A DNA stretch of 64,000 nt from Colwellia sp. MB3u-45. Its GTDB lineage: Bacteria; Pseudomonadota; Gammaproteobacteria; Enterobacterales; Alteromonadaceae. The stretch lies in assembly GCF_014077005.1 (NCBI RefSeq), contig NZ_JACGVC010000046.1, positions 62,001-126,000 of the forward strand. The letters run 5' to 3'. Each line of letters opens with the position of its first letter. Position 1 is the stretch's first letter. The notes below the pieces were generated by a model that was not told where the DNA came from, did no database searches, and saw nothing but the letters and a program-made list of their open reading frames with translations. Below are positions 1 through 64,000 of the stretch, one piece after another. The translations under genes were made by a program, and so were the position numbers.

Positions 1-516
1 CAGAGTTGGCGCTATTTCGCTTATCCCTACGGTGAATATAGTCCTGAAATTCAGCAGTGGATACAAGACAATAACTTTGTCGCTTTCTCGCAACAATCAG
101 GCGCTGTTGGCTTGGATACTAACACGACAATTATTCCACGTTTTCCGGTCTCACAGCCTTACGATCAATTACCAAGCTTGCGCGATAAACTCAATGCTTT
201 ACCTTTTAGTATTCGTGTTGAGGCAGAAAATCAACAAACTATTTTTCAACAAGGTGAGTCAACTTCAGTAAGTTTTAAGGTTGATGTTAACGATTTTAAT
301 CCTGAACAATTACATTGCTATATTTCTGGTTTAGGCCGTCAAGAAATTCAATGGCAAGGTGATGAAATGTTTACTATTAATTACAGTGCAGCACTGCCAA
401 CAGGTCGTGTGCGTTGCAATTGTACCGCCCCCAGCATTAGCGAACCTGGACGCTACTATTGGTTTTCAAAACCTTGGTTTATTCTCAAAGAAAACGGTGA
501 GTGGTATCCGCTGTAG
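1..516 (+). CDS. Polysaccharide deacetylase family protein, C-terminal part
   Basis: Open from the left edge, so the 5' end is outside the window. The first residues read QSWRYFAYPYGEYSPEIQ, which fits the late conserved motif of carbohydrate esterase family 4 (NodB-fold) deacetylases, where a YPYG segment precedes the last strand. About 130 further residues follow and look like an appended beta-rich domain ending in a Trp/Tyr-rich segment (GRYYWFSKPWF). The family removes N- or O-acetyl groups from polysaccharides; the substrate here cannot be told. The metal-binding motifs lie upstream of the window, so activity cannot be judged. The gene converges with the SCO gene. Confidence 0.7.
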   Translation, partial: QSWRYFAYPYGEYSPEIQQWIQDNNFVAFSQQSGAVGLDTNTTIIPRFPVSQPYDQLPSLRDKLNALPFSIRVEAENQQTIFQQGESTSVSFKVDVNDFNPEQLHCYISGLGRQEIQWQGDEMFTINYSAALPTGRVRCNCTAPSISEPGRYYWFSKPWFILKENGEWYPL

Positions 517-540
517 CCTTATTCACGGTAAATATCACCT

Positions 541-576
541 GTTATCACTATTGGTATTAAGGCCAATAGTGATAAC
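541..576. terminator. Perfect 14-bp inverted repeat after the deacetylase gene
   Basis: GTTATCACTATTGG at 541-554 is exactly complementary to 563-576, with an 8-base loop. It lies 24 bases after the stop codon. No T-run follows, so it may be a weak terminator or an mRNA 3'-end stabiliser rather than a classic intrinsic terminator. Confidence 0.5.
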
Positions 577-653
577 GAATCATACTTTCTGCCAGTAGAA
601 TTTATACCTGCAAGTAAGCCTTAACCTGTTCACTAAATTGCTAAATCAATATG

Positions 654-683
654 ATGGGCTGAATCAATATTGATTTAGCCCAT
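654..683. repeat. Inverted repeat in the convergent gap
   Basis: ATGGGCTGAATCAA at 654-667 pairs with 670-683 with a single G-T mismatch and a 2-base loop. It sits between the converging deacetylase and SCO genes. There is no T-tract on either side, so its role as a terminator is unproven. Confidence 0.4.
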
Positions 684-754
684 TAATAAGTGACCTTTAA
701 GCTGACAGCGATTAACTAACAGCTTAAAGCTTAAAATTTGCGGTAACTCTAGGC

Positions 755-1432
755 TCAATACAAAGCGACAATTTTTGCAAAGTCACTGACCAGTTTATCG
801 CCTTCAATCACAGGAACTTCACCCAGTGCTTGTTTAGGTTTAAAAATCGCTTCTACTTTACCTGCAGGGTTAATTAAAACCAATGACGCACTGTGATCGA
901 CTAAATAACGGGTCGCAGTTGCGCCATGATTTTCTTTGGCATCGCTATTAACTTTTTGCTCTGACGCTGGCTCTGATTCAGTTATCGCATACATTAACCC
1001 TAAATTACGAGCAAATGGAAACAACACACCATGATGGCCATATAAGGCCTTAAATTCAGGGTTGAAGTAACCGATATAGCTGGCAAGCTTTGCTTGTGTA
1101 TCTCGTTTTGGGTCAACAGAAACTAATAACACTTGGCTTTTATTGCTGATCGCTTTTAAATCATCATAAATGAAATTCATTTCTTGCAAGGTAGTTGGGC
1201 AAACATCTGGGCACGATGTATAACCAAAAAATACCCAACTCCAATGACCTTTTAGCGACTCGTTATTAAACGCTTCGCCCAAATGATCCGTTAATTCAAA
1301 GGCTTTAACATCTCTTGCTTGTTGATAATGCAAGGCAAATTCAACAGGGGCTTTTTTATTTATCTGACCAAATAACATCACACCTGCGGCTAATGCCCCC
1401 AAGGCTACAATCAGAATAACAATTTTATTCAT
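755..1432 (-). CDS. SCO1/SenC family copper chaperone
   Basis: A 225-residue protein anchored by an N-terminal hydrophobic segment (about residues 3-22) with a thioredoxin-like domain outside the membrane. The copper-binding CxxxC is visible as TSCPDVCP near residues 74-78, and the conserved histidine is in DHSASLVLINPAG. SCO proteins deliver copper to, or reduce the thiols of, the CuA centre of cytochrome oxidase subunit II. The ATG at 1432 overlaps the TGA of the heme O synthase gene; a TTG one codon earlier is less likely. It is the last gene of the minus-strand oxidase cluster, fitting an assembly role. Confidence 0.9.
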   Translation of the reverse strand: MNKIVILIVALGALAAGVMLFGQINKKAPVEFALHYQQARDVKAFELTDHLGEAFNNESLKGHWSWVFFGYTSCPDVCPTTLQEMNFIYDDLKAISNKSQVLLVSVDPKRDTQAKLASYIGYFNPEFKALYGHHGVLFPFARNLGLMYAITESEPASEQKVNSDAKENHGATATRYLVDHSASLVLINPAGKVEAIFKPKQALGEVPVIEGDKLVSDFAKIVALY

Positions 1433-2349
1433 CAACCTGTTACCGGTAATAGATAATGATCGAGTAAAAGAATAATAAATAACGCCATTAAATGCACAAT
1501 AGAAAACTTGAAAGTGTCCATTGCCGTATTTTCATCGGCATTAAATTTCAGTTTCCATGCGTAAGCAAAAAACACTAAGTTCAATACCACAGCGCCAATT
1601 AAATATAACCAATTACTCATCCCCACTAAATAAGGTAACAAGCCCACTATAAAGAGCAAGACGGTATATAACAAAATTTGAGTTTTGGTAAAATTAACAC
1701 CATGTGTGACGGGTAACATAGGAATATTTACTTTTGCATACTCGTCTTTACGATGAATAGCCAACGCCCAAAAATGTGGTGGCGTCCAAGTAAAGATTAA
1801 TAACACTAATAATAACGCATTAGGATGCACTTCATTGGTCATTGCTGTCCAACCCAATAAAGGTGGAATAGCACCGGCTAAACCGCCAATAGTAATATTT
1901 TGCGGGGTAGCACGCTTTAAGTACATAGTATAAACAAAGCTATAACCGACTAAGCCTGAAAAAGTTAACCAAGCGGTGAGCGGGTTAACCAGGCTATATA
2001 AAATAGCGAAGCCAGTTACCGCTAGAGTCATAGCAAATGTCGACGCATTACGCGCGGAAAGTCTGCCATTCGGCAATGGGCGATTATGAGTACGCCCCAT
2101 TTCACTGTCGATGCGCTGATCAACAATATGATTAATCGCGGCCGCGGCAGATGACAAAAAACCAATACCTATCATCGACGGCACTAACACCTGCCATGGA
2201 ATAACACCCGGCACAGATAAACACATGCCCACTAGCGCAGTTAATACTAATAACGCGACGACCCTAGGCTTGGTAATTTCATAATAATCACGCCAAATGG
2301 GTGTACTAGGTGCGCTATGGTTCGCTTCTATTGTGTTGCTTTGACTCAT
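1432..2349 (-). CDS. ctaB: Heme O synthase (protoheme IX farnesyltransferase)
   Basis: A 305-residue UbiA-type prenyltransferase with about nine membrane segments. The Asp-rich motif is at about residues 73-95 ([19 protein letters not shown]). It transfers a farnesyl group to heme B to give heme O, the precursor of heme A for the aa3 oxidase encoded next door. A good ribosome site (AGGAG) precedes the ATG at 2349. The gene overlaps the SCO gene and follows ctaA by 9 bases, so the three are probably cotranscribed. Also known as cyoE when paired with a bo3 oxidase; the neighbours here favour the ctaB name. Confidence 0.95.
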
Positions 2350-2358
2350 AATATGCTC

Positions 2359-3366
2359 CTAAGTTTTACGTTTTAAACTGTATGTCATGGTAATTAATGA
2401 CATCATTAACATGGCGGCTACTACGTTGTGACTAACCGCAACATTTAGCGGTAGTGAGAACCAAACATTGCTAATACCCAAGCCAACTTGCACGCTGAGT
2501 ATAAAACCTAAACTCAATGCGGCGTTCTTAAAAAATGGTGCTTGCGCCTTACGATAAATGCGAATAGCCAACCAAAATAAGTACAGTGTTGTTACTATAG
2601 CACCTAAGCGATGCATAACATGAATGGTCAAGCGTGAGGCATGATCAAGGTGGCCAAATTCATAACTTTCTTTCTCCGGCGGAATAAGATCAAAAGCATG
2701 TTCAAAGTTCATCTGCTCCACCCAACCCGCTTGACATATAGGGAGTTCAGCACAAGTAAGCGCGGCATAGTTAGATGATGTCCAACCGCCCAAACCAATT
2801 TGTGCCACTAAAATAAAAATACCAATCACAGCAAATTTAAAATATTTTTTCAGGCCAATGTCACCGCCCGGCACTCGAAAATCACTCAAACGCAAATACA
2901 GTAATAGCAATAAACACAGCGTAGTAAAGCCGCCCAGTAAATGCCCCATTACCACCACAGGCATTAACTTCATGGTGACAGTCCACATACCAAGTGCCGC
3001 TTGAAAAGTAACCACTATTAGCAGTAAAATTGGCAGTCCTAACGGACCACGTTGCGCACGACGCTTTAGCGACATTAAGGCAATAATAAGGATCAATAGC
3101 CCTAATGCACCAGCGAAATAGCGATGGATCATTTCATTCCATGCTTTTTCTGGTTCAACAGGACGTTCAGGAAATGCTTGCTCAGCAGCCATAATTTGGG
3201 CACTGGTTTTAGGCACTTCAACTAAACCATAACAACCTGGCCAATCTGGACAACCAAGACCTGCATGGGTTAGTCGTGCGTAAGCGCCTAAACTGACCAC
3301 CACAATCGCTAATAATATACTAACAAAAACAAGTTTTCTAAGGTCGGAAGAGCTTTGTGTTCTCAT
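2359..3366 (-). CDS. ctaA: COX15/CtaA family heme A synthase
   Basis: A 335-residue integral membrane protein with eight predicted helices. It oxidises the C8 methyl of heme O to a formyl group, giving heme A. Conserved heme-ligand histidine contexts are visible: HRYFAGALG, GHLLGGFTT, HVMHRLGA and SHNVVAAML. A Cys pair near residues 203-210 (LTCAELPIC) matches the extracytoplasmic disulfide loop seen in many CtaA proteins. The ATG at 3366 directly abuts the stop of the upstream small gene and has AAGGA eight bases ahead. It forms the heme-modification pair with ctaB. Confidence 0.93.
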   Translation of the reverse strand: MRTQSSSDLRKLVFVSILLAIVVVSLGAYARLTHAGLGCPDWPGCYGLVEVPKTSAQIMAAEQAFPERPVEPEKAWNEMIHRYFAGALGLLILIIALMSLKRRAQRGPLGLPILLLIVVTFQAALGMWTVTMKLMPVVVMGHLLGGFTTLCLLLLLYLRLSDFRVPGGDIGLKKYFKFAVIGIFILVAQIGLGGWTSSNYAALTCAELPICQAGWVEQMNFEHAFDLIPPEKESYEFGHLDHASRLTIHVMHRLGAIVTTLYLFWLAIRIYRKAQAPFFKNAALSLGFILSVQVGLGISNVWFSLPLNVAVSHNVVAAMLMMSLITMTYSLKRKT

Positions 3367-3927
3367 TTAGCCAATCCTTGAATACTTCAGCAGTTTCTTA
3401 AAGTCTGCCAATATGGCTTTACCAAATTGTGGCAACTGCTCGGCATTTTTTGGTGGTATATGGCTAAGAATGACGTTACCTAGGGGGTCAACAATCAAGA
3501 CTTGTGATTGTGTTATCGCCACCTTTGCCAAAGCGGGCATAGTTTGAATATGCCAACGATTAAGTTGAATTTTTTCTACTTGCTCTGCACGTAAATCTTG
3601 TTGCGTTAAGCCGACGAGTTTCACACGTGGCATTTCTTTACCTAGAGCAATATAAGTATTGTTAACACTGACCAAGGTATTTTCACATTGCTCATCACAA
3701 CTAGTTGGCAAGGTGTATAACATCAACCATTGGTGATCAAAGTCGTCAATACTTAAGCCAAGTTGCGCTAAGGTTAACTCATTTTCAATCAGTTGCCCTT
3801 GATTGGTCACTCCGTAATTAAACCATTGCTGATTCAATGCTAATTTAGCTAGTGCAATGGGAATGATGAACACCGCCAAGAGAATTAGCATACTGCGGCG
3901 CGATTTATTTAACTTTGAAGAACTCAT
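3367..3927 (-). CDS. Oxidase-cluster membrane-anchored protein, possible thioredoxin-like fold
   Basis: About 186 residues from the ATG at 3927. A longer reading from 3990 adds 21 polar residues before what looks like the true N-terminus. One hydrophobic segment (MLILLAVFIIPIALAKLAL) is followed by a soluble domain. That domain contains LPTSCDEQCENTLVSV, a Cys-x3-Cys resembling the copper motif of SCO proteins, and a later IVDPLGNVILSH segment typical of redoxin-like folds. It sits between SURF1 and ctaA genes. Such proteins recur in gammaproteobacterial oxidase clusters without a firm name. A role in oxidase assembly or copper/thiol handling is an inference. Confidence 0.75.
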   Translation of the reverse strand: MSSSKLNKSRRSMLILLAVFIIPIALAKLALNQQWFNYGVTNQGQLIENELTLAQLGLSIDDFDHQWLMLYTLPTSCDEQCENTLVSVNNTYIALGKEMPRVKLVGLTQQDLRAEQVEKIQLNRWHIQTMPALAKVAITQSQVLIVDPLGNVILSHIPPKNAEQLPQFGKAILADFKKLLKYSRIG

Positions 3928-4009
3928 ACAACTTAGCCTTTTATTCTTATTATTTGGTTTCGGTATTTGTCTAACCTGCTTATTCGTCATTATCTCAGGT
4001 TACTTATGC

Positions 4010-4756
4010 TTATTCAGACCGATCTTTTTTAGCCATTTTTATCGCCGCCCAAACCATCAAACTGATCCAAGCTAACGCTAAACTAAACCATTGAAACGCA
4101 TAGGCTCGGTGTTTTTCTGGTGGCATTACGATGGGCCGCCAATTTTTTATATAACCTATGGTCTCTTTTTTATCTAAATAAACGACAAAGGGCAATAGTT
4201 TCTTACCAATTAATTCTGAAAACTTATCTAGTTCGATTTGCTGTACGCGTAATGGCCAGGACGGATTAGTTAAGTTTTGTGCTTGCAATTGAATACCCAC
4301 TTCCACTTCTCGCACATGGCCTGTGATGCTGTGTTGGCCAGTAATCGGGCTGATTTCAGGTAATATATTTCGGTCAATTGAGCCTTGCACCCAACCTAGA
4401 TTAACTAATATAGCATCACCATTACTTTCAATGATTTGATAAACACGATAACCCAAACGGCTTTTATTGGGTTGGTTGTCGAGTAAAAATATTTTATCGC
4501 CAACAAAATCACCCTTTAACTGAATAGGCAAATCGTTAATACCATCTTGTAAACCGCTCAGTGTTAATACTTGCGCTAGTGATAAGGCTTGGCGTTGGCT
4601 TAATTCACTGATGTGCTGTTGACGTTGTTCTTTTTCAAGCGCACGGTCAATCTGCCAAAATCCGAGCTTGATTAATGACGAAAATACTAGCATGGTAAAT
4701 ATAACCATCGGCCAATTAAGTTGCTTGAATTTGTGCTTAAGTGATACCGACTTCAT
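4010..4756 (-). CDS. SURF1 family cytochrome oxidase assembly protein
   Basis: A 248-residue protein with the SURF1 topology: one helix near the N-terminus (about 15-33) and one near the C-terminus (about 220-238), with an extracytoplasmic domain between. Family hallmarks include FWQIDRALEKE after the first helix and LVNLGWVQG in the middle. SURF1 helps insert or stabilise heme A in subunit I. Its position between cox3 and the ctaA/ctaB genes supports this. The ribosome site before the ATG is weak. Confidence 0.88.
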   Translation of the reverse strand: MKSVSLKHKFKQLNWPMVIFTMLVFSSLIKLGFWQIDRALEKEQRQQHISELSQRQALSLAQVLTLSGLQDGINDLPIQLKGDFVGDKIFLLDNQPNKSRLGYRVYQIIESNGDAILVNLGWVQGSIDRNILPEISPITGQHSITGHVREVEVGIQLQAQNLTNPSWPLRVQQIELDKFSELIGKKLLPFVVYLDKKETIGYIKNWRPIVMPPEKHRAYAFQWFSLALAWISLMVWAAIKMAKKDRSE

Positions 4757-4807
4757 AGACTACCGCATGTTGACTAACTAAAAACAGATGATAAAAGAGA
4801 GAATACT

Positions 4808-5017
4808 GTGTTAATTAAATTTATTGTTGTCGGCTTATTAGCCTTTATGGTTTATAACCTATTTCGAGCGTTATTCATTATGAATAAAAATGACCCGAAT
4901 AAAGCATCCATGTCTAAGTTTATAGGCCGACGGGTGATGACCTCTGTTGTACTGATGTTATTACTATTACTGGGTATTCTCACCGGAGTGATCACACCTA
5001 ACCCTAGTCCGTACTAA
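4808..5017 (+). CDS. DUF2909-type twin transmembrane protein
   Basis: A 69-residue protein with two membrane helices (about 4-23 and 44-64) separated by a short charged loop (NKNDPNKASMSKFIGRR). It matches the small twin-TM proteins of DUF2909 commonly found beside SURF1 and cox3 genes. The start is GTG with an AGAGAG ribosome site a few bases upstream. It runs against the direction of the surrounding oxidase genes, divergent from SURF1 and convergent with cox3. Function is unknown; the constant association suggests a part in oxidase assembly. Confidence 0.78.
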   Translation: MLIKFIVVGLLAFMVYNLFRALFIMNKNDPNKASMSKFIGRRVMTSVVLMLLLLLGILTGVITPNPSPY

Positions 5018-5025
5018 AAAGTCAA

Positions 5026-5061
5026 AAGGTACGATATTTATCAAGACAAATATCGTACCTT
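5026..5061. terminator. Bidirectional terminator between the DUF2909 and cox3 genes
   Basis: A 14-bp stem (AAGGTACGATATTT pairing with its complement ending at 5061) with an 8-base loop, in the gap between converging genes. A-rich sequence to the left and T at the right suggest use from both strands. Confidence 0.7.
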
Positions 5062-5087
5062 AAACTGCTTATTCAAACACAATAGCG

Positions 5088-5972
5088 TTAAATAATATAA
5101 ACGAACACGAACAGTATTACCCACACTACATCAACAAAATGCCAATACCAACTCGCGGCTTGAAAGGCAAAATGGTTTTTCGGCGTAAAATGCCCCTTAA
5201 ATACTCGAATAAGCATCACAAACAGCATAATAGTCCCTAAGGTCACATGCATACCGTGAAAGCCTGTCAGCAAATAAAAGGTATTGCCATAAATGCCACT
5301 GTCTAAATACAATTTCATTTCGTCGGCATAACCATGGGCGTATTCTAAGCCTTGGCAAAACAAAAACACCACACCTAGCACAACGGTCAGCCCTAACCAA
5401 AATTTCAATAAACCACGTTTATTCTGCTCTAACGAAACATGAGCAAAATGGGCAGTAATTGATGAAGTTAACAACAAAATAGTGTTAATTAATGGCAAGC
5501 CATACCAACCCATAGCAGTAGTTTCAGTACCGTCTGGCGTTTTAATTAATGGCCAAGTCGCGGTAAATTCAGGCCATAAAATTATTGCCGTTGCGGCATT
5601 ATTTCCGGCACCATCAAGCCAGGGCACTGAAAAAGTACGGGCGTAAAGTAAGGCGCCAAAAAAAGCGGCAAAAAACATCACTTCTGAAAAAATAAACCAA
5701 CTCATACCTTGGCGGAATGAATTGTCCATTTGGTGACTATATTTTCCTGACATTGACTCGGTAATAACATTGTTAAACCAACCAAACATCATATAAATAA
5801 TCAAGGCAATACCCGCCAGCAATACCCAGCCGCCGCCTGCATTTTCAGGGTTATTCAAATTTGCTACATAATTTGCCGCACCTACGGCAATCAAAAACAA
5901 GGCAATAGCGCCCACTATTGGCCACTTGCTTTGCGCTGGTACGTAATAACTTTCGTATTCTTTTATTGTCAT
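5088..5972 (-). CDS. coxC: Cytochrome c oxidase subunit III
   Basis: A 294-residue seven-helix membrane protein (typical for bacterial subunit III). Hallmarks include SEVMFFAAFFGALLYAR, the TGFHGMHVTLGTIML segment and the C-terminal WYWHFVDVVWVILF. The start at 5972 is chosen because AGGGG lies eight bases upstream; a reading five codons longer lacks this. Subunit III stabilises the catalytic core of the aa3 oxidase. It follows the Cox11 gene by about 30 bases in the same operon. Confidence 0.95.
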   Translation of the reverse strand: MTIKEYESYYVPAQSKWPIVGAIALFLIAVGAANYVANLNNPENAGGGWVLLAGIALIIYMMFGWFNNVITESMSGKYSHQMDNSFRQGMSWFIFSEVMFFAAFFGALLYARTFSVPWLDGAGNNAATAIILWPEFTATWPLIKTPDGTETTAMGWYGLPLINTILLLTSSITAHFAHVSLEQNKRGLLKFWLGLTVVLGVVFLFCQGLEYAHGYADEMKLYLDSGIYGNTFYLLTGFHGMHVTLGTIMLFVMLIRVFKGHFTPKNHFAFQAASWYWHFVDVVWVILFVFVYII

Positions 5973-6002
5973 TGTTGTTCCCCTCATTTAAGTGCCAAGC
6001 AC

Positions 6003-6587
6003 TTAAGAATCAACCGAGCTTGTAATGTCGTACAAGGTGTAAGATAGGGTGATGGTGGATACGTCATCGGGTATGTCTAAATCGACATAAAATTGCAATC
6101 CCATTTCAACATCCTCACTGGCTTTTAACGGTTGGCTATTAAAACAAAAGCATTCTATCTTTTGAAAATAAACCGCCGCCCGCCCTGGTGATACTGACGG
6201 CACAGCTTGTCCGACAATATCGCTTGTAGACTCATTTTTAGCGTAAAATATAACGGTTTTGCGCTCACCTGGGTGTACTTCTACTTCATTAACCATGGGC
6301 TCAAACTTCCAAGGGATACCTTTGGCTGTTCGAGTCAAAAATTGTACGGTAATGGTACGTTCGGTATCTATGCTCTTGACGTTGTAACTTGCCGCAACAT
6401 TAGATGTTTTTCCGTTTAACCCGGTGATATCACAAAAAACGTCGTATAACGGCACCAGCGCAAAACCAAAACCAAACATACCAAAAACAATCAACATCAG
6501 TTTTTTTACTGTTTTTTTCACCGAAGCATCATGCGTTGTCGCTTGTGCTTGCTTTGATAACTTGTTTTGCGATTCACCGTTAGTCAT
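6003..6587 (-). CDS. ctaG: Cytochrome c oxidase assembly protein Cox11/CtaG
   Basis: A 194-residue protein with a single N-terminal membrane helix (about 28-47: MLIVFGMFGFGFALVPLYDVFC) and a periplasmic immunoglobulin-like domain. The copper-binding signature KIECFCFNSQ is at about residues 142-151, and the Cys after the helix is also conserved. Cox11 supplies copper to the CuB site of subunit I. GTGGAG precedes the ATG. It lies 11 bases after the stop of coxA, as expected for an assembly factor placed between coxA and coxC. Confidence 0.94.
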   Translation of the reverse strand: MTNGESQNKLSKQAQATTHDASVKKTVKKLMLIVFGMFGFGFALVPLYDVFCDITGLNGKTSNVAASYNVKSIDTERTITVQFLTRTAKGIPWKFEPMVNEVEVHPGERKTVIFYAKNESTSDIVGQAVPSVSPGRAAVYFQKIECFCFNSQPLKASEDVEMGLQFYVDLDIPDDVSTITLSYTLYDITSSVDS

Positions 6588-6598
6588 TTTAGCTCCAC

Positions 6599-8203
6599 TT
6601 AATCAATTTTTGGTGGCGTTGTGAACGTGTGGTATGGCGCAGGGCTAGGCACTGTCCATTCCAAACCTTCAGCTCCATCCCAAGGTTTCATCGGCGCTTT
6701 TTCTCCGCCTCTAATACACTTGATAACCAATACCAAGAAGATTAACTGCGAAATACCAAAGGCAAAGCCACCAATACTGACCCACTTATTAAAGTCAGCA
6801 AACTGCAAAGCATAATCAGGAATACGACGCGGCATACCGGCCAACCCTAAAAAGTGCATTGGGAAAAACAATAAGTTTACTGAAATAAGTGAACACCAAA
6901 AATGCCACTTACTTAACGTATCGTTATACATGTAACCCGTCCATTTTGGTAACCAGTAATAAGCGCCAGCAAAAATAGAAAACAACGCCCCAGTAACCAA
7001 TACATAGTGGAAATGAGCCACAACAAAGTAAGTATCGTGATATTGAAAATCAGCTGGGGTCATTGCTAACATCAAGCCAGAAAAACCACCAATAGTGAAC
7101 AAAATCACAAAGGCAATAGAGAACAACATAGGGGTTTCAAAACTAAGAGACCCACGCCACATTGTTGCTGCCCAGTTAAAGACTTTCACCCCTGTAGGTA
7201 CGGCAATTAACATCGTACAATACATAAAGAATAATTCGCCAAATAACGGCATACCCGTGGTAAACATATGATGCGCCCACACGATAAACGACAAAAATGC
7301 AATTGATGCGGTCGCGTAAACCATTGAACTGTAGCCAAATAGAGGCTTACGTGAGAAGGCTGGAATTGTTGTAGAGACAATACCAAATGCAGGTAGAATC
7401 ATGATGTAAACTTCAGGATGACCAAAGAACCAGAAAATATGTTGGAACATTACTGGGTCACCACCACCGGCGGCATCAAAGAAACTGGTGCCAAAATAGG
7501 TATCGGTTAACACCATAGTAACGGTACCCGCGAGCACCGGCATCACCGCTATCAACAAGTAAGCCGTAATGAAAAATGTCCACACAAATAATGGCATTTT
7601 CATGTAAGTCATACCAGGCGCACGCATATTCATGATGGTTACAACTATGTTAATTGCACCCATAATTGAGGAGATCCCCATAATATGTACCGCAAAAACG
7701 AAGAACGCTGTACTACCGTTACTATAGGTGGTTGATAAAGGTGCGTAGAAGGTCCAACCAAAGTTTGGTGCACCACTTTCCATAAAGAAAGACGACAATA
7801 AAATAGCGAAAGCAAAGGGTAATATCCAAAAGCTCCAGTTATTCAGCCTAGGTAGTGCCATATCTGGCGCACCAACCATCATAGGTAGCATCCAGTTAGC
7901 CAAACCGGTAAAGGCTGGCATTATCGCACCAAATACCATAATAAGACCGTGTACTGTGGTCATTTGGTTAAAGAAATCAGGCTCAATTATCTGTAGTCCA
8001 GGCTGAAATAATTCAGCTCGGATAACCAACGCCATAGCACCGCCAGTTAAAAACATGATAAAAGAGAACCATAAATACATCGAACCAATGTCTTTATGGT
8101 TTGTGGTATATAACCAGCGTTTTATGCCGGTCATTTTATGATCATGGTGCTCACCGTCATGTGAATCATGCTCGGATTGATCATCAATTACATCTGTAGT
8201 CAT
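6599..8203 (-). CDS. coxA: Cytochrome c oxidase subunit I (aa3 type)
   Basis: A 534-residue heme-copper oxidase subunit I with twelve predicted helices. The catalytic signatures are clear: WFFGHPEVYIMILPAFG (CuB histidine cross-linked to tyrosine), WAHHMF (two further CuB histidines) and HDTYFVVAHFHYV (heme a3 and heme a ligands). The N-terminus is His/Asp-rich (HDSHDGEHHDHK). The protein reduces oxygen to water and pumps protons. GGGAGG precedes the ATG. It lies 12 bases after coxB in one operon. Confidence 0.97.
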   Translation of the reverse strand: MTTDVIDDQSEHDSHDGEHHDHKMTGIKRWLYTTNHKDIGSMYLWFSFIMFLTGGAMALVIRAELFQPGLQIIEPDFFNQMTTVHGLIMVFGAIMPAFTGLANWMLPMMVGAPDMALPRLNNWSFWILPFAFAILLSSFFMESGAPNFGWTFYAPLSTTYSNGSTAFFVFAVHIMGISSIMGAINIVVTIMNMRAPGMTYMKMPLFVWTFFITAYLLIAVMPVLAGTVTMVLTDTYFGTSFFDAAGGGDPVMFQHIFWFFGHPEVYIMILPAFGIVSTTIPAFSRKPLFGYSSMVYATASIAFLSFIVWAHHMFTTGMPLFGELFFMYCTMLIAVPTGVKVFNWAATMWRGSLSFETPMLFSIAFVILFTIGGFSGLMLAMTPADFQYHDTYFVVAHFHYVLVTGALFSIFAGAYYWLPKWTGYMYNDTLSKWHFWCSLISVNLLFFPMHFLGLAGMPRRIPDYALQFADFNKWVSIGGFAFGISQLIFLVLVIKCIRGGEKAPMKPWDGAEGLEWTVPSPAPYHTFTTPPKID

Positions 8204-8215
8204 TATAACGCCTCC

Positions 8216-9772
8216 CTACTTCGCGCTAGCAGCAGCAACGGCTGCTGGCTGGACTAAATCACCGGTGTTATTACCCCAAGCGTTACGCTCATAAGTGACA
8301 ACCGCCGCAATTTGCGTTTTAGTTAATTGGCCGGCAAAAGCCGCCATCGCTGGATTTTTCTTGCTGCCGTTAAGCACCATATCCAAATGCACTGCTACAT
8401 CACCTGTAGCAATCACACTACCTTTAAGTGCAGGAAAAACAGGCGCCATGCCTTCACCAGTAGCTTGATGACAAGCAGCACAAGCTGTCATGTAGACATC
8501 TTCACCCAGGGTCATTAATTCGTCTTGGCTATAAACCTTTGATAAATCTTCTTCTGGTATGACTTTGGCAACGGTTTCAGCAACTTGTTCTTTAACGTCT
8601 TCAACCGCTTGCTCAACCGTATCTGAGGTACCTGCGCCACTAACCGCTTGCACGTCAGCCGCTTGAACAGCTTCACCTGTATTGTTACCCCAAGCATTAC
8701 GCTCATAAGTTACAACCGCCGCAATTTCTTTTAAGCTTAATTGCTTACCATAAGCTTGCATGCCGGTACCTGCTTTACCATTAACGACAATATCTATATG
8801 CGCGCTAGCGGGACCCGTTGTGGCAATAGCACTGCCTTTAAGGGCTGGAAATGCGGGTGGTAAACCTTGTCCACTGACTTGGTGACACGCTGCGCAGTAA
8901 GCGGTATAGGTTGTTTCGCCCAGTTGCATTAATTCGTCCATTGAAGCCGAAGCATTTAACGACGCCGCTTCAGCAGCTGCTGCATTGGCTTTCATTTGCT
9001 TTTGCTCATCAAGCCAAATGGCGTAATCGGCTTCAGACTTAACTTCAACCACTATCGGCATAAAGCCGTGGTCTTTGCCACACAACTCAGCACATTGGCC
9101 ACGATAAACACCGGGTTCATCTACCTTGGTCCAAGCTTCATTAATAAAGCCTGGGTTAGCATCTTGTTTTACCGCAAATGCCGGTACCCACCAAGCATGG
9201 ATAACATCATCAGAAGTAATAACAAAACGCACTTTTTTATTGGTTGGAATAACCAAAGGACGATCAACTTCTAACAGGTAATGTTCACCTTTTTCTGCTG
9301 AGGTACCATCTTGGTTTTCGTATTGTTCACGCGGGGTAGAAAGCACTGAATAAAACTCAAGGTCTTGATCAAAGTATTTATAATGCCATTTCCACTGAGA
9401 ACCCGTTACTTGAATGGTTAAGTCCGCATCATCGTTATTTTCCATATCGATAAGCGTAATAGTGGCAGGAAAAGCCATAGCAATTAGAATAACGACAGGG
9501 ATCGCCGTCCAAAGAATTTCAACTTTTGTGCTTTCATGAAAGGTTGCTGGTTTGAAACCTTTTGATTTACGGTGAAACACCATAGACCAAAACATTGCAC
9601 CAAAGACCACAATACCAATACCAGTACAGATATACAGCACCAGCATATGTAAATCATATACGTCTCTACTAACCTCAGTAACACCTTTGGTTAGGTTCAG
9701 CGACATATCTGCCCACACTGAACTAGACAACAAGCCCCCTAGCAACAGCAAACCTAGGTTACGTCTTTTCAC
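8216..9772 (-). CDS. coxB: Cytochrome c oxidase subunit II with two fused cytochrome c domains
   Basis: At 518 residues this is far longer than a plain subunit II. In order: signal peptide (cut likely after VWA), two membrane helices, and a cupredoxin domain with the CuA ligands (HAWWVP, then QCAELCGKDHGFMPI). Two class I cytochrome c domains follow, with CAACH motifs near residues 292 and 432. The two c domains are close copies; both end with TYERNAWGNNTG and are separated by an acidic linker. Subunit II takes electrons from cytochrome c; fused c domains act as an internal wire. The start is GTG with AAGGAG ahead. Confidence 0.95.
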   Translation of the reverse strand: MKRRNLGLLLLGGLLSSSVWADMSLNLTKGVTEVSRDVYDLHMLVLYICTGIGIVVFGAMFWSMVFHRKSKGFKPATFHESTKVEILWTAIPVVILIAMAFPATITLIDMENNDDADLTIQVTGSQWKWHYKYFDQDLEFYSVLSTPREQYENQDGTSAEKGEHYLLEVDRPLVIPTNKKVRFVITSDDVIHAWWVPAFAVKQDANPGFINEAWTKVDEPGVYRGQCAELCGKDHGFMPIVVEVKSEADYAIWLDEQKQMKANAAAAEAASLNASASMDELMQLGETTYTAYCAACHQVSGQGLPPAFPALKGSAIATTGPASAHIDIVVNGKAGTGMQAYGKQLSLKEIAAVVTYERNAWGNNTGEAVQAADVQAVSGAGTSDTVEQAVEDVKEQVAETVAKVIPEEDLSKVYSQDELMTLGEDVYMTACAACHQATGEGMAPVFPALKGSVIATGDVAVHLDMVLNGSKKNPAMAAFAGQLTKTQIAAVVTYERNAWGNNTGDLVQPAAVAAASAK

Positions 9773-9895
9773 ACGACATCTCCTTCACCTTTAATTTAGG
9801 CCAAATAACGTATTTTCATTATGAAAACCGGCTAGTTAGCGCATACATTTATTATTATTTAAGTGACGCATTAATCAACAGTTGTCAATTGCGCC

Positions 9896-10060
9896 CTATT
9901 GTTTTTTTTGTACGTTTTCCAGACTAGAATTACTTAAAACTTGATAGGGGTCAATTTTTAATTTCAAAAGCATGATAAATAAAAACCAGTAAATACAATA
10001 GAGTAAAAGCCCTAAACCGGACGATAAGTAGATTTTTAAAAGGATGGCTGCAATGTTCAT
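9896..10060 (-). CDS. Possible small membrane protein upstream of coxB
   Basis: A 54-codon reading frame that I translated by hand: MNIAAILLKIYLSSGLGLL, then LYCIYWFLFIMLLKLKI, then a polar tail ending VQKKQ. It has one or two hydrophobic stretches and a basic, polar C-terminus, as small membrane proteins do. It ends about 120 bases before coxB on the same strand. The ribosome site is poor (AGG fourteen bases upstream of the ATG). No family was recognised. It could be a chance frame in AT-rich DNA. Confidence 0.35.
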   Translation of the reverse strand: MNIAAILLKIYLSSGLGLLLYCIYWFLFIMLLKLKIDPYQVLSNSSLENVQKKQ

Positions 10061-10358
10061 GTTTTGTTCAAAGCCTGTTTTTCATGCTGAATAATAAATA
10101 ATCAACACAGAAATTTGCTGTATAAAAAGCAAGCTATTAGCGGTATTTATTGCCGAACAGAAGGATAGCTCTAACCAAAAAAATTTAGCTACATATTAGG
10201 TAAATAAATGGTTATCAAGCATGTGGAATACGCAGATTTTAACACCTTGAATTAAACCAAGTGATAGTTAAATCTGCGAAATATAATTTAGGAAAAAATA
10301 GTGTAGGAAAATCTAGTTTAGCTAAGTATTAGCATTTATGAAGTAAATGAAACGTGAA

Positions 10359-10973
10359 CTACATCCAATCAGCCGCGCGAATAACACCAACGGCTAGGCC
10401 TTCGATATTAAATTGCTGAGATTTTAAATCGACCTTAATCGGTGCAAAATCTTCATTTTCAGCATGTAAATAAACCACATTGCCCTCACGTTTAAAACGC
10501 TTAACGGTAACATCGTCTTCTACACGAGCAACAATCACTTGACCATTTTGCACATCAGTTGTTTGATGAACGGCCAACAAGTCGCCATCCATAATGCCGA
10601 TATCTTTCATGCTCTCGCCATTAACACGCAATAAATAATCAGCCGGAGGATGAAATAAATTGCCATCAACTTTGTAATGCTGCTCAACATGTTCTTGCGC
10701 CAAAATAGGCTCACCGGCCGCCACACGACCAATAAGTGGCAAACCATCTTCAGCGATAAACTCTTGTGCAAGACGAATACCACGCGATGTGCCAGGCAGC
10801 ATTTCAATATAGCCTTTCTTCGCTAGCGCTTTTAAATGTTCTTCTGCTGCATTGGCCGACTTAAAACCAAAACAAGTAGCAATTTCGGCACGCGTTGGTG
10901 GCATACCCGTATCAGAAATTTTTTCTCGGATCAGATCAAAAATCTGCTGTTGTCTGGGTGTTAAAGGGCGCAT
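10359..10973 (-). CDS. lexA: LexA repressor
   Basis: A 204-residue SOS repressor and self-cleaving serine protease. The N-terminal winged helix (about 1-70) is followed by the cleavage site Ala86-Gly87 in GRVAAGEPI, the catalytic Ser121 in NGESMKDIG and Lys158 in VTVKRF. RecA filaments trigger self-cleavage and derepress DNA-repair genes. AAGGA precedes the ATG. Two operator boxes lie just upstream, so the gene is autoregulated. No cell-division inhibitor gene follows it, unlike in some gammaproteobacteria. Confidence 0.97.
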
Positions 10974-11003
10974 AGTTGTTCCTTAAGCTACTTAAGAGCA
11001 AGC

Positions 11004-11040
11004 CTGTATTTTTACACAGTATTACTGTTATTGTATACAG
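11004..11040. promoter_or_regulatory. Two LexA (SOS) boxes upstream of lexA
   Basis: Two exact CTGT-N8-ACAG sites: 11004-11019 (CTGTATTTTTACACAG) and 11025-11040 (CTGTTATTGTATACAG). Their centres are 21 bases apart, two helical turns, as in the classic lexA promoter with paired operators. They are 31-67 bases upstream of the lexA start codon. Confidence 0.9.
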
Positions 11041-11256
11041 GCTGTAAATAAACGCAAGAAAATAATCAGTCGCCTTTGCTAGTTTGGGTTTTAGTTGCAA
11101 TTAGTGATGCTAGCAAAAAATTAAGTGCTCAAGCCATATTGTTGTAAAGCGGCTTTCTCGATTAAGGTCATTAAAAATACCCATAAATATAACTATTAAC
11201 CTTGCTTAAACAGCAGGTATATAGGTAAATCAACCTTAGAAGGTGAATGGAAAATA

Positions 11257-11559
11257 ATGAATAAACACGAATATTTAGATTGTTGCCAAGCACAGTTGCT
11301 AAAAGTTTTTAGCCTCGCAAAAAATCATAAAAAAGATGATAAGCAAAAATTCAGAGTTGAAGGCTTTATCCATGCGGGTAAAGCGTTAGGCGTTATATCT
11401 CATGTAGAGGCTGTCGATGTTATTGCGCGAGCTCACTTTCAGGTATTTGGTGAAAGTATTGAGTCTCGCCAAAATAGAAAAGCGAGCTTAAAAGAAGCGG
11501 TTGCCAAAGGTGATGAAAATTTTATTAACATTCCAGCTTATGAGCGATCAAAGCTGTAA
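11257..11559 (+). CDS. Hypothetical protein, 100 residues
   Basis: A small, basic, cytoplasmic-looking protein without signal peptide or membrane helix. It begins MNKHEYLDCCQAQLLKVF and contains FRVEGFIHAGKALGVISHVEAVDVI, giving a mostly helical pattern. I do not recognise the family. The frame is clean and has its own upstream region. It sits between lexA (divergent) and oxyR (same strand, about 270 bases on). The sequence shows no SOS box of its own closer than the lexA pair. Function unknown. Confidence 0.65.
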   Translation: MNKHEYLDCCQAQLLKVFSLAKNHKKDDKQKFRVEGFIHAGKALGVISHVEAVDVIARAHFQVFGESIESRQNRKASLKEAVAKGDENFINIPAYERSKL

Positions 11560-11829
11560 TGCTTCAATTTCCCTCAACTTCTTAACTCTTCAAGATTTCA
11601 AGATTTCAAAGTACCCTAAGTCATTTTAAACAACGGCTTAAATGTGCAGTGATGCAATAAGCGCCTCAATTAACCACGTCGTTAGCAAGTTTTAGCCTTT
11701 GCAAACATGGTTTAGTCTGGGTATTAACGCTTCAGTGCAGGCTTTGCTTTTCAATATGCTAGCTAAACTCAGTACCTTAAGCTAACATAAATTTAGCTAT
11801 TAACTACCTTATATCAATAGATTTAAACT

Positions 11830-12732
11830 ATGATAAAAATTCGTGATTTAGAATATCTAACCGCCATTGCCGAATATAAGCATTTTGGCCATGCCGCTGA
11901 GGCTTGCTTTGTTAGTCAACCAACGCTAAGTGGTCAAATTCAAAAACTAGAACAACGCCTTAAGCTAACCTTAATTGAACGCCAACCGCGCAATGTTATG
12001 CTAACACCCGCAGGAGAAAAGTTAGTACAACAAGCTCGGCAAGTACTTAACGCCGCGAATAACTTTGAAGAAGCGGCAAAAGCGCTACTTGACCCACTGT
12101 CAGGTGATTTACATATAGGCTTAATACCGACGTTAGCGCCATATATATTGCCGCATATTATGCCGGCACTAAACAGCAATCTCGCGAAAATAAACTTCTA
12201 TTTACATGAAAATAGAACGCAAGATTTACTGCAACAATTGGAAACAGGTAAACTCGATATTTTAATTTTGCCTTGGTTGCCAGAAATGGCGCGTTTTGAA
12301 CGTTACGATTTATTCACCGAGCCCTTGGTGATGGCAACGTCTCCTTCACATCCACTGGCTAATAAAACTAAAGTAACATTTGATGATTTACATAATCAAA
12401 AAATCCTCACTTTAGAAGATGGCCATTGTTTGAGAGATCAAGCCATGGGCTATTGCTTTAGCGCTGGTGCGGAGGAAGATCATAGTTTTCGAGCCACCAG
12501 TCTTGAAACTTTACGTTATATGGTGGCCAGCAATATGGGTATTACGCTGCTACCACAGTTGGCGACAATTAATTATGCTCCACAGAAGCATATTCATTAC
12601 ATTCCTTTTGAAAGCCCGCAACCGGTGCGTGAAATATCATTACTTTGTCGTGCTGGTTACGCGCGCATGGAAAGTGTTAGAGCTGTGGTTAATGAAGTGC
12701 GCCAAGCAGTGACGGGTTTATTTGATGAATAA
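11830..12732 (+). CDS. oxyR: LysR-type peroxide sensor OxyR
   Basis: A 300-residue LysR regulator: helix-turn-helix at about residues 18-37 (GHAAEACFVSQPTLSGQIQKLE) and an effector domain. The redox-active cysteines are Cys200 and Cys209 in EDGHCLRDQAMGYC, matching the peroxide-sensing pair of OxyR. Oxidation forms a disulfide that switches on antioxidant genes. It converges with ahpF, and ahpF/ahpC are standard OxyR targets, so the cluster is a local peroxide-defence unit. The ribosome site is weak. Confidence 0.94.
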   Translation: MIKIRDLEYLTAIAEYKHFGHAAEACFVSQPTLSGQIQKLEQRLKLTLIERQPRNVMLTPAGEKLVQQARQVLNAANNFEEAAKALLDPLSGDLHIGLIPTLAPYILPHIMPALNSNLAKINFYLHENRTQDLLQQLETGKLDILILPWLPEMARFERYDLFTEPLVMATSPSHPLANKTKVTFDDLHNQKILTLEDGHCLRDQAMGYCFSAGAEEDHSFRATSLETLRYMVASNMGITLLPQLATINYAPQKHIHYIPFESPQPVREISLLCRAGYARMESVRAVVNEVRQAVTGLFDE

Positions 12733-12775
12733 ATTAGCTATGTTTCACAACCCGCTTATGAGCATCGAGCAAAAA

Positions 12776-12812
12776 CAGTTAAACTTCATTTAACTTGATG
12801 AACTAAAGTCCA
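12776..12812. repeat. REP-like element, copy 1
   Basis: Matches the inverted form of the copy at 62619-62662, sharing TTCATTTAACTT and ACTAAAGTCCA with only a few differences over about 36 bases. It lies in the gap between the converging oxyR and ahpF genes. Confidence 0.5.
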
Positions 12813-12888
12813 AGCTATATCACGCCTGCATGGACCCTACATGGGGGAAGGTTAAATCAGTGCAACAGCAAGCGCGCTATTAACGAAA

Positions 12889-12924
12889 AAACGCTACCCT
12901 TGCCAACGATAGCGTTTATTTTTT
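12889..12924. terminator. Terminator between oxyR and ahpF
   Basis: An 8-bp stem (AAACGCTA pairing with TAGCGTTT) with a 13-base loop and ATTTTTT on the right. A-rich sequence on the left lets it serve ahpF as well. Confidence 0.7.
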
Positions 12925-12980
12925 GAGCACTTATTGCACTGGCGTTTCAGTGTTAATTTAAGCTAGGAAATAATGCGCTA

Positions 12981-14582
12981 CTAAGCTGCAGCTTCGCTAA
13001 CGCTTTCAGTGTTTTCAAGCGGGTTCGGTGTTCTAATTAAATAATCGAATGCACCTAATGCTGCTGTTGCACCGCTGCCCATAGCGATAATAATTTGCTT
13101 AAATGGCGTGTTTGTTACATCGCCCGCCGCATAAACACCCGCAATATTGGTTTCGCCTTTGTGGTTAATGATCACCTCGCCTCGCTCGGTTAAATCAACA
13201 GTGCCTTGCAAAAACTTTGAATTTGGCACTAAACCAATTTGTACGAAAATACCCGCAAGTTCGACACTCTCTTGCTTATCTGTTGCACGATTAAGGTAGT
13301 TTAGTCCAGTAACATGCTTGCCATTACCTAATACTTCGGTGGTTTGAGCATTAACAATAATCTCAATATTTGGCAACGAACGTGCTTTATTTTGTAATAC
13401 CGCATCAGCACGTAGTACGCTATCAAATTCAAGAACAGTAACATGCTTAACTAAGCCAGCGAGATCAATGGCTGCCTCGATACCTGAGTTACCGCCACCA
13501 ATCACCGCAACTGATTTGCCTTTAAATAATGGTCCGTCACAGTGTGGACAATAAGCAACACCTTTACCACGGTATTCTTGCTCACCAGTAACGTTCATTT
13601 CTCTCCATCTTGCGCCTGTAGCAATAATGGTTGAGCGTGTTTGTAAGATAGCGCCGTTTTCTAATTCAACGGTGATTAAACCACCTTCAACATCACTTTC
13701 TATAATTTTTTTCACCTGTTGATTATTCATAATATCAACATCGTATTCATTAACATGGGCTTCTAGGTTAGCCACTAGTTTAGGCCCATCAGTTGCATTC
13801 ACTGAGATAAAATTTTCAATAGACATGGTTTCTTGTAATTGGCCACCAAAATTGTCTGCCACTATGCCGGTGCGTATCCCTTTACGGGCACTATATATCG
13901 CTGATGATGCACCTGCTGGGCCACCACCTATAACTAATAAGTCAAAAGCTGCTTTGTTGTTTATCGCCTTAGCTTGTCTCGCGCCAGCATTGGTATCAAC
14001 TTTGTTTAAAATTTCAGTTACCGTCATTCTGCCTTGGCCAAACGCTTTACCATTTAAGTAAACTGCCGGTACTGATAAAATATCTCGTTGGTAAACTTCT
14101 TCTTGGAATAATGCCCCATCAACCATCACATGCTTAATTTGCGGATTAATTGCCGCCATCATGTTCAGTGCTTGCACTACGTCTGGGCAATTTTGACAAC
14201 TTAAGGAAATATAGGTTTCAAAGCTATGCTCACCTTCTAGAGAGGCAACTTGCTCAATCACCGCTTTATCAAGCTTTATTGGATGTCCACCGCTGTGTAA
14301 CAAGGCTAATACCAGCGAAGTAAATTCATGCCCCATAGGCACGCCAGCAAAGCGCATTTCGCCGCCAGTTTTAACTGATTTTACTAACATTGATGGCACT
14401 CGCTCGTTGCTTGCATCTGCTGCAACAACCGAGACTAATGCTGACATTTCAGCAATTTCTGTCACCAAAGTATTTAATTCTTTTGATTTAACGTCGTCAC
14501 CTAAAAATACTGATAATTCAACAGCCGATGTTAAATTCTGTAAATAGGTCGTTAGTTGTTGCTTTAAGTTCGTATCTAACAT
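12981..14582 (-). CDS. ahpF: Alkyl hydroperoxide reductase subunit F
   Basis: A 533-residue flavoprotein disulfide reductase that recycles AhpC with NAD(P)H. The N-terminal double thioredoxin-like domain has its active pair at Cys129 and Cys132 (LSCQNCPD). The thioredoxin-reductase-like part has the FAD motif [17 protein letters not shown], the redox CPHCDG near residue 345 and the nucleotide motif [17 protein letters not shown] precedes the ATG. It lies downstream of ahpC with a hairpin in the gap, and next to oxyR. Confidence 0.95.
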
Positions 14583-14648
14583 GGTTTATTCCTTTGAAAA
14601 ACTGATGAATAGGATGATTTTTAGGTCATGCTGAATTGGCTTGATAAA

Positions 14649-14685
14649 TACCGCAATATTTTAAAAAATATCGCGGTAGTTTTTT
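14649..14685 (-). promoter_or_regulatory. Hairpin between ahpC and ahpF
   Basis: A 12-bp stem with one mismatch: TACCGCAATATT at 14649-14660 against 14667-14678. It lies after the ahpC stop and before the ahpF start. The T-run is on the plus-strand side, so for the minus-strand transcript it is more likely an RNA processing or partial-termination element that lowers ahpF relative to ahpC. Confidence 0.5.
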
Positions 14686-14692
14686 ACTTTAT

Positions 14693-15262
14693 TTAGATTT
14701 TGCCAACTAAATCTAATGATGGTGTTAATGTTTCTGCACCTGGCTGCCATGCTGCTGGACATACTTCACCGTCATGTTCAGCTACATATTGTGCCGCTTG
14801 AATTTTGCGCACTAGCTCTTTTGCTGAACGGCCTATACCTAGATCATGTATCTCAGCAATTTTAATTTCGCCTTCAGGGTTGATTACAAACGTGCCACGT
14901 AATGCTAATCCGTCGTCTTCAATCATGACACCGAAGTTGCGCGTAATTTTGCCTGTTGGATCACCAATCATTGGATAGGTAATTTTGCCAATAGTGTCTG
15001 AACTGCCGTGCCAAGCTTTATGGGTAAAATGTGTGTCGGTTGATACTGAGTAAACTTCAACGCCCATTTCTTGTAGTTGTGCATAATGGTCAGCCATATC
15101 GCCTAACTCTGTTGGACAAACAAAAGTAAAGTCAGCTGGATAAAAGAAAAATACTGCCCATTTTCCTGCAACATCAGCTTCTGAAACCTCGACAAATTCG
15201 CCTTTACTAAATGCTGTTGCGTTAAATGGTTGGATGGTTGAATTGATAATTGATTTATACAT
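14693..15262 (-). CDS. ahpC: Alkyl hydroperoxide reductase subunit C (peroxiredoxin)
   Basis: A 189-residue typical 2-Cys peroxiredoxin of the AhpC class. The peroxidatic Cys49 is in [12 protein letters not shown] and the resolving Cys near residue 168 is in GEVCPAAW. It reduces hydrogen peroxide, organic peroxides and peroxynitrite and is recharged by AhpF. The start at 15262 is chosen because GGAG lies eight bases upstream; a GTG four codons earlier would overlap that ribosome site. The gene is transcribed toward ahpF. Confidence 0.95.
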
Positions 15263-15547
15263 GTTTATCTCCACTTGTTTTAAAAATATGAGTACTTGTT
15301 AAGTTGGGACAATGATACGCCGGCATTTAAAATAGGAACAATCGTTTGAATTTATTATATCGATAGGCAAAAGCTATGATTGAATTGTAGAATGAAATGT
15401 AAAAAGAGAGGACATTCTTGCTGTGACTAGTTAACTTTATTTTATAGATGGCTAAAATTTAAATGTTGCAGGAAGTTATATGAAAAATAAGATTGCATAT
15501 TAATATCAGCTTATTTTCTTTAGCTATGATCAAAGCAAAAAAAAGAC

Positions 15548-15805
15548 AAAAAAAACGCCCCTCAATTGAGGAGCGTATAAAAATATAAAACACTAATAAA
15601 AACAAAACCGAGGGGAGAGTCTCTTGCTAAGTAAGAGTGCCATTACCCTGGTTAGTTCAATTTATATAAAAATAAACCTAAATCCCTCGACGAATATTTG
15701 GTGAAAATAAATGATTCACTACTCAAAGAACAAAAATTAATCGCTTTGCTCCTTGAGCACTTTCAATAACTAATAAGTCATCCGCCAAAATATAGGCAAA
15801 AAAAA
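15548..15805 (-). ncRNA. Candidate repeated small RNA, unit 1
   Basis: Possible minus-strand transcript ending at the terminator hairpin 15556-15575 followed by T8. It contains the CTCTT/AAGAG hairpin and the flanking CGAGGG/CCCTCG pair. No confident promoter was seen; TATATT occurs just after the preceding terminator but its spacing to a -35-like TTGAGG is short. No known RNA family was recognised. Confidence 0.4.
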
Positions 15806-16057
15806 CGCCCCTCAATTGAGGAGCGTATAAAAATATAAAAACACTAATAAAAACAAAACCGAGGGGGGAAATCTCTTGTTAAGTAAGAGTACTATTATTA
15901 TGGTTAGTTCAATTTAAATAAAAATAAACCTAAATCCCTCAACGAAGATTTGGTGAAAATAAATGATTCACTACTCAAAGAACAAAAATTAATCGCTTTG
16001 CTCCTTGAACACTTTCAATAACTAATAAGTCATCCGCCAAAATATAGGCAAAAAAAA
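15798..16057 (-). ncRNA. Candidate repeated small RNA, unit 2
   Basis: Same architecture as unit 1, ending at the hairpin 15806-15825. The outer pairing segment reads CCCTCA on the plus strand instead of CCCTCG, leaving a G-U pair in the RNA, so the pairing is kept. Confidence 0.4.
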
Positions 16058-16309
16058 CGCCCCTCAATTGAGGAGCGTATAAAAATATAAAAACACTAAT
16101 AAAAACATAACCGAGGGGGAAATCTCTTGTTAAGTAAGAGTGCTGTTATTATGGTTAGTTCAATTTAAATAAAAATAAACCTAAATCCCTCGACAAAAAT
16201 TTGGTGAAAATAAATAATCTCACAACTCAAGGAACAAAAATTAATCGCTTTGCTTCTTGATCACTTTCAATAACTAATAAGTCATCCGCCAAAATATAGG
16301 CAAAAAAAA
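16051..16309 (-). ncRNA. Candidate repeated small RNA, unit 3
   Basis: Same architecture, ending at the hairpin 16058-16077. It differs from units 1 and 2 mainly in the promoter-side half (for example ATAATCTCACAACTC), while the terminator-side 70 bases are nearly unchanged. Confidence 0.4.
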
Positions 16310-16560
16310 CGCCCCTCAATTGAGGAGCGTATAAAAATATAAAAACACTAATAAAAACAAAACCGAGGGGAAATCTCTTGTTAAGTAAGAGTGCTATTAT
16401 TATGGTTAGTTCAATTTAAATAAAAATAAATCTAAATCCCTCGACAAAAATTTGGCGAAAATAAATAATTTCACTACTCAAGGAACAAAAATTAATTTTT
16501 TTGCTCGTTGATCACTTTCAATAACTAATAAGTCATCCGCCAAAATATAGGCAAAAAAAA
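16302..16560 (-). ncRNA. Candidate repeated small RNA, unit 4
   Basis: Same architecture, ending at the hairpin 16310-16329. The promoter-side half has substitutions around TTTTTTTGCTCGTTGATC; the CTCTT/AAGAG hairpin and the terminator are retained. Confidence 0.4.
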
Positions 16561-16650
16561 CGCTCCTCAATTGAGGAGCGTATAAAAATATAAAAACACT
16601 AATAAAAACAAAACCGAGGGGAGAATCTCTTGCTAAGTAAGAGTAACTTT
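16553..16650 (-). terminator. Array copy 5, terminator-proximal part only
   Basis: Palindrome 16561-16580 is perfect here because one base change restores full pairing. It carries the CTCTTGC/AAGAG hairpin but diverges beyond about 16645. Being 180 bases after the stop of the 16761-17180 gene, it would terminate that gene's transcript. The array may therefore have grown from this 3' end. Confidence 0.6.
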
Positions 16651-16760
16651 ATAGTGCTTAGTTCAACTTTATTGACAAATAAATTTCATCAATAATAAAT
16701 CCTCTCACAACACCTTGATTTTATTTAATTAAAATGACTTAATCCAAATAAAAAATAATT

Positions 16761-17180
16761 TTATATCTGTGTAAGTTGCTGCCTATCAGCAATTAAATTA
16801 AGTATCTTGGACAGTTTTTTAGCAAGGTAGCCCGACAATAGTTTCGGCTGTTGGCGTATTAATTCAGATTCCGCTGCTGTAATAGCAACATGACAATCTA
16901 TTAACTTGTTGTTTGAGCTCAGCAACAAAACGTCATCTGCAAACGTTTCTACTTCAACATTCGGTGCTTGTTTTGCTACATTGCCAAATTCGTTAATCGC
17001 GACAAGATAAAAATTGATCTGTAAAATATCTGCTTCATCGCCATACCAATTCGCCGTCATGGTATGAAAATTTAACTGCGCTTCGAGTTTATTACTAATG
17101 GCGGCAATATTTTTTATTTCGGCCACTAGGTCATCACTCACCTGAATAGAAATTGGCAAGGTTTCAGTCATAATATCCAT
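16761..17180 (-). CDS. Hypothetical protein, 139 residues
   Basis: A soluble-looking acidic protein with no signal peptide. It starts MDIMTETLPISIQVSDDL and has alternating short strands followed by a helical C-terminus (ESELIRQQPKLLSGYLAKKLSKILNLI). The ATG at 17180 is preferred over one three codons later because AAGG lies about eleven bases ahead. I do not recognise the family. It is transcribed directly into the tandem terminator array, so it may share transcripts with the first copy. Confidence 0.65.
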   Translation of the reverse strand: MDIMTETLPISIQVSDDLVAEIKNIAAISNKLEAQLNFHTMTANWYGDEADILQINFYLVAINEFGNVAKQAPNVEVETFADDVLLLSSNNKLIDCHVAITAAESELIRQQPKLLSGYLAKKLSKILNLIADRQQLTQI

Positions 17181-17526
17181 GATGGTTGACGCCTTTTTAA
17201 TAAGTAGTTTATCGGTAAATAATGAGCGCTCACCACAGCTATATCATTTGATGGTTTTGCCTATGTTATTATACCATAGCTAACTGACTAAATTATTTTT
17301 TGCATATCTGTGCATTTATCTTCATATCCGTCCATAAAAATCGCGCGATTAAGTTCACTAGGATTAAGTTCAATAGTGAGCAGACTAAATACTAAGCTCC
17401 ACGCCATTAAAAAAACAAAGACAGACCTTTCTATCTCATCGTTATTCAGTTGCTATTGTTGCACTTTTATCGATATTATAAGGCCACAGCCTATGATCAA
17501 AAGTTATCAATCGCACTGCTGCACCC
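17181..17526. other. Gap without a recognised gene
   Basis: AT-rich intergenic region between the divergent hypothetical gene and the PepSY pair. A frame at 17310-17546 is not persuasive (no ribosome site, low-complexity Ser/Cys content). No operator could be assigned. Confidence 0.4.
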
Positions 17527-18420
17527 ATGATGGGTGGATTCGTTAACGCGGTAACACTCACACCCTTAACTACTGCCAGTAGAATAGCTATTGTGGAGAA
17601 TAACCTAATTAAAACAACATTGACTAAAGCTAGAACAATAAGAAAAAAGCCTTTAAAACTCTTTAATCTCAGTCATAAGTTGCATAAATGGTTGATGTTA
17701 TTTATTGGTGCGCAATTTGTTATTTGGTCTGTTACGGGTGCTTATATGGTCTTTTTTAATCTTGATTATATTCACGGTGATAGCTTAATTATCAACCATC
17801 AAAATAAAATAAAATCAGAGAACTTAACATACTCCTCGTCAACCTTATTTCAACAATATCCACGGGCTAAAAACTTAAGTGTTGGCATGCTAGTGAACCG
17901 TGAAGTCTATCGCTTTAACATAGCAAAACAAGCATTTATAATTGATGCACAGAGCGGCGAACCGTTATCGCCATTAAATAAAAATACCGCAATTACCATA
18001 GCAAAGCAGCTTTATTCTGGTGATGGCAAAGTACTGAATGCCGAGCTAATAACCACAAATCCACACTTTGGCTTAAGTGCTCGACATTTGCCCGTATGGC
18101 AGGTTAATTTTGACAACTTCGCCTCACCGTCGCTTTATATCTCAGTGAGTAACGGTAAACTTGTGAGCAAACGTCATCAACTTTGGTATTTGTTTGATTG
18201 GATGTTTCGCTTGCATATCATGGATTATGGCGACGACGAAGATGTCAGTAATTGGTTGCTGTTTTTTATTGCTTCATTGGGATTTTTTGCTGCCTTTAGT
18301 GGTTTAGTACTGACTTATTTCAAAGTGATCAAACCGATAATAATCTCACGTAGAAAAAGCCGTGATAGGGCTAAAAAAGCGCAACAAGATAACCGCTTAC
18401 CTTTTGGAGATAAGTCATGA
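17527..18420 (+). CDS. PepSY-associated TM domain protein
   Basis: A 297-residue membrane protein with helices near residues 58-77 (WLMLFIGAQFVIWSVTGAYMVFF) and 243-265 (LLFFIASLGFFAAFSGLVLTYF). Between them lies an extracytoplasmic PepSY-like domain. The LHKWLMLFIGAQFVIWSVTG segment is typical of PepSY-TM proteins, often linked to iron-uptake reductases or TonB systems. The start is uncertain; about 45 poorly structured residues precede the first helix and no clear ribosome site is seen. Its stop overlaps the start of the next PepSY gene by four bases, so the two are translationally coupled. Confidence 0.8.
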   Translation: MMGGFVNAVTLTPLTTASRIAIVENNLIKTTLTKARTIRKKPLKLFNLSHKLHKWLMLFIGAQFVIWSVTGAYMVFFNLDYIHGDSLIINHQNKIKSENLTYSSSTLFQQYPRAKNLSVGMLVNREVYRFNIAKQAFIIDAQSGEPLSPLNKNTAITIAKQLYSGDGKVLNAELITTNPHFGLSARHLPVWQVNFDNFASPSLYISVSNGKLVSKRHQLWYLFDWMFRLHIMDYGDDEDVSNWLLFFIASLGFFAAFSGLVLTYFKVIKPIIISRRKSRDRAKKAQQDNRLPFGDKS

Positions 18421-19142
18421 TGCTTTGGATAAGAAAAATTCATAAATGGGCCTCATTACTCATCGGTCTGCAACTACTTATTTGGCTAACCAGTGGCTTA
18501 GTCTTCAATGTCATTGATCACAAAAAAGCCCGCGGTAATGCTTATCGTCAAACGGCCATGGCCGAGCAGCCAACGCTGGCAAACCAAGCACTGTTACCCG
18601 TTAAAAGCATACTAAAATTATACCCGGCTACGCTTGAACTCAACCAAGTCAGTATTCTCTCGCAGCCTTATTACCTGCTAACTCAACAGCAAGGCTTATA
18701 TCGCCACTTTGCCAACAGTTACCATATCGTTAATGCTATTACCGGTGAGCTAACCTTGGTGGATGAAACATTCGCCAAAGCTATTGCCAAAGCGACTTAT
18801 AATGGCCCAGGTAATATTAAATCTGTCGCGTTAATAACGCCGCCAATTGCCGATTTTCTCAAACATAAAAATCCCAGTTGGCAAATTAATTTTGCTGATG
18901 ACTTAGCCACCAGTGTTTATGTTGAACAAGGCTCTGGTCGTTTAGTGGGCCATAGTAATAGTGATAAACGCTTTGCCGATTTTTTCTTTATGTTGCACTT
19001 TATGGATTACGGCAGTGCCGGCAGCTTCAACACAATTCAAATGATATTATTTGCTTTTATCACATTATGGCTCACGCTTTCTGGTTTGATATGGACATTA
19101 CATTTGCTGCGAAAAGGTCAATACCGCTTAAAGAAATTTTAG
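18417..19142 (+). CDS. Second PepSY-type membrane protein
   Basis: A 241-residue protein with the same layout as its upstream neighbour: helix near residues 10-30 (WASLLIGLQLLIWLTSGLVFN), a periplasmic PepSY domain, then a helix near 208-230 (MILFAFITLWLTLSGLIWTLHLL). The IRKIHKWASLLIGLQLLIW segment parallels the LSHKLHKWLMLFIGAQFVIW of the first, so the pair are diverged paralogues. Their ATGA overlap indicates one operon and probably one complex. The precise role is unknown; PepSY-TM proteins are often tied to metal or heme reduction. Confidence 0.8.
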   Translation: MMLWIRKIHKWASLLIGLQLLIWLTSGLVFNVIDHKKARGNAYRQTAMAEQPTLANQALLPVKSILKLYPATLELNQVSILSQPYYLLTQQQGLYRHFANSYHIVNAITGELTLVDETFAKAIAKATYNGPGNIKSVALITPPIADFLKHKNPSWQINFADDLATSVYVEQGSGRLVGHSNSDKRFADFFFMLHFMDYGSAGSFNTIQMILFAFITLWLTLSGLIWTLHLLRKGQYRLKKF

Positions 19143-19149
19143 CTCCATC

Positions 19150-19197
19150 GCCATAGTGCTAGCCATATTTATAGCCATAGTTCTAGCCATAGTTCTG
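19150..19197 (+). repeat. Four tandem 12-bp repeats after the PepSY stop codon
   Basis: Unit GCCATAGTTCTA, four copies at 19150, 19162, 19174 and 19186 with a few substitutions, beginning eight bases after the stop codon. No hairpin or T-run accompanies it. Confidence 0.7.
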
Positions 19198-19300
19198 CTC
19201 CTCATATTGATGATAGTAATAGTACAAAGCTAAACACTTTATTTTAATTTGCTCTGCCAGCGGTTACTATAGCTGCCCATGTATATTGTAGAATAACCTA

Positions 19301-20200
19301 ATGACAAAATTAATTAGCCTTCTTTGCATCGCACTCACGTTTTTAAGCACCACAACTTTTGCAGAAACCTTAAAAGTCGCTTCTTGGAATATCGCCTGGT
19401 TGGGTTCTCATGAATATAACCAACGCAAAGACTCCGATTACCAAAAATTAGCGCGCTATGCACGCGAATTAGATGCCGATGTCATTGCCTTACAAGAAGT
19501 TGAAAGCGCAAAATGGGCACAAAAAGTTTTTGGTGACGACTATGACTATTTTTTCACCACAAAAGACTGGGTGCAGCGTGTTGGTGTCGCGGTAAGAAAA
19601 AGCAGCGGCTATAAAGCCAGTGCGGTCGAATACCGTGAACTTGACCAAGGCCTTGCGCGCCGAGGCATGGACGTTACCCTAACAAAAAATGGTAAGAGTG
19701 TGCGCTTATTAGCTGTGCACATGAAATCAGGCTGTTTCGATAACGCACTTGATCAAGCCAGCATTGCTAAAATGCCCAATAGTAATGAAAAAGAACAATA
19801 TGCAAAAATTGCCTGTGCAGAACTTGCCAAGCAAGCCAAGCCATTAGAAGCTTGGGTTGATGCCCGCGCTGAAGAAGGTATTCCCTTTATATTACTCGGT
19901 GACTTTAACCGTCGCTTTGTTAAAGACATAGCGTTAAATTACACTGAAGTACAAGGTTTGTGGCAAACCATTAATGATGAAGGTAGCGAAGCACTTTGGG
20001 CGCCTACTATTACAGCAGAATCACAATGCTGGGGCGGGTATTACAAAGACTATATCGACCATATAATTTTTGATCCCAAAGCAAAAGCACATTATGTTGA
20101 AAACTCATTTGAGCAATTAGTCTTTGAGCCAAAATACACCCGAGAGCTTAGTCAAAAACTAAGTGATCACTGCCCTATTTCAATAAAGTTGGCACTGTAA
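19301..20200 (+). CDS. Secreted endonuclease/exonuclease/phosphatase family protein
   Basis: A 299-residue protein with a clear signal peptide (cut near TTFA-ETLK). The EEP fold motifs are present in order: VASWNIAWLG (Asn), ALQEVES (metal-binding Glu), LLAVHMKSGC (His), LLGDFNRRF (Asp and Asn) and the terminal SDHCPISI (Asp-His). It probably hydrolyses phosphodiesters, such as extracellular DNA, or a phosphorylated lipid or inositol; the substrate is not decided by the sequence. It stands alone, followed by a strong terminator. Confidence 0.85.
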   Translation: MTKLISLLCIALTFLSTTTFAETLKVASWNIAWLGSHEYNQRKDSDYQKLARYARELDADVIALQEVESAKWAQKVFGDDYDYFFTTKDWVQRVGVAVRKSSGYKASAVEYRELDQGLARRGMDVTLTKNGKSVRLLAVHMKSGCFDNALDQASIAKMPNSNEKEQYAKIACAELAKQAKPLEAWVDARAEEGIPFILLGDFNRRFVKDIALNYTEVQGLWQTINDEGSEALWAPTITAESQCWGGYYKDYIDHIIFDPKAKAHYVENSFEQLVFEPKYTRELSQKLSDHCPISIKLAL

Positions 20201-20210
20201 GCGCTTGTTA

Positions 20211-20248
20211 ACCACCCAGCATTCATTAATGCTGGGTGGTATTTTTAT
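20211..20248 (+). terminator. Strong intrinsic terminator
   Basis: A perfect 13-bp stem (ACCACCCAGCATT at 20211-20223 with 20228-20240), a 4-base loop and ATTTTTAT after it, just downstream of the nuclease gene. Confidence 0.9.
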
Positions 20249-20385
20249 AACGTATTATAGTCTGGCTATTAAACTTGTCAGTCATTGTGCTAAGCAGACA
20301 TGGTTTCAAAAGTTGTCGCAACAACCCATGCCTGAGCTAGTGACAATGTAAGCAGCAACGTTTAGGCTAAACGGTGAAATTAACC

Positions 20386-21054
20386 ATGAATGATATCCAG
20401 AATAATATTCAGAGTGCAACGAAAGAATACGTCATTTTATTGCACGGTTTAGCGCGCTCAGCACACTCCATGGACAAAATGGCACAACGCTTAACCGAGC
20501 AAGGTTACCACGTGTTAAATATTGACTATCCTTCACGTGCTTACTCTATTGAACAGTTGGCAGAACAAACCATTTCAGATGCGTTAGCACAATGCCACAA
20601 CATGCCGGTCAGCTTTGTAACCCATTCAATGGGTGGCATTTTAGTACGGCAATTTCTCAGTCACCATAGTATTAAAAACCTCAATAAAGTGGTTATGCTT
20701 GGGCCACCAAACAAAGGCACTGAAATTGTTGACAAGCTGGGTAATTTACCCGGTTTTCACTTAGTAAATGGTGATGCAGGCATGCAATTAGGTACTGGCG
20801 CATTAAGTGTGCCTAACCAATTAGGCAAGGCTAATTTTGATGTCGGCATTATTGCGGGCACCCAAAGCATAAACTTGCTGTTATCGACCCTCATTCCTGA
20901 TGCTGATGACGGTAAAGTCTCGGTCGAAAGTACTAAAATTGATGGCATGAATGATCATATTGAAATACCAACCTCTCATGTCTTTATGATGCGAAATGAC
21001 GCGGTTATCGCGCAAGTCATTAGTTACCTCAAACAAGGTAAATTTAACCGCTAA
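20386..21054 (+). CDS. Alpha/beta hydrolase (lipase/PGAP1-like)
   Basis: About 222 residues from the ATG at 20386, which has GGTGA ten bases ahead; a GTG four codons earlier is less likely. The oxyanion segment VILLHGLARS and the nucleophile elbow FVTHSMGGIL (Ser of T-H-S-M-G) are clear. The later GPPNKGTEI is typical of lipase-like proteins annotated as acetyltransferases or hydrolases with alpha/beta fold. The catalytic His is probably in PTSHVFM. There is no signal peptide, so it is likely cytoplasmic. Natural substrate unknown, probably an ester or acyl lipid. Confidence 0.82.
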   Translation: MNDIQNNIQSATKEYVILLHGLARSAHSMDKMAQRLTEQGYHVLNIDYPSRAYSIEQLAEQTISDALAQCHNMPVSFVTHSMGGILVRQFLSHHSIKNLNKVVMLGPPNKGTEIVDKLGNLPGFHLVNGDAGMQLGTGALSVPNQLGKANFDVGIIAGTQSINLLLSTLIPDADDGKVSVESTKIDGMNDHIEIPTSHVFMMRNDAVIAQVISYLKQGKFNR

Positions 21055-21231
21055 TATAACGATAATAGTACTGACGATATTGTTTAAGCCCTGATAACTA
21101 AAAATAATATCTGACTGCCTGCGAGCACAAACCATCTCAATAAAGACTAAAGTCTGATTGACAATCCCATCCACGTTGACTACGGTAAATTACAAAAATA
21201 AATTGGTTAAATAACCACGCGGTAATAAGTC

Positions 21232-22866
21232 ATGTCAACAAATCGTCAGATTGCAGTCTCACTAGCTTTACTTGCGGCCACTTTAATAGCATTGCTATTA
21301 ATTGTCTTAGCACAGATAACAACCAGTATAACTTGGTATGTATCATCTATATTTATAGCAAGCCTTGTTATTTTTTTCGTCAGTATCAACTTTGTAATTA
21401 AGAAAAATCAACAAAATCAGCGTCAGTTATTGCTTCACGCTTTAAAGCTTGATATTTCCACCAACCAATCTTTGCAGGATATTCTCTGCAATCAGGCGAG
21501 TAAAACCAGCATAGCAGGAAAAAATATTGACGATAAAGCCAGCGAGTTAGCTATTAACTCTGCAGAAGTCAGTTTTTTCCTTGAAAAGCTCAGTAGTGCT
21601 ATTGAATTATCGAGTGAAGATGTTGATCGGCTGGCCAGTGCTGCGGAGCAAATGTCTATTAGTATTAAGGTGATGAATGACAATGCTGCAATAGCATCGC
21701 AACAATCTAGCCAAGCCATGACAGCAACGTCCGCCGGCTCACAGCAGCTAAATGACAATGTCGAGGTAATCGAGCAACTCAATAGTGATGTGATCAATGC
21801 CGCTGAAAAAATAAAATCGCTCTCACAAAAAGCCACTAAAATTCAAAATATCACTAATGTTATCGATGGAATTTCACGCCAAACCAACCTCTTGGCATTA
21901 AATGCGGCGATAGAAGCTGCGCGTGCTGGCGAACAAGGTCGAGGCTTTGCGGTTGTGGCCGATGAAGTCAGAGCATTAGCATCGAAGACAGCTGAGGCAA
22001 CAGATCAAATTGGTAGCATGCTCACCCAGATCAATGAGGAAACGTTACAAACCACTGAGGTTATGGCGCAAGTTGTTCAGCAAAGCCATAATATTGTTAG
22101 CAGTATGGGTTCACTCGCTATTTCATTAAGTGATATCAATCAAAAAATGACTGAGTCGTCTGATGCCAGCAACCTCATCAGTAACGCACTAGAAGAACAC
22201 AATGCCACCAGTGATGAAATTTCCATGGCGATCACAAATTTGCATGACTTTTTGCTCGAAAAAAGTAAAGAAACCCATATAGTTTCAGATAAAGCAAAAG
22301 CGCTATGCGAAAGTACCGAGTCAATATTCATCGATCTGGCTGAATTCAACACTGGCTCTTTAGTGGAAAAAATTTGTTGGCAAGCACAGCTTGCCGCACA
22401 ACAAGTAGCCACTATGTTCAGTGATAAAATTTCACGCAATGAAATTAGCCAACAAGCTCTTTTTAACTTTAGTTATAGTAAGATTGCCAATACCAATCCG
22501 CAAAAATATCACAGCACTTTCGATGACTTTACCGATAAATTTTTACCGGCTATTCAAGAGCCTATTTTAAAAGAAAACCTTGAAGTTGTCTTTGCTGGCG
22601 CCGTCGATATCAACGGCTACTTTCCTACTCATAACCAACGTTATTCGCAACCGCTAACCGGTAACATCGCCACTGACAGCATTAATAATCGCACTAAGCG
22701 AATATTTGACGATAGCACAGGCATTCGATGTGGCCAGCACAGGCATAAATTTCTTCTGCAAACATACAAGCGTGATACAGGTGAAGTTATGCATGATGTT
22801 TCTGCGCCAATTATCGTCAACGGCCAACACTGGGGCGGCTTTCGTATCGGCTTTAAAGCACAATAA
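21232..22866 (+). CDS. Methyl-accepting chemotaxis protein with C-terminal sensory-like domain
   Basis: A 544-residue chemoreceptor. Two adjacent N-terminal helices (about 8-28 and 34-55) leave almost no periplasmic loop. A coiled-coil signalling domain follows, with the conserved tip [19 protein letters not shown] and [17 protein letters not shown]. The last 150 residues form a cytoplasmic domain ending [11 protein letters not shown], a terminus found in receptors with cytoplasmic C-terminal sensor modules. Because the periplasmic sensor is missing, sensing is probably intracellular. There are no che genes nearby. Ligand unknown. Confidence 0.9.
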
Positions 22867-23252
22867 TGTTGAGCAACACCTCAGTGCTATTGTGAAATAA
22901 TTATGAAAGTTTCAAATTAACGATGCCAATCAGATAAAAGTTTAGTATGGTAACTTTGAGGGTTTGTTAAACTTTTTGATGATTTTTACCCGTGATTATT
23001 CGCTTTTGATCATAGGACAGTGCATATACTTAGCCATTATTTTAGTCAAACATCTGATGATGATGAAAAGGACTAACAGTGCTACTGATTGCCTTCAATA
23101 TCACTTGCTGTTTGCTGTGAGGAGTTTACATAGCACAGGTTGCTAGATACCTTGCACCGCGATCAAGCTGTATTGAATGCAAAAAAAGAAACATGAAAAA
23201 TTAACACCCCCTACCAAAGCAGTATTTAATAAATCTAGGTGAGGGAATCAAG
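22867..23252. other. Gap without a recognised gene
   Basis: AT-rich. A 60-residue frame at 22964-23146 lacks a ribosome site and family features and was not accepted. A good ribosome site (GAGGG) closes the gap before the next gene. Confidence 0.4.
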
Positions 23253-23594
23253 ATGATATTATTGAAAAAATTAACGCGATCAACTGTTGTGGTATTAAGT
23301 GCGATATCGAGTTTTACGTCGGCAAACGAAATGGAAATCACGGCTATAAAACAAGTGATTTCAGAAAACAGCAAACGCCATACCTATAGCGGCAATGTCA
23401 GAATTGCTTTTGCCCATGGCAACTTGTCGACTAAATCAAGTCGTGCTTCTTTTCAAAAAGGTAAAACTGTGATGGAAGGTGATGTAGAGATTATGCTCAG
23501 TAACGCCATTGCCAAAACTCAAAGAGTGACTTTCATACCCTCACAGCAGGGCTTAGTGGCTGAAATGGATAAAGTTACCTTTACCTATAAATAA
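23253..23594 (+). CDS. LptA/OstA-like periplasmic protein
   Basis: A 113-residue protein with a signal peptide (cut near SSFTSA-NEM). A short OstA-like domain follows: YSGNVRIAFAHGNLSTKSSRASF, then VMEGDVEIMLSNAIAKTQRVTFIPSQQGL. That pattern of strands resembles LptA, which bridges lipopolysaccharide across the periplasm, but this protein is shorter and stands away from lptB or rpoN genes. It may be an accessory paralogue. The ATG has GAGGG ten bases upstream. Confidence 0.72.
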   Translation: MILLKKLTRSTVVVLSAISSFTSANEMEITAIKQVISENSKRHTYSGNVRIAFAHGNLSTKSSRASFQKGKTVMEGDVEIMLSNAIAKTQRVTFIPSQQGLVAEMDKVTFTYK

Positions 23595-23676
23595 CCACGA
23601 AAAATAGCGCGTTAGCCTTATTGTTGATGCGATATTCATAGGGATAGTTTTTATCGCTCGGCGTTTGTGCTGATAA

Positions 23677-23720
23677 CAGTTAAATTCCAGTTAACTTGAT
23701 TGACTGAAGTACACCTACAC
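23677..23720. repeat. REP-like element, copy 2
   Basis: Related to the copies at 12776 and 62619 (GTTAAATTCCAGTTAACTTG followed by GACTGAAGT). It lies in the convergent gap between the LptA-like and AraC-type genes, together with copy 3. Confidence 0.45.
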
Positions 23721-23777
23721 TGTGCTTACGGGTATCAATCTAGCCTTGGGTAATTGTTTATGTAGGCCATTTTTTAT

Positions 23778-23807
23778 GTAGGTCGGACTTTAGTCCGTCA
23801 GCTGTTA
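23778..23807. repeat. REP-like element, copy 3
   Basis: A 30-base segment with palindromic core CGGACTTTAGTCCG. It is identical at 29 of 30 positions to the reverse complement of 62492-62521. Confidence 0.75.
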
Positions 23808-23900
23808 AGCGGGCGATTACTGTCATGGGGCAAATATGAACCGCAAAGTTAATTTCACCTGAGATGGCAATCATTAACCTTTAAAATAGCTAAGCAACAG

Positions 23901-24797
23901 TCAACTCTCTATGGTTCTGGGTGTGGCGTTAAAATGGCGCTTAAATTCGCGGCTAAATTGTGAAGGGCTAGTATACCCCACCAACATTGCCGCCTCTGTT
24001 GCCTGTTTACCTTCTGTTACAATCAGATCTTTGGCTTTGTTTAAACGTATTTTTTTTAAATATTGTAAGGGTGTTTCACTGGTAACTTGTCGAAAAGCGC
24101 GATGAAAACCTGAAACGCTCATATGTGCTTGATTAGCCAAATGCTCAACCGATATTACCTCGGCATATTCTGTGTGCAGCGTATCAAGCACACGAGCAAT
24201 CCTAGCATAATGACCATCATGACGAGCTAAATCAAATAATATGTGGCCATTATCACCCACCAGGGCTCGGTAGACAATTTCTTCAACAATCGCTGGCCCA
24301 AGAATTTTTGCTTCAACATCTTCGTGTAGCACTTTGATTAATCGCGTAATAACACTATTGAAATTATCATCTAAACTATTTGATTTAACACCAAAATCTA
24401 ATGGCGTTTTATGACTCGGTGTTGCTAGATTACCTAACGTATTTTGTTCATTAATTTGGTTAACTAGTTTATGTAATATATGCGAGTCAACATCAATAAT
24501 TAACCCTAAAATAGGCAAGCCATGATCAGAAAATGCCTCACATTCTAATGGCATTGGCACACCTAACACTAAATAGTCACCTGAGCCATATTGCACACAA
24601 TTCTCTGCAACATAAATATTTTTACGCCCTTGCCCGATGACAATAATGCCCGACTGATAAAGTAATGGCTCTCGATCACTACCGGCACTAGCACGATAAA
24701 ATTTTACACCCGGAATCAGCGTTTGATAGCTGCCATTCAATGTATTCAATGATTTTAAATGCGCAAAAGACTGCATTAGTTGTGCTAAATTTTTCAT
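23901..24797 (-). CDS. AraC-family regulator, YqhC-like
   Basis: A 298-residue regulator. The N-terminal half matches the AraC_N type domain (RASAGSDREPLLYQSGIIVIGQGRKNIYV). The C-terminal 100 residues hold two helix-turn-helix motifs (VEHLANQAHMSVSGFHRAFRQ and ATEAAMLVGYTSPSQFSREFKRHF). It is transcribed divergently from the iron-type alcohol dehydrogenase gene. This is the arrangement of E. coli yqhC-yqhD, where the regulator turns on an aldehyde reductase in response to reactive aldehydes. The target assignment here is inference from that pairing. Confidence 0.88.
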   Translation of the reverse strand: MKNLAQLMQSFAHLKSLNTLNGSYQTLIPGVKFYRASAGSDREPLLYQSGIIVIGQGRKNIYVAENCVQYGSGDYLVLGVPMPLECEAFSDHGLPILGLIIDVDSHILHKLVNQINEQNTLGNLATPSHKTPLDFGVKSNSLDDNFNSVITRLIKVLHEDVEAKILGPAIVEEIVYRALVGDNGHILFDLARHDGHYARIARVLDTLHTEYAEVISVEHLANQAHMSVSGFHRAFRQVTSETPLQYLKKIRLNKAKDLIVTEGKQATEAAMLVGYTSPSQFSREFKRHFNATPRTIES

Positions 24798-24955
24798 AAC
24801 TCACTCAAACAATAAACATGTTTCTCATCACATTTATACAAATAGGCAATGATTATCGATAAAAACGTCTATTTACACAACATTTATTACAGTAATATGC
24901 AACTCAACATAAGCTGCTATGCTTTTTATTCGATAAATATTAAATGAGGTATCCC

Positions 24956-26104
24956 ATGGAATTTTCATACGTTAACCCAACTCAGATCCATTTTGGCCAA
25001 GGTAAAATTGCCAGTGTAACTGAGGCTATTCCAAGCACTAGCAAAGTGCTGGTTATTTACGGTGGTGGCTCAATCAAAAAAAATGGTGTTTATCAACAAG
25101 TACAAAATGCCTTAAGCCAGCATACTTGGATAGAGTTTTCCGGTGTTGAGCCTAATCCAACGATGGAGAATTTAGATAAGGCTGTTGCCCTAGTTAAAGC
25201 GGAAAAAGTTGATTTTATACTCGCGGTTGGTGGCGGTTCAGTGATCGATGGTGCGAAATATGTTGCTGCCGCTGCATGTTATGACGGTGCCGGCTGGGAC
25301 ATTCTATTAGGTAAGCATACCGTTACTAAAGCTATCGCCATTGGCGCTGTACTGACCTTACCTGCTACCGGCTCAGAGTCTAATTCGGGTTCCGTTATTA
25401 CCCGCGCAGAAACTCAAGATAAACTGCCATTCTCTTCACCAGCCGTGCAACCAAAGTTTGCCGTACTCGATGCCGATGCGATGAAAACATTACCAGAACG
25501 TCAATTAATTAATGGTTTGGTTGATGCTTGGGTACATACCTGTGAGCAATATTTAACTATGCCAACGGGTGCTATGGTACAGGACGGTTACGCAGAAGCC
25601 TTACTTAAAAACTTGCTAACTTTGGCTAAGCAATACGACCAACATGAAACACTACAATGGCGTGAAAATCTCATGTGGACAGCAAATCAAGCACTTAATG
25701 GCTTGATTGGTGCCGGTGTACCGCAAGACTGGGCAACACATATGATTGGCCATGAAATGACCGCACTTTACGGCGTTGATCACGCACGCTCATTGGCGAT
25801 TGTACAACCTTCATTATTGCGCAACCAACTAACGGTTAAAAAAGCTAAGTTAGAGCAGCTAGGTCATAATGTTTTTGCCTTAGCTGCAGGTGATGATTTA
25901 GCTGAACGCACAATTGTTGCTATTGAAGCCTTCTACCATAGCTTAAATGTTGCTACACAATTAACTGAACACGGCGATGATAAAGCTAGCGCTATTGATA
26001 AGATCATTGCACAGCTTGAAGCACACAAGATGACAGCGCTAGGTGAACACCAAGCCATTACCTTAACGCAAAGTCGTGAAATATTGCAGTTAGCGATTAA
26101 ATAA
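24956..26104 (+). CDS. Iron-containing alcohol dehydrogenase, YqhD-like
   Basis: A 382-residue group III dehydrogenase. The nucleotide motif AVGGGSVIDGAKYVA is near residue 93. The metal ligands fit LVDAWVHTCEQYL (Asp, His) and HMIGHEMTALYGVDHARSLA (two His). It probably reduces aldehydes with NADPH. The start at 24956 is chosen because GAGG lies eight bases ahead; an ATG four codons earlier would contain that site. A terminator hairpin follows. The divergent AraC-type gene probably controls it. Confidence 0.9.
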   Translation: MEFSYVNPTQIHFGQGKIASVTEAIPSTSKVLVIYGGGSIKKNGVYQQVQNALSQHTWIEFSGVEPNPTMENLDKAVALVKAEKVDFILAVGGGSVIDGAKYVAAAACYDGAGWDILLGKHTVTKAIAIGAVLTLPATGSESNSGSVITRAETQDKLPFSSPAVQPKFAVLDADAMKTLPERQLINGLVDAWVHTCEQYLTMPTGAMVQDGYAEALLKNLLTLAKQYDQHETLQWRENLMWTANQALNGLIGAGVPQDWATHMIGHEMTALYGVDHARSLAIVQPSLLRNQLTVKKAKLEQLGHNVFALAAGDDLAERTIVAIEAFYHSLNVATQLTEHGDDKASAIDKIIAQLEAHKMTALGEHQAITLTQSREILQLAIK

Positions 26105-26152
26105 CAGTCTGTAAGCTAATAGTCTGTAAAATGAGTAACGCTCAATAAAAAA

Positions 26153-26184
26153 CTAAGCGAGTAGTATTTTCAGTACTCGCTTAG
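26153..26184. terminator. Hairpin between the dehydrogenase and lipoprotein genes
   Basis: An 11-bp perfect stem (CTAAGCGAGTA with its complement at 26174-26184) and a 10-base loop. A-rich on the left, so it can serve the minus-strand gene; it lies in a convergent gap. Confidence 0.7.
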
Positions 26185-26192
26185 TATTGCCG

Positions 26193-26729
26193 CTATTTAC
26201 TTAACGGCTGATTTGATAACACACCTCTGATCTCGTTTAGCGCGTCTACCGCAAAACCTTGATCATAAAAGTATAATATTTTGCCTTTATTATTTAGCAG
26301 CACCACACGGGCATTAGAAATATTTTCATTACCGGTAAAAGCCTGAACTTGTTCACCATCGTCATAAATCGTCACTACCCCTTGCCATAGAGGTTTTGGA
26401 ATGCCAGATCGCATACCATTATCAATAAAGGTACTAAACATTTGTGGAAATAAGCCTTGAATAGTAGGTACTTCATAAACTTTTACCTGGGTATCGGTTA
26501 CATCTAAAGCAATTAACCAACGATCAATATCAAACTGTGAATTTTGCACATAACCAATCAAAAGTAAGGTTACGTCGTCAGTAAAATCACTTGGAATGGT
26601 GAATGATTTTTTTTCTAAGGTTTGACCTTCTACGGTTGGAAATATTGCTCCGGTAATATTTTTATTTGGATATTGTGTGCTACAAGCTGTTAGCAACAAT
26701 AGCACCAAAAAATAGCTAATTATTCGCAT
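26193..26729 (-). CDS. Lipoprotein, possible thioredoxin-like fold
   Basis: A 178-residue protein with a lipoprotein signal (LLLLTAC, cleavage before Cys16). The body contains FPTVEGQTLEKKSFTIPSD followed by VTLLLIGYVQNSQFDIDRW, and later VVLLNNKGKILYFYDQG. This recalls redoxin-like folds but has no CxxC or CxxxC, so a redox role is doubtful. It is monocistronic between a convergent dehydrogenase gene and the CNNM/CorC gene. Function unknown. Confidence 0.75.
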   Translation of the reverse strand: MRIISYFLVLLLLTACSTQYPNKNITGAIFPTVEGQTLEKKSFTIPSDFTDDVTLLLIGYVQNSQFDIDRWLIALDVTDTQVKVYEVPTIQGLFPQMFSTFIDNGMRSGIPKPLWQGVVTIYDDGEQVQAFTGNENISNARVVLLNNKGKILYFYDQGFAVDALNEIRGVLSNQPLSK

Positions 26730-26928
26730 GTTATGCTCCTGCTTAATCTGTTAAAAAACAATACGTCAGCGCTTTTATTTTGGTTCACAGCATAAACCAA
26801 TAAGCAGATGACATTTAATAGCAAAAATAGTCGAAAAGTGCCAATAAACGGGTGGAAATAATCATAGACTTTATGGTCTGATTAACCGATGAACTCAACA
26901 AAGTGTAGTACCATTACACAATAATATG

Positions 26929-27960
26929 CTACTTAAGTCCTCTTAATCGCTCACGATATTTATCGCGCGCCAGTGCTTGCATATCAGTTACCGTATCGCT
27001 TTCATCAACAATTTCACGACCAAGCAAGGTTTCAATGGCATCCTCTAAAGTAACAACCCCTGAGGTTTGACCGTACTCATCTTCAACTGAGTAGATATGT
27101 ATATGATTTTTAATAAACATATCTAACAACTGCTGAACCGGTAACTTTTCAGATACCGCGGCTAACTTAATCACAAAATTACTAATCGGCTCATCACCAT
27201 GCCCGTTACGTTCAGCTTCATACAAATCCCCTTTAATCACTTTACCGGTGATATCATCAATGGTTTTACCGTAAACCGGTATGCGGGAGAATTGCCGAGT
27301 TTGTTCATGATTTAGCGCCGCCGTGACGGTTATGTCTTGATGTAACATGTGCACTACCGTGCGTGGCGTAAATACATCGCCAGTGTGTAATTCTCGCAAA
27401 TTTAATATATTTGATAAATATTCGTTTTCTTGCGAGAACAGACTGCCATCTTTGTAGCTTAATGACGCTAGGGCTATAATTTCTTCCCGAGTAATTTCAT
27501 TGGCTTTACCCCGCTTGAATGAGTGCGTTAACCGAGTTGAGAGCCAAACCAATGGATAAACAATTCTCACCAACCAGGTGATAACAAAGGCAGAAGGTAT
27601 GGCCAAACTGCGCCAGAATGTTGCTCCTAAGGTTTTAGGAATAATTTCTGAAAAATACAAAATCACCAGTGTTAACAGCACAGCAATCATGGTTTCCCAC
27701 TTTTCACCAAATATACCGATAGCCTGTGCGCCAACACCTGCCGCCCCCATGGTATGTGCAAAGGTATTAAGAATTAATATACTGGCAAGTGACTCTTCTA
27801 AATGCGTTTTAACTTTTGCTAGCACCAGTCCATGCTTAGGTTTTTTTGTTTGCATTTGCTCAACAAAACTTGGCGTTATCGATAATAATACCGCCTCAAG
27901 TATTGAGCATATAAATGACACCCCAATCGCAATTGCCAAATAAATAAACAGTAAAGTCAC
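26929..27960 (-). CDS. CNNM/CorC family membrane protein (DUF21 and CBS domains)
   Basis: A 343-residue protein. The N-terminal DUF21 domain (about 1-170) has four hydrophobic segments, including VILYFSEIIPKTLGATFW, a family signature. A CBS pair (about 185-320) follows with VFTPRTVVHML and GVVTLEDAIETLLGREIVDESD. It lacks the C-terminal CorC/HlyC domain of longer members. The family is linked to Mg2+ or Co2+ efflux and regulation. It stands alone. Confidence 0.88.
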   Translation of the reverse strand: MTLLFIYLAIAIGVSFICSILEAVLLSITPSFVEQMQTKKPKHGLVLAKVKTHLEESLASILILNTFAHTMGAAGVGAQAIGIFGEKWETMIAVLLTLVILYFSEIIPKTLGATFWRSLAIPSAFVITWLVRIVYPLVWLSTRLTHSFKRGKANEITREEIIALASLSYKDGSLFSQENEYLSNILNLRELHTGDVFTPRTVVHMLHQDITVTAALNHEQTRQFSRIPVYGKTIDDITGKVIKGDLYEAERNGHGDEPISNFVIKLAAVSEKLPVQQLLDMFIKNHIHIYSVEDEYGQTSGVVTLEDAIETLLGREIVDESDTVTDMQALARDKYRERLRGLK

Positions 27961-28407
27961 TTAGTCATTCCAAATCTATAATATTAAATTTCACTGCTAA
28001 ATAGCATATCACAATGTAGGCAAAGCACTTGGTTTGAGTGCTTAGCTTAATGGTATTAGTAGGGATTGAGGTGATTAATTAAACAAAGCAGTGACAAATT
28101 TATTGCCAGGATAGATTTTAATTTTTTGACGGTAACTCGCTGTATTAATTTTGCACAAATATAAATAGTACATTTTTTTGAAAGCATATTAAAAATTTAC
28201 AGCAAACAGCTAAACTTTATGTAAACTTATTCGCCAACAAGGCGGCTAAAAATAACCACATTGTGTTGCCATTGAAAAGTGTGTCATTAAAAATTGTTGT
28301 CATTAAAAACAAAGCGCCAGAAACCTTCAACACATTTAGTTTTAAAACTGTTAAGGCTTACTGCTTGGCTTCATCAAGGTTTATCAAGCGAGTCAATCAT
28401 CATTTAA

Positions 28408-28439
28408 AGTACAAGTAATAAAGTTTTATCACTTGTACT
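28408..28439. repeat. Imperfect 32-bp palindrome
   Basis: AGTACAAGT at 28408-28416 pairs with ACTTGTACT at 28431-28439; the inner ATAAA/TTTAT pair extends the stem with a single mismatch. It may be a terminator for the minus-strand gene ending at 28550 or a protein site. Confidence 0.55.
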
Positions 28440-28451
28440 GCATGGCATTAC

Positions 28452-28465
28452 CGCAATATATTGCG
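28452..28465. repeat. Perfect 14-bp palindrome CGCAATATATTGCG
   Basis: An exact self-complementary site between CNNM/CorC and LuxR-type genes. It resembles a dimeric repressor operator, but no promoter lies beside it. Confidence 0.4.
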
Positions 28466-28549
28466 CTGTGTCATTAAAAGTTTTGAGTATTAAAGTCGCT
28501 GGGCCATACTTATTAAAACTAAAACTAAAGTAAAGTAAGAGCGCTTTAT

Positions 28550-29041
28550 TTACGCCATAAAATCTTCTAAAAACCAAGCTGCAAACTCATGCCGCCCTTC
28601 TACATTGGCTTTGCTATATATCACAGAGGCTTGCTGGCGAACCGTTTTGTCTTTGGTATTTCTAACACCGCTTATTTCTTTGAAGCTTAGTCCTTTAAGC
28701 AGCAACATGGCAATTTCTTGCTCACTAAGTGTTAAGTGCCATTGTTCAAACTGGCCATGAATAACATGACTGTAGGCATGGCGAGCATTTTTTATTTCTT
28801 GAGAAATATTTCTCAATTTATCATCTGAAACGACTAACTCTTGTTTTAGCCTAACGGTATTTAATGTGCGAGAACGTATATCTTTAACTAAAAGCAGCGC
28901 ACCAAAACCAGAAACTATCACAATAAGACTTTCTGAGAAAACATGCCACATAGGTACACCTAAAGAAATATCAGTGATCACGTCAAAAAAATTTAATAGC
29001 ATTATTATAACTAAAATTAACACTATCACTTTATCCTTCAT
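28550..29041 (-). CDS. Membrane-anchored LuxR-type HTH regulator
   Basis: A 163-residue protein with two N-terminal helices (about 5-23 and 36-53). A short coiled region (LKQELVVSDDKLRNISQEIKNA) and a LuxR-type helix-turn-helix at about 105-155 (LTLSEQEIAMLLLKGLSFKEISGVRN) follow. There is no receiver domain, so the input is probably sensed through the membrane part. It is divergent from the small secreted protein and cytochrome b genes at 29201-30339, which are plausible targets. Both links are inferences. Confidence 0.82.
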   Translation of the reverse strand: MKDKVIVLILVIIMLLNFFDVITDISLGVPMWHVFSESLIVIVSGFGALLLVKDIRSRTLNTVRLKQELVVSDDKLRNISQEIKNARHAYSHVIHGQFEQWHLTLSEQEIAMLLLKGLSFKEISGVRNTKDKTVRQQASVIYSKANVEGRHEFAAWFLEDFMA

Positions 29042-29200
29042 AAAACCTCTTTATATCAATAAGTTAAATATACAATAGACAAATGTACCATCACGAAGAA
29101 TAAACCTAAATTAAGTAAGGTTCGACCTATGTCTAATGACCCTTGATATAATAACAGTAATAATTACCTTACAACGTTTAATTACCTGTGAATTTATTGT

Positions 29201-29593
29201 ATGTCGTTATTACTGGTGAAAGAAATACCTCAGATACTTAGCTGCAAATATACGCTATTTTATTTATGCTTTATGGTGCTATTTCAAATATCGTCAGCAT
29301 TTGCCTTTGAAAAAAGCCAAGTCGTTGACCTGTCTTCGCTTGGCGCTTTTGAGCTGAAATTTTCCACCGTTAAAAAAGCAAACTTTATGGTAGGCCAGCA
29401 TTTAATTGGCGAGGTAAGCTACAAACCTGGTGACACTATTGCTAGTGTTGAAGGCTATCGAGCGTTTTATCAATTTGAAGTTCTGCTATTTTTTAAAGAC
29501 ATAGAAAAACTTAAAGATATACTTAAGCCAATTTGCCAACCCACCAAGTTAAAATACTGGATCACTGCTGTTTTACAATCTGGCCACTTTTAA
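29201..29593 (+). CDS. Hypothetical exported protein, 130 residues
   Basis: An N-terminal hydrophobic segment (about 16-36: YTLFYLCFMVLFQISSAFAF) looks like a signal peptide with cleavage near SAFA. The remainder includes FELKFSTVKKANFMVGQHLIG and EVSYKPGDTIASVEGYRAFYQF. No cysteine motif or family was recognised. It ends 26 bases before the cytochrome b gene and probably shares its transcript. It could be a periplasmic partner of that cytochrome, or a decayed adaptor fragment. Confidence 0.55.
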   Translation: MSLLLVKEIPQILSCKYTLFYLCFMVLFQISSAFAFEKSQVVDLSSLGAFELKFSTVKKANFMVGQHLIGEVSYKPGDTIASVEGYRAFYQFEVLLFFKDIEKLKDILKPICQPTKLKYWITAVLQSGHF

Positions 29594-29619
29594 CTCCACA
29601 GCAATAAAAGAGAAATAAT

Positions 29620-30339
29620 ATGAATATTAATAGGCAACAAGTTTTCGTCTGGAGTCGTAAAGTCAGGCTTTTTCATTGGATAAATGTCATCGCAATTTTA
29701 TTACTCATTGCGATAGGCACAGTTATATTAAATGGCAAAACATTGGGCCTGAGTACCGAAGGTAAAGTATTATTAAAAACCATACATGTGTTGGTGGGAT
29801 ATGTTTTTGCGAGTAACTTAATTTTTAGATTAATCATAGCTTTTGTTGGTAAAGGTTATGAGCGGTGGCATAAAATCCTGCCTTTTAAAAAAGGCTTTAA
29901 AGCTGAATTAGTTGCATTTACACAAGGTGAAAAGTTAGCTTACAAAGGCCATAGCCCTGCAGGTAAATTGATGATACTAGCACTGTTATCCGCCATGACA
30001 GTGCAAATGATCTCAGGTCTTGTTATCGCCGGCACCGACATTTACTACCCACCCTTTGGTCAATATTTTGCTGAAAGTATTGCCATCAATAAAGACAATA
30101 TAGCGGCGATAAGACCTTATTCAAGAGAAAACATTGATGCAGCGGCTTATCAAGTGATGAGAGATTTTCGAAAACCTTTTATTACCGCTCATGTTTATGC
30201 TTTTTACTGTCTGCTATTGCTTATTCCACTGCATATTATTGGGGTGATTATTGCTGAAAGACGGGAAAAAAGCGCCCTTGTTTCTGCCATGTTCAATGGT
30301 TATAAATACCTACCCAAGCATAAGACTGATGAGCATTAA
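29620..30339 (+). CDS. Cytochrome b (b561/hydrogenase-type) membrane protein
   Basis: A 239-residue four-helix cytochrome b of the Cytochrome_b_N type. Heme-ligand histidines sit in VRLFHWINV (first helix), KTIHVLVGY (second helix) and FITAHVYAFYCLLLLIPLHIIG (fourth helix). Such proteins pass electrons between quinones and periplasmic partners; the partner is not encoded nearby in recognisable form. It follows the small exported protein and faces a weak hairpin at its 3' end. Confidence 0.85.
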   Translation: MNINRQQVFVWSRKVRLFHWINVIAILLLIAIGTVILNGKTLGLSTEGKVLLKTIHVLVGYVFASNLIFRLIIAFVGKGYERWHKILPFKKGFKAELVAFTQGEKLAYKGHSPAGKLMILALLSAMTVQMISGLVIAGTDIYYPPFGQYFAESIAINKDNIAAIRPYSRENIDAAAYQVMRDFRKPFITAHVYAFYCLLLLIPLHIIGVIIAERREKSALVSAMFNGYKYLPKHKTDEH

Positions 30340-30961
30340 AGCTTAATTTTTATTAAAAACTAAAGATAATTAAAAACGAAAAAATACTGACAATAATCCT
30401 AAACACCACTCTAGCAGGTGGTGTTTAACGGCTGTTTGAATGAAAAATTTGAATCCACATCACCAATATAGAAAGTGAAAATAGTGTGTGAAAAATAGGT
30501 CTGGAAATACACTTTATAAAAATCGCGCCATCAAGATTAGCAAGCAGATAAGTTCCTCAACAAACAGGCTAAATAAAGCTCATATTGATCTAACCATATA
30601 ATGTTAGATGAGGGATATTAATAAAAAAATAGCGCCTTTAGGCCAGAAGAGTACTCAGTAAAGGCGAGTATTATTTTTTGTTTAAAGACAGTGTAACCCC
30701 GACTCTTTAGCGCACCATGATTCTTATATATCACAACCTACAACCGCTATATTCCGCATTAAAATTAAAGGCCAGATCACGCTAATAACCTACACAGGTA
30801 AAAACTACTGAGGTTTCACTTTGTGCGCCTAACTCATTTTATTGATTAAATTTTAACAGAACATCAAAGCGCTACTATCTTAATATAGTTGGACAACCTA
30901 CGTTTAATAGACGATAGTTTAAGTATCTTAGCCACTAATAATTACTTTAAAGGAGCTCAAA
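30340..30961. other. Long gap with one hairpin
   Basis: About 620 AT-rich bases. The only structure noticed is a 10-bp stem at 30400-30427 (TAAACACCAC with its complement) that may end the cytochrome b transcript, without a T-run. No gene was recognised. Confidence 0.45.
30400..30427 (+). terminator. Hairpin after the cytochrome b gene
   Basis: Perfect 10-bp stem TAAACACCAC/GTGGTGTTTA with an 8-base loop. There is no T-run, so termination is uncertain. Confidence 0.45.
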
Positions 30962-31192
30962 TTGGAGACTGAAAATTTAACTACCGTCACTATTATTTAT
31001 TACCAAGAAGACAGCTTAGAATTAAAGCATGAAATTAAAAGCTATCCTAAAAATAAATCTGGCAGGGTTATTATCCCACAGGAGTTCAAACAAGATAAGT
31101 CTATATTAGCTGTCTGTCTTGGTGAGATAACTATCATAAACAAAATCGGTGATAGAATTATGTCACTTGGCATCGAAGATGAGAACTTTTAG
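30962..31192 (+). CDS. TIGR02922-type small protein
   Basis: A 76-residue protein beginning at TTG with a strong ribosome site (AGGAGCTC) eight bases ahead, which decides the start. Residues TVTIIYYQEDSLELKHEIKS, YPKNKSGRVIIPQEFKQ and LAVCLGEITIINKIGDRI match my memory of the TIGR02922 family, a small uncharacterised family of Colwellia and relatives, often in several copies. It is cytoplasmic by sequence. Function unknown. Confidence 0.72.
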   Translation: METENLTTVTIIYYQEDSLELKHEIKSYPKNKSGRVIIPQEFKQDKSILAVCLGEITIINKIGDRIMSLGIEDENF

Positions 31193-31362
31193 TCTTTAAG
31201 CTTTATCGACAGCTAAGCCATATTAAATTTTTCAATCATCAGTTTATGCCTGCTTTTATTATTAAAAAATAACTAACAAAGTAACTAACAAAGTAACTAA
31301 AAGCTGGGCAACCGTTTTAGATGTCAATAATTTAACTCAAGATGTTAAATTAATATTTCAAA

Positions 31363-32343
31363 TTAATATTTCAAATCAATAATGGCTCTAACCTTATCTA
31401 AAGTTGTAATCAGCTGGCGACTAAAATTAAACGTCATGATATGACTTTCTTTTTTGCCTTGGCGTAATAGTTCATTAAAATGGCTAATTTGATAATTATA
31501 GCCATGGGTTTTACAGTCAAAAAATACCGATTCTTCATTATTATCTTTAATTAAAGTCACCGTTGACGGGCTATGAAAGCCACTATTAATTTTAATAATG
31601 CCTTGCTCGCAATAAAAAATAGCTTCACTGGGGGTAGGCTCTAATAGTGTTGACGTTAGTGTTGCTACGGCATTATGGTAATTAAATACCATAGCGCAGG
31701 AAGAGTCAGCGCCATTCTCAAAAAAGCTTGCCTTGGCTGTTATGGTATCTGGCACGCCAAGTGTTGAAAGTGCAGCAAAAATAGGATAAATGCCAATATC
31801 TAAAAGACTACCTCCTCCTAGCGATTTGTTAAAAAGCCGAGACTCTTCATTAAAGACCTTAACAAAACCAAAATCAGCTTCAATTTTCAGAAGATTGCCA
31901 TAAGTTTTGCGACTCAGCTCTGCTAAGACAAAATTATAATGGGGCAGAAAATAGGTCCAAAGTCCTTCCATCAGCAGAGTATTATGTTTAGTGGCAGCAG
32001 CAATCATGCTATTCACTTCATCGATATTCATAGCAAAAGGTTTTTCACATAATACCGCCTTGCCCTGCTCTAAACACAACAGGGTATTTTCTTGATGTAA
32101 AGAATGTGGCGTTGCTATGTAAACAGCATCAATGTTTTCATCGTTTACTAACGCTTCATAGCTACCGTAGGCTTTAATTGCTTGATATTTTTCGGCAAAG
32201 TCATCAGATTTTTGCTGTGTTCTTGATGCAACCGCATAAAGTTCAGCACCTTCCACGGTTAATAAATCTGTCGCAAACTTATTGGCTATATTACCTAAAC
32301 CAATAATTCCCCAACGTATATTTCTATTTTTCAGTGACTTCAT
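31363..32343 (-). CDS. Gfo/Idh/MocA family oxidoreductase
   Basis: A 326-residue NAD(P)-dependent dehydrogenase. The N-terminal Rossmann domain has GIIGLGNIANKFATDL and the EKP motif in ALCEKPFAMN. The C-terminal sheet domain starts near residue 130 with a GGGSLLDIGIYP segment that holds the usual catalytic Asp. Members oxidise or reduce sugars or related polyols. It lies 105 bases after the DUF6445 gene, probably the last gene of the uptake operon, where it could process the imported sugar. Confidence 0.88.
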   Translation of the reverse strand: MKSLKNRNIRWGIIGLGNIANKFATDLLTVEGAELYAVASRTQQKSDDFAEKYQAIKAYGSYEALVNDENIDAVYIATPHSLHQENTLLCLEQGKAVLCEKPFAMNIDEVNSMIAAATKHNTLLMEGLWTYFLPHYNFVLAELSRKTYGNLLKIEADFGFVKVFNEESRLFNKSLGGGSLLDIGIYPIFAALSTLGVPDTITAKASFFENGADSSCAMVFNYHNAVATLTSTLLEPTPSEAIFYCEQGIIKINSGFHSPSTVTLIKDNNEESVFFDCKTHGYNYQISHFNELLRQGKKESHIMTFNFSRQLITTLDKVRAIIDLKY

Positions 32344-32448
32344 TGACTATTTCTCAATATAAAAAGTGACAGGAAAAGGATTTTCTCATGCGTCTAATCG
32401 CCCTAGAGATGGCACAACGACCTACAGCTAGAAAATACTTTCTTTAAA

Positions 32449-33159
32449 TTATTCAACATAAATGAAACTACCAATAGTTAGCCTGCCTATTTTAGGATCT
32501 GAAGACAAACCTAATATCGGATTAATGTCACCTGAGTGTAAGGCCATACTGGGATAGATCACGGCTCTATTCATACCGGCAGCCACTGAATGAAATTGCT
32601 CAAAAAGGCTATTGTCTGAGTTTACGTAGCAGGGGTTTTTATGTAACTGATGCGCCATAGCCTCCTTTTTCAGCTGCTGACCATAACTGACTAAACGCGC
32701 TGAGGTGATGCGCTCAAATGCACTGGCTCGGTGTCGATAAAAAGAAGTTCCGCCATGTTCTGGCTCACATAAGTAATGCACTACCGCCAATTGATTAATA
32801 TTGGCGGTATCAAAATGCGGCAACATTTGTATCGGCTTTAAATGCTCAGGAGCTCTATCTGAAACAGCAAACGCAGACATTAATGCTGTAGCACTAGTGG
32901 CGGTATCAAAACCAAAATATGATTTAAATAGCGGTAAGTATTTTTTACAAATTTGTTCACTATATATTTCTGGTGCTAAAAAACGTTTGCCCGGATAGAA
33001 GTTTTGTTGATCGGCTCTAAATAATGAGCCATCACCCGCGCAGGAAATTAAATCATCAGGTTTGTTGGCAAAACCATCAATAATCAACAAGGGTATATTT
33101 TCTTTACCTATCGTCAGCTTAGTTAAGCTAGGATTATCATTTAGTGTAAAATCTAACAT
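32449..33159 (-). CDS. DUF6445 family protein, possible 2OG-Fe oxygenase fold
   Basis: A 236-residue soluble protein. The order of PHFDTANINQLAVVHYL (His-x-Asp), a C-terminal ALHSGDINP (His) and GRLTIGSF (Arg) looks like the iron and cosubstrate ligands of 2-oxoglutarate dioxygenases. That reading is mine and is not proven. It sits with SapC and tryptophan-halogenase-like genes behind a TonB receptor, a recurrent set in Alteromonadales, Xanthomonadales and Caulobacterales. It may modify a sugar or peptide ligand. Confidence 0.72.
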   Translation of the reverse strand: MLDFTLNDNPSLTKLTIGKENIPLLIIDGFANKPDDLISCAGDGSLFRADQQNFYPGKRFLAPEIYSEQICKKYLPLFKSYFGFDTATSATALMSAFAVSDRAPEHLKPIQMLPHFDTANINQLAVVHYLCEPEHGGTSFYRHRASAFERITSARLVSYGQQLKKEAMAHQLHKNPCYVNSDNSLFEQFHSVAAGMNRAVIYPSMALHSGDINPILGLSSDPKIGRLTIGSFIYVE

Positions 33160-33193
33160 CGAATAACGTTTACCCTTGCTAAATCTCTAGTGA

Positions 33194-33907
33194 TTAACTT
33201 AGAGACTTATTTTTTAAATCAATTAGTGTATGAATTTGCCCTAAAGATATCATCATTGTATGTATGGCAGACAATAAGCCACTTTGATGTAAAGATAAAA
33301 TTTGTTCATTGTTTAATGCTGCGAGTTTCACTTCGTCAATGGTATATAAACCGGCTAATTTAGTAGCGCTTTGATTCATAAAAGTAATGTCTAACGACAT
33401 GGGTTTAATTAATGCCATTGACGTTAGTGTTGCTATTAATACTTTATTTTCTTTTTCACCCAGCAGTAATTGCGTAAGATTTGCTTTCACGGTTTTAAAA
33501 TAGCTAGATTCATCACCTTTTTCATCAAAAAGTGCCTGTCCAATTTCTTCTGATACTGCGGGACTATCGGTATTCAAGCAAACAGCAAGTTCGTTATGAT
33601 GCTTTTCATCGCTCGTTTCAACAAAAAATGGTTGCCGCCTTATTTGTAATGGCACATAGAGTCCTTGCCATTGTGCTTGCTGCCAAAATAAGTTTTCATT
33701 TTCCTCAAAGCCTAACATCGCCGAAAATACAAACTGTCCTGTGTCGCCATTTTTAGTCAATACAATCGGATATTGCACCGCTAAATGAATAAACTCGGCT
33801 AAAACAACCGGAATCAGGGGTAAATTAGCACCATGGTGTTCAACTTTATTGAGATCTATTTTAGTGTTTAAATGCTTTTTATTATCTACTGCGACTAAAC
33901 TAGCCAT
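33194..33907 (-). CDS. SapC family protein
   Basis: A 237-residue protein of the SapC-like family (PF07277 type), with LPLIPVVLAEFIHLAVQYPIVL near the N-terminus and FVFSAMLGFEENENLF downstream, both family hallmarks. In Campylobacter SapC-linked proteins relate to S-layers, but in this context the role is unknown. It lies between the halogenase-like gene (47 bases) and the DUF6445 gene (34 bases), so all three are cotranscribed. Confidence 0.85.
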   Translation of the reverse strand: MASLVAVDNKKHLNTKIDLNKVEHHGANLPLIPVVLAEFIHLAVQYPIVLTKNGDTGQFVFSAMLGFEENENLFWQQAQWQGLYVPLQIRRQPFFVETSDEKHHNELAVCLNTDSPAVSEEIGQALFDEKGDESSYFKTVKANLTQLLLGEKENKVLIATLTSMALIKPMSLDITFMNQSATKLAGLYTIDEVKLAALNNEQILSLHQSGLLSAIHTMMISLGQIHTLIDLKNKSLS

Positions 33908-33954
33908 GTATAATTTCTCTTGTTCGCTGATGACTTAAATTCGGCTAAATTCAA

Positions 33955-35508
33955 TTAAATTCGGTTAAAGCCAAATTCAATGATTTTATTAATTAATTCA
34001 CGGTTTTTCGGCAGTGTCGCTACCGCTTTGTCGGTGAGTTTTTTATTTTGCGCAAATTGATGTTGTGCAAAATCAATATTATCGAGTGCATAAGTGTTTT
34101 GGCTATAATCGCTTTTAAAACCCATACCATATAAAACATACTGATAACTTGCCGCAGGAAAAACTTCATTATTACTGGTAAAGTCATGATCAGCGGGTGC
34201 TCGATATTGCCAAAGCGCCATCGCTTCTTTTAAACTTTCAGGAATAGATTCAGGATTGCGGTTATCAGTCCAAAAAGCGTTATCAGTTCTTTTACTTAAA
34301 ATGTAATGTAACTTAAGAAAGTCGATGATTTTTTCCCATCGATAAAGAAACGTTTCATTAAAGCGCTTGGCGGCTATGTCCATAATGTCACGAGACTGCG
34401 GCAATTGTTCACTGATCATTTGTGCTGACAATTCTACCATCACCAAAGCAGAGGCTTCTAATGGCTCTAAAAATCCTGCCGACAAGCCTACCGCCACACA
34501 ATTGTTTTGCCACATTTTTTCTCTATGACCACTAACAATTGGAATTTTCCGTACCGTTAGTGATGAAAATTTATCACCAACATACTTAGCTAATACTTCT
34601 CTGGCCTGTTCTTCAGATGAATATTTACTCGAATATACATAACCAACACCGCGGCGATGTTGTAAGCCAATATCCCATATCCAACCTGCTTCTTGGCCAG
34701 TTGACACGGTATGAGAGGCAATTGGCGAATCGGCGTCATCATAAGGCACTTGTACTGCTAACGCCGTATCAATAAATAATACGTCACTGCAGCTCTTAAA
34801 TGGCACTTGATAATGCTGACCTAAAAGCAGCGAAGAGAAACCGGTGCAATCAACAAATAGATCACCGGTAATATCCGCATTATTTTCAGTACTCACGGAT
34901 GAAATATCACCGTTTGGGGCTGAGTTAACACCCGTAACGTTATCAATAATATGAGTAACCCCAAGCTTTTCTGTGCAATGCTTTTGTAAAAACACAGAAA
35001 ACTTCACAGAGTCTAGGTGATAGGCATAATTTGCAACCGCCGCAAACTCAGGCGTTCTAATCGTTTTAGGCGCTAAGCCATTTTCACAAACCGACTCTTG
35101 AAAACAAACGTCTTCAGAAAATGATTTAGTCCCTGCTTGGCCTTGCTTTGCCAACCAATGCGCCGCTAAGTCGCCTTGTGAAAATCCTTGTGGCAGCACT
35201 AAGGGATGATAATAAAAATCATCTTCACTACCATCAACCCATTTAGCAAATTTTGCGCCTTGCTTAAAACTGGCATCACATTCGCGAATAAAATCTGTTT
35301 CGCTAATACCTAACGCACTCAACGTACTGCGCATAGTGGGCCAAGTTCCCTCTCCAACGCCAATAGCCGGGATATTAGGAGACTCAACTAAAACCACAGT
35401 TAAACCTTGTTCCGTATTACTTTTATGTTTTGCTGCTAAACGCCCAGCAGTCAGCCAGCCCGCTATTCCGCCACCAACAACAACGACTTTTTTGGTCAAT
35501 TTATTCAT
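33955..35508 (-). CDS. Tryptophan 7-halogenase-like flavoprotein
   Basis: A 517-residue flavin-dependent halogenase family protein. FAD motif VVGGGIAGWLTAGRLA is at the N-terminus. The catalytic-lysine region is DASFKQGAKFAKW, and EPLEASALVMVELSAQ matches the substrate-pocket Glu. The usual WxWxIP signature reads WIWDIG, with Pro replaced by Gly. Such genes beside TonB receptors are common and their natural substrates are unknown; halogenation of tryptophan is not implied. A long hairpin separates it from the receptor gene upstream. Confidence 0.9.
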   Translation of the reverse strand: MNKLTKKVVVVGGGIAGWLTAGRLAAKHKSNTEQGLTVVLVESPNIPAIGVGEGTWPTMRSTLSALGISETDFIRECDASFKQGAKFAKWVDGSEDDFYYHPLVLPQGFSQGDLAAHWLAKQGQAGTKSFSEDVCFQESVCENGLAPKTIRTPEFAAVANYAYHLDSVKFSVFLQKHCTEKLGVTHIIDNVTGVNSAPNGDISSVSTENNADITGDLFVDCTGFSSLLLGQHYQVPFKSCSDVLFIDTALAVQVPYDDADSPIASHTVSTGQEAGWIWDIGLQHRRGVGYVYSSKYSSEEQAREVLAKYVGDKFSSLTVRKIPIVSGHREKMWQNNCVAVGLSAGFLEPLEASALVMVELSAQMISEQLPQSRDIMDIAAKRFNETFLYRWEKIIDFLKLHYILSKRTDNAFWTDNRNPESIPESLKEAMALWQYRAPADHDFTSNNEVFPAASYQYVLYGMGFKSDYSQNTYALDNIDFAQHQFAQNKKLTDKAVATLPKNRELINKIIEFGFNRI

Positions 35509-35534
35509 AGTTAATCTGCTAATGTTATTTTAGC

Positions 35535-35592
35535 TCTCGTTTAGTAAGAGAGTATTGAAGTAGACTTTTACTTCTAGAGGAAGTAAAAGTCT
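35535..35592 (-). promoter_or_regulatory. Two hairpins between the TonB receptor and halogenase genes
   Basis: A perfect 13-bp stem with a 5-base loop (35562-35592, AGACTTTTACTTC and its complement), and a smaller CTCTC/GAGAG hairpin at 35535-35553. There is no T-run on the minus-strand side, so it probably protects or trims the receptor mRNA 3' end, or ends transcription partially. Confidence 0.6.
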
Positions 35593-35624
35593 TTATGCAT
35601 AACTAAGATTATAAATTATAAAGC

Positions 35625-38600
35625 TTAGAAGCTACCGCGTACGCCCAATGAAATACGACGGCCACTATCAACAACGTCGAGTATTTGATTAGAGAAACGA
35701 CCACGGCTATGAGTGTATTCTTCAGTTAAGTTAATACCCTCAACAAACACGGTGATTTTTTCAGTGACATCAAAACTAGCACTAGCATCCCACTGTGCGT
35801 AATCTTCAACGTAAGTCACACCATCACCGCCACTTTGGCTAAGGCTTTGCAAGAAAGTATCACGCCAGTTGTAAGCGATACGTGCTTGTAATGGACCATT
35901 TTCATAAAAAGCCACTAAGTTAGCCGAGTCACTTAAACCGGTAACCGCAAATACTTGCGTAATGTCAGTATTATCAAGTTCAGCATCACTATCAACAAGT
36001 GTTGCGTTCGCTAAAAGACCAAAACCTGTGTCACCAAAAGTATGCTGGGCTGCAATTTCCCAACCGTCTACTATGGCTGATTCACCATTACTAGGAGCCG
36101 TATTAGTAAAAGTCGCCACACTATCTTCACTATCAGGCGCACTAACATCAGCACCCGTAGACGGATCTGTTAATAAACTACCATTAGCTGTTACAAAAGT
36201 TTTTGCTAGCTTGGTGTTGGTAATAAAGTTAGCAACATGCTTTCTAAAATAACCGGCAGAAACATAGCTTGCTTCGTCATAATACCACTCAAGTGACAAA
36301 TCTAAGTTATCAGAACTAAAGGGGACTAAAGCTGAATTACCACTTGATGACTGTAAGTTACCTTGACGAGTCGTTTGCAAAGAAGTGATAGGCCTTAAAC
36401 TACTTAAGGTAGGACGTGTTAAGGTTTTTGAAACGGCTACACGAGCAATTAAATCTTCATTTATTTCTAATTTAACACTGAAATTAGGTAAGATTTCACT
36501 GTAACTATTATTTTCCGTAAAGTTAGTTGTATCACCGTATGCCGCTAACATTTCAGTTGCATCCAGAATACGTAAACTTTGAGGGTTTGCTTGCGAAGCA
36601 CTCACCGCAACATCTGTAGTTTCATAGCGGAAACCTGCCGTACTATAAATAAACATATTGGCTATTTCGCCATAAAAATCAAGTTCTAAGTATAGAGATG
36701 CTGTTTCTTCTTCAACTTCAAAAGAGTTGTTGGTTTTAACGGCGTCAAAGTCGACACCTTCAATATTACCTAAGAAATCAAATAAGGCTTCACCATCAAA
36801 ACTTAACCATTGTGTCGGTGAACGGCCACTGCCACTTACGCTACTTAAAAAGTCATCACCGGCATCAAATACTTCCTGAGGGAAAGCGCTAACATCTGGA
36901 AAATCTTTATAGTTACAGTAAGTACAGTGAATACCGCTTTCATCATTATTCCAGGTATTTACCGTTTTAGTTTCAGACGAAAACATAGCGCCAAATCTTG
37001 CTTTAGCAAAACCTGTGTCGCCATCAGCCGCCCAAACACTGTCCCAGCGAAGTTGCGTAATATCGTCTTCAACTTCATCACCACCACGGATCATCACGTG
37101 TGCGCCGCTGTTAGCCGTATCTAAATAATCAGATACACCTGCAGGGGCAACATAATCAGGACTTGTCGGGTCTTGGTTAACACCATCGCCTTCTTGCTGA
37201 CCACTGTATATTGAATCATTGGCGGTTGCGAAGTCTGAGTAATAAGGCAAAATATTATCATCAAGATTCCATTGCACACGGTTAGCATAGCCTAATAACG
37301 CTAAGTTACCGCCTCGACCATTGTTAGCCGCGCGTGTCGCATTCGAGTTACTAATATCAAACTGCATGTTTAAGTTATCATTAACATCCCAGTCAAAATT
37401 AAGACCAAATGAAGTAGACTCTGTTAAACGGTCGCCCTTTTTCGCATGAAAATCCGTCGCTAAACCCACTTGTTGATACATCTCAGTAACCGTGCCATTT
37501 TCATCAACAACAATGTTTTCTGCGTTATCAGAAGTAAACCAGTGACCGTATGATGTGGTATCAGAATTAACATCAAAATCAGAATATAAAACATCTGCAG
37601 TAACAATTAAGTTATCGGCAGGCGCGTACTGTAAAACTAAATTAGCATTAGTACGTTCTCGTTTTTCAGTAGTAACTAAAGAATCAAAGTTTTGAGGAAT
37701 AAAGACGTTACCTACGTAATCATCTCCTGATGCTGTTTTTGGTGTCCCACGAGTGAATGATGAGTTTTCTCGCCAACCAGCAGATTGCGCTCTATTTAAA
37801 CGCGTTTCACGCTCTAAGTAAGAAACAGCAAATAAAGCACCAAAAGTGTCATCGTTAAAGGTATCACTGATTAATAAAGAGGCTTGTGGTGTGGTCTCTT
37901 CACTATTGCCATCGTAAATACCTTTAAGGCTACCCGCTAACTTAAAGCCACCAATAGCGAAAGGTTTAGCTGTTTCAATATTAATAGTAGAACCGATACC
38001 ACCAGACTGCATAGTGGCTGTCGATGTTTTATGCACATCTAGCGTTTTCACCATTTCAGCCGCAATAGTGTCAAAACTAAAATCGCGACCTGCGCTTTCA
38101 GTTGCTTGTTGACGACCATTAACTAATACCGTGTTAAATTGTGGACCAAAACCACGAACAGTAATTTTTTGACCTTCGCCGCCGGAACGATCAATTGAAA
38201 CACCTGAGATACGTTGCAGTGACTCTGCAAGGTTAGTGTCTGGAAACTTACCTATGTCTTCTGCTGAAACTGAATCTACAACACCACTTGCTTCACGCTT
38301 GGTGTCCATAGCACGGCTCAGTGCCCCCCGAATCCCCCGAACTTCAATGATTTCTACTTCTTTAGCTGTACTTGCTGTTTCTGCAATTGAAGGTGCCGCT
38401 GCGACTGTAGTTAAAACCGCTAATACTGCACTTGCTACTTTATTTTTTTTATAATGTGCCATGTTGTTTGTTCTCTCAAATCTTGAATCTATTAAGATAG
38501 ATAACTGCCCACTCTCGCTAATATCTGTTTTAAGCCCGGTATTTCTGAGTAACTTATTCAGCGCATTCATCACAGAAAAACTACCTGAAACTCGATTTGT

Positions 38601-38900
38601 TTGCTTATCCGCAATTTTATTTAACGGAAAAAGTAACGTTATATCGGCCTGTTCAGCAAAACTTATTAACGATATGTCGGCTCTTTGTCTGGGAATATTG
38701 AAAGATATTTTTTCCTTGGCATGCACCCAACTAGGTAGGCTAAAAAGCATAACAATACAGAAAAAATGTACTTTAAATTTCAAATATTCCACATGTATAG
38801 ATTTTCGCCATACATAAAACAAAGACGACTGGTCTATTTTTTTCCTCCATAAGGATTTCGAAATTATGGTTAAATTATTTTTTGAGAGAAAACCCAGCAT
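35625..38900 (-). CDS. TonB-dependent receptor with N-terminal STN domain
   Basis: A 1091-residue outer-membrane transporter. In order: basic N-terminus and signal peptide (cut near WVHA-KEK, about residue 62), an STN signalling domain (about 63-140), then a second signal-like segment (about 146-172). The TonB box EIIEVRGIRG, a plug domain (VDSVSAEDIGKFPDTNLAESLQ) and a beta-barrel ending in Phe follow. It resembles the TIGR01782 type used for large sugars. The STN domain contacts a FecR-type regulator, encoded divergently. A shorter start at 38462 (946 residues) would drop STN. Confidence 0.92.
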   Translation of the reverse strand: MLGFLSKNNLTIISKSLWRKKIDQSSLFYVWRKSIHVEYLKFKVHFFCIVMLFSLPSWVHAKEKISFNIPRQRADISLISFAEQADITLLFPLNKIADKQTNRVSGSFSVMNALNKLLRNTGLKTDISESGQLSILIDSRFERTNNMAHYKKNKVASAVLAVLTTVAAAPSIAETASTAKEVEIIEVRGIRGALSRAMDTKREASGVVDSVSAEDIGKFPDTNLAESLQRISGVSIDRSGGEGQKITVRGFGPQFNTVLVNGRQQATESAGRDFSFDTIAAEMVKTLDVHKTSTATMQSGGIGSTINIETAKPFAIGGFKLAGSLKGIYDGNSEETTPQASLLISDTFNDDTFGALFAVSYLERETRLNRAQSAGWRENSSFTRGTPKTASGDDYVGNVFIPQNFDSLVTTEKRERTNANLVLQYAPADNLIVTADVLYSDFDVNSDTTSYGHWFTSDNAENIVVDENGTVTEMYQQVGLATDFHAKKGDRLTESTSFGLNFDWDVNDNLNMQFDISNSNATRAANNGRGGNLALLGYANRVQWNLDDNILPYYSDFATANDSIYSGQQEGDGVNQDPTSPDYVAPAGVSDYLDTANSGAHVMIRGGDEVEDDITQLRWDSVWAADGDTGFAKARFGAMFSSETKTVNTWNNDESGIHCTYCNYKDFPDVSAFPQEVFDAGDDFLSSVSGSGRSPTQWLSFDGEALFDFLGNIEGVDFDAVKTNNSFEVEEETASLYLELDFYGEIANMFIYSTAGFRYETTDVAVSASQANPQSLRILDATEMLAAYGDTTNFTENNSYSEILPNFSVKLEINEDLIARVAVSKTLTRPTLSSLRPITSLQTTRQGNLQSSSGNSALVPFSSDNLDLSLEWYYDEASYVSAGYFRKHVANFITNTKLAKTFVTANGSLLTDPSTGADVSAPDSEDSVATFTNTAPSNGESAIVDGWEIAAQHTFGDTGFGLLANATLVDSDAELDNTDITQVFAVTGLSDSANLVAFYENGPLQARIAYNWRDTFLQSLSQSGGDGVTYVEDYAQWDASASFDVTEKITVFVEGINLTEEYTHSRGRFSNQILDVVDSGRRISLGVRGSF

Positions 38901-39385
38901 TACTTTTTTTAAGCCTTATTTAATTTTTATGGTGCTTTTTTTTGGCAAAAAACGAAAGACGAATAAAACAAAAATATAAACCAAGTGGCCACCCACTGAC
39001 TTTTAGACTTGCTTAACGTTACTGTTTATATTTTATTTATTACAACTACTTGCTCAAAATCATGGTATTTATTTTATTTATGGCAACTAAATTACAACTG
39101 ATCGACCTTATTCAACTCTACGCAGAATTACAAGTGATGAATAGATTCAATAAATTCGATAGCAGCGGTTTTTGTAAAGCACATTTAAAATGTGTGGCTA
39201 ATATCTTTGAGTTCTCTTTGAGTGAATTTTCAGCTCTCTGATTAAAATGGCACAGTAACTTTTTTAGTCGCTGCTTTTTAGTATCCGCTTTGAAAAATAA
39301 ATATTTGTTAATAGGTTATAATATGTCATTTATTGCTAGCGGATTTTTTAACATGAATCGTCTTAATGGTTACTAAGGTAATTTA
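38901..39385. other. Divergent promoter region of the receptor and fecI-like genes
   Basis: About 485 AT-rich bases. A TATAAT at 39317-39322 points toward the sigma-factor gene, but its -35 partner TTGAAA (39290) is too distant to be sure. A 63-residue frame at 39050 was not accepted. The receptor promoter, presumably read by the ECF sigma factor, could not be identified. Confidence 0.4.
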
Positions 39386-40024
39386 ATGGTTTGCACATCA
39401 AACGTTAACTATAAATCATTACCAAAAATTACAATAATAAATAGAAGTAACCTAATGTCGAGCGACACCTTATTTTATAAAATATATTTAGCATCGAGAA
39501 AAAGTATTTCTCGCGTGGTATCTCGCATTGTTCCTCCGGATGAAATTGAAGATATTGTTCAAGAAACCTATGTACGTATTTGCCAAATAGAAAATAAAGA
39601 AAATATTACTTCACCAAAATCGTTTATGTATAGAACAGCACGGAACTTAGCGCTAGATTATCAAAAAAGAGCCGGTGTTAAACTTGTTGACCGTGTTGAC
39701 GATCTACAAGCTTTGGAGTATTTATTATCAAATGACGTTGATGAAATGTATGAAAACACTTTAATTAACAATGAATTTTCGCACTTTTGCGAAGCCGTCA
39801 GACAATTACCCACACAATGTCGCAAAGTTTTTGTATTAAAAAAAGTGTATGGATATTCGCAGCGTGAGATCGCTGCTCAATTAGGCCTTAGTGAAAGTAC
39901 CGTGGAAAAACATATAGCAACCGGCATGAAGCGTTGCACGCTATTTATGCGAAACATTAATAAACTAGAGAGTAAATCTTCTGCTAGCACTTCTCAAAGT
40001 ATTGCTGGAGGCACTCATGAATAA
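39386..40024 (+). CDS. ECF sigma factor, FecI-like
   Basis: A 212-residue sigma-70 family protein. Region 2 is at about residues 45-70 (PPDEIEDIVQETYVRI). Region 4 is at about 160-195 (LPTQCRKVFVLKKVYGYSQREIAAQLGLSESTVEKHI). The ATG at 39386 has AAGG seven bases ahead; a start at 39455 is possible. It overlaps the fecR-like gene by eight bases. By family knowledge FecI sigma factors start transcription of the TonB receptor when the receptor's STN domain signals through FecR. Confidence 0.92.
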   Translation: MVCTSNVNYKSLPKITIINRSNLMSSDTLFYKIYLASRKSISRVVSRIVPPDEIEDIVQETYVRICQIENKENITSPKSFMYRTARNLALDYQKRAGVKLVDRVDDLQALEYLLSNDVDEMYENTLINNEFSHFCEAVRQLPTQCRKVFVLKKVYGYSQREIAAQLGLSESTVEKHIATGMKRCTLFMRNINKLESKSSASTSQSIAGGTHE

Positions 40025-41102
40025 TGTTCATCAAATTAATAAAAAATCGACTCAACAGCAATCTGCTGAGCGGTTAGAAGAAACCCGCTTAAATGATGCT
40101 AGCGATTGGATCGCTAAATTAGATCGTGGCTTAACGACATTAGAAAAAAAGCAGCTAACTGAATGGTTATCGACTGATGTTTTAAATATTGAAGTTTTAT
40201 TTGAAGTAGCGCAAATGTGGGACAAGATGGACCACTTAAGTCGTTTATCTGATATTTTTCCGCAAGCGAATGTTAAGAAAAAACAAACAAGAAATGCTAT
40301 TACCGCTGTGGCTGCTTCATTTATTGTCGCATTAACGCTTATGCTTTATCAAAGTGGCTCCAACCTTTTACCTTTTGCCCAAAGCACATCTGCTATCGTT
40401 GCAATGCAGGCAAGTTATCAAACCAATATTGGTGAAAGTAATACCATTAATTTACCTGACAACAGTAAAATAGTGCTTAACACTAATAGTTTTGTACAAG
40501 TTAAATATAGCCAAAACTCTCGAATAATTGAGTTACTACGTGGTGAAATTCATATCGATGTGGCACACGACACCGCACGACCTTTAAGTGTTATTGTTGG
40601 AGGTAAAGTTATTCAAGCCGTGGGCACTGCTTTTAACGTCGAAGTGCGCAATGAATTAGTCGAATTGATTGTCACCGACGGGAAAGTGTTAGTCGCACAA
40701 AAAGATAATACCCTTGACGATGGCATTGAGCAGATAGCAAAAAGACTACCAAAAAATTCGATGGCGATATCAAAAGGCGAAAAAGTCGACTTAGACACAT
40801 CAGGTAAAACACAAGAGAAAGTCAGAAAAGTAGACCCCATAGAAATGGCGGCTAACTTAAGCTGGCGTCAGGGCAATTTAATATTTCGTGGTGAGTCGCT
40901 TGCAGACACAATGACAGAAATTAGCCGCTATACTGATATAGAATTTGAATTAGCTGATGATAAAGAACTTCAAAAAATACAAGTCGCTGGTATGTTTAAA
41001 ACAGGTGATGTCACTGGCTTACTTGATGTGCTGACACGTAATTTTAATATTAGCTATCAAAAAGTTGGCCCACATAAAATCGTCTTAAAATATGCTGGCT
41101 AA
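40017..41102 (+). CDS. FecR family anti-sigma/sensor protein
   Basis: A 361-residue protein. A cytoplasmic N-terminal domain (RLNDASDWIAKLDRGLTTLEKKQLTEW, near residue 25) precedes one membrane helix near 94-112. The periplasmic FecR domain (about 125-260, with INLPDNSKIVLNTNSFVQVKY) and a C-terminal STN-like half (about 280-355) follow. The ATG at 40017 has GGAGG five bases ahead and overlaps the sigma gene; a TTG at 40002 is less likely. It relays receptor occupancy to the sigma factor. Confidence 0.92.
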   Translation: MNNVHQINKKSTQQQSAERLEETRLNDASDWIAKLDRGLTTLEKKQLTEWLSTDVLNIEVLFEVAQMWDKMDHLSRLSDIFPQANVKKKQTRNAITAVAASFIVALTLMLYQSGSNLLPFAQSTSAIVAMQASYQTNIGESNTINLPDNSKIVLNTNSFVQVKYSQNSRIIELLRGEIHIDVAHDTARPLSVIVGGKVIQAVGTAFNVEVRNELVELIVTDGKVLVAQKDNTLDDGIEQIAKRLPKNSMAISKGEKVDLDTSGKTQEKVRKVDPIEMAANLSWRQGNLIFRGESLADTMTEISRYTDIEFELADDKELQKIQVAGMFKTGDVTGLLDVLTRNFNISYQKVGPHKIVLKYAG

Positions 41103-41123
41103 CACTTGCATCATATGAAAACC

Positions 41124-41152
41124 AAAGGCTTAGCTTTTCATATTAAGCCTTT
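41124..41152 (+). terminator. Hairpin after the fecR-like gene
   Basis: Nine-bp perfect stem AAAGGCTTA/TAAGCCTTT with an 11-base loop, 21 bases after the stop. The following sequence is A-rich rather than T-rich, so a second terminator at 41184 may do the work. Confidence 0.5.
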
Positions 41153-41183
41153 AAAAAAAGCCTTTAAACCACCGTTCTAGATT

Positions 41184-41214
41184 GACCATTATGAAAAATA
41201 ATGGTCTTTTTATT
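41184..41214 (+). terminator. Intrinsic terminator before the MFS gene
   Basis: Perfect 9-bp stem GACCATTAT/ATAATGGTC with loop GAAAA, followed by TTTTTATTT. It separates the fecR-like gene from the transporter gene. Confidence 0.85.
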
Positions 41215-41240
41215 TCAAGCGCTTAATTAAAAAATCAACA

Positions 41241-41264
41241 CAATAACAATAACAATAACAATAA
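41241..41264 (+). repeat. Hexanucleotide repeat (CAATAA)x4
   Basis: Four perfect copies of CAATAA end just before the AAGGA ribosome site of the MFS transporter gene. Copy-number change would alter the untranslated leader, not the reading frame. Confidence 0.85.
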
Positions 41265-41274
41265 AGGAAAAAGC

Positions 41275-42717
41275 ATGACTGAACAAACACATTTAGCTGG
41301 TTTAAATGGCACACAACAAACGCCAGAAGAGGTTAATGCCTCGTTTTTATATGTACTCTTTATTTCTTCTGTCGCTGCGTTAGGTGGTTTTCTTTTTGGT
41401 TTCGACTCCGGCGTTATCAATGGCACAGTGACAGCGTTAGGCAATGCTTTTCAATCCAATGATGTGGCAACCGGATTTAATGTCGCCTCTGTTTTATTAG
41501 GTTGTGCCGTCGGCGCATTAATGGCTGGACCGATTTCTGACCGTTTCGGCCGTAAACCCATTATGATTGTTACCGCCATAATATTTGCTATCAGTGCCTT
41601 TGGCTCAGGGATATCAGATTCTTCTATTGAGTTTATTTTTTATCGACTCATTGGCGGCTTGGGCATTGGTGCTGCATCTGTTTTAGCACCGGCTTATATT
41701 GCAGAAGTTGCACCTGTTGCCTTGCGTGGTCGCCTAGCAACTCTTCAACAACTCGCCATAGTACTAGGTTTATTTGCCGCATTTTTAAGTAATTATATTA
41801 TCGCCTCATCAGCAGGAAGCGCAGAAAATTCATTTTTACTCGAACTGTCAGCTTGGCGATGGATGTTTTGGGTCGAATTAATACCAGCGACATTGTTTTT
41901 AATTGGTGTGTTATTTATTCCAGAATCACCACGTTATTTAGTGGCGAAAGGTAATATGAAACAAGCACATGATGTGTTTAAAAAAATATCAGCCGGCACT
42001 GAAGATAAGCTTATTGATGAAGTAAAAACATCATTACACGGCAATAAGAAAACTCATATTGCCGATTTATTTATTGAAGGTAAAAAGAATATACATCCCA
42101 TTATTTGGGTCGGTATTGCACTTTCTGTTTTTCAGCAATTTGTCGGTATTAATGTTGTTTTTTATTATGGCGCTGAGCTATGGCAAGCGGCAGGTTTTGA
42201 TGAGTCGCAATCGCTCTTAATCAATGTAATGACGGGAACAACCAATATAATCTCAACCTTTATTGCTATTGCTTTAATAGACAAGATTGGCCGAAAGCCT
42301 TTGTTATTAGTAGGCAGTATCGGCATGTTTATCAGTTTAGGCATCTTAAGCTTTATTTTTGGTAGTGCCGGCTTTGATGAATTAGGTAAAGTAGCATTGT
42401 CTGATGCGATGGGCACTTTCGCTTTGGTTACCGCTAACTTATTTGTTGTGTTTTTTGGCTTAAGTTGGGGCCCAGTAGTTTGGGTATTATTAGGCGAAAT
42501 GTTTAATAATCGTATCCGTGGTGCCGCTTTAGCAATTGCCGCTAGTGCCCAATGGATCGCAAACTTTGCCATTACCATGACCTTCCCTATTATATTAGGC
42601 TCAATTGGTTTAGCCGGCGCTTACGGTTTATACACCATATCTGCGTTTATCAGTATTTTCTTTGTCGTGAAATATATCAAAGAAACCCGTGGCGTTCGTT
42701 TAGAAGAAATGGAGTAA
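41275..42717 (+). CDS. Sugar porter family MFS transporter
   Basis: A 480-residue, twelve-helix transporter of the sugar porter family. Signatures include GGFLFGFDSGVINGT in helix 1, DRFGRKPIMIV between helices 2 and 3, RLIGGLGIGAASVLAPAYIAE, PESPRYLVAKG after helix 6 and DKIGRKPLLLV between 8 and 9. It carries a monosaccharide across the inner membrane, probably with H+ or Na+. It is placed after the fecI/fecR-like genes and the TonB receptor that would import the oligosaccharide. Confidence 0.93.
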   Translation: MTEQTHLAGLNGTQQTPEEVNASFLYVLFISSVAALGGFLFGFDSGVINGTVTALGNAFQSNDVATGFNVASVLLGCAVGALMAGPISDRFGRKPIMIVTAIIFAISAFGSGISDSSIEFIFYRLIGGLGIGAASVLAPAYIAEVAPVALRGRLATLQQLAIVLGLFAAFLSNYIIASSAGSAENSFLLELSAWRWMFWVELIPATLFLIGVLFIPESPRYLVAKGNMKQAHDVFKKISAGTEDKLIDEVKTSLHGNKKTHIADLFIEGKKNIHPIIWVGIALSVFQQFVGINVVFYYGAELWQAAGFDESQSLLINVMTGTTNIISTFIAIALIDKIGRKPLLLVGSIGMFISLGILSFIFGSAGFDELGKVALSDAMGTFALVTANLFVVFFGLSWGPVVWVLLGEMFNNRIRGAALAIAASAQWIANFAITMTFPIILGSIGLAGAYGLYTISAFISIFFVVKYIKETRGVRLEEME

Positions 42718-42817
42718 CCTTTCAGGTTGATAAGGTTCGTAAGCTTAAATGCGATCGAACCTTGTTCTTTATGCCATGGTTGATCAAATTGACAAAGTAA
42801 GTGAACCAAGTGGTGTG

Positions 42818-42842
42818 AATATAATTTACCTGTTCATAACAT
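42818..42842. repeat. Shared 25-bp upstream segment, copy 1
   Basis: TTTACCTGTTCATAACAT with AATATAA before it; the same 25 bases with one difference recur at 49005-49029. Located 84 bases before the start of the DUF457-type gene. Confidence 0.55.
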
Positions 42843-42925
42843 AGAAAGTGGCTGTATTAACTGATCTAGCATTGAGGGTTAAGGCGTAGTATAAGGTTAA
42901 TCAATGTGAAATTAACAAGGTCATT

Positions 42926-43972
42926 ATGGATTCATTAACACAAATTGTCTTGGGTGGCGCGGTGGGTTATGCGGTATTAGGCAACAAAGTTGGTTACAAA
43001 GCCGCTATTTATGGTGCTATTTTAGGGACCTTGCCTGACTTAGATGTTTTCCTGCCATACAGTGGTGACGTAGAAGCTTTTACTTACCATCGAGGATTCA
43101 GCCACTCGCTATTAATACACTTGTTAATCAGTCCTTTTATTGCCTGGCTACTAATCAAATGTCATCAAGCTACAGCAATTTATAAGAAGCACTGGTTTTG
43201 GCTGGTTTTCCTTTGTTTATCTACCCATGCGATTTTAGATAGCTTCACGGTTTATGGTACACAATTGTTGTGGCCTATCACTGAATATCCCTTTGCCGTC
43301 TCTAATTTATTTATTATTGATCCCCTGTATACCTTGCCGCTATTGTTTGCGTTTATTGTTATTTTTCTGCCCAAAATTAAGCCAGCAAGGGTCACAAAAA
43401 TTAATCATTTTGCATTAGCCATAAGCTGCCTTTATATTTGTTGGTCTTTAACCGCAAAATTTTATATCGACAAAAAAGTAACCATTGCGCTGAACGATAG
43501 GCAGATAAAAGTCGACCATTATTTGAGTGCACCTGCGCCTTTTTCCACCTTACTTTGGCGGGTATTGGTCATGTCAGACGGTCAATATTACGAGGGTTAT
43601 GTCTCTGTATTTGACTCAGCGTCGGATGTGAGTTTAGAGGCCTATCATTCGTCAGATGCTCTACTGACTAATATCAAAGATGAATGGGATGTACAGAGGC
43701 TTCAATGGTTCACTAAAGGTTTTTATTCAGTCAAAGCAGAAGAACAGAATATTGTTTTATCTGATTTACGTATGGGTGCGGAATGCCGTTATGTGTTCAA
43801 TTTTATTCTCGGCGAGCAAACTAGCACTGGGATTGTTAAAAGCGATGTTGAGAAGGTGAGTGATAGGCCTGATTTAAGTATGCTTGGCAATGTTTGGGAT
43901 AGAATTTGGGATGCTTCAGTTTCATTGGCTCCGCTTAAAAAAAGCGGCGTGTGTGTCAATAGGGACAGTTGA
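42926..43972 (+). CDS. Membrane metal-dependent hydrolase (YdjM/DUF457 type)
   Basis: A 348-residue protein. The N-terminus MDSLTQIVLGGAVGYAVLG, LGTLPDLDVFLPY and YHRGFSHSLLIHLL are characteristic of the YdjM/DUF457 family of inner-membrane putative hydrolases. Several helices occupy the first 180 residues; the rest is an extramembrane domain. Metal-binding residues are probably the Asp pair in PDLD and His in HRGFSHS. It was named as a hydrolase from sequence alone. AAGG precedes the ATG. No operon partner. Confidence 0.82.
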   Translation: MDSLTQIVLGGAVGYAVLGNKVGYKAAIYGAILGTLPDLDVFLPYSGDVEAFTYHRGFSHSLLIHLLISPFIAWLLIKCHQATAIYKKHWFWLVFLCLSTHAILDSFTVYGTQLLWPITEYPFAVSNLFIIDPLYTLPLLFAFIVIFLPKIKPARVTKINHFALAISCLYICWSLTAKFYIDKKVTIALNDRQIKVDHYLSAPAPFSTLLWRVLVMSDGQYYEGYVSVFDSASDVSLEAYHSSDALLTNIKDEWDVQRLQWFTKGFYSVKAEEQNIVLSDLRMGAECRYVFNFILGEQTSTGIVKSDVEKVSDRPDLSMLGNVWDRIWDASVSLAPLKKSGVCVNRDS

Positions 43973-44455
43973 TTTTATAGCGACGTTTAACAAAACGGGC
44001 ATGTTGAGTAGTGCATGCGCCCGATCGAGCCAACGAACAGCATTGTAAACCAGACAAACCGACATTAGCACTGATGATTAACCTTAGCTTCTCCCCGCTA
44101 ATTGCTGTCCCTTTTAGCATGGTTACTAAGGCTCACTACTGCCACTTTGCTGACCTAATTTACACACAAATTTTTCTTAATAAATAGTCCACTTATCCAC
44201 CATTGTGGCCGTTCATCATCGAATTATTAATGCTAACTTTGTGCGCATTGTTGACGTTAGAGTTTGCTTTACAAACGGCAGCTAAAAGCGGTCTAAAATC
44301 ACAAGTAATAATCACCTCAATTAATGGCAACTAAGATACGCTAGCTGACATTTCAATATCTATTTTAAACTTCTATCGTTTTCCAATTTTTTTGTTCCAA
44401 CTATAGGTTACAATGTCCCTTGTTAATTTAGTGCCTATTGAGTAAGTCATAAAGT
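43973..44455. other. Gene-poor gap with a dispersed-repeat relic
   Basis: About 480 bases. The segment 44221-44259 (GAATTATTAATGCTAAC, then TTTGTGCGCATTGTTGAC) is shared in part with 44838-44896 and 46597-46664. No frame or RNA recognised. Confidence 0.45.
44221..44259. repeat. Dispersed repeat, copy a
   Basis: Shares GAATTATTAA and TTTGTGCGCATTGTTGACGT with copies b and c further right. Degenerate in between. Confidence 0.55.
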
Positions 44456-44755
44456 ATGAAAATGAGTAAAATCTGCCATCGTTTGAACAATAAGTTATTG
44501 GCTGTATTAGACCAAATCAATGAAGAGGCAAAGCAAGTCGGTGGTTTTAGTCATATAAGTCACACTGTTCAGTTCGATTGCTTCCCTGCCAGTTTATTAG
44601 TGCACTGCCATTTTAGTGAAGCACAAAAGCTACGTGTTGCACAGAGCAGTCATGCTGAAACCAAATTACAAAAGCAGTTGCATAAATTTCTTTTTAAAAA
44701 AGGAATCGTGTTAAAAAATCCTAAAATGAATTTAAAACTGCAAGGTCCGGCTTAG
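44456..44755 (+). CDS. Hypothetical protein, 99 residues
   Basis: A basic cytoplasmic protein: MKMSKICHRLNNKLLAVLDQINEEAKQVGGFSH, then VQFDCFPASLLVHCHFSEAQKL, ending in a Lys-rich tail (KFLFKKGIVLKNPKMNLKL). The pattern of a helix, two strands and a helix suggests a small folded domain, but I recognise no family. The ribosome site is weak and a second ATG two codons on is possible. It sits in the accessory stretch between two gaps. Confidence 0.55.
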   Translation: MKMSKICHRLNNKLLAVLDQINEEAKQVGGFSHISHTVQFDCFPASLLVHCHFSEAQKLRVAQSSHAETKLQKQLHKFLFKKGIVLKNPKMNLKLQGPA

Positions 44756-45310
44756 CATCAAACAGACTATATTTCACAAGTTGTGTAATAAATATTTAGC
44801 TAGATGGATAATACTCTAATACTCACTGACCAGACGTCAACAAAGCCACCACAGCGGTCATACCCTTTTGAATTATTAACGATCACTTTGTGCGCAGAGC
44901 AGAAGTGATATTTTGAAAATGTAGGTGTTTATCGAGGTCAACCGAACACCAGTTAGTTGACTTAAGCAGGTTGATAGCCAACTTAATAATCATTGGCATA
45001 GCGGACGTTCTCAAAATCGGTTGTGAGATTAATTTCATTATCAAGAAACAAAATACAATAATAGAACGAGAATCATATCTTTGACTGCTTCGACTCATTC
45101 CTACCGTTCGTTTTCTCTATCGGAACGTTTATTTTTGGCTATATTAAGAAACCGTGGCTAATATGCCTTAACAACTTCTCTTAGTCGTTTCTAATTAAAT
45201 TGGATCGCATGAGACCGAAAATCCTTGGTGCTGTTTACAAGATTTTTATCCAAAGGTTGTCGCGTGGGATATGCATTTATTATTGAATATAACAATGAGG
45301 TATAGCTTTA
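44756..45310. other. Gap with dispersed-repeat copy b
   Basis: About 555 bases containing the repeat at 44838-44896 and no accepted gene. A 71-residue minus-strand frame (44883-45098) has no ribosome site and overlaps the repeat. Confidence 0.45.
44838..44896. repeat. Dispersed repeat, copy b
   Basis: Starts CAACAAAGCCACCA and ends GATCACTTTGTGCGCA; about 59 bases that match 46597-46655 at all but about eight positions. Confidence 0.75.
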
Positions 45311-45544
45311 TTAACGCAGAGTAAGTTTAGGTTGGAACTTGACGCTACCGTCAAAATCAACGGCTATCAGATTTTTTTGGTTTCGTAGTACAGCAAGCAC
45401 ATCGCCATGGTAGCCATTACGCACAAACAGAAGCATCGCTCCAAAGCGCTCTAACTGGTCGACCTCGTAATGCTGGATCAAAGTCAGGCCATTGTATACT
45501 TCGTTTGATGTGGCGCGTCCACGACGTTCGTATGATGATGACAT
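45311..45544 (-). CDS. Small conserved-looking hypothetical protein, 77 residues
   Basis: MSSSYERRGRATSNEVYNG followed by LTLIQHYEVDQLERFGAMLL and a short beta-rich C-terminus ending VDFDGSVKFQPKLTLR. The ribosome site is strong (GGGAG about nine bases before the ATG), and codon use is less AT-rich than the flanks, supporting a real gene. Cytoplasmic; no family recognised. It is divergent from the UspA-type gene. Confidence 0.65.
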   Translation of the reverse strand: MSSSYERRGRATSNEVYNGLTLIQHYEVDQLERFGAMLLFVRNGYHGDVLAVLRNQKNLIAVDFDGSVKFQPKLTLR

Positions 45545-45886
45545 ATATAGATCTCCCAGTAATGATAGACGTATGACATCAAAAAAAGACTGTCAATGCT
45601 AAAAGTATTAACAATTATAGGTTCGATGTACGGAAAGGACCAATCCGATGAGCTAAGCAATTATTATGAGTATGTGCATAGTCATATGTTTCGACCTACT
45701 GGCACTCTATCACTTGTTTTTATTGTTATTCCTAATCGCGAAAAATATCAGCCATTTTTAAATGACATTAAAAGATAGTCATAAATACTGGCTATACTTA
45801 AATTGTTTAAATGATACCGAGTGTATTTTGAGCACGGTATTCAATGTATTTGCAAATACACAGGTTGTTTTTAGCAGGAGGAAAAA

Positions 45887-46318
45887 ATGCGCACACTTAA
45901 TATTTTATGGCCTACAGACTTTTCTGATACGGCGTCACATGCTTTAAGATATGCCGTTGAAATGGCAAACTTATATCAAGTTGGAATCCGTATTTTACAC
46001 GTTGTAAAACAACCTTTAGGTGATGAAAATTACATGATTCTTGCGATTACACCGGAAGAGTTAGCAAAAAGCATGGAAGAGGTTGCAGCGAGCCGAATGC
46101 ATGAGTTATTGGGGCAGCTAAATACAAAATTAAAAATTGAAACCGTTATTCGACGTGGCGATGTTATTACTGAAATTTTGGCTGAGGCAAATAGCGGCGA
46201 CATTGGTATGGTGGTAATTGCCAGCCATGGTAGGACCGGAATCGCTCATTTTTTGAATGATAATGTTGCTGAATCGATTACCAATAAAGCTGAATGTCCT
46301 GTGCTAGTGGTTAAATAG
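45887..46318 (+). CDS. Universal stress protein (UspA family)
   Basis: A 143-residue single-domain Usp protein. Begins ILWPTDFSDTASHALRYAVEMA and ends with the ATP-binding type signature VVIASHGRTGIAHFLNDNVAESITNKAECPVLVVK, which contains the G-x2-G-x9-G(S/T)-like region in variant form. A very strong ribosome site (AGGAGG) precedes the ATG. Usp proteins aid survival under starvation and oxidative stress. No operon partner is evident; the next gene is 600 bases away. Confidence 0.9.
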   Translation: MRTLNILWPTDFSDTASHALRYAVEMANLYQVGIRILHVVKQPLGDENYMILAITPEELAKSMEEVAASRMHELLGQLNTKLKIETVIRRGDVITEILAEANSGDIGMVVIASHGRTGIAHFLNDNVAESITNKAECPVLVVK

Positions 46319-46922
46319 CATTGGCTATTGAACGTATTTTATATCGTAAGTATCTGTTTTATTGGCTTATAAATTAATATTTGTAGCGTTAGAAGCGAAA
46401 ACTATTAACGCAATGTGGTTGTTCAGCCATTCTTAGCTCTAGTTCAAAACATACAAAAACTTTCAGTATAAATTTTCAAATGCTAACTTTTACAATGTGA
46501 CAAAAGTTAGCATGCTGAGATGGACACCCACAAGCGGCAATGAGCTTTGCAGAAGACACTGATCTAACCTCTAATGCTCGTACACCTATCGACTGGCAAC
46601 AAAGCCACCAATATAGTCATACACTTTTGAATTATTAACGATCACTTTATGCGCATTGTTGACGTAACGACCTGAAAAGATTAATGTCTTCTTAGAGCGA
46701 TCACCCGCCAGTCAGGAGCAAGCTTACTGCAAAAGGAGTCATTCGCTTTGTAGAAATGCATGGCAAGTTTATGTCATTTCTGACCGCTAGTAGATATCTC
46801 AGTGAGCGGTGTTGTGGTAGGAATAGATAAGCGTTATACAAAAGGGTGTTATTTTAGGCACTGCGTGTAGAGTGTATTTTCTCGGTAGGCTTATTCAAAT
46901 TTAAACTAGGTAACGACGAATC
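46319..46922. other. Gap with dispersed-repeat copy c
   Basis: About 600 bases, no gene. The repeat at 46597-46664 matches copy b and extends into the GCATTGTTGACGT also seen in copy a. Confidence 0.5.
46597..46664. repeat. Dispersed repeat, copy c
   Basis: Starts CAACAAAGCCACCA, includes GAATTATTAACGATCACTTT and ends GCATTGTTGACGT. The left 59 bases match copy b, the right end matches copy a. Confidence 0.75.
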
Positions 46923-47879
46923 ATGATTAATTTTTTGTTTTTATTACTTGGAGTGGGTTTACTTACCATTGGTGGTGAAGCGCTGATTCGTGGCTCATTA
47001 GCAGCCTCGCGGCGTCTTGGTATATCACCATTACTAAGTGGTCTAGTTATCGTAGGTTTTGGCACTTCAGCACCAGAATTGGTGGTGTCTATAAATGCAG
47101 CCTTAAATCAACAGCCTGATATCGCCATTGGTAACGTCGTAGGTAGCAATATCGGTAATGTTTTACTGATCCTAGGGATATGTGCTCTCATCGCGCCGAT
47201 GACAATCAGGCCGCTGGCATTACGCAGAGATGTGGTTACTGTAGTTGCTGCTAGTGTATTTTTTGTGGTTTTAGTTGGCGGAAGCTCACTGGGTCGCGCA
47301 GATGGTCTGTTCTTGCTAATTGCCTTACTAGTATATTTAATATGGGCTTATCGGAGTGAACGCATCCATGCACCCTCTGCGGAACTAAACATAGCCGAAG
47401 CTGAAGAAGTTCACGAGTTACCAAAATCAATAGGTTGGACTGTAACTGCTGTGATAATTGGGCTGCTGCTGTTAATTTCAGGGTCACAGGTACTGCTTAT
47501 TGGAGCTGTTGGTATTGCTGAAAGTTTAGGGGTTTCTGAGGCGGTCATCGGCTTGACATTGGTCGCTGTTGGTACATCTCTTCCAGAGCTTTCAATTTCT
47601 GTAATTGCTGCTCTGCGTCGGCACGCTGATGTGGCTATTGGAAACATACTTGGTAGCAATATATTTAATTTGTTTGGGATTTTAGGAGTATCTGCTTTAC
47701 TTCAACCGCTTCCAGTGCACGTGAGAATTCTGCAATTCGACCAATGGGTCATGCTTGCATCGTCGGTATTACTATTTCTGTTTTTGTATACAGGGCGTCG
47801 TTTAAGCCGATGGGAGGGTGGAGTACTCTTGACCGCCTACGGAGTTTATTTAGGCCTAAGTTTTATTGCATTCGGTTAA
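46923..47879 (+). CDS. Calcium/sodium antiporter (CaCA family, YrbG-like)
   Basis: A 318-residue membrane exchanger with two inverted halves of five helices. The alpha repeats are visible: VGFGTSAPELVVSINAAL with GNVVGSNIGNVLLILG in the first half, and LVAVGTSLPELSISVIAAL with GNILGSNIFNLFGILG in the second. These hold the acidic residues that bind cations. It expels Ca2+ in exchange for Na+ or H+. Monocistronic, in the accessory stretch. Confidence 0.93.
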   Translation: MINFLFLLLGVGLLTIGGEALIRGSLAASRRLGISPLLSGLVIVGFGTSAPELVVSINAALNQQPDIAIGNVVGSNIGNVLLILGICALIAPMTIRPLALRRDVVTVVAASVFFVVLVGGSSLGRADGLFLLIALLVYLIWAYRSERIHAPSAELNIAEAEEVHELPKSIGWTVTAVIIGLLLLISGSQVLLIGAVGIAESLGVSEAVIGLTLVAVGTSLPELSISVIAALRRHADVAIGNILGSNIFNLFGILGVSALLQPLPVHVRILQFDQWVMLASSVLLFLFLYTGRRLSRWEGGVLLTAYGVYLGLSFIAFG

Positions 47880-48079
47880 CTATAGATAACTATGCTTACA
47901 CTACTAAGTTAGCATAACAAATGTCTGCTGCGGAGGTTGCGCAGAACCAAAGGTATAGAACTTAGGTTAGCAAACATATGATTGTGAATTGAGTTTTAAA
48001 TGAGTTAGCATAAAGTTATTTTTAATGCAGTTAAGAGCTGCAATTTAGAAGTTTTTGTTTTCAATTGGAGCGTGACTTA

Positions 48080-48601
48080 ATGAAAAAAATAGAATCAGTT
48101 TTCGAACACTTTTTATGGAACTCTCGATTGTTGGTTCTTATCCCTGTGATTTCAAGTTTACTTGGTTCTTTAATACTATTTATAGTTGGTACCATAGATA
48201 TTATAAAGGTAACTTTGACAAGCATTAATTACTACCTTGGCCGCGAAACTCTAGATATTCATGATTTTATTGTTACCGACATTATATTAGCAATAGATAT
48301 TTATCTAATTGCCATTGTCTTGCTTATCTTTGGTGCAGGTATATACAGACTATTTATCTCTCCGATTGATGAATCTGAAGCCAGTGATATTAAACATCCA
48401 TTTAACATCCAGTCTTTTGATGAGCTGAAAGATAAAATTGTCCGAGTAGTCATTCTTGCGGTAATTATTGAGTTTTTTAGAGCTGTGGTGGACATTAAAT
48501 TTTCAACCGCTCTAGATGCAATTTACTTGGCAGTATCTGTTTTTGCGCTTGCAGCATCTCTGTATCTTATGAATAAGAGTCATAAAAGTCATCCAGAGTA
48601 A
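48080..48601 (+). CDS. YqhA family (UPF0114) membrane protein
   Basis: About 173 residues from the ATG at 48080, chosen because GGAG lies nine bases ahead; a TTG five codons earlier would overlap it. Four helices, with ENFLW-like start (FEHFLWNSRLLVLIPVISSLLGS), central YLIAIVLLIFGAGIYRLFISPID and DLKDKIVRVVILAVIIEFF-like segments, as in YqhA. Function unknown in the family. Isolated gene between an exchanger gene and solute-binding protein genes. Confidence 0.85.
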   Translation: MKKIESVFEHFLWNSRLLVLIPVISSLLGSLILFIVGTIDIIKVTLTSINYYLGRETLDIHDFIVTDIILAIDIYLIAIVLLIFGAGIYRLFISPIDESEASDIKHPFNIQSFDELKDKIVRVVILAVIIEFFRAVVDIKFSTALDAIYLAVSVFALAASLYLMNKSHKSHPE

Positions 48602-48856
48602 ATAGTCTATATGCGCACTAAAGCAAACTAATCACATTCCAGTTACTTAAGACCATTGCAAAGAGCATGACTGGGACAAACACTCACAAGGCTTTACCTA
48701 GCAACGTTCACATTTGCCCTTTGGAAGAGCGTTAATGTCGGTACTTTAGCTCAATCAAAAACTAACATCCCCAATGTTTGTTGAACGTCAAAACGTGACG
48801 AAACGAGTAAAGACCTCAACGGCAGCTATGAGCTTGAAGCAGACCTTAGCCACAAC

Positions 48857-48896
48857 TACCTGCTAATGTCGTCTATGCGCACAAAGTGATCTTAAT
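48857..48896. repeat. Dispersed repeat, copy d (inverted)
   Basis: The reverse complement reads GATCACTTTGTGCGCA followed by TAGACGACATTAGCAGG. It joins the family core of copies a-c to the segment shared with copy e. Confidence 0.65.
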
Positions 48897-49004
48897 GAGT
48901 TAAGGCCGCCCCCTTTAGCTCGCACTTTACTGATGCTTGGTTTTTGATTAAAGTAAGGTATAGTTTTACTCATTCCATATGGGTAAGTTTTGATACTTTG
49001 TTGA

Positions 49005-49029
49005 AATATACTTTACCTGTTCATAACAT
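49005..49029. repeat. Shared 25-bp upstream segment, copy 2
   Basis: AATATACTTTACCTGTTCAT followed by AACAT; one mismatch to 42818-42842. It is 61 bases before the start of the solute-binding protein gene. Confidence 0.55.
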
Positions 49030-49089
49030 TATTTTCGCTGTTGTTATCGTGCTGTGCTGAACCACCTTAATAAAGGGAGTAGTCAATAA

Positions 49090-49869
49090 ATGTTAGATAA
49101 AAAAATTTACAACTTACTTTTTTTGTTATTAATTTCAAATTCCAATATTCGAGCTGAGACGTTACATATTGCTTCTGACATTTGGTGCCCCTATATCTGT
49201 GATAATAAGAAAGCTCCAGGGATTTTAGTTGAGGTTTTAAATGAAATAGCCACAGCAAAAAAAATGACGGTTAATATTGAAGTCATTTCTCTATCACGCT
49301 CTCTTATAATGGCTAGTAGATCTGAAATAGATATTGTATTAGCTGTAACAAAATCTCACATTACAGATCACAAATTACAAAGTAGTAACCAGTATTTTGG
49401 TGGTTGGCAAAATGACCTTTACATCAGTAAAAACGTTGATTGGTCGCCTAATAAACTTAATGATTTAGACGCTTTTTTAAATTCAGGTAAAACTTTAGGG
49501 ATAATTAAAGGGTATGACTATGGTCCATACATTAACAGTCTAAAGTCTAAATATACTGATAATATTTTTCAAGCTACTGGTGATTCTCCTTTAACGAAAA
49601 ATATTGAGATGTTACAAAAAGGACGTATTTCGGCGCTTCTTGATTATAGATATAATATTCAATATGAAGTGAATAAAAATAATATTGTTGATCTAATATA
49701 TGCTCGTAGTGAAGGTGGTTTTGTTCCATTATTTTTAGGTTACTCTCCAACAATTCTTCCTGAAGTCATTAATAGTATTGATGATGGACTTGACCTAATT
49801 CGCCGTAAGGGAATTTTGAGCACTATTTTAGAAAAATACGGTGTATCTGATTGGCAAAACCAAATTTAA
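49090..49869 (+). CDS. Periplasmic solute-binding protein (SBP_bac_3-like)
   Basis: A 259-residue protein with a signal peptide (cut near SNIRA-ETL). The first strand LHIASDIWCPYICDNKKAPGILVEVLNEI fits the family-3 amino-acid-type binding fold. Later parts read LGIIKGYDYGPYINSLK and MLQKGRISALLDYRYNI. There is no permease or ATPase gene nearby, as with many such stand-alone proteins of marine gammaproteobacteria, so a sensory role is possible. A ribosome site (GGGAG) lies upstream. Confidence 0.82.
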   Translation: MLDKKIYNLLFLLLISNSNIRAETLHIASDIWCPYICDNKKAPGILVEVLNEIATAKKMTVNIEVISLSRSLIMASRSEIDIVLAVTKSHITDHKLQSSNQYFGGWQNDLYISKNVDWSPNKLNDLDAFLNSGKTLGIIKGYDYGPYINSLKSKYTDNIFQATGDSPLTKNIEMLQKGRISALLDYRYNIQYEVNKNNIVDLIYARSEGGFVPLFLGYSPTILPEVINSIDDGLDLIRRKGILSTILEKYGVSDWQNQI

Positions 49870-50350
49870 ATTACTATAATTTTCCGTTGCCCGTTTATAG
49901 TTAACGATTAAAAATCGAATATAAACGACAGTAATGGGCTTTCAGCGGTCGGTGGGGTGGTTCGTTTCTCAATCGTCTAAACACCAACTTCGCGCTGAAA
50001 GCAGATATCTAACGCCGAAAATAGCGGCGAAAATTCAGCACCGCCTCAGATAAGTCTGTTTGAATAAAAGCAGTTCATCATCATAAGCAAAACTGGTTTG
50101 CACAACAGCGGGAGGCGCTTGTCTTGAATCCTGAATTAAGTAGAAACAGTTGGTTAATTGACAAAAAATAACCGACTTTCACTCCCTTAAGAATATGAAA
50201 TAAATGTCAATATGGAAAATATAAGGCATTATGTATTTTGATTTTAGGAAAAATGACGTTTTATTTTACCTATACTCGAAATTGTGTTTTATTTTTTTTG
50301 TTCGGCATTCTTTTGAATAGAATAAATATAGTGACATTGCTTTTCATCCA
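49870..50350. other. Gap without a recognised gene
   Basis: About 480 AT-rich bases between the two solute-binding protein genes. No hairpin, frame or repeat could be supported. Confidence 0.4.
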
Positions 50351-50380
50351 ATGCAGATAATCTTTAAAGGCTTAATAACT

Positions 50381-51112
50381 ATGCTTTCAATTTTAAAAAG
50401 AACATTAGGCGCTGTATGTATAATCTTAGCTTTTCATAGTAAGGCTAATGTTGCTGATTTGGATGTCCTCATTGTTACTGAGCATTTACCTCCCTATCAA
50501 ATTAGTAAAGATAACAAACTGATCGGTGGTCTTGTTGCAATTGAAATTCAAAAACTAATGAAGACAGTCTTACCGGAAAGCACTATAGAGGTGATGTCTT
50601 GGGCGCGCGCTCATCAAGTTGCGTTGGTGCGACCTAATACGATTATATTTTCCTTGGTGAGAACGTCCGAACGTGAAGATAAATTTATTTGGATTGGTAA
50701 AGTAGCACAGGTACGCACCGAACTGATTACATTAAAAGATAGTGAGTTACAGCCCATTGAAACCCTTTCTGAACTTAAAAACACTCAAATTGGCGTGAAG
50801 CGACAGGACGCAGTTGCCACATTTTTGAATAATAATGGCTTTGAATACGGTAAAGAGTTAGTTGAAATTGTATCCACAATGTCGACTATGCGAATGCTGG
50901 AAAAGGGTCGGATTGAAACAATTCCCTCCAACCAACAGATTATTGAGTTCTACTGTCAAAATACAGGGTGCGCTAATTCAGACTTCAAAACACTTTATGT
51001 TTTTAAAAAATTATCAGAAGAATTCTACCTAGCGGCAAGTCTTGGTACTGATGCAAAATTGATTGAAAAGTTGAAAGCGGAATTTACTAACTTAGATTTA
51101 CCCATCCAATAG
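50381..51112 (+). CDS. Second periplasmic solute-binding protein
   Basis: About 243 residues from the ATG at 50381, where a proper signal peptide starts (MLSILKRTLGAVCIILAF, cut near SKANVA); an ATG ten codons earlier puts non-signal residues first. The mature part has VLIVTEHLPPYQISKDNKLIGGLVAIEI, typical of the family-3 fold, and TQIGVKRQDAVATFL. It is only distantly like the protein at 49090. Again no transport genes are adjacent; a chemoreceptor and HD-GYP gene follow. Confidence 0.82.
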   Translation: MLSILKRTLGAVCIILAFHSKANVADLDVLIVTEHLPPYQISKDNKLIGGLVAIEIQKLMKTVLPESTIEVMSWARAHQVALVRPNTIIFSLVRTSEREDKFIWIGKVAQVRTELITLKDSELQPIETLSELKNTQIGVKRQDAVATFLNNNGFEYGKELVEIVSTMSTMRMLEKGRIETIPSNQQIIEFYCQNTGCANSDFKTLYVFKKLSEEFYLAASLGTDAKLIEKLKAEFTNLDLPIQ

Positions 51113-51124
51113 CAGCCATTCGAT

Positions 51125-51301
51125 ATGATTACCATGCAGGGCTTCTTAATTTTACTAAGCACAGTGGTCAATAATCCCATTATGATGTCGACCACAACGA
51201 CTATTTTTGGCTTATCGCCTTTGGTACTGATTCTACTCACTCATAAAATGTTAATTTCGGCTATTAATCGTAGTGTTGAATTACAGCTTCAATTGACCTG
51301 A
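51125..51301 (+). pseudogene. Possible remnant of an RND efflux permease
   Basis: A 58-codon frame reading LLSTVVNNPIMMSTTTTIFGLSPLVLILL resembles the conserved C-terminal helices of RND permeases (a VVNN-type turn, then TT-x-GLLPL), with the normal intervening part missing. Weak; it could be chance. Confidence 0.25.
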
Positions 51302-51802
51302 TTTTTGCTACATTTCGTGTGTTTAATTACCCACTTTATTTGCGAACCTGCGGGGTCAGGTTTGTTGAAAAATAGAATTTATTTTATTTTTGATGCGTTA
51401 AACACTTAGTGTTTGCAGCAGTTCCCATCGAATTCTGTGCCAATGAAAACGCAGATGCCAGATGTCTGCATTGGTGGGAAAGTTACGCCGCTGCTTACAC
51501 AACCATCAATAGGCAGTATCGAGTGTGGTTGCGTTGAATATATCGTTTACGTTTAGCATCTGTTGAATATAGCTGAATACTGTTACAAGTCATCCCTATA
51601 CATCTTTAGTCTCTGTGCCCTCTGGGGTGAAAAAATAATTGCTGGGTAAAGCATAAGCAGTAAGCTATGAACGGTCCCTTATGGCACTAAGCAGTCCTTA
51701 AAGGGCTGATTTTTTGTTTCAATATTAAGTCGGCTTTGTGGCATTAGTGAGCCTTAGATAATTATTTTTAACCTCCATGAGATGTTCTACTGCAAAGGTC
51801 TT

Positions 51803-51832
51803 CTTGGTGCGCATAGACGACATTAGTAGGTA
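51803..51832. repeat. Dispersed repeat, copy e
   Basis: TTGGTGCGCATAGACGACAT followed by TAGTAGGTA; matches the reverse complement of 48857-48884 at about 27 of 29 bases. Confidence 0.6.
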
Positions 51833-52236
51833 TTTCTGGCTGATGTCCGCTCACGTATCTTTGTTAACATTGGGCTAGTGATTATTAGAGACTTCTTCAA
51901 CTAGCCAACAGCGGTCGTTACTAATCAAAGGCTATGCACTAATCCTCCCCGTCAAGTACGCGGTGATTTGTCCCGTTAGAATGATAAAATCCCCTTTTTT
52001 TTGTGAAATATTAACAATGGGCTAACCGTTGACCGCCTTTTTATATTGCTGAGATACCAGAATCATCTAAGATTATGTTCTGCACCTGCTTTAATGTTAA
52101 TTGCTAATTAGTACTTATGTTGATCTAGATCAAATTATTAGTTTTTATTTTAATTTACATGGAATTATTAGCTTTGATGTTGTTTTTAATCAATCTAAAA
52201 TACTGGCTTTTTATTGGCGTATTAATATTGAGTGTT

Positions 52237-53775
52237 ATGAAGCATACATCAGGTAGTGAAAGAAATTTCTCAGAAAATGAACAATTAGTATCTATTACTG
52301 ATCTTGAGGGAAGAATAACTTACGCTAATAAGGAGTTCTGTGAAATTGCCGGCTACTCTCTTGATGAGCTCGTTGGACAACATCATAATATAGTTCGACA
52401 TCCATCCATGCCTAAAGCTGCTTTTGCTGATTTATGGAGTAAACTTAAACAAGATAATTCCTGGCGAGGTATGGTTAAAAATCGTTGTAAAAATGGCGAT
52501 TACTATTGGGTCGATGCCTACATAACCCCCGTCTATGAAAATGGAAAAATTACCGGCTATCAGTCCGTTAGAACATTGCCGAGTCACGAGCAAAAACAAA
52601 ACGCTCAACAGCTATATGATACTCTGAATAATGGGCATTCAGTCTCAGGTTTAGAGACTAACGTTAACATGAGAAGGTTATTTGCTATTGTTCTCATTAC
52701 TCTGGCATCTTTTGGTGTTTGGGCATATACAAGCTCAATAGTTCCATCTATCGTGTTGCTAAGTTGTATCGCTTTGCTTTCTCTTATTTTTTCACCCGAA
52801 CTGTTCACCTTTCCAAATTATGTCACGACCACGAAAAAACTATTTGATAGTCCGTCACGTCTAATTTTCTCGGGAAAGGGAGCATTGGGTATTATCGCTT
52901 ACCCTCTCGAATTATATAAAGCTCAGATAAGAACAATACTAGGACGAAGTCATGATTCCGGACAGGAACTGGTAAGGCTTGCTACTGAATTACAGTACTC
53001 TTCAATAGAAATGCTCGAAAGTATAGAAGAAGAGAACTCACATCTTGCACAATTTGCAACCGCCATCACTGAAATGAGTGCGACGATTGCTGAAGTCAGT
53101 TTAAATACCAATCAGACACATGACAAAGTTTTAATCGTAAAAAACGAATGTCGGGAAAATATCAATGTTATCGAAATCAGCCAAAACAAAATTAATTGTT
53201 TGGCGGATGATGTTGAAAAAGCGGCCAGCAATGCGCTTGAATTGGTAACCGATGTCAATAAAATTTCAACGATCATGTCTGAAATTCAGGGAATTGCGGA
53301 TCAAACAAATTTACTTGCCTTAAATGCTGCAATTGAAGCTGCAAGAGCGGGTGAACAGGGTCGAGGTTTTGCTGTTGTTGCCGATGAAGTAAGAACTCTT
53401 GCGAGTAGGACTCAGGGAGCAACCGTTCAGATCCAAAGCTCAGTAACGGAATTACAAAAAACGTTAGAAAATTGGAGTCAGGTGATGCTTGCTAGTAAAG
53501 CTAATGCCGAAGAATGCTCTGAAGATAGCACTAAAATAAAACAAGCCATGGAAAATATTATTGGCAATGTTAATGATGTTAGCGATATGACAGCTCAAAT
53601 TGCAACGGCGGCTGAAGAGCAAAGTGTTGTTGCCAATCAAATAACACATAGTGTTCATACCATAGATGATCTTTCTAAGAAAAACACCATACTTGCTTCG
53701 CAAGTGAATAACTATGGAATAGCCGTAAATAAAAGTGCTGAAGATATAGGAAAATTAAGTACAACCTTTAAATAA
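52237..53775 (+). CDS. Aer-like PAS chemoreceptor
   Basis: About 512 residues from the ATG at 52237. A reading from 52159 adds a hydrophobic stretch that would place the PAS domain outside the membrane, so it is less likely. The PAS domain (about 10-130) has [21 protein letters not shown] and [12 protein letters not shown], as in Aer-type redox receptors. A membrane hairpin follows near 150-185, then the signalling domain with the tip [22 protein letters not shown]. It probably senses redox state or oxygen through a PAS cofactor. The next gene starts 15 bases later. Confidence 0.88.
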
Positions 53776-53790
53776 GAAACCTTTACACTT

Positions 53791-55341
53791 ATGATAATTG
53801 AACTCATCAAGGCTGCGGCTCTACTAATGTCACTTTGTTTATTACAAAGCTTTTCCGTTCGTTTTATAAAAAAAAATGGACTGATAAAACAAGTAGTGTC
53901 AGGGGGGGTTTTTGGAGGGATTTGCATTATAGGCATGATGCTGCCGATTGAAATTATCCCAGGAGTCATTTTCGACCCCCGTACGGTAGTCCTGAGTATG
54001 GCGGGCTTATTCGGTGGCCCCGTCGTTTCAGTTATTGCTGCTGCCCTTACAGGAGGGTATCGGTTATTTCTTGGTGGTGGGGGCGTTTATGTTGGTGTTG
54101 CAGTCGTTATCGCATCTACCTGCCTTGGTTTAGGCTATCGTTATTGTGTTCATAAAGGCTTGATGAAAGTTAACATCATACAGCTCCTGTTATTCGGCCT
54201 TTTGGTGCACGTTGTCGAAATACTATTTATTACTCAGCTACCAGCAGATGTTGTTGTGGGGTTAGTGTCATTGATTGCTTTTCCGCTCATTCTTGTTTTT
54301 ACACCCGCTACAGCATTCCTAGGCATGCTTTTAAAAGACGTTGAAGACCGTATTAATACAGAGCAGGCATTGAGTAAAACACTCGATGATTTTGATAGGA
54401 ATGTTATTTTTTCAAAAACAGATTTAACAGGAAAAATAACGCATGCTAGCAAAGCATTTTGTGACATAAGTGGTTTCGAATTGAATGAGTTGGTGGGACA
54501 GTCACATAGTATCGTAAGGCATCCAGATACGCCTTCATCAGTATTTGAAAACTTATGGAAAACAATACAGCAAAAAAAGAGTTTCCACATTACATTGAAA
54601 AATAAAAAGAAATGTGGGGGGCATTATTGGGTAGAGTCACAATTAGAACCTGAATTCGATTCTGATGGAAAGCATATTGGATATATAGGCACAAGATTCG
54701 ATATTACAGATAGAAAAGAAATCGAACAACTCCACGAAGAAATAGAAGAAACGCAGCGTGAAGTTATTTTCAGGATGGGGGAAATTGGTGAAACTCGTAG
54801 CAAAGAGACAGGCAATCACGTAAGAAGGGTTGCTGAGTATTCAAAGTTGTTGGCTCTTCATTCTGGTTTAGGTGAAGATGAAGCAGAGCTTATCAAGCAG
54901 GCAAGTCCAATGCATGATATTGGAAAAGTAGGCATACCCGATGCGATCTTAAATAAGCCAGGTAAACTTGATGCTGAAGAATGGATAATCATGCAGACAC
55001 ATGCGCAGATCGGTCGTGATATGCTAATGGACTCATCAAGACCACTTCTAAAAACGGCAGCTATCGTAGCTTATGAACATCATGAGAAATATGATGGTAG
55101 TGGCTACCCGCAAGGTCTTAGTGGCGAAAATATACATATATACGGGCGTATAACGGCATTGGCCGATGTGTTTGATGCTCTTGGTAGCGAACGTTGCTAT
55201 AAAAAAGCATGGGATGAAGAAAAAATATTCAACCTATTTAAAGATGAGAAAGGAAAGCACTTCGATCCCAAGTTAATTGATATATTTTTTGACAATTTAG
55301 ATGAGTTTTTAGCTATTAGGGATAAATTTAATGATATCTAA
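53791..55341 (+). CDS. LytS-type 5TM sensor, PAS, HD-GYP phosphodiesterase
   Basis: A 516-residue protein. The N-terminal five-helix 5TMR_LYT type domain (about 1-190) has FDPRTVVLSMAGLFGGPVVS and LTGGYRLFLGGGGVYVG. The PAS domain (about 200-310) shows DISGFELNELVGQSHSIVRH. The HD-GYP domain (about 325-510) has HDIGKVGIPDAILNKPG, AYEHHEKYDGSGYPQG and ALADVFDALGSERCYK, so the catalytic set is intact. It should hydrolyse cyclic di-GMP. It lies 15 bases after the Aer-like gene, in one operon. Confidence 0.92.
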   Translation: MIIELIKAAALLMSLCLLQSFSVRFIKKNGLIKQVVSGGVFGGICIIGMMLPIEIIPGVIFDPRTVVLSMAGLFGGPVVSVIAAALTGGYRLFLGGGGVYVGVAVVIASTCLGLGYRYCVHKGLMKVNIIQLLLFGLLVHVVEILFITQLPADVVVGLVSLIAFPLILVFTPATAFLGMLLKDVEDRINTEQALSKTLDDFDRNVIFSKTDLTGKITHASKAFCDISGFELNELVGQSHSIVRHPDTPSSVFENLWKTIQQKKSFHITLKNKKKCGGHYWVESQLEPEFDSDGKHIGYIGTRFDITDRKEIEQLHEEIEETQREVIFRMGEIGETRSKETGNHVRRVAEYSKLLALHSGLGEDEAELIKQASPMHDIGKVGIPDAILNKPGKLDAEEWIIMQTHAQIGRDMLMDSSRPLLKTAAIVAYEHHEKYDGSGYPQGLSGENIHIYGRITALADVFDALGSERCYKKAWDEEKIFNLFKDEKGKHFDPKLIDIFFDNLDEFLAIRDKFNDI

Positions 55342-55765
55342 CGACTAAGTAGTTCCCAGCTGTGGCTAATGACACTAAACGGCCTGACAGTGTTTGCAAT
55401 GCAAGCAATAATTAACGTCTTCCTGAAAACTAATTATGTAACCTCCGAACGATTGCAATGGTGGCATTTTTGCTAGTCAGGTTATTCGATTAATTGGTAA
55501 TATTTATAGTCAAAGAATTCATATTTATATCTGCGGGGAACGTCCGTATCTAAGTGAACATAAACTTGCCTAATTTTCAGGACTAATTTAGGTCAGCAAA
55601 GTGGCCATAGTGAATATTGCATAAAACGTCTCAATCTCATTTTCTGTCGCAGATCTCATTATTTTCTGCGATCCACACAGCTAGAACTGTCTTTTTTTTG
55701 ATCTAAATAAACTATTTTAGAGTAAAGGCTTTACTTTTGTAGAGTTGTTGCTCTATAATAACGTT

Positions 55766-55852
55766 GTTCTCGTTTGAACCTGTTGTATTAATTTTGAATT
55801 CTAGCTTCCCCAAGCTTACATACCGATGACCCCTTTGGTCATCGGTTTTTTT
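55766..55852 (+). ncRNA. Candidate small RNA with own promoter and terminator
   Basis: A TATAAT (55754-55759) with TTTACT 18 bases before it predicts a start near 55766. The transcript would end at a strong terminator (55822-55852) about 87 bases on. It includes an internal AGCTT/AAGCT hairpin. No start codon with ribosome site occurs. No known RNA family was recognised. Confidence 0.45.
55822..55852 (+). terminator. Strong intrinsic terminator
   Basis: Perfect 10-bp stem ACCGATGACC/GGTCATCGGT with loop CCTTT and a T7 run, plus strand. Confidence 0.9.
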
Positions 55853-55892
55853 ATGTCTAAAATTTAGCTTTTGTTCTCACCCTGAAAAATTA

Positions 55893-55923
55893 ACAAAAAA
55901 AACCTAGCTCAACATCAGCTAGG
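55893..55923 (-). terminator. Terminator of the SnoaL-like gene
   Basis: On the minus strand CCTAGCT, a 7-base loop and AGCTAGG precede a run of eight T. It lies 38 bases after the stop codon. Confidence 0.85.
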
Positions 55924-55961
55924 AGTTAATTTCAAACAAAGTTAATTCCAAACAAAGTTAA

Positions 55962-56423
55962 TTAATATTTTTTCGCTTCATCAGCACAATGCCAAGCGAC
56001 AAATTTCCACGCTTTATCATCTTTAACTAACACATCACTACAACGGCCATGAGTAACCTTTTGCTCTCCTTTTTTAGCTGTAGTGCCATTAGAATAGTAA
56101 TAATGTGCAACGGCGGTATCACCATGAACAACAATGGCTGTTGGGCTATATTCAGCAACATTGTTAGTTGAGCCATCTTCAAAACTGAATTTTTCCCATC
56201 GTTTTACTGCACTTCGGTCACGCGGCATTGGGGTACTATTCCCCCACACCATGGCGTCTTCGGTTACCCATTTATCTGTCCAATTATTATCGCGTTTCTC
56301 GATATCTTCATATGAAGCTAAAACTATATTCCATACTTGTGTTTGCTGTTCATTCCAACGTTCAGCATAGCTGCTAAAAGCGGTAACCGTGACGATTAGT
56401 GCTATGGTTAATTTGAAGTTCAT
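55962..56423 (-). CDS. Exported SnoaL/DUF4440-like protein
   Basis: About 153 residues from the ATG at 56423, where AAGGAAG is well placed; a reading 14 codons longer has no such site. A signal peptide (cut near FSSYA-ERW) precedes an NTF2-like fold: WNIVLASYEDIEKRDNNWTDKW, then VVHGDTAVAHYYYSNGT and DVLVKDDKAWKFVAWHCAD. Such domains bind or turn over small ligands. Function unknown; monocistronic. Confidence 0.8.
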   Translation of the reverse strand: MNFKLTIALIVTVTAFSSYAERWNEQQTQVWNIVLASYEDIEKRDNNWTDKWVTEDAMVWGNSTPMPRDRSAVKRWEKFSFEDGSTNNVAEYSPTAIVVHGDTAVAHYYYSNGTTAKKGEQKVTHGRCSDVLVKDDKAWKFVAWHCADEAKKY

Positions 56424-56711
56424 TTTATCTTCCTTGTTAATATTTCGACAAGGCCTACTAAACAACGCACTTCTCAGTAAACTCGAATTTGCGATTCTCG
56501 CCCCTTAAATATAGCAGGTTTACATTAGTCGGCTGGTTTACCTTAGGTAAGCCTTGTTATATCGAATTTTTGCTCAATATAGTTTCAATACTATGGTGAA
56601 TTAATCATGACATTTCCGGTCTATTGTTAAACAGTAATGAGCAAAGTCATATTTCATTAATTTATTGCTGCAATAAATCATTAATCGCCATCAAATCCCT
56701 AAGGAGATCTT

Positions 56712-57155
56712 ATGTCACAATATACCAAATCAAGCGATGCTATTGCTGCGTTATCCGCTGAGCAATATCGTGTTACACAAGAAAGCGGTACTGAACGCCC
56801 TTGGACTGGCGAGTTATTGGAAAATACCTCACCAGGTATTTATGTTGATGTGGTTTCAGGTGAGCCTTTGTTTGCCTCAGCTGATAAGTTTGACGCTGGT
56901 TGTGGTTGGCCTAGTTTTACTAAACCCATTGAAAGTAAAAATGTCAGTGAACTTAGTGATGAAAATCATGGCATGGTGCGCACAGAAGTCCGCTCAGCAC
57001 ATGGTGATAGTCATTTAGGCCATGTATTTACTGACGGTCCGACAGCACAAGGTGGCTTACGATATTGCATTAACTCAGCTTCACTGAAATTTATTCACCG
57101 TGACGATATGACCGCTGAAGGTTATGAAGCCTATTTAACCCAAGTAGAAGGATAG
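56712..57155 (+). CDS. msrB: Peptide-methionine (R)-S-oxide reductase
   Basis: A 147-residue MsrB with [27 protein letters not shown] and the catalytic Cys in [13 protein letters not shown]. The CxxC zinc pairs of many MsrB proteins are absent, so this is the zinc-free form. It repairs the R-form of oxidised methionine. AAGGAGAT precedes the ATG. It is followed after three bases by msrA, giving a two-gene repair operon. Confidence 0.94.
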
Positions 57156-57158
57156 AAT

Positions 57159-57656
57159 ATGACCATTGAACGAGCCGTATTAGCCGGCGGTTGCTTTTGG
57201 GGTATGCAAGATTTAATTCGCAAATTACCCGGCATCACAAAAACCTCTGCCGGTTATACCGGTGGCGATGTTAAAAATGCGACTTACCGAAACCACGGTA
57301 CTCATGCAGAAGGCCTTGAGGTTTACTTTGACAATACTGTGATCGGGTATCGAAAAATTTTAGAATTATTTTTTCAAATACATGATCCTACTACAGAAAA
57401 TAGGCAGGGCAATGATCTAGGCACTGGCTATCGTTCGGCAATTTATTACACTTGCGCAGCGCAAAAAGCCATGGCGGAAAAAACCATTGCTGATGTTGAT
57501 GCCTCTGGCTTATGGCCAGGTAAAGTGGTTACTGAAGTTGAGCCTGTGAGTGATTTTTGGCAAGCCGAGGTAGAACATCAAGACTATTTACAGCGGATGC
57601 CTAATGGCTACACTTGCCATTTTCCAAGACCTGATTGGGTGCTACCTGAACAATAA
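57159..57656 (+). CDS. msrA: Peptide-methionine (S)-S-oxide reductase
   Basis: A 165-residue MsrA with the active-site GGCFWGMQ at the N-terminus, [19 protein letters not shown] and [23 protein letters not shown]. It reduces the S-form of oxidised methionine and is expected to be partnered with the MsrB upstream, from which it is separated by three bases. The conserved aspartate/glutamate and tyrosines around the active site are present. Confidence 0.94.
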
Positions 57657-57969
57657 GGCTAGGTAACTGGCCTAAAAGGCTTTGCATAAGAGTGGTTTAT
57701 TTCAACTGATAGGCGAGCAATGATGTCGTGGCGTGGGAGCAATGATGTCGTGGCGTGGGAGCCATAAATGGCTAAGAGCGGCCTGTACATGGTCACTCTT
57801 TCAGAACCATGTGGTCACGACATTGCTGACAAGGAGGTCGGTACTTAGTTTTTGTCTGGAACAAAAAACTGACCCTACTTAAAGTACAACGTGACTTATT
57901 AGGTTGTCATGTCAATATAATCAGTTGAGTACTGTATTGCTCAACTGGCTATTTTTATTCTTCTGACTT
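57657..57969. other. Gap between msrA and engB with repeats
   Basis: About 310 bases. It contains a 22-bp tandem duplication at 57716-57759, a GTGGTCACGACATTG segment related to it in inverse form, and a hairpin CAGTTGAG/CTCAACTG near 57920-57948. No gene. Spot 42 RNA often lies next to engB in other gammaproteobacteria, but nothing here resembles it. Confidence 0.45.
57716..57759 (+). repeat. 22-bp tandem duplication
   Basis: Two exact copies of AGCAATGATGTCGTGGCGTG followed by GG, at 57716 and 57738, in the non-coding gap between converging msrA and engB. Confidence 0.8.
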
Positions 57970-58638
57970 TTATTCTTCTATTAAAGGCGCTTCACCTAAT
58001 TCACTTAAGGCTTGCAGATTTTCATCTTGAAACCAATCGCAAATTACTTTGTCTGCTTGCTCTGAGCCAGTACGTTTTAATGACGAAAATGCCTGCACTT
58101 TAATATCAGCATTTAATGCTGCTAGCTCTTTTCTAACCGCAAGTACTTGCCCGCTGACTTTGCCTTGAGAAAGTTTGTCGCTTTTAGTTAATAAGGCTAA
58201 AACCGGTAATTCTCCGTCTACAGCCCATTGAATTAGGTCCATATCAAGGTCTTTTAATGGATGTCTGATATCCATCAGTATCACTAAACCTTTCAAACAT
58301 TCGCGTTTTTCTAGGTATTCGCCTAAAGCTTTTTGCCACTTCTTCTTCATTTCCATAGGCACTTTAGCGAAACCATAGCCAGGTAAATCAACTAGGCGCT
58401 TGTTTTCGGCAATTTCAAAGATGTTAATCAACTGAGTTCTGCCCGGTGTTTTACTGGTACGTGCAAGGCCTCTTTGATTTGTTAGGGTATTTAACGCGCT
58501 TGACTTACCTGCGTTAGAGCGACCTGCAAATGCCACTTCAATACCACTATCGGCTGGTAAACGACGGATATCAGGTGCGCTAAGGGTAAAAGTCGCTTTG
58601 CTTAGATGAATGGCTGTAGATGACAAGATTAGATCCAA
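57970..58638 (-). CDS. engB: Ribosome biogenesis GTPase EngB (YihA/YsxC)
   Basis: A 222-residue GTPase needed for 50S subunit assembly. GTPase motifs in order: [12 protein letters not shown] (G1), TPGRTQLI (G2), [13 protein letters not shown] (G3), LLTKSDKL (G4) and AFSSLKRTG (G5). It is divergent from the four-heme cytochrome c4-like gene, an arrangement also seen in other gammaproteobacteria where engB lies beside cytochrome c4. Confidence 0.95.
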
Positions 58639-58822
58639 CGATATAAATTAAAACCGCATTATATCGTTTTTTTATACTAAAGATGCAATAGTATTAGAAT
58701 TTAGGTAATTTTTTTTATTAAACAAGCCGCGCAATAGCCTTAATGGTGTATGATATCCCCGATTTTTCTGGCTTATTGAATGTATTCAATAAAAAACACC
58801 AAAGCATGTTGAGAATTTTCCT

Positions 58823-60055
58823 ATGAAACATATTTTAACTTCATTAATTATAACCTTACTAAGTATTAATATTGCTGTTGCCGCCACTGGTGACGCAGAG
58901 GCAGGTAAAGCTAAATCCGCTACTTGTGCTGGCTGTCATGGTGCAAATGGTATTGGCATTAGTGATACCTTTCCTAATTTAGCGGGACAACATGCTGATT
59001 ATATTGTAGTACAACTGAAAGCATTCAAATCAGGTGAGCGTGAAAACTCATTAATGTATTCAATGGCGGCAGGTTTATCTGAGCAAGATATGGCTGATCT
59101 GGCGGCTTACTTTGAAGCATTACCGCGTAATGGCGCAAGCCAAGATGCTAGCGCTACTGAAGCAAGTACAAGCGCAGCGACAATTAAAGCACCTACTGCT
59201 TACGTACCTGACCCTGCAGCGGGTAAGAGCTTATTTGAATTAGGCGATCCTTCTCGCAATATTGCCTCATGTATTGGTTGTCATGGTAGCGAAGGTAACA
59301 GCAAGGTATTAATTTATCCGAACCTGGCCAATCAACATCCTGAATACATTGCAACACAGTTAATGAATTTTAAAAACAAAGATCGCATTAACTACGCCAT
59401 GAACCAATTTGCCGGTAACATGACTAACAATGAGATTGCTGACATGGCAGCTTACTTTGCTGACACTGCTGCCGTTGCTAACGTGGTTTCACGTAGAGTA
59501 ACGCCATCAGCTCCGGTAACTGCTGAAGTTATTGCCGGTAAAGCCAAAGCCGCAACTTGTACTGCATGTCACGGCGCCGAGGGTAACAGCCTTGTTGCTA
59601 TCTACCCGAAACTTGCAGGACAACATGCAGATTACATTGTAAAACAGTTACAAGAGTTTAAATCGGGTGCGCGTGAAAATGCGGTGATGGGGCCTATGGC
59701 GTCAGCATTAAGTGAGCAAGACATGGTAGAGATTGCCAGCTATTTTGCCGCTCAAAAAATTATTGTTGCTGATTTGGAAGGCTCTAAGATTGGTAAGAAA
59801 CTTTATCTAGGTGGCGATGCAAAACGTAAAATCACCGCTTGTGTTGCTTGTCACGGTGTTAACGGTAAGGGTTCCGGTAAGGCTGGCTTCCCAGTTATTG
59901 CTGGCCAAAACGAAGCGTACCTAAAAGCACAATTAATGCAATTCAAAAATGGTGAGCGTTATAACGATTACAACTCCATGATGCGCAGTGTTGCTTCTAA
60001 GCTTTCAGCTAGCGACATGGATGAGTTAGCGAAATACATGGCGTCAATGAAGTAA
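58823..60055 (+). CDS. Cytochrome c4-like protein with four heme sites
   Basis: A 410-residue periplasmic protein with a signal peptide (cut near AVAA-TGD). Four CxxCH heme motifs: CAGCH near residue 35, then CIGCH, CTACH and CVACH. Ordinary cytochrome c4 has two, so this looks like two c4 units joined, or two domain-pair duplications. Met ligands are expected after each motif in segments such as NSLMYSMAAGL. It is expected to carry electrons to the terminal oxidase. A terminator follows. Confidence 0.9.
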   Translation: MKHILTSLIITLLSINIAVAATGDAEAGKAKSATCAGCHGANGIGISDTFPNLAGQHADYIVVQLKAFKSGERENSLMYSMAAGLSEQDMADLAAYFEALPRNGASQDASATEASTSAATIKAPTAYVPDPAAGKSLFELGDPSRNIASCIGCHGSEGNSKVLIYPNLANQHPEYIATQLMNFKNKDRINYAMNQFAGNMTNNEIADMAAYFADTAAVANVVSRRVTPSAPVTAEVIAGKAKAATCTACHGAEGNSLVAIYPKLAGQHADYIVKQLQEFKSGARENAVMGPMASALSEQDMVEIASYFAAQKIIVADLEGSKIGKKLYLGGDAKRKITACVACHGVNGKGSGKAGFPVIAGQNEAYLKAQLMQFKNGERYNDYNSMMRSVASKLSASDMDELAKYMASMK

Positions 60056-60098
60056 CATTAGTCAAGATGGGCTAACGTCAGCTATTTAATCTCAATAT

Positions 60099-60123
60099 AA
60101 GCAGCGTTTATCGCTGCTTTTTA
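60099..60123 (+). terminator. Terminator after the four-heme cytochrome
   Basis: Eight-bp stem AAGCAGCG/CGCTGCTT with a 5-base loop and TTTTATT downstream. Confidence 0.8.
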
Positions 60124-60299
60124 TTGCCGTGATTTTATACTGCCAGTGCAGCAAAAAAATTTACTGTACTGGTATTCGCTAGTTTTTTTAATGACATTAT
60201 TTCACAGCCATTAAATTCGTGTAGAATGCCAAAACAACATTTTAGCAAATTTTATAAGTAAACCCTTTATTGTGTTTACGACAAGCAGAGACTAAATCA

Positions 60300-60920
60300 A
60301 TGAAAAAATTTATCATTACTGTTTTATTAGGATTAAGTGCAGTCACTACTGCCAATGCAGCGCAAGGCGATGCCGAAGCAGGTAAAGGCAAAGCAGCCAT
60401 GTGTGCTGCTTGTCACGGTGCTGACGGTAATAGTCTTGTGCCTATGTACCCTAAGTTAGCGGGGCAGAGTGCTAACTACTTAGTTAAGCAACTTACTGAA
60501 TTTAAATTAGGCATGACCTCTGGTGGTAAATCAGGTCGTGTAAACGCCATCATGGGTGGTATGGCAATGGCACTTAGTGAGCAAGACATGGCTGATATCT
60601 CAGCATTTTATGCCAATCAAAAAGTCACTGATGGCAACGGTACCGCTAATGCGAAAGGTAAAAAACTTTATTTAGGTGGTAATGCCGAAATGGAAATTAC
60701 CGCCTGTGCGGCCTGTCATGGTGTTGATGGTAAAGGCATGGCAAATGCTGGTTTTCCTGCTCTTGCTGGCCAAAATGCTGAATACTTAAAGATTCAGTTA
60801 GACGCATTTCGTAATGGCTCACGTTATAATGACATGAATGGCATGATGCGAGGTGTTGCTGCGAATTTAACTGATGAAGACATTACCGCACTGGCACAGT
60901 ACGCATCATCATTAAAATAA
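60300..60920 (+). CDS. Cytochrome c4 (two hemes)
   Basis: About 206 residues from the ATG at 60300, which begins a normal signal peptide (MKKFIITVLLGLSAVTTANA); an earlier frame start adds ten non-signal residues. Two heme motifs: CAACHGADG near residue 38 and CAACHGVDG near residue 138. This is the usual c4 layout. It is close in sequence to the second half of the upstream four-heme protein, including YNDMNGMMRGVA versus YNDYNSMMRSVA. A periplasmic electron carrier, likely to the aa3 or a cbb3-type oxidase. Confidence 0.92.
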   Translation: MKKFIITVLLGLSAVTTANAAQGDAEAGKGKAAMCAACHGADGNSLVPMYPKLAGQSANYLVKQLTEFKLGMTSGGKSGRVNAIMGGMAMALSEQDMADISAFYANQKVTDGNGTANAKGKKLYLGGNAEMEITACAACHGVDGKGMANAGFPALAGQNAEYLKIQLDAFRNGSRYNDMNGMMRGVAANLTDEDITALAQYASSLK

Positions 60921-60962
60921 GTCCTAAGCCATTTAATTAGCTTTTTAAAAGTTAATATTTAT

Positions 60963-60990
60963 AAAAAGCAGCGTTAATCGCTGCTTTTTA
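60963..60990 (+). terminator. Terminator after the cytochrome c4 gene
   Basis: An 11-bp stem AAAAAGCAGCG/CGCTGCTTTTT with a 5-base loop. Its core GCAGCG/CGCTGC is the same as in the terminator at 60099, as expected if the two cytochrome genes arose by duplication. Confidence 0.88.
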
Positions 60991-61040
60991 TATTAAGTCA
61001 CGCTTTCGCATGTGATCGTGACATCGTTCTTTATGAACAT

Positions 61041-61068
61041 AAAAGGGCAGCACTATGGCTGCCCTTTT
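61041..61068. terminator. Bidirectional terminator before the outer-membrane gene end
   Basis: An 11-bp stem AAAAGGGCAGC/GCTGCCCTTTT with a 6-base loop, with A and T runs on both sides. It serves the minus-strand gene at 61093-61599. Confidence 0.88.
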
Positions 61069-61092
61069 AAATAATAAAGTTTATTTAAGCGC

Positions 61093-61599
61093 TTAAAAAG
61101 CGTATTTAAAACCAACAGTTATCACATCAGTGTCAGTGTCAGTGGTGTCATAATTTTCAAAAGACGCTTCAATGCTAACTTTTTCGTTCAGTTTTTTACC
61201 CACACCCACACCAAAACCAAATTCCCATTCATCATCGCTGACAGACGTGCCACGGAAACTGGCTTTCAGATCTAAGTTGGCATATGACGGCATCACATAA
61301 ACATAAAAACCATTATCATAATTGTATTGGCCACGAACAGAAAGTACCGTGAAGCGTTCGACTTCTACTTTAACACTATGACTTTTATCATCAGATATAC
61401 CGGTGCCAAGACGCAATTCAGGTATTAGTGAGAATTTACTACCCTCTTCGACAAATTCATAAGCAACAGCGCCATAAATAGCGCCTAAAGAAAGGTTTTC
61501 AAGTGATAAGTCTGCATAGCCTGCGCCAGCTGACCAGTTAGCCGAAGCCGTTAAAGGTAATACCAATAAAGAAAGTGCAATTAAAGATTTTTTAAACAC
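61093..61599 (-). CDS. Small outer-membrane beta-barrel protein
   Basis: A 168-residue protein with signal peptide MFKKSLIALSLLVLPLTASA and alternating strands ending in Phe (DVITVGFKYAF), as needed for outer-membrane insertion. Segments such as GAGYADLSLENLSLGAIYGAVAY and FGFGVGVGKKLNEKVSIEASF suggest an eight-stranded OmpA/OmpX-like barrel. No ligand can be inferred. Single gene with its own terminator. Confidence 0.8.
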   Translation of the reverse strand: MFKKSLIALSLLVLPLTASANWSAGAGYADLSLENLSLGAIYGAVAYEFVEEGSKFSLIPELRLGTGISDDKSHSVKVEVERFTVLSVRGQYNYDNGFYVYVMPSYANLDLKASFRGTSVSDDEWEFGFGVGVGKKLNEKVSIEASFENYDTTDTDTDVITVGFKYAF

Positions 61600-61850
61600 A
61601 ATAATATCCTTTTATTAATTTAAATAGTGAGTTTAAATAGTGAGTTAAGGGAGATAATAAAGCGCGCATGCTAACAATGCGCCTTTCGTTATGCAATTAT
61701 TTTGTCCGGGTTAAATCAGAAAAATAAGTAACAACTTATGTATTTAGCCTGAGAGCTAAATAAACCTCATTTGCCAAAGACATTGGGTTCAGTTTCACGC
61801 TATGATCTAAACAATGAGCAGAATATGCCGGTTTAATCAGGATACATAAG

Positions 61851-62429
61851 ATGATAGAAATTATTCAACCCAGACAATTTAAAACCGTACCATGGAAAAA
61901 TGGTCAGGGAGAAACCATTGAAATGGCGATAAACCCAGGCGGCAGCTTAGACAAGTTCGACTGGCGATTAAGTATGGCAAGTGTGGTTGAAGATGGCGTT
62001 TTCTCTAATTTTACTGGCTATACCCGCAACCTCATTTTAGTTGACGGAGACGGCATCAACTTACAACACAATGATAATAAAATTGACCGTTTAACCCAGC
62101 TATTAGACCTGGCTACTTTTGATGGTGGCAATAAAACCGTTGGCAACTTACATACTAATGAAATAACCGACTTTAATGTTATCACCCAAACATCGGCCTT
62201 TAACAGCAAGGTAAGCTGCCAAAAAAGTGCGAAGAATTATTTACTTGAAACAAGCGCCCTGTGCTTTATTTATAGCTTATTCAAAGACGCCACACTGACC
62301 TTAAACCAGAGCCAAGAAGTCATCACTTTACCTGCTCAACACTTAGTAAAAATAACCGACTTACCCAACAACTTCGCCAGCCTAAGCGGTGAGCACCTTA
62401 TTGTTGTTTATCTAACGAATTGCACCTGA
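61851..62429 (+). CDS. HutD family protein
   Basis: A 192-residue cupin-like protein with the HutD hallmarks VPWKNGQGETIEMAI and FDWRLSMASVVEDGVFSNFTGYTRNLILVDGDG. HutD was first found with histidine-utilisation genes and is thought to set an upper limit on pathway activity, possibly by binding formiminoglutamate. No hut genes are in the window. The start has no strong ribosome site. It is followed by REP-like repeats. Confidence 0.87.
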   Translation: MIEIIQPRQFKTVPWKNGQGETIEMAINPGGSLDKFDWRLSMASVVEDGVFSNFTGYTRNLILVDGDGINLQHNDNKIDRLTQLLDLATFDGGNKTVGNLHTNEITDFNVITQTSAFNSKVSCQKSAKNYLLETSALCFIYSLFKDATLTLNQSQEVITLPAQHLVKITDLPNNFASLSGEHLIVVYLTNCT

Positions 62430-62491
62430 CTTTTTAGGCCGGTGTAATTGACACAGTTTACTCACTTAAGTAAAAATTTAAGTGGTCGCAC

Positions 62492-62521
62492 TAACAGTTG
62501 ACGGACTAAAGTCCGACCTAC
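62492..62521. repeat. REP-like element, copy 4 (inverted)
   Basis: The reverse complement matches 23778-23807 at 29 of 30 bases, with core GGACTAAAGTCC. Intergenic, downstream of HutD. Confidence 0.75.
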
Positions 62522-62618
62522 AAAAAAACAACCTAAAACCGCAGCACCATACATAGTCACTTTGTAAGCTCAATACAGACTGAATGCAAGCCCAATCTAG
62601 GTTCAATGTGGGTCCAAT

Positions 62619-62662
62619 GTAGAGTGGACTTTAGTCCATTAAGTTAAATGAAATTTAACCGT
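62619..62662. repeat. REP-like element, copy 5
   Basis: GTAGAGTGGACTTTAGTCCA then TTAAGTTAAATGAAATTTAA; shares the GGACTTTAGTCC core with copies 3 and 4, and its right half matches copy 1 in inverse form. Confidence 0.6.
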
Positions 62663-62888
62663 CTTTAAAATGAATACCGACCTACAGGTGATAACTAAGC
62701 TTTTAAACTGACTTACTCATTCAAATACATAAACAAACCCTATTTTAGTACGCCGAGTTTTAATCAGTCGTTAAGGTTACTAATCGCTAGAAATACTCGT
62801 TCTAACTTTTAATTATGACTTTTTCTTAATGCTGACGTAGGCTCAAGAGACAAAATAAAAACTACGCCTTAACCCTAAGGACAATATT

Positions 62889-64000
62889 ATGACCATTAAG
62901 TATTTTATAAGGTTAACTAGCCTACTATTACTCTTATCACCCTTGGCCAATGCAGAGTTTGAACGCAAAATTGCCATTGATGAAAGTAATACCAGCACTC
63001 ATAGTACAAAAGTGAATGGCAAGAAATTTGATTACACCGCCACGACCGGTACTCAACCGGTTTGGGACGAAGAGGGTAAGCCTACTGCCAGCCTTTTTTA
63101 TACCTATTATCAACGCGCAAATGTAAAAGACAAAGCCGCTCGGCCGTTACTTATCTCATTCAATGGTGGCCCAGGTTCTGCCTCTGTTTGGATGCATGTC
63201 GCTTATACCGGCCCTAAAGTACTTAATGTCAACAACGAAGGTTTTCCATTACAGCCATACGGCGTAAAAACCAATGACTTCTCCATTTTAAACAGCGCTG
63301 ATATTGTCTTTGTTAACCCAGTCAATACCGGCTATTCACGAGTTTTACCGAATAAAGAAGGTAAAATGCCGTCAAAAGAAGAGCAAAAGAAAATGTTCTT
63401 TGGCGTAAATGCTGACATTAAATACTTGGCAGAGTGGATTAACACCTTTGTTACCCGCCATAACCGTTGGCAGTCACCCAAATACCTTATTGGCGAAAGT
63501 TATGGCACTACCCGTGTTGCAGGCTTAGCGTTAGAACTACAATCGCGCCAGTGGATGTACCTTAATGGCGTTATTTTAGTGTCACCCACGGATATTGGTA
63601 TCAAACGTGACGGCCCGGTAAAAGCAGCCAATCGTTTACCTTATTTTGCTGCAACCGCTTGGTACCACAAAGCACTTGCTGACGATTTGCAAAATAAAGA
63701 TCTATTAGACATTTTACCTGAAATTGAAAAATTCACCCTTGAGCAGTACTTGCCCGCGCTCGCCAAAGGTGGCTTTATTGCTCAAGATGAAAAGCAGCGC
63801 ATCGCCGAACAAGTCGCTCTATATTCTGGTTTATCGGTACAAGAAGTCTTGCGTAATAACTTAGATATTGAAGCGTCTTATTTTTGGAAGGAAATACTGC
63901 GTAATCGCGAGCAAACCGTGGGTCGTTTAGATTCTCGCTATTTAGGTATCGATGAAAAAGTTACCGGTAGCAGCCCTGATTACAACGCTGAATTAACCTC
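62889..64000 (+). CDS. Serine carboxypeptidase (peptidase S10 family), 5' part
   Basis: Runs off the right edge; about 370 codons are present. ATG at 62889 with AAGGA eight bases before it. A signal peptide ends near SPLANA. LISFNGGPGSASVWMHVAYTGP is the oxyanion-side motif and LIGESYGTTRVAGLA holds the catalytic Ser. The Asp and His of the triad lie beyond the window. By family, it would remove C-terminal residues from peptides in the periplasm or outside. Confidence 0.88.
   Translation, partial: MTIKYFIRLTSLLLLLSPLANAEFERKIAIDESNTSTHSTKVNGKKFDYTATTGTQPVWDEEGKPTASLFYTYYQRANVKDKAARPLLISFNGGPGSASVWMHVAYTGPKVLNVNNEGFPLQPYGVKTNDFSILNSADIVFVNPVNTGYSRVLPNKEGKMPSKEEQKKMFFGVNADIKYLAEWINTFVTRHNRWQSPKYLIGESYGTTRVAGLALELQSRQWMYLNGVILVSPTDIGIKRDGPVKAANRLPYFAATAWYHKALADDLQNKDLLDILPEIEKFTLEQYLPALAKGGFIAQDEKQRIAEQVALYSGLSVQEVLRNNLDIEASYFWKEILRNREQTVGRLDSRYLGIDEKVTGSSPDYNAELT

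Follow-up and report, generated by a model that had tools for sequence, protein, structure and literature searches.

What is a tandem run of about 250-bp non-coding units, each closed on the minus strand by an intrinsic terminator, doing upstream of ahpC in Colwellia sp. MB3u-45? The original prediction, made on the 64,000-nucleotide stretch of DNA analysed here (the window), offered two readings, tandem small-RNA genes or amplified 3' ends. The former stands, every unit having a promoter element and a terminator of its own, while the latter is not supported. We consider it probable that the units are five tandem sigma-E small-RNA genes whose products repress the mRNAs of TonB-dependent receptors.

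Layout of the array and its promoter elements

The five palindromes are found at 15545, 15795, 16047, 16299 and 16550, giving the predicted spacings of 250, 252, 252 and 251 bp, and eight T on the minus strand end each of them, as claimed. The units are indeed near-identical: their promoter and RNA parts share 89.5–97.4% pairwise identity and the four spacers 90.6–97.1%. Tandem Repeats Finder delimits the array to 15536-16671 (period 252, 4.5 copies, 93% matches) with a score of 1912, the top of its 11 rows for the window; a perfect 22-bp tandem repeat of 2.2 copies also lies at window positions 57715-57762. Gene calls and NCBIfam agree with the predicted position between a gene for a hypothetical protein of 139 amino acids (16761..17180, minus strand) and ahpC (14693-15274, minus strand, TIGR03137). 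The statement that no coding frame crosses the units needs one correction: among frames of at least 40 codons with ATG, GTG or TTG starts, a 48-codon TTG frame (15459-15605, minus strand) spans the first terminator, and there is no other.

Each repeat unit comprises a promoter and RNA stretch of 113-115 bp followed by a spacer of 137-138 bp. The four spacers (15661-15797, 15913-16049, 16164-16301 and 16415-16552) were duplicated along with the candidate genes; because no spacer copy lies ahead of the furthest-upstream copy (16553-16666), the duplicated block is the gene plus its downstream spacer. Copy 5, the first in the direction of transcription, carries a sigma-E-type promoter at 16638..16666 (TTGAACT at 16666-16660, TCTTA at 16642-16638) and a candidate small RNA of about 81 nt at 16553..16633, delimited by alignment and fold, with a predicted 5' end and a 3' end at the U run of the terminator. 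The other promoters, located by motif scan and alignment, lie on the same minus strand at 16386..16414 (copy 4), 16135..16163 (copy 3), 15884..15912 (copy 2) and 15632..15660 (copy 1). The corresponding RNAs, placed by alignment and covariance model, occupy 16302..16381 (copy 4; 125.1 bits, the copy itself being in the model-building set), 16050..16130 (copy 3), 15798..15879 (copy 2) and 15548..15627 (copy 1, the last in the direction of transcription).

The promoter element, GAACT-N17-TCNNA, has five matches in the 64-kb window, one per unit and none elsewhere. The sigma-E motifs quoted in passages of the published work are GGAACTTTT / GTCAAA (PMC1804206) and GGAACTT / TCAAA (PMC4890791). Against these, the -35 box of the array is a good fit, and its -10 box fits TCNNA, as that of rpoE does, and not TCAAA itself: TCTTA and TCAAA differ in two of their five positions, and the rpoE element deviates too. 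In all 11 genomes examined, rpoE is preceded by a similarly built and spaced element, which reads GAACTT-N16-TCCTACTT in ten and TCGTACTT in one, with TCCTA or TCGTA as the -10.

The sigma-E/RseA/RseB system itself is present in the genome. A single match to the RpoE model is found at E<=1e-20; this rpoE clears the NCBIfam cut-off, and downstream of it lie rseA and rseB, which score above the cut-offs of their Pfam models and below the curated cut-offs of their NCBIfam models. Taken alone, the motif is weak, since GAACTT-N16-TCNNAC gives 5 matches genome-wide (rpoE and a second RNA locus among them) against 14 for the reversed control. Other ECF sigma factors likewise use GAAC-type boxes. Taken together, the promoter geometry and the likeness to the rpoE element suggest that the array is sigma-E-dependent.

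Conservation and structure of the RNA

The original prediction named absence of the unit from related genomes as evidence against it; on searching, the unit was present in all 16 same-genus genomes. A search with a single unit matched 24 of 60 genomes (its own included) at E<=0.01, the matches outside the genus being short and weak. The conserved part corresponds to query positions ~115-252, that is promoter plus RNA, and outside the nearest relative it is nearly all that is conserved: pieces of the spacer were matched only in that relative (G012), in G008 (30 bp) and, at another place, in G004 (25 bp).

Copies were collected over the fetched loci with a promoter regular expression and a terminator check, which gave 48 matches, 44 of which were aligned. 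The four dropped matches are in L036, L037, L041 and L048 (minus strand); three of them overlap open frames of 350, 782 and 239 codons, and that of L048 overlaps one of 75 only. The 3' ends of two kept copies, in L047 and in L031 (at 8836), were set by hand. Forty-one of the 44 copies lie at or within 3 kb of the array locus in 17 genomes, with 1-5 copies per genome and 1-4 in the same-genus relatives; of the other three, two are in G019, which belongs to another genus, and one is at a second own-genome locus. All 44 aligned copies share TGAACT and TC..A unchanged, with a variable stretch between the boxes; the copies had been collected by the GAACT / TC..A pattern, and a pattern-free nhmmer search found the same arrays (45 matches in the same loci, window included).

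The association between promoter and RNA was also seen with a 21-mer taken from the RNA core of the relatives, chosen without regard to the promoter and scanned through named genomes. Eighty of the 87 stretches that matched were used and gave 105 matches, 8 of them too close to an edge, leaving 97 testable. A promoter lies at most 60 bp upstream at 96 of these 97 sites, and a run of six T at most 89 bp past the 21-mer at all 97. Among these 80 of 87 stretches the named genera are Colwellia, Cognaticolwellia, Pseudocolwellia, Thalassotalea, Thalassomonas and Litorilituus, all six belonging to Colwelliaceae, and some stretches are labelled only Alteromonadaceae, Colwelliaceae or Gammaproteobacteria.

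Two helices were considered in the alignment of 44 sequences. For a candidate 5' stem-loop, CTCTT/AAGAG (CTCTTACTTAGCAAGAG), none of the five pairs is changed on both sides, the two inner pairs are lost in 5 and 9 sequences, pairing fails in 16 of 219 cells, and the helix overlaps the -10 element; this stem-loop was rejected. In the terminator helix, 5 of 9 pairs are changed on both sides and 95% of cells are paired, although the terminator sequence differs in three rows (two of L048, one of L079), which align poorly there. In a control with slid partners, 46-73% of cells pair in both helices, versus 94%. Since covariation is absent from the 5' helix and present in the terminator, the CTCTT/AAGAG region more plausibly represents the -10 region and transcription start, and the terminator a real RNA structure. 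Judged from promoter geometry, the RNA would start near AAGAGA and be about 80 nt long. For copy 5, the fold of the predicted 81-nt RNA has a z-score of -3.6, and none of 200 shuffles folds equally well. In the array RNA, the C-rich part and UUAGUGUUU are ~16 nt apart. The features consistent with Hfq-dependence are limited to the U-rich body and the U8 tail.

The gene context bears on two further explanations of the array. A copy lies directly downstream of the gene for the 139-residue protein, on the same strand, in 16/16 same-genus relatives, as would be expected if the units were amplified 3' ends, that is repeated terminators of this gene or of the ahpC neighbourhood without RNA function. 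We judge this very improbable, given that every copy has a conserved promoter, that the RNA body is conserved as well up to the terminator, and that relatives occur at loci without that gene; moreover, neutral repeats would not hold an invariant core while the spacer is lost. It is no less improbable, and perhaps slightly more so, that OxyR drives the array, making it an analogue of OxyS. The genes oxyR, ahpF and ahpC do adjoin the array, but ahpC is in the fetched neighbourhood of only 8 of 16 relatives (some loci stop at contig ends), and the conserved promoter matches that of rpoE. An ATAG...CTAT stretch at ~15360-15400, upstream of ahpC, resembles an OxyR site, which presumably fits the oxyR-ahpF-ahpC neighbourhood.

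The 139-residue protein is 53-95% identical across the 16 same-genus genomes. Searches against Pfam (E<=0.1), NCBIfam (E<=0.001) and PDB sequences (E<=1) gave no match, and its predicted model (mean pLDDT 82) had no Foldseek match at E<=0.001; for lack of a database match we propose no function. The gene probably stands outside the small-RNA mechanism.

A wider family and its relation to known small RNAs

A covariance model built from promoter plus RNA found matches in 92 of 395 sampled genomes of the family at E<=0.001 (18 of 52 genera, the genus's 17 included) and, at E<=0.01, in 13 genomes of an order-wide sample of 394. By comparison, the best background score was 19.8 bits across 260 kb taken from other loci of two genomes, while 47 of the 62 matches in one search score at least 50 bits. 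When 16 genomes of the order sample without a match were searched again with laxer filters, two now gave E<0.01; the genome counts of the model are therefore lower bounds. Clusters of 3 to 6 copies occur in several genomes, and these copy numbers too are lower bounds, since draft contigs (G385:C2, G385:C16, G226:C45, G226:C57, G426:C96) end or begin in or beside arrays. RNA relatives are also found at other loci, alone or clustered, where the gene for the 139-residue protein is missing, and they contain the contiguous core UUCCCUUAGUGUUUCAUG.

In the own genome, a second locus holds one copy on the minus strand (L207:5310-5414; G000:C44:579309-579413), adjoining a PAS-GGDEF gene and a gene for an M90 peptidase (MtfA-like). 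Relatives have such a locus too (L218, L219), with four tandem copies in G014. A second RNA type, CCUCCCUGGACUGCUUUC, lies beside gshA. Its core is CCTCCCTGGACTGCTTTC, and the own-genome version, CCTTCCTGG, is located at L375:1353-1452 on the plus strand behind a sigma-E-type promoter with GAACC replacing GAACT; further type-2 RNAs with a sigma-E-type promoter beside gshA are found in L372, L373 and L374, at L211:7652-7754 and at L224:7676-7777. Seven family genes are thus seen in the own genome: five in the array, one at the second locus and one beside gshA. Outside the genus, gshA, a flanking SLT_4 gene or both lie beside the RNA in 14 of 26 genomes checked and not in the other 12, many of the loci being only ~3 kb long and one of the 12 resting on a weak match.

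The original prediction recognised no known RNA family, and Rfam likewise gives no match in the window at gathering thresholds. With open thresholds, VrrA (RF01456) is the first Rfam name on 5/5 units, at 23.9-29.6 bits, short of the gathering score of 50 bits. We did not take this sub-threshold match as kinship, because unrelated families score as well or better on kindred RNAs (SR6, E 0.0043; anti-hemB, E 1.8e-4); the similarity may reflect the composition of terminator and U run. Sigma-E control is common to the array RNA and to VrrA of Vibrio, which represses ompA, whereas the length of VrrA, stated as 140 nt in a passage of PMC2628432, differs from the ~80 nt of the array RNA.

The likeness to MicA, a sigma-E-dependent RNA of enterobacteria, includes a sigma-E-type promoter, a length of ~70-80 nt, a terminator with a U run and a CCCU core in the 5' half, a core that MicA also has. 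The array RNA differs in its five tandem copies and in its predicted targets, which are receptors. The MicA model (RF00078) has no match on the window units at E<=10 and none on L216 and L374 at E<=5; on the gshA-side relative L211 it reaches 21.5 bits (E 0.74), below the gathering score of 41. The omp repressor RybB, which pairs through its 5' region, gives no Rfam match on the array at E<=10. According to passages of PMC1804206, RybB resembles the array RNA in its ~80 nt and its sigma-E promoter, and differs in its gene neighbourhood and in being encoded by a single gene. The same paper, in the part cited, places micA beside gshA, in the luxS-gshA interval. The window array adjoins the 139-residue protein gene and ahpC instead; the gshA neighbourhood of the relatives makes a distant common descent with MicA possible. 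By analogy, the array RNA would act like MicA, RybB and VrrA, yet it fits neither the MicA nor the VrrA model.

Tandem copies have parallels elsewhere. The passages available in PMC4132741 describe LhrC1-5 of Listeria as five-copy, envelope-stress-induced RNAs with UCCC motifs that act on a G-rich site before the start codon; they belong to a Gram-positive, are controlled by LisRK, and serve as an analogy only, with no sequence kinship claimed. Among marine relatives, Alteromonas has the tandem sibling RNAs Aln1a-c, with their own start sites, and Pseudoalteromonas has Pf1; these are Csr-type and proposed to bind CsrA, and the excerpts describing them mention no sigma-E promoter. Sibling small RNAs are reviewed in PMC4211561, as far as its excerpt goes. 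In the open-licence literature, judged by titles, the openings of abstracts and extracts of papers such as PMC5471319 and PMC9927453, no prior report of such a small RNA in Colwelliaceae was found, and the array RNA apparently represents an undescribed RNA family of this group.

Predicted targets and the proposed role of the array

We hypothesize the following mechanism. Each copy would be transcribed from its own sigma-E (RpoE) promoter on the minus strand and end at its own intrinsic terminator, yielding an RNA of ~80 nt. Under envelope stress, RseA would free sigma-E and all five copies would be made together. Pairing with the ribosome-binding regions of receptor mRNAs would involve the C-rich 5' part (AAGAGAUUCUCCCCUCGG) and, after it, a U-rich stretch (UUAUUAGUGUUUUUAU), and would block translation of TonB-dependent outer-membrane receptors, leaving fewer outer-membrane proteins to fold. 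Tandem copies would raise the output to a fast and strong pulse, as in the LhrC analogy, and the slight divergence between copies would possibly widen the range of targets.

The receptors were collected with the TonB receptor barrel model, which has 35 matches in the own genome, 30 of them fetched for pairing tests. A single rule, and not annotation, set the start sites of all genes, pairing energies were computed without target structure, and the controls were 51 window genes and, separately, 69 flanking genes. With the 5' part of the array RNA, pairing is stronger at receptor starts than at controls, and none of 200 shuffled seeds reaches an equal difference from either control set. With the seed of the second-locus RNA the receptor excess likewise lies beyond all 200 shuffles, and with the type-2 core seed it was matched by 1 of 200 in one comparison. 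At least one receptor, in L184, has its real start beyond the fetched locus and was counted among the window controls; it is thus miscounted on both sides, which works against the excess. An initial duplex test with a single 25-nt seed reached only p 0.02 for receptors and showed no effect at Porin_4 loci; the shuffle tests are stronger. For each of the two RNAs (locus A, locus B), receptors make up 10 of the best 15 duplexes while accounting for 30 of the 148 genes tested. At the L164 receptor, UAUUAGUGUUU pairs with AAACACUAAUA without mismatch, and CUCCC pairs with GGGAG; at the L180 receptor, the second-locus RNA pairs on either side of a two-base internal loop.

The excess is accompanied by a short word. 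GGGA at -20 to -4 occurs in 13/30 receptors versus 8/118 other genes of the own genome (p 6e-6), or in 11/28 without two near-duplicate receptors, the receptors being paralogues; AGGA, GGAG and GAGG give no comparable receptor contrast in this genome. The RNA-bearing genome G266 has GGGA in 12/29 receptors versus 1/48 others. The RNA-minus contrast consists of one genome of another genus, G065, which has no model match at E<=1 and in which GGGA occurs in 3/30 receptors versus 0/34 others (p 0.10). Across receptors, the two RNA-bearing genomes and this single genome differ at 25/59 versus 3/30 (p 0.0017). In G065, one of four seeds (locus B) is still beyond 100/100 shuffles; its effect is smaller there than in the own genome. 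As the pairings were computed without target structure and the receptors are paralogous, we grade it as no more than likely that the array RNAs pair with TonB-receptor mRNAs and turn them down.

The array could also consist of sigma-E tandem small RNAs with other main targets, such as porins, OmpA, lipoproteins or metabolic genes of the COX3 kind, which we regard as unlikely. Known sigma-E RNAs do act on porins and OmpA, as described in passages of PMC2628432 and PMC1804206. A COX3 gene (PF00510) in the window carries GAGGGGA just ahead of its start (5970-5985, minus strand), complementary to the array RNA, and is a possible extra target. Against this, receptor leaders exceed controls with both of the genome's own seed types, and receptors hold the share of the best duplexes given above. 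Four long frames at three Porin_4 loci pair no better than controls, unlike known MicA and RybB targets. A genome scan for exact GAGGGGA...ATG gave 20 matches versus 21 for the reversed control, and among the matches listed, 7 have a nearby frame of at least 50 codons, none of these genes being a receptor and one being the COX3 gene. Csr RNAs carry repeated GGA loops; by eye these are absent from our alignment, whose conserved body is C- and U-rich. It is thus scarcely credible that the array RNAs titrate CsrA, another protein or another RNA, as proposed for Aln1a-c, even though tandem copies also occur among Csr-type RNAs, Aln1a-c being three in 404 bp in the passage given by PMC5864184.

Returning to tandem sigma-E RNAs that act on receptor mRNAs, we tentatively suggest, as a possibility somewhat short of an even chance, that in Colwelliaceae the envelope-stress response runs through this amplified set, which serves as a common off-switch for the whole TonB-receptor class and reads a GGGA address code at the starts of its members. 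If true, receptor start regions would have evolved towards a common G-rich word (GGGA), amounting to a class-wide post-transcriptional code.

It is well established in enterics and vibrios that sigma-E RNAs reduce the synthesis of outer-membrane proteins. A family without an Rfam match, as tested here, would carry this principle over to marine bacteria that often live in the cold and have many TonB receptors. Because its copy number varies between species, the family may offer a testable system for asking why small-RNA genes amplify and whether one ribosome-binding word, readable by an RNA, can serve an entire receptor class.
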